This document shows, piece after piece, positions 1 through 34,585 of a stretch of DNA of 34,585 bases (its first letter is position 1; each line of letters opens with the position of its first letter). A program made the translations under genes and the position numbers. Under the pieces are notes generated by a model that was given only the letters and a program-made list of their open reading frames with translations, made no database searches and was not told the origin of the DNA. Origin of the DNA: Spirogloea muscicola (lineage: Eukaryota; Streptophyta; Zygnematophyceae; Spirogloeales; Spirogloeaceae); contig WELB01000135.1 in NCBI GenBank assembly GCA_009602725.1, positions 3,738 to 38,322 of the forward strand, given 5' to 3'.

Positions 1-105
1 TCCGGAAGATCACTTGCGAAAAGCTCGCCCAATCAAGAGGGTGGCTGGGAAAGGCCAGCCCAAAAAGAATGGACAAAGTCCGAAGGTGCGTCGTTTGGCT
101 GCAAG
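1..105 (-). mobile_element. LINE 3'-tail fragment (stem-loop tail)
   Basis: Read on the minus strand, this stretch matches the tail module seen at 16540–16595, 20420–20480 and 21025–21100. It has a GTCCATTC-type box, then a GGGCTGG…CCAGCC stem-loop (arms 43–48 and 55–60), then a GGGCGAGC box. No coding part of the element is visible, and the fragment may continue beyond the left edge. Assignment to the LINE family is inferred from better-preserved copies in this window that carry the LINE ORF2 C-terminus just upstream of the same tail. Confidence 0.55.
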
Positions 106-732
106 GTACTCCGACCTGCGTAACTCTCCCGGTTGAGATGGCACCAGGTATCAGTGGCCGTAACGTGCACTGTCCCCCAGTCTCTTCAAGTGTGACAAGA
201 AGCAAATCAAGATCCAAGCAATCACGTTACACTGCAACAGGAATGTGTGAGGTACCGACGTCATGAAGGCACAAAAGCCACGAAGGAAAGTGGCCCACAT
301 GCACAGGTGGAGCTCAAGCAACCTGTGATGTGCTGCTAGGAACCGAGGGAGGCGACTTTTAAAGAGGTGACTGCTAAGTTGGAAAGCAGTCATATCCAGC
401 TCCTCCCTTGCCAGGAGAACAGACAGGCAAATGCCTCTTACCAACTCTGTCCTTGACCCAATATGCCTGAGCTTGTTGCCTGCTGGATGAGTGCAGGCCC
501 GGCCATCCCGGCACCTTGCTATAAGTCATGCACAGTCACTCAGCCAGTAGGCGGCCTGAGGTGTTGAGCGTGACAGACCAAGTTTTGCATAAGCATTTAG
601 GGCCCAAGAACACAGCAGACGTCAGCGATAATGCACGATTGCACCACATGCCAATATGGATTGCCACATTGTATGTCGACCACTGGCAGCCACAAAACGG
701 ATCTGAGAGGGGAGCCGTCATCCCAGATCCAC
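106..732. other. Intergenic, probably 3' region of the LepA gene
   Basis: No exon of a recognisable gene is visible here on either strand. The stretch lies directly downstream of the LepA stop codon (733–735, minus strand) and probably contains its 3' UTR and polyadenylation region. I could not pin down a polyadenylation signal. The short open frames have no family-like motifs. Confidence 0.4.
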
Positions 733-3700
733 CTACACGACCTCCTTCTCTAATCTCAGGACAGCCATGAAAGCATCCTGGGGTACCTCCACTCTGCCCA
801 GGGACTTCATGCGCTTCTTGCCCTCGGCCTGCAGGTGGTCACGCACATCCTTGCATTACTACCACTCTCTGGAGCGGCGACAATGCAGCTGCAGTGAGGG
901 CACAACTAAGCCCGGGACTCACCTGCTTCTTGAGCAGCTTCTTCTTACGAGAGATGTCACCCCCTGCATGGGCAGGAAGAAGCCAGTCCACCCAACCAAA
1001 GAAAGCATCATAGGCTGGTATTGACTTGAGGGCATTATGTGGAAGTGGCATGTCCTGCCCACTGTAGACAGCTTCCACTGTCATCAAGGCACTTTTAGGT
1101 GAACATCCAAGGTGGGCAACCAAATCTCATCAAGAATCATTGGCACCACAGATGGCGGGCCCTCACCATAGCACTTCGCAAGGACATCCTTGCGCATTGC
1201 CGCGATTGCCTCGCTGGCTATTACTTTTGTGCCTATGCATGCCTGCATCAAACGAGCAGAACTTGGAAAAAGCTGCTGCATCCTTGTCCAGTTGTCTGTC
1301 TAGGGCAAAGCTTCTGGGAAGACAGCACAGAACATAGAGCAGGGACAATCCTTGATTGCCTCATGAAATTAACCACAACATCCTGGCAAGCAACTCAAAG
1401 GGAGGGAGGCCAAAGGACAAGCACGCTCTCCTTATTACCTGGATGGGTATTTTAAACATCTGCCGTGGAATCAAGTCCTTGAGCTTCTGTGTCAAGGCTC
1501 TACCAACATAGTATGCCTGCAGACAAACAAGCTCGTCAGAAGTACAGCACAAAAGTTGGCCAAAAATGGCCTTAGCTTCAGCTGCTGTGCTTTAGCCGAG
1601 GCAACAGCCACCTTGTCACGGTGCACGATAGTCGCAAGCGGATCCACTGGCTCGCCATTGATGAGGACGTCTAATTTGACGAGATCGCTTTGCCTGTAAC
1701 TGCAACCTTGCAAGACAAGACCAGACAAGCAGTTACTCTGAAAGGACATTCATCACTCCGCGGCAAAACTAGCCTGCGATCTGCTATTAGCAAAGGTACA
1801 GGAAACAGATTGAATTGGTAACAAAGCAGGCCACACGTTCTCTTTCAAGTGCCAGAATGCATACCCCACCAAGGAGTATTCCATGCTGGCATAGCCCTTG
1901 CTCCTGGACTTAAGCTGGTCAAAGAAGTCGCCCACGACCTCGCCGAGGGGTATGTCATATATCAAAGTCGCCCTAGTCTCTGAGAGATACTTGATCTCCT
2001 TGAAGTCGCCCCGTCTCTCCTGAGCCAGCTCCATGAGGGTGCCAATATAGTCCTTGGGTGTCATGATCTCCACCTGCTCACCAACAGAGATCAACTCCAC
2101 CCATGAAGACAACAACAATCAAAATGGCTTCATCTGTACAAAATCCTTGTCTAATCCTCAACTATCATGCTGCTGTCAAGTCACCTACCTTCACGTATGG
2201 CTCCTCCAAAGCCTTTCGCCTCTCTGGAGGTGGCAAATCTGACGGGTTCGAACACTCCACCTGCTCATTGACAAGCCAGGACATAAGCTGGATAAGCGTG
2301 CCCCTTTCTGAAAGCGGCCTTGGCATCAACAGGCCTTTGATGCACCGGTGTCACCACAGGCTGCGGGCTGCCTGCAGACCTTGAATACTTATCACACTGT
2401 CGTCACTGCAGTGTACTCTGTACACAACGCTTGGCGCAGTTGTTATCAAATTTAGGCCATTTTCTCTCTCCAGCCTCTCCTGCAAGGCCGTCGAAGTCAG
2501 ACAGAATAAGAGACGAGATGGACAATCTGGGAGGCTCCATCTGAGCAGCATGTTGCACAGGACTAAATGTAGTATGTCAACACAAACCTGAACAATTTCC
2601 ATGTGGAGAAGGCCCAGGAAGCCACACCGAAAGCCAAAGCCCATGGCACTTGATGACTCTGGTTCAAACTGCGCCCCCACAAACCATCCACTCCCCAACC
2701 AAATATATGTTACACAATAATTGATGATGTTTGTTGTTTCTCAGAAATTACTCTCAGAGAGTGCCAAGGAGGGGTGCACCAACATCCGACAATAAGGAAA
2801 GGTGCAACATACAAGTGCAGGAGCCTGGGGTGCCGTGTGAGCACTACCTTCAGGGCAGCATCGTTCAGCTGAAGCTTTTCCAATGCATCCCGCAAATCGG
2901 GGAACCTACAGAGGCCACCAATAGGCACTTGATAACGCGAAATCACTACTGTGATAAAGGATATACAGGTGCCTCATTTCAGCCATTGAGCTATCTCAGT
3001 TTGCGACACAAAGGCTTGACAACCATTCCAACTACAGCAGATTCTAGTGTGCAGATTCTAGTGTTGATTGAGGTACATTGTCAATGGGTGGGGATAGGAA
3101 GGACTCACTGGTCTGCTTCTATAGGAAAAAGGCCACAGAAGACCATAGGCGTCGCTTCTTGGTAGCCAGGAAGCGCAGTGGTGGCAATCCTGCTCGAGTG
3201 CGTAATGGTATCACCTACCCTAGCATCTGCGACTGACCTTATTGAGGCCGCCAAATACCCGACCTGTGAAAGGGACCCCAGCAGTCAGTCGACTTCTGAC
3301 GATTCAAGACATTTCTAGCTTGACAGGAAGTGATGCAAGCGTAATGCACAGCATGAGACCACCCTTCTTCCGTACCTCTCCAGCATACAGCTCTTTCACA
3401 GGTAGCTGATTTGGAGAGAGAACGCCAATCTCATCCACCTCATACTCCTAGCAAGTTGCAGACAGGCATCCCTATGTCAGCTCTGCAAAGTTTCCAACAT
3501 TGCCATCTGCATGTAGCTTGATGATCGGGTGATGCATTCTTCCACCAGTAAACAGTCTATACTACTTGCCAGAATCTCCCTGCAGCAAGTATGTCTCAAT
3601 TTCGTACCTGTTTGCTGGCCATGAAGTGAATCTTATCTCCCTGTTTAAGTGTGCCATCCATTAGGCGGAAATATACAATGACTCCTCTATAGGGGTCATA

Positions 3701-6078
3701 ATAACTGGACCAGGAAGGCAAACGCCGTGTTTAGACAGAGCGCCTACTAGACCAGTATGCATTGTGGCAACCAGACCCGAGAAGAAGCAGCCTAAGTTGA
3801 AATCAACAATGCTGTGCCTAAAACCCTCGAATCATGGTGCCATGTCTGCTCCCAAGCTCGTGATCAGGTAATACCTATCAAATATCAAGGCCCTGAGGGG
3901 CTCATCAATGGTAGCCTTTGGAGCTGGAACATTCTGAACGACACGTTCCAGAATATCTGTGATGCCAATACCCTCCTGAAAAACAGACAAGGTGCCATAT
4001 TACTTGATACCAGTTGGTCAAGTAGCACGCTTTTCGTGCTTATCGTGCCGCCTCAAATCACGAAGTCATGGCCTGCTCATCTGTCTACACAAGCACTCCT
4101 TGCGCAGCGAAGTGCAAAGAAGTTGCACGGGCAGGTGCACAGGCACCTCAGGTGCAAGTCTAGGCGAGACTGACCAGGCCACTATCATCACGATTTGCTA
4201 TAATGCTATAGGCCCCTTCATTACGCACCTTTGCAGAGCATAGTATGGCGTCACTGCAATCCAGCCCAATAACCTGCAAGAGCCAGGTCAAATGGCCAAG
4301 CTGCTTCAGCTAACATGTAAGCCACATGAATTGCAAGAAGAAGCCAAGGCAACCTGCCAACATGTGGGAAAACTGACAAGTTCCTGTGTTGCAACTCGGA
4401 CATACCTCCTCAATCTCGGCCCTCACTCGTTCTGGATTGGCACCGGGCAAATCGATCTTGTTAAGGACCGGTATGATTTCCAAGTTATTTTCCATCGCTA
4501 GGTAGACATTTGCGAGCGTTTGAGCCTCCACCCCCTGCAGAAGGTGAGGCGGGAAACGGGTGTCGAGGAAACTCTTCGTGAAAGAGAAGGACGTATTCCT
4601 CCAAAAGCGTGCTTTCTACTGAAGTGCTTGTGTAGTTTGTCACAGGCGATGAGGAGTAAAAGATGTATTCACAAGCTGTCCATGGTGCAGACCTGGGAGG
4701 CATCCACTACCAGAAGAGCACCCTCGCAAGCCGCCAAAGAACGTGACACCTGCACGCACAGGCCAAGCTTAGATGTGGCCCACATGCCCCAGTCATCTGA
4801 ACCAGCGAGCATAGTCTGAGAATGTTGACGCGCCTGCGGGATGACGTCTGCTAACTCAGTCGGGACACACAAGAGTGGGAACTGGAGCCTGCATGACCAT
4901 GAGTACGACATTCACGCTCATCAGCTTCCTTGCTAACAACAAGAAAATTCACCTCGTAAGAGAAGTCTACATGCCCAGGGGTATCAATCAGGTTGAGGCA
5001 GTATGCCTCTCCATCGCTAGCCACGTAGCGCATGCGTGCTGCCTGCACATGATGCAACCACGGCCAAGCTTCTAAGAGAGGGGTGGTCGCAGGGATGGCT
5101 TGGACTTGACACACGAGCAGCAGAGATGTCTACGGCCTCCTTGCGCAGCGTACCATGCAGCCACGCTGGATGACAGACAGACTGTCTTTCGAGCTGGAGC
5201 TAATGCGTATACAAGATGAGGGCCATTCCTGTCCAAGCTTGCTGCAGACATCATGAAAGTCCTGAAGGGGCCCTTCGCAGCCAGGCCCTCTATCTGAAGT
5301 CGTATGCATTTTAGAGCAAGATGATTGTGCTCACCTGCAGCTTGATGGTGATGCCCCGCTCGCGCTCCAGGTCCATGTTGTCCAGGAACTGCTGCTGCAT
5401 TTCCCGGGCCTCCACAGTCCCCGTGTCCTGGAGGAGGCGGTCCGCCAGCGTCGACTTCCCGTGGTCGATGTGCGCAATGATGCTGAAGTTCCGTATCCTG
5501 GACACGGGAACCTGCGCAGAGGCATGCGCTGCTGGCACGTCACGCTGATGGTCTGATAAGCTCTACAGTCAGAGCTTCCACGCAGCTAAGCGTTATTACA
5601 TACCTTGTCAAGGCGCCTGTCATCCTGAGCTCCGAGGCTCTTCCGCCCCTCCCGTGTGGCCTTGACGTCGCTAGTCCCGGTCGTCTGTGCGACGCAGTGG
5701 AGGCCGCAGCCGCCCGCTTTGCACAGCGCTCTCCTGGATCCTCTGCTGCGCCCAGCCGGCAGCCTCCTGGCGTGCAGGCCACGCCGGCATGGACATCTCA
5801 GCGCATTCCCTAACTAGACTGGAAGCCTTAGTGCAGCCATAGTTCCGGAGGCCAGAAGTGCGACTGGCCATGAGGCCAGCGCCTCACCTCCAGCCGGCGA
5901 CGGCGTCGAGATGCCACGAAGGAGCGGCCGTCAGCCCCTGGCGGCTGGACGGCGACGCGAAGCCCCGGCAGTCGCCGCTGCCGCTGCCGCCGCCGCTGCC
6001 GCTAGGGCCTGCTGCCGCCGGGAGGCGGCGGCACTTTTGCAGAGCGGCGCAGGAGCCGGCGCTGCGCAGGGCGTCCAT
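733..6078 (-). CDS. LEPA: Plastid translation factor EF4/LepA (GUF1-type GTPase), 21 exons
   Basis: Ribosome-bound GTPase that back-translocates stalled ribosomes, here probably in the plastid. Exons (minus): 5888–6078, 5604–5745, 5335–5511, 4953–5042, 4693–4749, 4406–4534, 4229–4273, 3875–3975, 3608–3704, 3376–3447, 3109–3263, 2848–2905, 2588–2668, ~2396–2479, 2189–2260, 1865–2073, 1612–1699, 1439–1516, 1167–1242, 923–963, 733–828. Together they give one frame of about 712 aa. The first ~110 residues are Arg/Ala/Ser-rich (starting MDALRSAG) and resemble a transit peptide. The GTPase motifs are AHIDHGKST (124–132), GITIKL, DTPGH (190–194), NKID (244–247) and SAK (275–277). The LepA-specific C-terminus follows ([11 protein letters not shown], then [10 protein letters not shown]). 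The start of exon 2 and the donor of exon 14 are the least certain splice sites; GTACAC slightly upstream is an alternative to GTGATA for exon 14. The start ATG lies in GC-rich sequence and was chosen because it links in frame to exon 2. Confidence 0.93.
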
Positions 6079-6419
6079 GCCTCGCGCCCGCGCTCGTGGG
6101 CGGCTGCCGCTGCGGCAAAGGCGGCTCTAGCGCCTGGCCATTGCCTGGCCACTACCGCTGCCGCTAGTGGCGCCTGCCGAGCCACAGGAGTGCCAGGGCG
6201 CGTCCCTCGCATGCCCGTCCACGGCCGACTTCTGCGCCGTCGGAGCCGCCGCGAGATCCGGCGCCTCCGCCGCCGCCGGGTGCGGGCCCGGCTACTCCTA
6301 ACAGGGGACGCACGTGCGCTCTGGAGCCTCGCCCTAGCTCAGACGGTAAATGACATGGGAGGACTAATTTAGCACTGCCTCGTGCCCAGCCTACAGCCAG
6401 AGAAATACTGCGATCAATT

Positions 6420-6545
6420 CATTTGTCATTTGTCATTTTTCGGGCTGGCTGTTCATAGCCCTCGCCCCCTCTGTGCTCTGAGTCGTGGGTACTGAACGGG
6501 TCAGCTTAGCAGCAGGTGATGTGCATCTGTCTATGTGCTTGCCTT
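6420..6545 (+). mobile_element. LINE 3'-tail fragment, sister of 18125–18330
   Basis: The stem-loop GGGCT…AGCCC (6442–6446 with 6457–6461) is followed by a CTGAGTCGTGGGTACTGA box. Next comes a stretch (about 6495–6540, with GGGTCAGCTTAGCAGCAGG) that recurs as the reverse complement at about 18240–18320. This shows a shared dispersed element. The box corresponds to the TRGY-stop end of the LINE reading frame in better copies. Confidence 0.55.
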
Positions 6546-6639
6546 TGTACTTGGCCACTCAGGCCCTCCATCACTTCGTACACACTACATTCCCCTTTGA
6601 GAGAGCCACTTTCATTGGATAGGAGAGAAAAACTCTTTC

Positions 6640-6735
6640 AGTGGAGGGCGATGGCTGAGATGGCCAGCCCTTATGAAAGAATGAACGAAGTTCGAAGGGG
6701 CCAGAGAAAGAAGAAAGAAAGAGGAAAGCACTAGA
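6640..6735 (-). mobile_element. LINE 3'-tail fragment
   Basis: On the minus strand there is a stem-loop (arms 6653–6657 and 6665–6669) preceded by a box resembling GGCCCCTTCGAAC, as in the tails at 20414 and 21025. It lies in opposite orientation to the neighbouring fragment at 6420. No coding sequence is retained. Confidence 0.45.
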
Positions 6736-7019
6736 GCACACAGTGACTCAAATGGCCACTGGAAGCTCAAAACTCCCTGTTGAGCATCCCGTGTTGAACA
6801 AGCTCCAAGTCCTTAGGCCAGGACCACAGACCCCTCTCTGATGAACAGGCATAGGCTTCTGCTCTACGCCTGGCTGATTTACCCACTAAAAGGACAAGCA
6901 GAATGCTCTGGCCCCGGCGGTGAAGATGCAAAACAGCTCATGGCAGCAGCAGCCATAAGTAGGGCATGGGCACAGGTGCGGTCACCTTAGAACCATAACA
7001 ACAATGTACTGTAAAGAAT

Positions 7020-7085
7020 GCAATGTAAATCAGTGGCTGTGAAAGGCCAGCCCAAAAAGAATGAACAAGAACAAAGTGGTTCACG
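7020..7085 (-). mobile_element. Short LINE 3'-tail fragment
   Basis: GGCTG…CAGCC arms (7035–7039, 7048–7052) are flanked on the minus strand by the TTGTTCATTCTTTTTGGGC box, which is very close to the tails at 1–105 and 16540. Only about 60 bp are recognisable. Confidence 0.5.
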
Positions 7086-7343
7086 TGCTACCGTTTCAGC
7101 TATTCTAGCATACTCCCCTTCACGTGAAAGGACTGGACCAACAATCTGCTGGAAGTGAGAGAAAGATGTGGGCCACTCTTTTACCCGTTCCAAAATGGTG
7201 TAAGCCTAAACTCTGAGACAGCCGCATTGGCTCCTTCACCTGCAGTTGCTAACTGAAGAAGCCCTTGCACCAATCTCCATGTATGTGCTTGCGCATTGTA
7301 CTGAAGACGAACTTGAGGAACGAGGAAAGCACCTGCTACACAC

Positions 7344-10123
7344 TCAGCTGAACATCTTGGAGTATGCTTTGCGCTCCTTGTCCATGCGGTCTGCTATCTG
7401 GAAGAAGACAGCAGTGCACCCTCTGGCTCAATGTCTAGGAATTAGAATTTCCAGTAGCGCAAGTACCGGAGCCATGAACAAAGTAGCAGCGACACAGTCT
7501 GAGCTTCCCAGTCTAGAAGATTGTTGTAATAAATACCTTCTTCTTAACCAGCTGCAGCTCCTTCCTAACTGCCACTGCACAAAGTTCAAAAGAAACTGGT
7601 ACTTTGTAAGGGAACAGTCATGAAAAAGATTGGGTATTGAGCCTCTCAGAGAGAGTATTGTTACATTCCACACTGTCGGTAACACACTAAGTGGGTAGTA
7701 GGCTGACTTCGTGCCAGTATGTGCTGCAGCAGCATTACCATCCTTCTCTTCGTGCTTTTGTGCATTGGTCAGATCTTCCAGGGCCCCTTCCAAGTCATTC
7801 AGCGCAAGACGAGCCTAAGCAGAGCAAAGAGTTTGATGGCAAGAGTGAGACCGTCGTATTCAGCTTGCTCAGAGTGGCTTGAGCTCAAGCCATTCCGAAC
7901 CGCTGCTGCAACTGCAGGAAGGCCAGCAGCTACCGGCTGGCAACTTAAGAAGCCAAAAGTTGCACTCAGCAAGGGAGAATGCTCTGCAACAGCCAAGAAA
8001 TCAGTTGACTAACAGTTGCATTTTCCTGTAGCGCATACCTGACCCTTTCTGAAGAGAGCCTTGACACAGGTAGGGTTCTGAACCAATGCAAAGTCGCAGT
8101 CCTTTAGTGCTCCTGCCCAGTCTTCGAGCTTGAGCTTGCAAGCCTGATGCATGATCACGCAAGCAATGAGACTCATACAATCTTGCGTAGTGAAATTCAT
8201 ACGCCAGCAAGTAACAGGTGGTCATCAGGCAGAAGGGCAGCAAAGATCACAATCTGCACCCCCACATAATGTCCATGAGGAGGCACAATCTCATATCTGT
8301 AAAGAGCATCTAGTTTATAGCAATGCAGATGCATCGCTCCTTACAGCATTATTGAGGAGGCATGCCTCCCTGATCCGTTGCAGCTCTGCTATCCGTTCTG
8401 TGGAGGCGATAAGGTCAATAAGCACAAGTATTACCTAGCAGCAGGGTAAGCAACTTCTGCAGCACAATCATGATGAGAGTGGGCTGTGTTGACTATAGCT
8501 TTCTGTACCTGCTCAGTGATAAATAGCACTCACCATCATCAGCTCCCTTTTTGCCCCATGACTCATCCAAAAATCGTAATGTCTTACAATACTTGCTTGA
8601 GGCAGCCTTGTACTCTCCTTTCTGCAGCCAGCGTTACCCGGTCAATTATCTTCTTCATATAGAATGGGGAGATCCTTAAGCTAATGAGGAGGAAAGTAAT
8701 GAAGCTCTTCCAAAGTGGGCGTGACCGTGAGAGGCCAGCCCAAAATGTGTGGAGAGAAGGAAGGGTTATGGCAGGGCTATGACTCTCCGACAAGCTGCAG
8801 CCAATGGCAATTGCAAGTCAAAGTATCGGTCTGCAACCTTGAAGAGTTCGTTGCCAATGCCTTTGATTGAGTTGATAGCAGTTAGCCACCACTCTAGGTC
8901 TTCTGGATTTGTATCCAAGTCCTGGGGCCAGTCTGGGTAGTTATCACCATCCCTCCGCCAGCCTGCAACACCGTCATCAGCACCTGGTACAAGCTCTCCA
9001 CAATCTGCAATCAGAATATCCTGCATCGCGCAAATGCCCATGCCGAACCGTTAGTGATACACACTGCAATTGCAATGAAGACCGAGTCTATTATATGCAT
9101 ATGATATGATATGCCTAGTATGTGTGCTATAAAGTATATGTGCAGACTCTGACAAGATGACGCAATCTTCTAGCAATAAGAGTCATGCTAAACCAAGCTC
9201 ATTGACGTGAGAAACCTTGACAGGCTTATCATTAGCCCCGGTCTCTGATCTCTCGATTGTCTTGACAACGCCAAAACCTTTCCTCACGCAACCGAAGACA
9301 ACGTGCTTGCCATCCAGATGCCGAGCTGGGGCTGTTGTAATGAAGAACTGCGAGCCGTTTGTATCTGGGCCGGCGTTTGCCATGGACAGGAGGCCCTTGC
9401 GGTCATGCTGCACCAGTCATTTTAATGTTGAGAGTTAGAAGAGCTGGGGGTTATCATTGAATGAATTTTACAGAAGACTTGGCTTCGCAGGTAAGTTGTG
9501 CAGCTGCAGGCATACTCTGAAAGCCAAGCCGGCAGCTTCATCTTGGAACTTGGCACCATAGATGGACTCGCCGCCTGTGCCATCCATGGCTGAGAAATCT
9601 CCGCCCTGAATCATGAAACCCTTGATGACTCTGTGGAATGGACTGCCCTGCAATAGTGGGTGCCGAATCGTGTTGTTACTTAGAAAGTGTTTGTCACGCG
9701 AGAAAAGGCCTCCTCATAGTGTTTATTGACCGATCAGGAGAAGCTGGCCCTCTATTGCCTGTTCCCAAGCTCCATAAGGACCTCAAACCCAAGTCATAAA
9801 CCCTGCTTGCGAGCTCCACGCTGCAATCTCGGCATGCGGTCTCGATCTCGGGACTATATGGGTCCAGCAAGCTTGGGTCAGGATCCCGGAACCGACTCTG
9901 GGGCCACCTTGAAGTGGAGGGCCTTGCCGGTCGTCGAGCCCACGCCCTTCTCTCCAGTGCAGAGGGCGCGGAAGTTCTCAGCAGTGACCGGGCAGCGGTC
10001 CGCCCAGAGCTCCAAAAGCACTCGGCCCTGCGGCTCGCCGTCAATGGTGACGTCCAGGAAGCACCGGGTGTTGGGTATTGGCGCAGCATCCTCTGGGGCG
10101 GGCGCTTCCGCTTGCTCGGCCAT
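7344..10123 (-). CDS. CYP40: Cyclophilin-40 (PPIase plus TPR co-chaperone), 10 exons
   Basis: Hsp90 co-chaperone with an N-terminal peptidyl-prolyl isomerase and a C-terminal TPR domain; the plant orthologue (SQUINT) supports AGO1 loading. Exons (minus): 9908–10123, 9516–9647, 9216–9407, 8838–9020, 8534–8621, 8345–8397, 8039–8143, 7739–7814, 7537–7574, 7344–7397. All phases join, giving 378 aa, close to the family length. The ATG at 10123 sits in a strong GCCGCCATGG context. PPIase residues include [14 protein letters not shown] (76–89, with R78 and Q86) and [12 protein letters not shown]. The position of the cyclosporin-contact Trp of CypA is His146, as is usual for CYP40. TPR helices follow from about residue 230 ([22 protein letters not shown]). 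The C-terminus is KAYSKMFS, the basic/Met-Phe end typical of CYP40. It is head-to-head with AOR copy 1. Confidence 0.95.
8715..8760 (-). mobile_element. Weak LINE-tail remnant inside CYP40 intron 4
   Basis: The minus strand reads a CCACACATTTTGGGCTGGCC-like core with a poor partner arm. It resembles the other stem-loop tails but only about 30 bp are recognisable. It lies in the intron between the CYP40 exons 8534–8621 and 8838–9020. Confidence 0.3.
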
Positions 10124-10617
10124 GGCGGCCGCTGCCAGCTTGAACGAGCTCAAGCCTCCTCCTTAATGGTGGTCAGGACTGAGGCCCTCCTTAGAGGCGC
10201 GGCGGCGGTGCTGGCTGGGCTGCGGCGGACGCCTGTGGGCCGGGCACCAGGCGGGGGGCGGCGGGAGGGCGGCCCGAGGGGCGTGCGCGACGAGTCGAGC
10301 TGACGGCAGATGAGCGGCGGCGAGCGACGAGACGAGGCGCGACGGGCGCGGCGAGGCGGAGACGCACTAGCGAACGGGAAACGGCTCTCCCCAAAGGGGA
10401 CTGAGACGGGCGGAAGCACACGGAACCACTCTCCCTGGCTTCCTGCGCATGGACGCTCCATCGAGCGAGACAACGACCAGTTGCAGATGGGAAGAACCGA
10501 CGGTGGCTGACGAAGGATAGGGAGTTTGGAGGGCCTGTTATCGGCCTGCTGGCCAGTCCGCCGGGCCAGCCTTGGCCAGTTCATCCAGCTCGCCCCGTCG
10601 CCGGGCCAGCGCCGGGC
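10124..10617. promoter_or_regulatory. Shared divergent 5' region of CYP40 and AOR copy 1
   Basis: The two start codons are 494 bases apart and face away from each other, so both promoters and 5' UTRs must lie here. It is GC-rich, and I see no convincing TATA box or heat-shock element. The part near 10440–10500 resembles sequence upstream of AOR copy 2 (about 18085–18130), so the AOR duplication included promoter sequence. The long open frames here are antisense GC artefacts. Confidence 0.45.
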
Positions 10618-13394
<2,777 letters not shown>

Positions 13395-14585
13395 GGCAAG
13401 GGCAGCATGATTCATAGCCCTGAACCTCCTTGCATGCCTTAACTTGGCAAGGTCACTGCTGGACGCTCTTAGCCTTATGGAGCAGGAAGTTTTCAGGCAG
13501 GCATCCCATTGACAGCCAGCCCACGCCGACAGGCCACATTGAACAAGGCCTGCTATAGCGCATGCAGCATAGTGGAAGAGGGAAGGGCTGCAACGGCCAA
13601 GCACAGCAAGAAAGGCATCCTCCATAAATTCACTCTGCTGCTTTTACAAATTGGCACATTGGCCTATGCAACATGCATGCATACTTGCAAGGGCTTGTTG
13701 ACAAGCATTTGGGAGGCAACTTCGCCAGGAGTTGATCGATGAGGTGTGTTGGTTGCCACTCGCTGCTGCTGCTGCAGGACACCAGCTGTGATGATCCTGC
13801 ATCTAGTGCAATGCCATACCATGGCCAGGGCCAAGTCGCCTGCACAGGCTGCATGTGAGCCTTTAATAAGCGGCTGCCAGCAGCCTCACAGCTGTCCTTA
13901 CACCGAGGTGCAGACTATATTTAGTTGCAGCAACAGTACCTTGATGGTGAACAAGTAGCAATTATGTCATGCAAATGCGAATCCTTAACAGAAGATCGTG
14001 CCATGAATGATGCCATCAAAAGGCATGAAGGTCCTTCCCAAAGATTAATTGAGGCCTGTAGCTGCACAGCGAGGACTGCGGCAGGAAGCACTGCTGTCTC
14101 AACAACCTCAAAGCGCTGCACTATTCTAAATACGTCCTTGGAGATTCCTGTCATGGATGACTATCAGAAACATAATTGCGCCCTTTCTTCAGCATCATCA
14201 TCTTCAATATGCTTAGACGAGTCACTGGGCCACAAGTGCAGAGCGTGCACCTATGGTGATGTGATTGTGCACTTTCATCTGCAGCTTGGATTACAAATAC
14301 GTGCCAACAGACAACACACCCTCACAGCTTCAAGTCAAGGATATCTTAATGAGATGTGCTCATCCTCAATGAGCACATCGCCTTTGGGTAGTCCAAGCAA
14401 CAATGTGCGCTCTCCAAAGCAACAGCAGTAGAGTTAAGGCTCTGTGTTCTGGACATTTTTCAAGACATTTTTCACAACACTAGGTTTGACTAAGTCCTTT
14501 AGTCAAGATAGCAGTGCTAACTGCTCGAGGCTAAAGTGCATACAGAAGCTTGTCTCGAATCGTAGCAGCAGAACAACATGCCCAG
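13395..14585. other. Convergent spacer between AOR copy 1 and the methylase
   Basis: This region lies downstream of both flanking genes. It contains the 168-codon open frame described separately but no recognisable domain. The rest is AT-richer sequence that probably includes both 3' UTRs. I see no clear repeat or RNA gene. Confidence 0.4.
13925..14431 (+). CDS. Unrecognised 168-codon ORF
   Basis: The open frame begins MQQQYLDGEQVAIM and ends SPKQQQ. It is rich in Ser, Thr, Gln and Cys, with a serine stretch (SSASSSSICLD) and no transmembrane segment or known motif that I recognise. It lies between two convergent genes where 3' UTRs are expected. It may be chance or an exon of an unannotated gene; codon use and lack of GC enrichment do not resemble the neighbouring coding exons. 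Confidence 0.15.
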   Translation: MQQQYLDGEQVAIMSCKCESLTEDRAMNDAIKRHEGPSQRLIEACSCTARTAAGSTAVSTTSKRCTILNTSLEIPVMDDYQKHNCALSSASSSSICLDESLGHKCRACTYGDVIVHFHLQLGLQIRANRQHTLTASSQGYLNEMCSSSMSTSPLGSPSNNVRSPKQQQ

Positions 14586-16386
14586 CTATGTGCCAAACTC
14601 CTCGTCTGGCCGTCTGGGCCGCTTATACAAGAAAATGAGCCTGGATGCTATTGGGCGGTTGAGGAACTCGTGGTGGCTGCACACCCACTCTTCCGGAGCA
14701 AACTCTGCAGAGAAATTCTTGATTCTCTCGTACTCCTCCCTGCAAAAGCTCGCTGCTGTATGTCAAGTGCGTTCAACCAGCTGCCTTGTTGCAGCAAGGT
14801 TGGCCGAAGAAGTCGGCCAAAGGAGGCATAAGATGGTTTTCTGATGTAGGACTCGGGTTCAGGGTCTATTGTTGAGAGCCCAGAGACTACCTGCCACCAG
14901 GGTGGCCAATGTAAGCAATGATGCTGATGAGCCCGCCGGGTGCCACGACTACGGTTGCAGCTGCTAGGGCCTCCAATGTTGTGCCATCCCGAGTTATCAC
15001 CTCCTTATTGCCACCGGGGAGGTATCCCAGATTGAATGCTACCAAGCTGCCCAACAAACACCAACAGAGAGGCCCATGTTGTAGCTCTGGAGCAAGTCCT
15101 CTATATGCAACATGAACGTAACAGCACACTGCAGTGACTCTTATCAGGTCTGGTCGTTTTGTTGCCAACTTAAGGTACCCCTGCTTAGCAAGCTAGCAAG
15201 CTACCAAGCTACGCAGTAAATACTGCAATGAGCCACAATATGTAGAGTCGGAGCAGTATGCCAATTTGCACATAGTTGTGATCAGGTACCGCAAGTTGCA
15301 TCGACTCTCGTCACATCAAGCACAGCACCTAGCTGATGCAGGAGGGACGAAGTCTGCCAGCTTGCTGTGGCAGCTGTGCACCAGGGTCACCCTCTCCATC
15401 TGGCCAGCAGGTCAAAGCGAAGATTGTCAATGCGTCGATCACAGTTGCTGCAAATGCAATGCGCGATGCCTGACACAAGGTACAGAGACAAGGTACATTA
15501 AGCACGGGCAATGACAATTCGGTCATGGAACTTCTGCCAGATGCATCGTCCCTCTTTGTGATATGAGATATGAGATATGAGATATGTCAGCTTGGTGCAG
15601 ATCTTGGGCCCATCTCAGGCTTGCGAGACGAGCCTACCAGTTCGAATTACAGACCCTGATACAAGACCCAACTCCCATAACGTAAGACCCAATCCTATGG
15701 CCTACATTAGCAAAGAACGCTTTTCTAATAGAGGGCGCCCTGCATCACACCTCGGCAGACCTGAGGCTCCTTCCGAGCAAGTGGCGAGTGGACTCCAGCG
15801 CCGCCTGCTGGACGTCAAAGCCGACGAGGCGGCCAGCCGCCTCCTGCTCCTGATCTCGCCATGTGATGGCCAGCCTGGCCAGCTGCAGAGCATCATGGCC
15901 GTTGCCGCACGTCGCGTCCACGACGGTGTCGCCCGGCCTCACGACGCTCTCCCACAACCTGACTGGAGAAGCAGCGCACCACCGTCAGAAGACGCTCGAA
16001 AGCGCAAAGGGTCCTGGGTTCTGCACCAGCGCCACAACGCAGGGTGGCCTGGCGGCCGCCAACGACCAGGCAGGGCGTCCGCAGCAATGGCGGAGACGGC
16101 CGAGCACGACGGCGCAGAGGCCGGGCTGGGGCTCCGAGAGCAGGAGGCAGCTGCGGGAGCGCCGGAGCGCAGACCTGTGGGCGATGGCGGTGGTCCTCCT
16201 CCCGCCCAGCACCAAGGCGTCCAGCGCGCCGGGCGCCGCCGCCCGCAGGCCGCACCGGGCCNNNNNNNNNNNNNNNNNNNNNNNNNNNNNNNNNNNNNNN
16301 NNNNNNNNNNNNNNGGCGCCCGGGCGCCATGGCCGCGGCGCGGGGGGCCCTGCGGCGGGCCTGCGCCACAGCTGGCGCCGGAGCAT
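14586..16386 (-). CDS. YtqB/rRNA-methylase-like class I SAM methyltransferase, 5 exons
   Basis: Single-domain SAM-dependent methyltransferase of the putative rRNA-methylase (YtqB) family, whose plant members are predicted to be plastidial; the substrate is unproven. Exons (minus): 16175–16386, 15751–15958, 15329–15399, 14891–15046, 14586–14739, about 266 aa. Exon 1 encodes a basic, Pro/Arg-rich targeting-like N-terminus ([13 protein letters not shown]) and is interrupted by 53 Ns (16262–16314), so residue numbers are provisional. The core begins [23 protein letters not shown] motif I is [11 protein letters not shown] (about 83–93), followed by GFDVQ. The family signature [10 protein letters not shown] is at about 167–176, then [12 protein letters not shown] and a C-terminal [14 protein letters not shown]. 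All splice phases agree, and the frame is the same on both sides of the N-run if its length is right. Transcribed convergently with AOR copy 1. Confidence 0.9.
15560..15586. repeat. GAGATAT short tandem repeat
   Basis: About three to four copies of the heptamer GAGATAT run in tandem inside the intron between methylase exons 2 and 3. This is a simple microsatellite with no sign of function. Confidence 0.8.
16262..16314. other. Assembly gap (53 N) in methylase exon 1
   Basis: A run of 53 undetermined bases sits in extremely GC-rich sequence and falls inside the targeting-peptide exon of the YtqB-like methylase. The true gap length is unknown. Confidence 0.97.
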
Positions 16387-16499
16387 GGCCGCCGTGGGAG
16401 AGCCGTGAGCTCTCTCCCTAGCCCTCTGATTTGCGGCTGCTTAGCAGGGGCTACTGAGTGATTTGCAGCTGCTTTCTTTCTTTGTGTGCTTTGTTTTTT

Positions 16500-16800
16500 T
16501 AGCGCTTCCTCTGGCCCCCTTCTCGTACTTTGTTCATTCCTTTTTGGGCTGGCTTTTCCAGCCCCTATCCTCAATGGGCGAGCCCCTTCTTCTCCTCTCT
16601 CGTGCTGGCCGTGCTTTCTCTCGTGCTGGCCGTGCTCTCGCTGCGGCCTCCGGCTTTCGCCAGGGGAATAGCTTCCCGGCAGCTAGTCTGTCGGATCTGA
16701 GGCTACTCATCACTCGTACCTACTGAGTGATCCATCCTCCCCCTGTTCTGACAGCGTCGCCCGGCCCCTTTGTTTCGGCCTGTTTGCAGCGTGCCCTAAT
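16500..16800 (+). mobile_element. LINE 3'-end fragment with stem-loop tail
   Basis: A perfect 7-bp stem-loop GGGCTGG/CCAGCCC (16546–16552 with 16558–16564) is followed by a remnant of the LINE reading frame: GRALAAASGFRQGNSFP, then SDLRLL and a degenerate TRTY end (stop about 16726). A CCCGGCCCCTTTG-type UTR comes next. The phrase GRALAAASGFRQG recurs in at least three other places in the window. Stem-loop and coding tail are in the reverse order from a simple 3' end, so one copy's end abuts another. Confidence 0.65.
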
Positions 16801-16839
16801 GCCTTTCACCAGAAAGCTGGGCGAGCTCTAGTTGGTGGC

Positions 16840-18100
16840 AGGAGAAGAAAGAAAGTGCTCGCCCATAGAGAAGAGAGGCTGGCGAAGCCAGCCTAAAAAC
16901 AATGGACAATGTCCAAAGCCAACGAAAGAGGTGCCGAAAAAGGACTACTTCACCAAACACGACAACACACTAAGGAAGCTCAGTACCCGCGAGTGAGCAA
17001 CATCAGGTCAGGGTAGCTCGATGCGGGGAAGAAGTGGTACTCCCAATGGGGCAAGAGCTGCGAAAAGCCAGCCCAAAGGAATTGACAAAGGTTCGAAGGG
17101 GCCTAAGAGCGTTGAGCAGCTACAAAGGGGCCTGAGGATGCGATGGGAAAAACAGGGGGAGGATGGATCACTCAGTAATTACGAGTGAGGAGCCTCAGAT
17201 CCGACAGACTAGCTGCCGGGAAGCTATCACCCTGACGAAAGCCAGAGGCCGCAGCAAGAGCACGGCCAGCACGCAGATGCAGAGCGTGGGCCATGGACCG
17301 CTGGAGGGACACTGACAATCTCATCCGGTATACCTGAGCCCACGAGCCAGCTGCATTGAAGTCCAGCTGCATTAAAGTCAGCCGGCTCGCCACGCCGGCG
17401 GGATACAGCACGCCGCGCGAGCCTGGCCAGCAGGTCGAGCCACTGGGACCCGAGAGCCCCGTGCACGTCCACTGCCAGGGGAATGAAGTCATCTGCAGCC
17501 GGGTGGTCGGCGTGCTCGATGCGGGGAAGGAAGCACTCCGCCGAGACCCGGAGGCGGCGGCCAGAGCGCGTACTGCGCGCGTGTGGACTGCAAGGGCAAG
17601 GGAACGTTGGAACGATACCGCCAGGCGCATGCGAAAGACTTGGGCGAGCGACCCGGCGCCGTTGAAGCCGGGCAGCGCCCCGGGCAGACCCGGCCGCCCG
17701 TCAATAGCCAGACGGGCAAGCCGCTGGAGGAGATCCAACCAGCGGCTGCCGAACGCCCCGTGGACGTTGATCGCCAAGGCCGCGAACTCGTCGCCAACCC
17801 GGGTGGTCAGCGTATTTGCGCTCTTTGCCCCGGGCCGCCAGGCCTACCGCATGCCCTGCAAGCGACGCCGACCTGGTGGGGTTGCCGGAGTCGAAGCAGT
17901 CTGTTGTCACGACGTCGGCGATGATGCGGGAGCCGCCGCCGGGCGGGATAGCGACCAGGTCGGCGCGTCGGGTGTGGGGCAGGCCGTCCGCGCCCCGCTG
18001 CATTGGCATTACTGAGGAGTTTTCCACCGCCACCTTGAAGCCCGCCTCGATGAGCCAAGCACACAGTACTACTTTCGTGACTTCTGCCGATGGACGCTCA
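16840..18100 (-). mobile_element. Degenerate LINE ORF2 C-terminus with repeated 3' tails
   Basis: On the minus strand a frame reads WLIEAGFKVAVENSS, then RADLVAIPPGGG, RIIADVVTTD, ARGKERKYADHPG and, after a frameshift near 17800, INVHGAFGSRWLDLLQRLA and MRLAVSFQRSLA. This order (RADLV…DV.TD…RK.KY…G..G…LSV.LQR) fits the C-terminal region of non-LTR retrotransposon ORF2, after the reverse transcriptase. A second partial copy follows (VHGALGSQWLDLLARLARRA … MRLSVSLQRSM … LSDLRLLTRNY-stop, stop about 17172). Two stem-loop tails come next, at about 17055–17074 and 16876–16894. The reverse transcriptase itself is not present, and stops and frameshifts show that it is dead. Confidence 0.72.
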
Positions 18101-18124
18101 ATAACCAGTTACAGATCGGAAGAA

Positions 18125-18330
18125 CTAGAGGGTGGCGAGGGCTGTGAACAAGCCAGCCCACAATTTGGAAGGAAGAATGAGCACCGGTGTGGAGCACCGC
18201 CACAGAGGGAATAGGTGTTCATCGAGTGTTGGAGGTTTTGAGTGGCCAAGTACGAAGGCGAGCACATTGGCAGATGTACATCACCTGCTGCTAAGCTGAC
18301 CCGCTCAGTAACTACGAGTCAGCACAGAGA
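18125..18330 (-). mobile_element. LINE 3'-tail fragment upstream of AOR copy 2
   Basis: The stem-loop GGGCTG…CAGCCC (18139–18144 with 18154–18159) and a TAGTTACTGAGCGGGTCAGC box (reverse complement, around 18290–18315) match the fragment at 6420–6545 in the opposite orientation. It sits in the 5' region of AOR copy 2, where copy 1 has no counterpart, so it inserted after or during the duplication. Confidence 0.6.
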
Positions 18331-18600
18331 GGTCGCTACCTGATGCACGAATACTGGACGACAGTTGACAAGCTCTTGTGCCACCAGCTAAGGCTCGACC
18401 AGCTTGGTGCAAAGCGTGAGCCTGAGCTCGCTGCAAATAGGCTGACAAACGACTCGCAAAAGTGGCTGCCGCCACAGAAGCAATTTCGTGTATTTTGAAA
18501 CACAGGGAGCAAGCCGCTTTCGTATCTGGTCGGCCCAGCTGCGGACTTGCTTGTCAGTCACGTTCATCCAGCTCGCCCTGTCGCCGGGCCAGCTCCGGCC

Positions 18601-20383
<1,783 letters not shown>

Positions 20384-20406
20384 GTACTATACTTTCCTCT
20401 AAGATA

Positions 20407-20407
20407 N
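20407..20407. other. Single N at the AOR copy 2 / LINE boundary
   Basis: One undetermined base lies exactly where homology to AOR intron 5 stops and LINE sequence starts. It may mark a scaffold join of unknown size rather than one ambiguous base. Confidence 0.6.
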
Positions 20408-21420
20408 CTCTTAGGCCCCTTCGAACCTTTGTCCATTCTTTTGGGCTGGCTTTTCGCAGCCCTTGCCCCATTGGGAGTACCACTTCTTTCTCGTCTTTCT
20501 ATGTGCCTACATTGCTTTACCAGGACATTTGTAAGGCTAGAATTTGCCTCCCTTTCAATTTCATGCGCACCGCGCGCCTTCTCTCTTTGTATCGCCGGGC
20601 TGGTCGCGCCCCTTGCAGCACCCTCTGGCTTGCGCAGCGGGGTTGCTCTTCCAGCCCTTCGTCCCCTTGGCTGTGGACGTACACGGGGCTCTCGGGTCCC
20701 AGTGACTTGACCTGCTGGCCAGGCTTGCGCGGCGGGCTGTGTCCCGTAGACGCGGCGAGCCGGCTGACTTCAACGCCGCTGGCTCCTGGGCCCAGGTCTA
20801 CCGGATGAGACTGTCTGTATCCCTTCAGCGGTCCATGGCCACGCTCTGCATCTGCGTGCTGGCCGTGCTATCGCTGCGGCCTCCAGCTTTCGACAGGGGG
20901 ATACTTTTCCGGCAGCTAGTCTGTCGGATTTGAGGCTCCTCACTCGTCACTACTGAGTGATCCATCCTCTTCCTGCTCTACCATAGCCTCTTTAGTCCCC
21001 TTTGGAGCTGCTCCACGCTTTTTCGGCCCCTTCGAACCTTAGTCAATTCTTTTTGGGCTGGCTTTTCGCAGCCCTTGCCCCCATTGGGAGTGCCACTTCT
21101 TCCTCAGCTCATCTGAGTTCCTACTGCTGACACGGGGGTATTGAGGGCGCCCTGTCTGCCTAGCCTTTGGCTCCGTCATGAACACCTGTATGCATCTGGC
21201 TGGCGTTTCACAGCCGATTCTTTCTATCAGCAGCCGCATTCTCCCGGTCCCGCGTGCACCTTGCTTCGTTTCTCTCTCTCTACATTGGTCACAATGCACG
21301 GAAGACAACGGCTGTCCCAAACAAGGAAATAGCTCTTCCGGAAGCATGTCACTCACCATGCACTTGCTGACCCGAGGTTATTGAGCGCCTCCAGCTGACG
21401 TCTTGGAGACTGGTATCTTG
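20408..21420 (+). mobile_element. LINE 3'-end cluster (two stem-loop tails and a dead ORF2 end)
   Basis: It opens with a tail: GGCCCCTTCGAACC, GTCCATTC, then stem-loop 20443–20448/20457–20462. Next come a degraded reading-frame segment (RLEFASLS…[42 protein letters not shown]) with an in-frame stop and frameshifts, and a CTCACTCGTCACTACTGA end near 20957. About 95 bases later lies a second, nearly identical tail with stem-loop 21055–21060/21069–21074. A further coding-end remnant (MHLLTRGY-stop, 21384) closes it. Confidence 0.7.
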
Positions 21421-21499
21421 TACATTCCTCTGGCACTGCATGTCGATGCCCGCCGACGTAGTCGGGCGAGTAGCTAAGGGCATTCTAGCGTCCCGCAAG

Positions 21500-21660
21500 C
21501 CATCGTTGCATGCTATAGAATGCGGCTATCTCTGAGTCTGCAGCGCTCCCAGGCACTCGCGATACGCCAGCGTGCTGGTCGTGCATTAGCCCAGGCTAAT
21601 GGCTTCCGTTCTGATCACGAAGCGGGCAACCCTCTGTTGTAGTTGCTGTTTGTTCCTGTT
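21500..21660 (+). mobile_element. Divergent LINE ORF2 C-terminal remnant
   Basis: A frame reads YRMRLSLSLQRSQALAIRQ followed by RAGRALAQANGF and stops at 21640–21642. It parallels VYRMRLSVSLQRSM…RAGRALAAASGF of the other copies but is clearly more diverged, suggesting a second subfamily or an older insertion. No stem-loop tail is visible after it. Confidence 0.6.
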
Positions 21661-22469
21661 GTCATTGCCGTTCCATTGACAATCTGCGACAACCCGACAT
21701 CAAGGGAAAGACGTGCGGGCGCATGGAAAGAAAGATACTGCTCTTACAATGTACCCAGAACGCAGAAACTACACAATCGGAAATGATCAGCTGGTGTTGG
21801 CATTGAATATCTATCTGGCGGCATCAACAGCCCAGATATATGCCTGTCTGTACAATTACCATGTTCGTCCTTTCTAGCTGGGAAGAAGGGTGCAAATGAG
21901 CTGATAGATGATTCTATCATACCAACAGCCAGTAAGTCTTTACAACGACTTTCTGCAAAGTCATCTTCACAAGGAGATAAAGTGTACCTCTTGCCCAAAT
22001 GGCTATGAACTTGGTAGCTTGGTAAGTACCCAAGGCAGCTGCCGAGAAGGCAAAGCGTGCAATACTTCACAGTAGCAGTTTCGTGGGTTTCGTGGGTTCT
22101 TGCTGCTGCATTTGGCGCAACTAAGACCAAGCTGCCCGTCGTATGCAAGGGAAAGCTGGAGAGCAAGCCTGGAGGGCATGCGAGCCCAAATGCACTGCGA
22201 CAAGCAAAGTGGTGGTCCTGCCACGTATAGACACTTCTCAACGAAGATTCAAAGAATGTACTAGCAACAAGGGGATACTATTCATGACTCTAATCATGAT
22301 GCTAAAAGAATATCCTAAGCAAGAAAGAATTGGTGGAGGTTCAAGCTGTGCACTTCCCAGGAATTGGTCACAAAGAGCAAGGTATGCTAATGACATGGCA
22401 TGTAAGCCTGGAGGAGCAACTGCGTTACGATGTATTGCAGGAGGCAGCGCCTTGGAAGCACCTACTGAA
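21661..22469. other. Spacer downstream of the tetraspanin gene
   Basis: I see no recognisable gene, repeat tail or RNA. The part next to 22470 is probably the tetraspanin 3' UTR. A 165-codon minus-strand frame (21744–22241) has no motif I recognise. Confidence 0.35.
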
Positions 22470-24018
22470 TTAGGCAAAGCCCTTGGCATAACCACTCCTT
22501 TCCCCTCTCCGCGCGCTTCGATAAGCACAGCACCCGACGGAGTAGAGTACTATGATGAGGGCTAGGATGGCGAGGTTCACATATGCAATCAGACGCCAGT
22601 CCTTCTGTATCAAGTGGAGTGCGCCGGCCTTGCAGGTATTGCAGTCATAGCATAGCTCGTCCTGGCTGTTGCTCCACATGGAGCAGTCCGTGTCGTTGCT
22701 CGCTGCTGCGCCAACAGTGATCCAGTCTGTGGCATTGATGAACGTGAAGCCGCAAGCTGCTGGTGGCATACAGCATCCCGACTGCCAGGCAACACATTCT
22801 TAAACACAATGTCAGATTCCCATATGAAGGGTGAAACTTCCGGAGGTCCGTGCTGACATGTCGTGTTCGGCCGTTTCTACATACACATCAAGAAGAGAGC
22901 AGCCAGGAGGATTGCGCCAAGGCACCTGCACGGAAGAGAGCTTGGCGGCTGCCAGGATCGCATAGGTTGGGTATTTGTTGTCAAGGTTGGAGCAAGTCTT
23001 AGAATCCAAGATGCACGCCTTGATTTTCTTCCAGCGGCCAGCATTGTTGACCTGGGAAGAGCCAATGCATTGCGAGGGGTCAGAGCACCATAGCAGTAAC
23101 TGCTGAGCTTTCTCTCGTACAATCATAACTGCAGCCTAGTAGCTTTGTCATTGTGATCATTCTCAACTATTAGATGGCAGTGTGTCTGCTCGGTGCAGCT
23201 CCTGCAGGATCATGCTTGCATGCATACATGCAAGACATTCTGTCAGTGGCACGCTGACTTGCAGGTAATAGTTTGCAAAGCAAGATTCTGACTACCTGCT
23301 TCTGGAGCCAATCGCTGAAGTCACTTGTCTTGTACTGCTTGTACCCTCGTCCTGAAACGACTTCCCCAGCCTTGCTGTTGGTGACGAGGAATGAGAAAAC
23401 TGCACCATACCAGGCACTTCAGGACGTTGACATTTGACACGTTTCTCCCGTGCAGCAGCAGTTTCAGGTCCGGTCAAAACAGTCTGGAAGTCTTGGTTCT
23501 AGTGTCGGACCAGATTAGCGCGCAACAAGCCCAGTGTGAGAACAGTTCCGGTTCCAGACTGATTTAGAGCAGGAAACGAAGAGTCCAAGTCAACGAGGAC
23601 ACAGCGCGCGCACCTGTGAGGGCGGCCAGAGCGAGGACGAGGAGGAACATGGCGAGGCAGTAGAGCCAGAGGAGGGCGGAGGAGCCGTTGAGGGCGCCGA
23701 GGAAGCCCACGAGCGCGACGACGAACGTGGCCGCCCCCAGAATGATGATGGGCCACTTGAGCGCACGGATGCAGTCCGCGCCGTGGTCCCTGCACCGTCG
23801 GAGGCAAGAGCATGAGCGAGGCGGCCTGAAAATGCCGAGCCTGCGAGTCGAACCTGCGTCTCGAGACTGCGAATGCCGCTGTGCGCGGGCGCGGGCGGCG
23901 GCTCCCGGCCCGGAGCGGCTGACCTGGTGGCGAAGTAGATGCCGGTGCCGAGCAGCGCCAGGCCCAGCAGCATGAGCGCGAAGGTGACGAGCGCCGTCAG
24001 CTTCTGGCTCGCGGCCAT
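22470..24018 (-). CDS. Plant-type tetraspanin, 5 exons
   Basis: Four-pass membrane scaffold protein of the plasma membrane and endomembranes. Exons (minus): 23924–24018, 23614–23789, 23296–23399, 22926–23051, 22470–22781. Phases agree, giving 270 aa, the usual plant tetraspanin length. TM1 is ALVTFALMLLGLALLGTGIY. A short first loop with DCIRALKWPIIILG leads to TM2 (AATFVVALVGFLGAL) and TM3 (LLWLYCLAMFLLVLALAAL). The large extracellular loop includes DFSDWLQKQ, then W.KIKAC and the hallmark GCCMPPAACGF (169–179), ending CYDCNTCKAG. TM4 is YVNLAILALIIVLYSVGCCA, followed by a basic tail. The GCC motif and loop cysteines are intact. The start ATG is only 45 bases from an N and LINE sequence, so its native promoter is missing or displaced. 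Confidence 0.92.
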
Positions 24019-24062
24019 GGCCGGCGACGGGGGCGGGCGCGGCCGCGGCGGCGGCGGCGGCG

Positions 24063-24063
24063 N
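24063..24063. other. Single N at the tetraspanin / LINE boundary
   Basis: One undetermined base lies at the change from a CGG-rich stretch upstream of the tetraspanin ATG to LINE ORF2 sequence. As at 20407, it may be a join of unknown size. Confidence 0.55.
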
Positions 24064-24365
24064 CCACGTCGCCGGGTCCCTCGCCCAGGTGTTCAGGATG
24101 CGCCTCGCCATTTCCCTCCAGCGGTCTCTTGCGTTTGCCGTCCACCTACGTGCCGGCCGCGCCCTGGCGGCTGCCTCCGGGTTTCGTCAGGGCGACGTCT
24201 TCCCGCCCTCTAGCTACTCGGACCTGCACTTGCTGACTCGAGGTTACTGAGAGCCTCCTTGTCGTCTTAGCACTTAGTCTTCTGCTTTTTGTGCCATTCG
24301 GCTCCTTTTGTCATTGTCCATTCCTTTTGGGCTGGCTCCTCCCAGCCACCAGTCAATTCGGCCGC
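24064..24365 (+). mobile_element. LINE ORF2 C-terminus with stem-loop tail
   Basis: The open frame GSLAQVFRMRLAISLQRSL, then RAGRALAAASGFRQGDVFP, ends in SYSDLHLLTRGY and a stop at 24248–24250. It is the cleanest C-terminal end in the window. About 80 bases later come CATTGTCCATTCC and a stem-loop (24330–24335 with 24342–24347, GGCTGG/CCAGCC). The copy is 5'-truncated at the N at 24063. It lies in the divergent space between the tetraspanin and MMT. Confidence 0.72.
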
Positions 24366-24852
24366 GCTTTTCGCTTTTTAGACGGTAGTGGCCGGAAGGC
24401 GGTCAAAAGCCGGATACTGGACGGGAGGGGGTGCCCGAGGCGCGTCGGGGGGGGGCCCGGAAGCAGGACGGGTCCTGCGGGATGGGGGGGGGGGGGCAGG
24501 TCAATGCAGCGTTGACCCCTCCCACCCGCGCTTTGTCGGGCGGCGCGGCGCGGTTCGTCGGGCGGGCGCCGCCGGCGGACGCTCCCCCTCCGGGCCCGCC
24601 GACACGGGACGCGGCGTCACGCGCCGGGGCGCCCCGCTGGCACGGCTGGGCCAGGTCAGCAGCCACGTAGGCGCCTCCACGTCACGGGTCCGGGCTGACC
24701 TGGCCTGGGGGCAACCCACTGCTTCCTGCCCCTATCCTCAATGGGCGAGCCCTTTCTTCTACTGCTTCCTGGGGGGTCGTGAACCACGGCGGCTCGGCCC
24801 TGACCGCCGTTAGCCGCGGCCAGCCGGCGCGAGCCCCCGGCGCCCGCCCGCC
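24366..24852. other. G-tract-rich spacer upstream of MMT
   Basis: Very GC-rich, with long G-runs around 24447–24455 and 24484–24497. Near 24727–24757 a phrase (CCTATCCTCAATGGGCGAGC) matches 16563–16585 of a LINE tail. The remainder probably contains the MMT promoter and 5' UTR. The open frames are composition artefacts. Confidence 0.45.
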
Positions 24853-27800
24853 ATGGCGGACCCCGACCCCGGCGCCGTGCAGGCGCTCCTCCACTCCTGT
24901 CGCCACTCCGGCAACCAGGTCAGCCGCCGCCCGCGCCCCGGCCTCCCCTCCGGGCGGCGCTGCTCGTCCCGTCGACGCCGTGACGAGCCGCCGGCTAAGC
25001 GCGCGCATGCCAGGCGTATGAGGAGTTCAAGCGCGTCCTCGGGAAGCTCCTCGACGCGGACACTCGTGTGGCTGCACGCCGGTGCGTCGTGGCGCCCTGA
25101 GCTCACCCGCAATTGCCGTCGACGGACTGCCGCACGCCCCACGCTACTCATCAGCAGCTCTGGAGCAGCTTGCCCGCAGCCAGCGTTCCTCTCCGTCATG
25201 ACTCGGTCAATTGCCGCCATCGGCTATGACTCGAGGGGGCGATCCGCTGGGTACAGATTTTTGGCAGCCGTGGAGAAGGCTGCGAATGCGGAGGTGCCGG
25301 AGGAGCGCCAGATGGCGGAGCTCCACTTCCGAATCCACCAACTCTCGCTCAGCGAAGTTCCAGGCAAGCGGCACTGATGCGAGGCGCTTATCGCTGCCGG
25401 AAGCTGAGCAGAAGTTCATGAGACGCCTTTGTCTTGCTTGTATCATGGACCATTAACCAGTACGGAGGTATTCGATGCTGCGCAGAGGTGGAGGCCATGG
25501 AGGAGGGAGGGCCGTGCAACGAGAAGAGGCAGTCGCTCACGCTCCTAGAGCTTCCCTCCATCTTCGTTCCCGAGGCGTGGAGCTTCACCTTCTTCGAGGG
25601 TATCTCGCGGCACCCGGACACGGGGTTCCGTGGGCGGGATGTTGTTGAGCTTGGCTGCGGGAATGGATGGGTCACTCTTGCCATGGCCGCAAGGTATTGC
25701 CCTCGCAAGGTAAGTGACCGCTACCAATTGCTGTCTTTCACCAAGCGGCTCGTCTCCGCACTCGTGTGCCTATCTCTTGATTGTGTCAGTAGTGTCGGTG
25801 AATGATTGCTTTCCTCGCTCTCTCGCCTCCCTCCGTCCTCCCTCCACCTTTCCTTCCGTCCATGATCCTTTGGCCCCCACTCCTGTGCCATTCATAGCCT
25901 TTCATTCACTCTACGCTTCAGTGTGCATTTCTCATATTCCACTCTTTGTCTGTGCCTCTTCTTTGCTAATGAAATGCTCCCTTGGTTAGACAGGTCTATG
26001 GGCTGGACATCAACCCCCGAGCCATCAAAGTGGCGTGGATCAACCTCTACCTCAACGGATTGTCGCCTGACGGGAACCCTGTTGTCGATGCTGAAGGCAT
26101 GACAATGCTGGACCGGGTCGAGTTCCACGAGTCTGACCTGCTGGCTCATTGCCGTGACCACCACATTTCGCTTGACCGTGTGGTCGGCTGCATACCCCAG
26201 GTCAAGTCTCCTTCATTCAGAGAGTGGAATGCAGTTTAGACCACTGGCTCTGGAAACGCTCCTCGTGACACTTGCTGACACTTGCAGCCGGCTGCCTAAT
26301 GGCAGGTCCTGAGCCCGGACCCTGAGGCGATGCTCAACATGGTGTCCGAGACGATGACTGACGAGTTCCTGCACTCGCTAAGCAACTACTGTGGCGCACA
26401 GGTGCACATCCCCTCTTCTCACACTCAAACCATGACCGTGGTCCCTGATGCCTAGACTCTAGGCCTTTACTCCTGAATAAGTGTCACCTTGGCATTCTCA
26501 CCTGCCTCAAGGCCACACTGACAACTCTGCCGACCAGTCGCCTGGAGCATCATGACAGGGCTTTGTGGAGGACCAGTTTGGGCTGGGTCTGATCGCCCGT
26601 GCAGTAGAGGAGGCCATCCAAGTCGTGCGGCCGTCTGGTTGCATCATCCTGAACATGGGTGGACGACCAGGCATGGCTGTGTGCGAACGCCTCTTCCTCC
26701 GCCGCGGCTTCAACATCCGCAAGCTCTGGCAGACCCGCGTGAACCAGGTCTCACCCACCTCCTCTGGCGCCCCATCACATCCTAATGCGTGCATCTCCTC
26801 TCAGAGGGAGAGTTAGCTCAATCTTCAGCAGCTTCTTGGAACTAAGGCAAACCTGGCGGCCTCTAAGGAGGCAAATCTTCTTTGACAACTTCATCACACG
26901 CTTGGTCCAGGCTGCAGACACAGACATCCTTGCTCTTGTGGAGATTGAGCGCAGCAGCAGGCACCGCTTTGAGTTCTACATGGGGCCTGTGAGCGAGGAG
27001 CCGGTCTCTGCAAAAACTGCGTATGCATATGCACGTGCTGGGGGTTCTATTGGCCACGGCCTGACCGTCTTTGAGTGCCGACTGCGGCATCCCACTCATG
27101 TGAGTGGTTGCCAGCTGAGCACGTCGCATATTGCACTACTTTGTTAATGATATCCTCCAGCTCTGATTACGACTACCGCCAGCTTGCATACTGCTGCCCT
27201 TGCTTTGAGCTGAGGCCCTGCCTCTCTTGGTAACCTTGAGCTGCATTTGCGTTATCTGCTCACAGACATGAATGTCCAGAGTTGGTCTGCTCAGCTTGCT
27301 TTGCCCATGCTTGCTGAAGTACTTGATCTCTTCTGACTTACTAATTGAATACATCCACAAATGTGCAAAGTGGATTGCATGCCTGGCTGGAGAGGACGGC
27401 ACGTAACTGGCTGTTGCATACTTGTGTTGCGTACTTGTGTGACAACGTTGTTCTGATTCCCTGGAAGTCAATCTCTACCCCTTTTGCAGGTGAAGCAGAT
27501 CTTTCAATTCTTGAAACAGGATGGTTATAGTGAAACAAGGGGAGCTCTGGATCTCGCATTCCATGATGATGGGGTGGCAGACGAGAAGACCGCCTTTCTG
27601 GCACATCTCGCTTCCACCCTTCCCTCATCCCTGCCATCTTCCTCCCTCCACTTCCGCTCCCAGTTTGCTGCATTTATGCGACTGTATTTTCGTGTTCCTT
27701 ACACTGCTCAGGTACTTGCCAAACCCTGGATGCATCTAACAGCAGGCAGAGATTGCCAACTTGCCAACTCAAGGTTGATAAGTAGACCATGACTATGAAG

Positions 27801-30800
27801 CATCCTGCTTGTGCAACTTCATGTCGCAGATCTCATATCTGGACCAGCACAACTGGTAAGACTGATGAGAGCATACTGAGAATGATTTGCTGTGCAAGCC
27901 TGTGTCCAGAATCTCGTCGTGCTTCCTTCCAGAGGAGCCGCGCTGGAGAATATTGTGCGACTTTATGCTCCTCGTCTGGCACTCGTGGATGCCACCCTGG
28001 CTCGCCTTCTACCAAGGCATCTCCTACAGGTTCTGTTGGTATTCAAAAAGCATATGCATGCGTGTGCTATTCAGACAAGCAGGGCTGAAGAGTTCTGCAG
28101 GCAGCTGGTTCTATGTGCATCAAGTCAGAAAGAAGCTCTGCTCCTAAAAAGGGACATTGTGGTTCTGCATGCGCAGGATGATGTTGCATTTTCGCCGAAG
28201 GGGAAAAATGGGGTGTCTACCAACTTGGTCAGGGGGCATGTAAGGTCCACCATCAGTTGGATATGAGCATTTAGGATTTGATTCCCTTGCATGTAGACCA
28301 GTTTCCTAAGATTGATGCTACTGCCTTGGCTTTAGCCAGCTGCATATGTTCTAGCCTGTAAGTGCTTGATTCTGGATCCCAACTGACTTTGTTGCTTATT
28401 AAATTGATAGGGTTCTTTGCAAAAAGATTACCGGCCATAGTGTACTTATGAGCAAGTAAGTGGACTGCAATGGGGCTGTGCTCTGACCGTTGTCTGCTGA
28501 CCCATGGTGCGACAGGAGGAGCATCATGGCATGACCTTGCTGGAGGCGCCGCGAAGCGCTGACCTCCTTCTGCAGCTAACTCGTGCCCTGAGGCCCCAGG
28601 TTATGGTGCTCCAGTTGGCAGACTTTGAGATGCGGAGCACAATTGCGTTTGAGCAGCTCCTCCAGGTCTCCAAGGAGGTGGGAGCAAGAATATTTGTGGA
28701 CATCAGTGACCACTTGGAGCTTTCCTCACTCCCTTCCACCAATGGCGTCCTTCAGTATCTTGCTGAGCACCCTCTCCCACCGCATGCGGCCATCATCTGC
28801 GGGCTTGTGAAGAACCAGGTGCCCTGCTGCCTCTCTGCTGTGACAAGCAGTAGTCCTAGCGGAGGCCAGCAAATACGTCAAGGATACCAGACACTCTGTA
28901 TAGTGGATGACCATCTCTCCAGCCTTCAGACCCCTCAAAGCTAACTTGGTCAGAGCTTTAGTATAGAAGTGTTGACATACACTATTCAAGACAGGCAAGC
29001 ACTGTGCATGAACATCTAGGTGAAGATTCTGTACTGGCTCTTTGATGAGACACTGTGGTTGGCAGGTGTACTCGGACCTGGAGGTCTGCCTCTTGATATC
29101 AGAGAATGCAAGCTTATTGAGAGGGATTGCAAACATGACCGAGCTTACGTTCTCCGTGACTCCTGCAATGAGCCAGTTGTATTACGGCACCCTTTTGCAT
29201 GAGCTCCTCTCATTTCAGCTGCGTGAGCGCCACCTACTCAATCAGGTGATGATGGCATGTCCTACTGGACTTAGCATTTCAGTCCCACTGCCTTACTTAC
29301 CTCCATATGCTGAATTGGCTGTGCAATCCTAACACTCATATCCTTGACCATCTGCAGCGGACGATAAGAGAGGAGGACGATCTTACATCGTCCCAGTTTG
29401 TGGCTATCACGAGGTGTGCAGCGGAAGCTTGCCAATTTCCGTCCGTCTCGAGTGCCGAGGGTCCCTCCCCATTGCTGGGGGCGGAAGAAGCTGATCACCA
29501 ATGGGTCAGGATGGACGAGGCGGAGTGTCACCTGGCGGCTCCCCGAGCTGCAACACGCCTTGTATTTGAGGGCTTTGCCCGGCAGCACGTGTCTGAGGCC
29601 GAGATGGATCCTCGCCCAGAGATCCTTCAGGTAAGGCTCTCCTTCATGGGCCCAGAGTAAGGGGCTATGGTCTAGATGCTGAGGTCTGGCTGAGGATCTG
29701 GCAGTGCGTATTTTTCGTACTTGCCTGTATTACTTGGTGTTGTGCTGACTCTTCCTTACTTGACTTATCTGCCAGCTGCTGTCTGAGAGGCTGGGCCTCA
29801 ATCCCAGCAATGCAAAGGAGGTCGTACTGGGACAAGACAGCGGCCCGCTCTTTTACCGGCTCATGGCAGCATGTCACCAGGAAGGTGCCACAGCCCTCCT
29901 CCCTTCTGGGTTTCCCGGGAGCTGGCTGGCGACCGCCGCTCTCTGCCAAGTCAGCTGGCAGGTGATCGCCACACTCGAGGAGTCGGGCTACAAGCTGCTC
30001 CCCAGCCAGCTAGAGACAGCGCTGGTAGCTGTGCCCAGAGCTTGGGTGGTTCTGACTGCGCCAATCGTCAACCCCACGGGTGCTGTGTACACGAGCGAGG
30101 AGCTTGTGGCTCTGCTTGGAGTCTGCAGGCGGCATGGCGCCAGAGTTATTATCGACACGTCATATATGGGGCTACAGTGGGATGACTTCAATTCTTGCTG
30201 CGACTTGGAAGGGGCAGTTGCCAGCATGCTGCCCAAGGCTATGTATGCAGTTGCCATCCTTGGCAGTGTATCAAAACTGGTAGGAAGATGGGTCACTGTG
30301 TCCTACTTCCATGTCCCTATAGCACGCTCTGCTGGATGCCTCTCTGTTTCCCCTCTGTTGCAAGGTAGAAAATTCTGCAAGGCAAGCAGGTTCTACTGAG
30401 GACCCTCCATGCGTCTCCTGACGATTCACTTACTGAAGACTCGGCACCTTGTCTGTGACTTGGTCCTGCAGTTCTCGGCTGGTGGCCTCCGTCTTGGATT
30501 TGCTGTGCTGCGTGACAACGTCTTCATTGATGCCCTCAAGGAGAGGGAAAGCAGCAGGTCTAGGACCAGGAGTAGTTGTTGCTTACTCTTCTTGTTCTTA
30601 CTCGCCTTGACATTGCAAATACCATGAAATGGATATATTCTTGTAGAATTCGTTCCGTCAGTAGGTGCAGACGAATCGAGGTGAAACAGCAACGACATGA
30701 ACGCATTTGCCGTTCTCTAATGACAGTATTGATCATGCTGGTGCAGCTTGTGCAAGCCGCATGGGACCCTTAGATATGCAGCAAAGAGGATGATGGCTTT

Positions 30801-31499
30801 GCAGGACCAGTACTCTGACAGCATGCAAAGTGAGCTCAAATCCCAACTCCAGGAGCTCAAGAGGAGGGCGGATCTCCTTTGTCAGGTAAGACACGCTTCC
30901 AACCAAAAAATAGGCCACAAGGCCACTATCAATCCTGGCATGTCCAGGTATCTTACCGTGCCCTTTCATCCATGCTGGCCTCCAATGTTGGCTGGTGCGT
31001 TTAGCCATTATGCAGGGTAGGTTGTAGATGGTGAGGCCAAAAAGTGCATTGCATGTGTGCAACTTGTTTACCTGAAGTGCGCGTAATCTACTCTCGTGCA
31101 TGAGCGCAGACCTTATGTGAATCTGGATGGGCGCCGCTCAGACCAGCAGGGGGCCTCTTCCTAGTGGCTCGGCCGGTTGCATTTGAAGGCAAGGCCTTCC
31201 GCTGTGCCAAGCACAGTGACGTCAATGGCGGAGCTGCCATGGACCTTGACCAATTGCGAGAAGCTGCCAATGGGAAGGATAAGGTTGAGCAAGCAACGTA
31301 CACCTTGGACAGCAAGAACATCCGTGATGCGATGAGAAAGGCTGTGGGCTTGATAATCAACTGCAGCGACTGGACTGGCATACCAAACCACTGTCGTTTT
31401 GTCTTTTCTGGTACTGAGGATACTTTCACTCAAGGACTGCATCGAATCAGGCAATTCCATGCCATGGTACTTAGGCAAACAGGTCAGGAAGAGACGTAG
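24853..31499 (+). CDS. MMT1: Methionine S-methyltransferase (MMT), 17 exons, with complete PLP-type residue set
   Basis: Makes S-methylmethionine from methionine and SAM in the cytosol; it feeds the SMM cycle and, in some plants, DMSP synthesis. Exons: 24853–24918, 25014–25081, 25257–25363, 25486–25709, 25994–26200, 26306–26401, 26559–26747, 26911–27099, 27490–27711, 27910–28029, 28516–28818, 29066–29245, 29358–29630, 29776–30279, 30472–30557, 30747–30885, 31110–31499. One frame of about 1120 aa, slightly longer than flowering-plant MMT. The N-terminal methyltransferase has ELGCGNGW (135–142), YGLDINPRA and the MMT signature VVGCIPQ. The C-terminal half is an aminotransferase fold that keeps VNPTG (N847), D875, Y878, SVSK (K915), GLRLGF (R923) and CRF (R1087). 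Exon 3 probably uses a GC donor (25364); GT at 25358 or other acceptors are alternatives, and the exon 10–11 junction is less certain because a small exon could be missed. Confidence 0.94.
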
Positions 31500-31787
31500 G
31501 CAGACTCGGCAACAACTAGAGGTGTATGACGACATAGTTGAGCTTGCAATTTACAGACAGAAGGCACAATTCCATTGAGAATTTTGCACAGCTGCCAGGA
31601 CTTTGACTTCCCTCCCTTCACATGGGTCATGACTGCAATGGATGAGTGTATCGATTTTCGCTCACGTTAGAAAACCTCAATGAAATGAATTGCACAAAGA
31701 CAGGAGTCAACATTGCTCCGATTGGTGACGTCCAGATGGTGACGTCATCTATATACAGCCAAAAAAATCCTGGCTAACAAATATTAA

Positions 31788-34387
31788 CTACTCAATGAGG
31801 CGCTTATACTTGCAGTACCAAACTACTGCAAGGAAAATACAAACAGCTCCAGTGGCCGATCCAAAGCAGACATAGTAGAAGACGTTGTAGTTGGAGGGCT
31901 TGTCATCAAAGAGGCTAATGTGGATATTCATGCCGAAGATGCCGGTAATAACCACAAACATGGTAATAACGAGTGTGGCGGTAGTGAGTAGCACATTCAT
32001 CTGCAGAAGGTGATTCTGCTTATCGTCCAGCATAATCTCAATGTAGTCCTGCGTGTCATCTACGTACTCGCGGAGCTGCCAACAAGAAGCAATGCACACG
32101 GTGTTTCAGAGCAAACGTAAAAAGATTCCACATACAATGAAGGAACAACAAGGGGTATGGTGGTGTGACTTACAGTGGAGAGCTTATTGAGGGTCCCTTC
32201 TATCTGTACAAAGTAGGCCTCCAAAAGCATCTCCAGCTCCTCCACATCCAGTGATTTTTGACTGGTGCTGTTGCTACTGCTGCTGCTGCTGCTGCTGCCT
32301 TGGCTGCTTTTACTGCCATGAGACCTGTGCGAACCTGGGCTCTCACTCCCTTCCTCAACTGCGCTGACACCTTGGCTGCCTCTCAGGTCCGCCTCCCCGC
32401 GAGGTGGCCTTGGGGGCAGAGCTGCTCGCCTTCCCCCTGAGCCTCTCATTCTGACAAGGTAGTGGACACGGATAAGGGCACACAAATGCACTGCATTATA
32501 TAGAACATGGCACACAACTCCACTGCTTATATGTAAACATAACAGGACTTTACCTTGCTAGGTTTGAGACAGCCCACATATATTACCTTGAACGTAGTTG
32601 ATAAGATGAGGCATCCGCAAAGGAAGACAGAAGGGCTGTTCACCTCATTCGCCGGAGCCTCTGTTGCTGTTCATTCTCGTCATCCATTCCTTCCTGATCA
32701 AGGCCATCTTCGACCCTCCTACCGTCACCAAGGTCCTCGTCACCCGAGTCGTCTATGGCATCATTTCCATCATCCTCCTTGCTAAGGCCAACCTCTGACT
32801 CGGTCAGGCTCGGCCTGGTCTGTAAGGGTGCAGCAGCGGGCCCAAGGGCCGGCGTTGCTTGACCATAGCGCAAGGGAGAGAGGCTGCGGGAAGGTGTCCG
32901 CTCGAGCTCCCGGTGGAGCTTATCTGTCAAATACATCTCGTCCATGTCCTCGTCATCATCAAGGAGTTGCTCAACCTCGTCCCTCACCTGCCATACAAGA
33001 CACTAGCGAAAGCTCAGGATGTTGATCAGAGGTCCCGTGCACAAGAGCTCCACATGAGGTACGTGCACAGTCCTCACCTTCTGAACACGACTTGAAATAG
33101 CCACAAGACGGCTCTTCAGTTGTCGGACTCGCTCAAGATTGAGCGTGCTGATTGTCGACGTGAGTTCGTCAAGAGCAGGGTACGCCTCTTTCTCCAGTGC
33201 TGATGCCTGCACATGCATCCGGCTTCACTGCCCTGTTAACTGAGGCCGTTATCAAGGAGTCAGACCGATGATAAGAACATTGCTATGTGTGGTATATTTT
33301 GGTCCGAGTATAGGCTACATCAAATACCACTGATATTTGATGTAGCAGGTCGTTGTACGTCTCACTTACTGCGAGCAACCTATTACTCGCCCTACTGAGG
33401 ATCTTGTCATCCAAGCAACCACAGTTGAGCAGTCAACGAGGTCCATGCATGCACGGGCATCTGCGTGAGGAGCAGACCTCTGTGTCGAGAAAGGTGCAGG
33501 CAGCCTCCAAGCAGGCCTCCAGGGCGCGGAACTCGAAGGGCAGCGCCATCGGGCCTCCCCTGACGGCCATGCTGACCTTGCCATCATCGTCCACTTCTGA
33601 GGCCGACCAGCCAGAAGCTGCGGCTCCAGGAGGCTGCCTGTTTCCTGCCGTGACTGCTCCTTCTCGTCTGAAGCGCATTCCAGGCTCTGGCGACTTGTCC
33701 AGGACAAGGCTCTTGGGGCTTCCCTCGTTGTCGGACAGGCCGCCGCCACCATCTCCGGCGACCTTGCCCATGCAGCCCACAGAGCTCATTTCAGTAGCCT
33801 GTTGGAACCGAGCCACATGGCAGCAGCAGCAGCAGCAGCAGGCAAGCAAGGTCTTGCAAAGCACTGTTCCCCTCCAAGTGCCCCAGCTGGCACATGGCCG
33901 AGAACCGCCATGCACACAGAGACGAGCTGACGCTCGTGGTGTGAAGGAGGTTCTTGGTGGGGTGTCCACAAGAGGATGCAGGTCAGCGGCATTGATTGGT
34001 GCATCAGTTGCTCAAGTGGGTGGTCGGCGTTCAAGCGCCCGATACGTCGATGCATCGGCGGTCGAGCCATGGGGCGTCACCTGCTCGCCGAGGGCGTTGA
34101 AGTGGGAGGGGAGGCGGCGGCGGAGCTCGTCCACGAGCGCGGCGACGGCGGGGAGCTGCCAGTTGAGCAGCAGCACCTCCTGCGCGGTGATGATGCACTT
34201 GATGTGCTCCAGGTTCACCACGATGGCCTTCTCGCGCCCCAGCACCGTGGACGGGTACGACAGCGTCGGGTCCAGGATGCGCAGGTCGCGCGCCGGGATG
34301 GACACGCGCCGCATGATCGCGTACTTGTCCGCCTCGATTATCTGGAGATGGGTTTTTCTGGGTTTGCGGTTCAGGATTTTGGGTCGT

Positions 34388-34432
<45 letters not shown>

Positions 34433-34585
34433 AGTGGCGGCGGACCTGCGTGTCGCCCTCCTGGTCGATGCGGAGCCAGGAGCGCGCGCCCTTGCCCTTC
34501 TTGCGCAGCACGCCCAGCGCTGCGCGCTCCAGCCGCGCGGCCGCGGCGGCGGAGGCGGACGGCAGCGTATGTCGACCAGGTGGAC
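31788..34585 (-). CDS. MRS2: MRS2/CorA-type magnesium transporter, 5' end beyond window
   Basis: Homopentameric Mg2+ channel of plant membranes. Exons (minus): 34446 to beyond 34585 (partial), 34081–34341, 33478–33798, 33078–33206, 32644–32987, 32174–32450, 31788–32075. The N-domain reads WLRIDQEG, IMRRVSIPARDLRILDP and LGREKAIVVNLEHIKCIIT, then LPFEFRALEACLEA and AYPALDELTSTIS. Coiled-coil parts include RVRQLKSRL and VEELEMLLEAYFVQIEGTLNKL. TM1 (LLTTATLVITMFVVITGIF) is followed by the pore motif GMN and TM2 (YYVCFGSATGAVCIFLAVVW). Two inserts are long for the family: a Gly/Asp/Ser-rich stretch before FEFRALE, and an acidic plus polyserine linker across exons 5–6. No in-frame ATG lies before the right edge, so the start is outside. 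Convergent with MMT, with 288 bases between the stops. Confidence 0.92.
32264..32300. repeat. GCT/AGC triplet repeat coding for polyserine in MRS2
   Basis: A run of GCT triplets (AGC on the coding strand) in MRS2 exon 6 encodes a serine tract in the linker before the coiled coil. It is a likely site of length variation and keeps the frame because the unit is three bases. Confidence 0.8.
33315..33345. repeat. Perfect 12-bp inverted repeat in an MRS2 intron
   Basis: The arms CTACATCAAATA (33315–33326) and TATTTGATGTAG (33334–33345) are exact reverse complements with a 7-base loop, CCACTGA. They sit in the intron between the exons 33078–33206 and 33478–33798. Confidence 0.85.
34388..34432. repeat. 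(CGG)15 microsatellite in the MRS2 first seen intron
   Basis: Fifteen uninterrupted CGG triplets lie in the intron between the exons 34081–34341 and 34446 onward. It is only about 14 bases from the donor-side exon. Confidence 0.95.

Follow-up and report, generated by a model that had tools for sequence, protein, structure and literature searches.

A conserved aminotransferase-type core with altered accessory elements in the C-terminal domain of a methionine S-methyltransferase from Spirogloea muscicola

Methionine S-methyltransferase (MMT), with which plants make S-methylmethionine (SMM), consists of an MmtN-like domain followed by a C-terminal aminotransferase domain and is found in plants, some Deltaproteobacteria and Oligoflexia (PMC9135737). 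The main text of that article nowhere uses the term PLP and, as far as the accessible text of the literature searched extends, we found neither a mention of the PLP residues of MMT nor a role given to its aminotransferase-type half, which is not a claim of their absence from print. An MMT gene of Spirogloea muscicola raises the question of whether this second half of the protein may be a working PLP enzyme. The gene lies within a stretch of 34 585 nucleotides (the window, by which we mean the whole of the DNA analysed), in which an Rfam scan gave no match. It has the sequence features of the plant-type (Group III) MMTs, with an intact SAM motif (LGCGNGW) in the methyltransferase and a PF00155 region on the same chain. 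Plant MMT and the bacterial plant-like (Group III) MMTs share this arrangement, a single polypeptide in which an aminotransferase-type region comes after the MmtN-like methyltransferase. MmtN itself (PDB 7vvv) aligns with residues 110–358 of the window protein (E 7.7e-9) but is described as having no aminotransferase region (PMC9135737).

The gene model (Table 1) includes an exon 11 of 63 bp (28177–28239). The preliminary description of this locus was probably based on a model without these 21 residues, and the residue numbers used here are therefore higher by 21. Two further MMT copies, L001 and L002, were found in the genome (153 Mb, 471 contigs), making three in all. In both, the exons are as long as those of the window gene, the frames stay open and the splice positions coincide (18 exons in L001 and 17 in L002). 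Identity to the window MMT is 0.857–0.988 in exons and 0.684–0.953 in introns; the sequence retrieved for L002 does not include exon 1, and exon 1 and intron 1 of this copy were left out of these figures. The junction between exons 15 and 16 (L937|F938; 30279|30472; GT...AG) separates K936, the second-last codon of exon 15, from R944 in exon 16, and the junction and the listed active-site residues are the same in all three copies. The earlier claim that a Lys and an Arg stand eight residues apart across an exon junction is thus confirmed for K936 and R944. A gene-model or assembly artefact, in which a different exon 15/16 junction would break the Lys–Arg spacing, is scarcely credible, since the GT...AG places, exon lengths and frames agree in three copies with differing introns and the joined protein aligns without gaps at residues 930–948 to 21 intronless bacterial sequences. 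An artefact of splicing was rejected on the junction, exon lengths and frames shared by the three genomic copies.

Table 1. Features of the MMT locus in window coordinates
Feature	Positions	Strand	Basis
MMT gene, 18 exons, 1141 residues	24853..31499	+	Splice model; exon lengths and open frames matched in two other genomic copies
Exons 4–8, Met S-methyltransferase domain (residues ~95–372; LGCGNGW at 136)	25486..27099	+	Methyltransferase families; PDB 7vvv; bacterial-invariant columns
Exons 9–13 (residues 383–678), putative truncated, degenerate fold-type-I (aminotransferase large domain) module	27490..29245	+	Model of bacterial homologue; hhalign; PDB profile matches
S428, site of the bacterial Tyr70-type Tyr	27625..27627	+	Alignment; Ser in window gene and both copies
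K616 of the middle domain (GLVKNQ), aligned with the Schiff-base Lys	28810..28812	+	hhalign; bacterial alignment
Exon 14 (residues 679–769), start of C-terminal domain	29358..29630	+	Splice model
Exon 15, C-terminal aminotransferase-type domain with N868, D896, Y899, S933 and K936	29776..30279	+	Splice model; Pfam; bacterial alignment
Exon 16, R944 (GLRLGF), eight residues past K936	30472..30557	+	Splice model; two other copies
Exon 17, C-terminal domain	30747..30885	+	Splice model; two other copies
Exon 18, R1108 (NHCRF, Arg386-type) and stop	31110..31499	+	Splice model; bacterial alignment

The assembly also contains chlorophyll a/b-binding proteins, many GRAS domains and a number of genes that occur as three copies. 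No match turned up in the genome for PF10604, which we take to be the family holding the PYR/PYL receptors. This absence fits somewhat less well with Zygnematophyceae, for which GRAS and PYR/PYL genes have been described (PMC9667741); a genome triplication has been described for Spirogloea muscicola (PMC7994812). Homocysteine methyltransferases (PF02574) are present in the genome and an SMM cycle is therefore possible.

The C-terminal domain matches Aminotran_1_2 (PF00155) over residues 766–1064 (E 1.9e-29, 103.4 bits), and in profile comparison with the PDB its SVSK...GLRLGF segment aligns with the SK...GxRxG stretch of solved aminotransferases. The K936–R944 spacing, x(7), is that of the class I/II motif SxSKx(7)R. 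Also in place are the Asn of NPTG (N868; codon 30070–30072), the Asp that pairs with the pyridine nitrogen in aminotransferases and its accompanying Tyr (D896 and Y899; 30154–30156 and 30163–30165) and the carboxylate Arg (R1108; 31395–31397), the codons of K936 and R944 being 30274–30276 and 30490–30492, respectively. In aspartate aminotransferase, roles in the PLP site are assigned to Lys, Asp, Asn, Tyr, Arg and Ser residues, and Tyr and Ser are the usual aminotransferase residues at the positions of Y899 and S933. All of the PLP-site residues named in the preliminary description were found in the sequence. The domain shares the SxSKx(7)R, NPTG, Asp, Tyr and C-terminal Arg elements with class I/II aminotransferases of the prephenate and aspartate types (6f77, 6f35, 1gd9). 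For a bacterial homologue their fold is predicted as well: the full-length model of L004 (ten sequences; pLDDT 79.7, pTM 0.75) has residues 673–1067 superposing on prephenate aminotransferase 6f77 with a Z score of 38.3 (373 residues, 2.9 Å), a result for the fold of L004 and not for the window protein. Unlike in these enzymes, the MMT domain is fused to a preceding methyltransferase and to a second, truncated copy of the fold, and the Tyr70-type motif is missing from the catalytic domain. A Pfam score was rejected as a test of PLP competence, the window domain scoring 103.4 bits and that of a provisional Arabidopsis MMT sequence, which comes from no database, 95.5 bits.

Among the three MMT copies, dN/dS at residues 760–960 is 0.019–0.049, compared with 0.052–0.084 for the methyltransferase, 0.094–0.118 for the middle part and 0.104–0.145 for the C-terminal domain as a whole, which thus exceeds the methyltransferase. 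Within codons 860–950, 15 codons have synonymous differences only and none has a replacement; the limits 760–960 and 860–950 were chosen with the motif positions already in mind. Strong constraint is therefore a property of the catalytic core region and not of the whole C-terminal domain. Retention of all five core residues (N, D, K, R and R) is unsurprising alone, with p = 0.45 given that 48 of 56 C-domain columns are kept, and for the provisional Arabidopsis row, which keeps two of the five, p is 0.24 given 36 of 56. The case for function accordingly lies in the selection on the core and in the bacterial pattern described below, not in the residue count. On these sequence grounds, the class I/II aminotransferase-type core of the otherwise intact MMT is real and subject to strong purifying selection, and PLP binding by its C-terminal domain is for this reason likely.

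Bacterial relatives place this core in a wider setting. A first contig scan with a single protein as query returned no loci; an alignment of two rows, used as query against GTDB genomes, returned 14, of which ten were full-length (L013–L016, which contain only part of the methyltransferase, were left out). MMT-positive genomes were found in three phyla (13/58, 1/396 and 7/368), giving 21 genomes including the first ten, with full-length rows of ∼1050–1160 residues. In G806 the MMT is divided between two open frames, and for G609 (L033), where one stop was counted inside the match, an open frame of 1048 residues was used. Since some rows are near-duplicates (L006/L022, L008/L011 and L026/L027), the counts refer to genomes and not to independent events. 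The equivalents of D896, K936, R944 and R1108 are kept in all 21 bacterial C-terminal domains and that of N868 is Asn in 20, with Asp in L035. At the position of Y899 the bacteria have Phe (20/21; Leu in L035) and at that of S933 they have Gly (20/21; Ser in L009). At these two positions, 899 and 933, the window MMT is by its residues nearer to the consensus of ordinary aminotransferases than the bacterial MMTs are. Conservation on this scale makes the core look ancestral and general to the MMT family, rather than peculiar to the window gene. The neighbouring bacterial genes, scanned with Pfam (E 1e-5; 20 proteins at ten loci, seven of them without a family) and NCBIfam (seven proteins at five loci), include no recurring sulfur-metabolism gene and nothing pointing to SMM or DMSP; they lend no support to bifunctionality or to SMM as substrate. 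They encode GatB, CMP kinase, acetate–CoA ligase, sensor kinases and others; among the loci scanned, acetate–CoA ligase recurs at L006, L010, L025 and L026 only.

The region between the methyltransferase and the C-terminal domain is, as judged from profile comparisons and from the model of its bacterial homologue, a second, truncated aminotransferase-fold domain, which is new here. The middle-domain model (20 bacterial sequences; pLDDT 82.3, pTM 0.80) matches aminotransferases with Z scores of 16.7–18.8 over 203–242 residues, without the small domain, among the 50 matches listed. Alignment of the middle profile (23 sequences, with the provisional Arabidopsis row left out) to that of the C-terminal domain with hhalign gave an E value of 1.8e-5 and a probability of 78% and paired the GLVKN Lys with its catalytic counterpart; among the 21 bacteria the equivalent of this K616 varies (11 Lys, five Arg, three His and two Tyr). 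Against the PDB, the middle profile matched ten chains at E values of up to 10 (best 0.0041), nine of them named aminotransferases or transaminases. In these nine the best stretch falls inside profile positions 46–124, around Y-x-x-x-x-G-x-x-x-L-R; in the second PDB alignment listed, the motif Tyr itself is unmatched.

In aspartate aminotransferase, Tyr70 contacts the PLP phosphate of the partner subunit. No Tyr70-type motif was found at the expected place in the C-terminal domain in the three PDB alignments listed for its profile, while the motif P-Y-x-x-x-x-G-x-x-x-(L/F)-R of the middle domain has invariant Tyr, Gly and Arg in 20 of 20 bacterial sequences. Because this motif is kept in the bacterial middle domains and has no counterpart in the C-terminal domain, we infer a composite site: the pattern suggests that in bacteria the middle module lends a Tyr70-type Tyr to a C-terminal domain that holds PLP, forming one site per chain in cis. 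By sequence alignment, residue 428 is Ser in the window MMT and both of its copies versus Tyr in 20/20 bacteria.

Bacterial-invariant columns, defined as those in which 19 or all 20 of 20 bacterial rows agree, are kept in the window protein at 94/100, 28/32 and 48/56 positions of the methyltransferase, middle and C-terminal domains, respectively, compared with 93/100, 27/32 and 36/56 in the provisional Arabidopsis row. The middle-domain changes are Y428S and G433S, both in the Tyr70-type motif, F627L and R649V. Those of the C-terminal domain are Y732E, G733A, N735C, G790D, Y816P, F819W, F899Y and G933S; YGEN of the bacteria reads E-A-E-C at 732–735 (29517–29528), so that the changes affect the GEN (732, 733 and 735), GNG (790) and AYGYF (816 and 819) elements. 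All eight lost columns fall in motifs that we assign to the active site. The bacterial Group III enzymes retain these elements and the Tyr70-type Tyr along with the core, whereas the window MMT retains the core and has the other elements changed. The active site had been described as apparently intact; this holds for the core (N, D, Y, K, R and R) and not for its surroundings, given the Ser in place of the Tyr70-type Tyr, G433S and the altered GEN, GNG and AYGYF positions. It is a speculation that F899Y and G933S may compensate for a lost phosphate contact. The finding is consequently sharper than the preliminary description, in that bacteria share the core and a second, degenerate module is recognized, yet weaker in that accessory elements are altered.

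Arabidopsis MMT, according to the provisional sequence, presumably has Ser for the NPTG Asn, Phe for the Tyr, Leu for the Lys and Lys for the first Arg. Part of the core would thus be lost in that protein, with N, K and R944 all changed, whereas the window MMT keeps it. Judged from this one provisional sequence, the core may have been lost in land plants. In a tree of 23 rows (midpoint root), the three Spirogloea copies and the provisional Arabidopsis row form a group (100/99) that sits among the bacterial sequences and whose closest neighbour, weakly supported (84/77), is L004; the Arabidopsis row and L004 are flagged as long branches.

From the modules, residues and selection observed, and the folds predicted for the bacterial homologue, the best explanation, to which we assign a probability of about 0.5, is that MMT combines an MmtN-like methyltransferase, a truncated pseudo-aminotransferase and a complete aminotransferase-type domain with a PLP core that acts on methionine or SMM. 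The methyltransferase module would make SMM. In the C-terminal domain, K936 would hold PLP as an internal aldimine, with D896 pairing with the pyridine nitrogen, N868 and Y899 with O3', R944 and S933 contacting the phosphate and R1108 binding the α-carboxylate, and the domain would transaminate or decarboxylate a sulfur amino acid also seen by the methyltransferase, either methionine or SMM. In bacteria, the pseudo-domain would take the place of the other subunit in an aminotransferase dimer and lend its Tyr70-type Tyr to the C-terminal domain. Against this reading we count the altered Tyr70-type motif and accessory elements, a dN/dS of the whole C-terminal domain above that of the methyltransferase, the lack of a recurring sulfur-metabolism gene among the bacterial neighbours scanned, and a core retention within general conservation. 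Plants, moreover, make SMM with MMT, and do so without the Lys if the provisional Arabidopsis sequence is correct. Transaminase, decarboxylase or lyase activity on SMM is plausible as a prediction. SMM transaminase–decarboxylase is named among the enzyme classes with which higher plants synthesize DMSP (PMC5557254), and work on an unusual SMM transamination is cited by title in PMC11464771. DsyGD likewise joins an S-methyltransferase to the enzyme that acts next in a DMSP route, although pathway and substrates are different and the C-terminal partner is a DMSHB decarboxylase (PMC11306096). An SMM-directed PLP step is reasonable in view of these three precedents.

It is possible instead that the C-terminal domain is a regulatory or scaffolding pseudo-enzyme, kept because it serves the methyltransferase in folding and assembly, perhaps binding PLP or an amino acid as a ligand but catalysing nothing, and with a core that is either part of the fold or on its way out. 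The altered neighbours of the active site, a core retention no greater than overall conservation predicts and an Arabidopsis protein that keeps the domain yet appears to change N, K and R944 are what such a domain would present; a dN/dS that is lowest at residues 760–960, the stretch of codons 860–950 free of replacements, the canonical rather than bacterial residues at Y899 and S933 and the Lys kept in every bacterial sequence argue for catalysis. An ACC-synthase-like reaction on a sulfonium, namely PLP-dependent elimination of dimethyl sulfide from SMM to give ACC, or 2-oxobutyrate and ammonia, appears improbable. ACC synthase belongs to the same fold group and has a sulfonium amino acid as its substrate, SMM and SAM are both sulfonium compounds, and the solved relatives include ACC synthases (best E ∼6e-17; Z scores of 33.8–35.0), but aspartate, prephenate and aromatic aminotransferases score higher and the likeness extends to fold and profile only. 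As an elaboration of the preferred bifunctional reading, MMT may have begun as an enzyme that made SMM and then converted it in a cis pseudo-dimer, for example by serving one DMSP route as its SMM transaminase/decarboxylase, with the full site surviving in bacteria, a rewired one in the window protein (Ser933 and Tyr899 offsetting the lost Tyr70 contact) and none in land plants; we consider this history rather unlikely.

The window MMT bears on when MMT arose, since the accessible text of a 2018 survey reports no MMT in algae (PMC6284425). Because vitamin B6 catalytic residues shared with bacterial relatives are kept, the aminotransferase-type half may be a working enzyme. With the core present in 21 of 21 bacterial relatives and in a streptophyte gene, a seemingly inert plant domain becomes directly testable, and a contrast set is at hand in which the bacterial enzyme is the control, the window gene the test case and Arabidopsis, by its provisional sequence, the likely case of loss. 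Should SMM prove to be the substrate of the C-terminal domain, the domain would account for a step of S-methylmethionine or DMSP metabolism.

The closest bacterial relative, in the tree, of both the window methionine S-methyltransferase (MMT) and the Arabidopsis row is a plant-type MMT (L004) from a Thermoanaerobaculia MAG, with weak support (84/77). It was the sole match in 396 genomes sampled from its phylum. Four other bacterial MMTs (L006, L010, L025 and L026) cluster together in the tree and, in a scan of bacterial neighbours with Pfam and NCBIfam, each is directly followed downstream by an acetate-CoA ligase gene. The MMT of bacterial genome G806 consists of two adjacent open frames (L037 and L038) separated between the middle and C-terminal modules, reflecting either a real gene split or an assembly error.

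In Spirogloea muscicola, the donor of MMT intron 3 is GC in all three genomic copies, while that of intron 4 is GT in the window copy versus GC in the two further copies (L001 and L002). Upstream in the window, an open stretch weakly matches zinc-binding dehydrogenase, under the family cut-off. The source assembly contains two clear homocysteine methyltransferase genes (PF02574; contigs C218 and C92); additional PF02574 matches, in pieces, occur on contigs C39, C8 and C42. The neighbour convergent to MMT looks like a magnesium transporter of the CorA/MRS2 type.

Coordinates of features in the window
Feature	Position	Strand	Remarks
Open stretch	12508-12954	+	
MMT intron 3	25364	+	
MMT intron 4	25710	+	
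Neighbour convergent to MMT	31791-34314	-	PF22099 and sub-cut-off PF01544 matches
PF01544 match	31791-32099	-	Slightly under cut-off
PF22099 match (Pfam families)	34015-34314	-	E 3.3e-8
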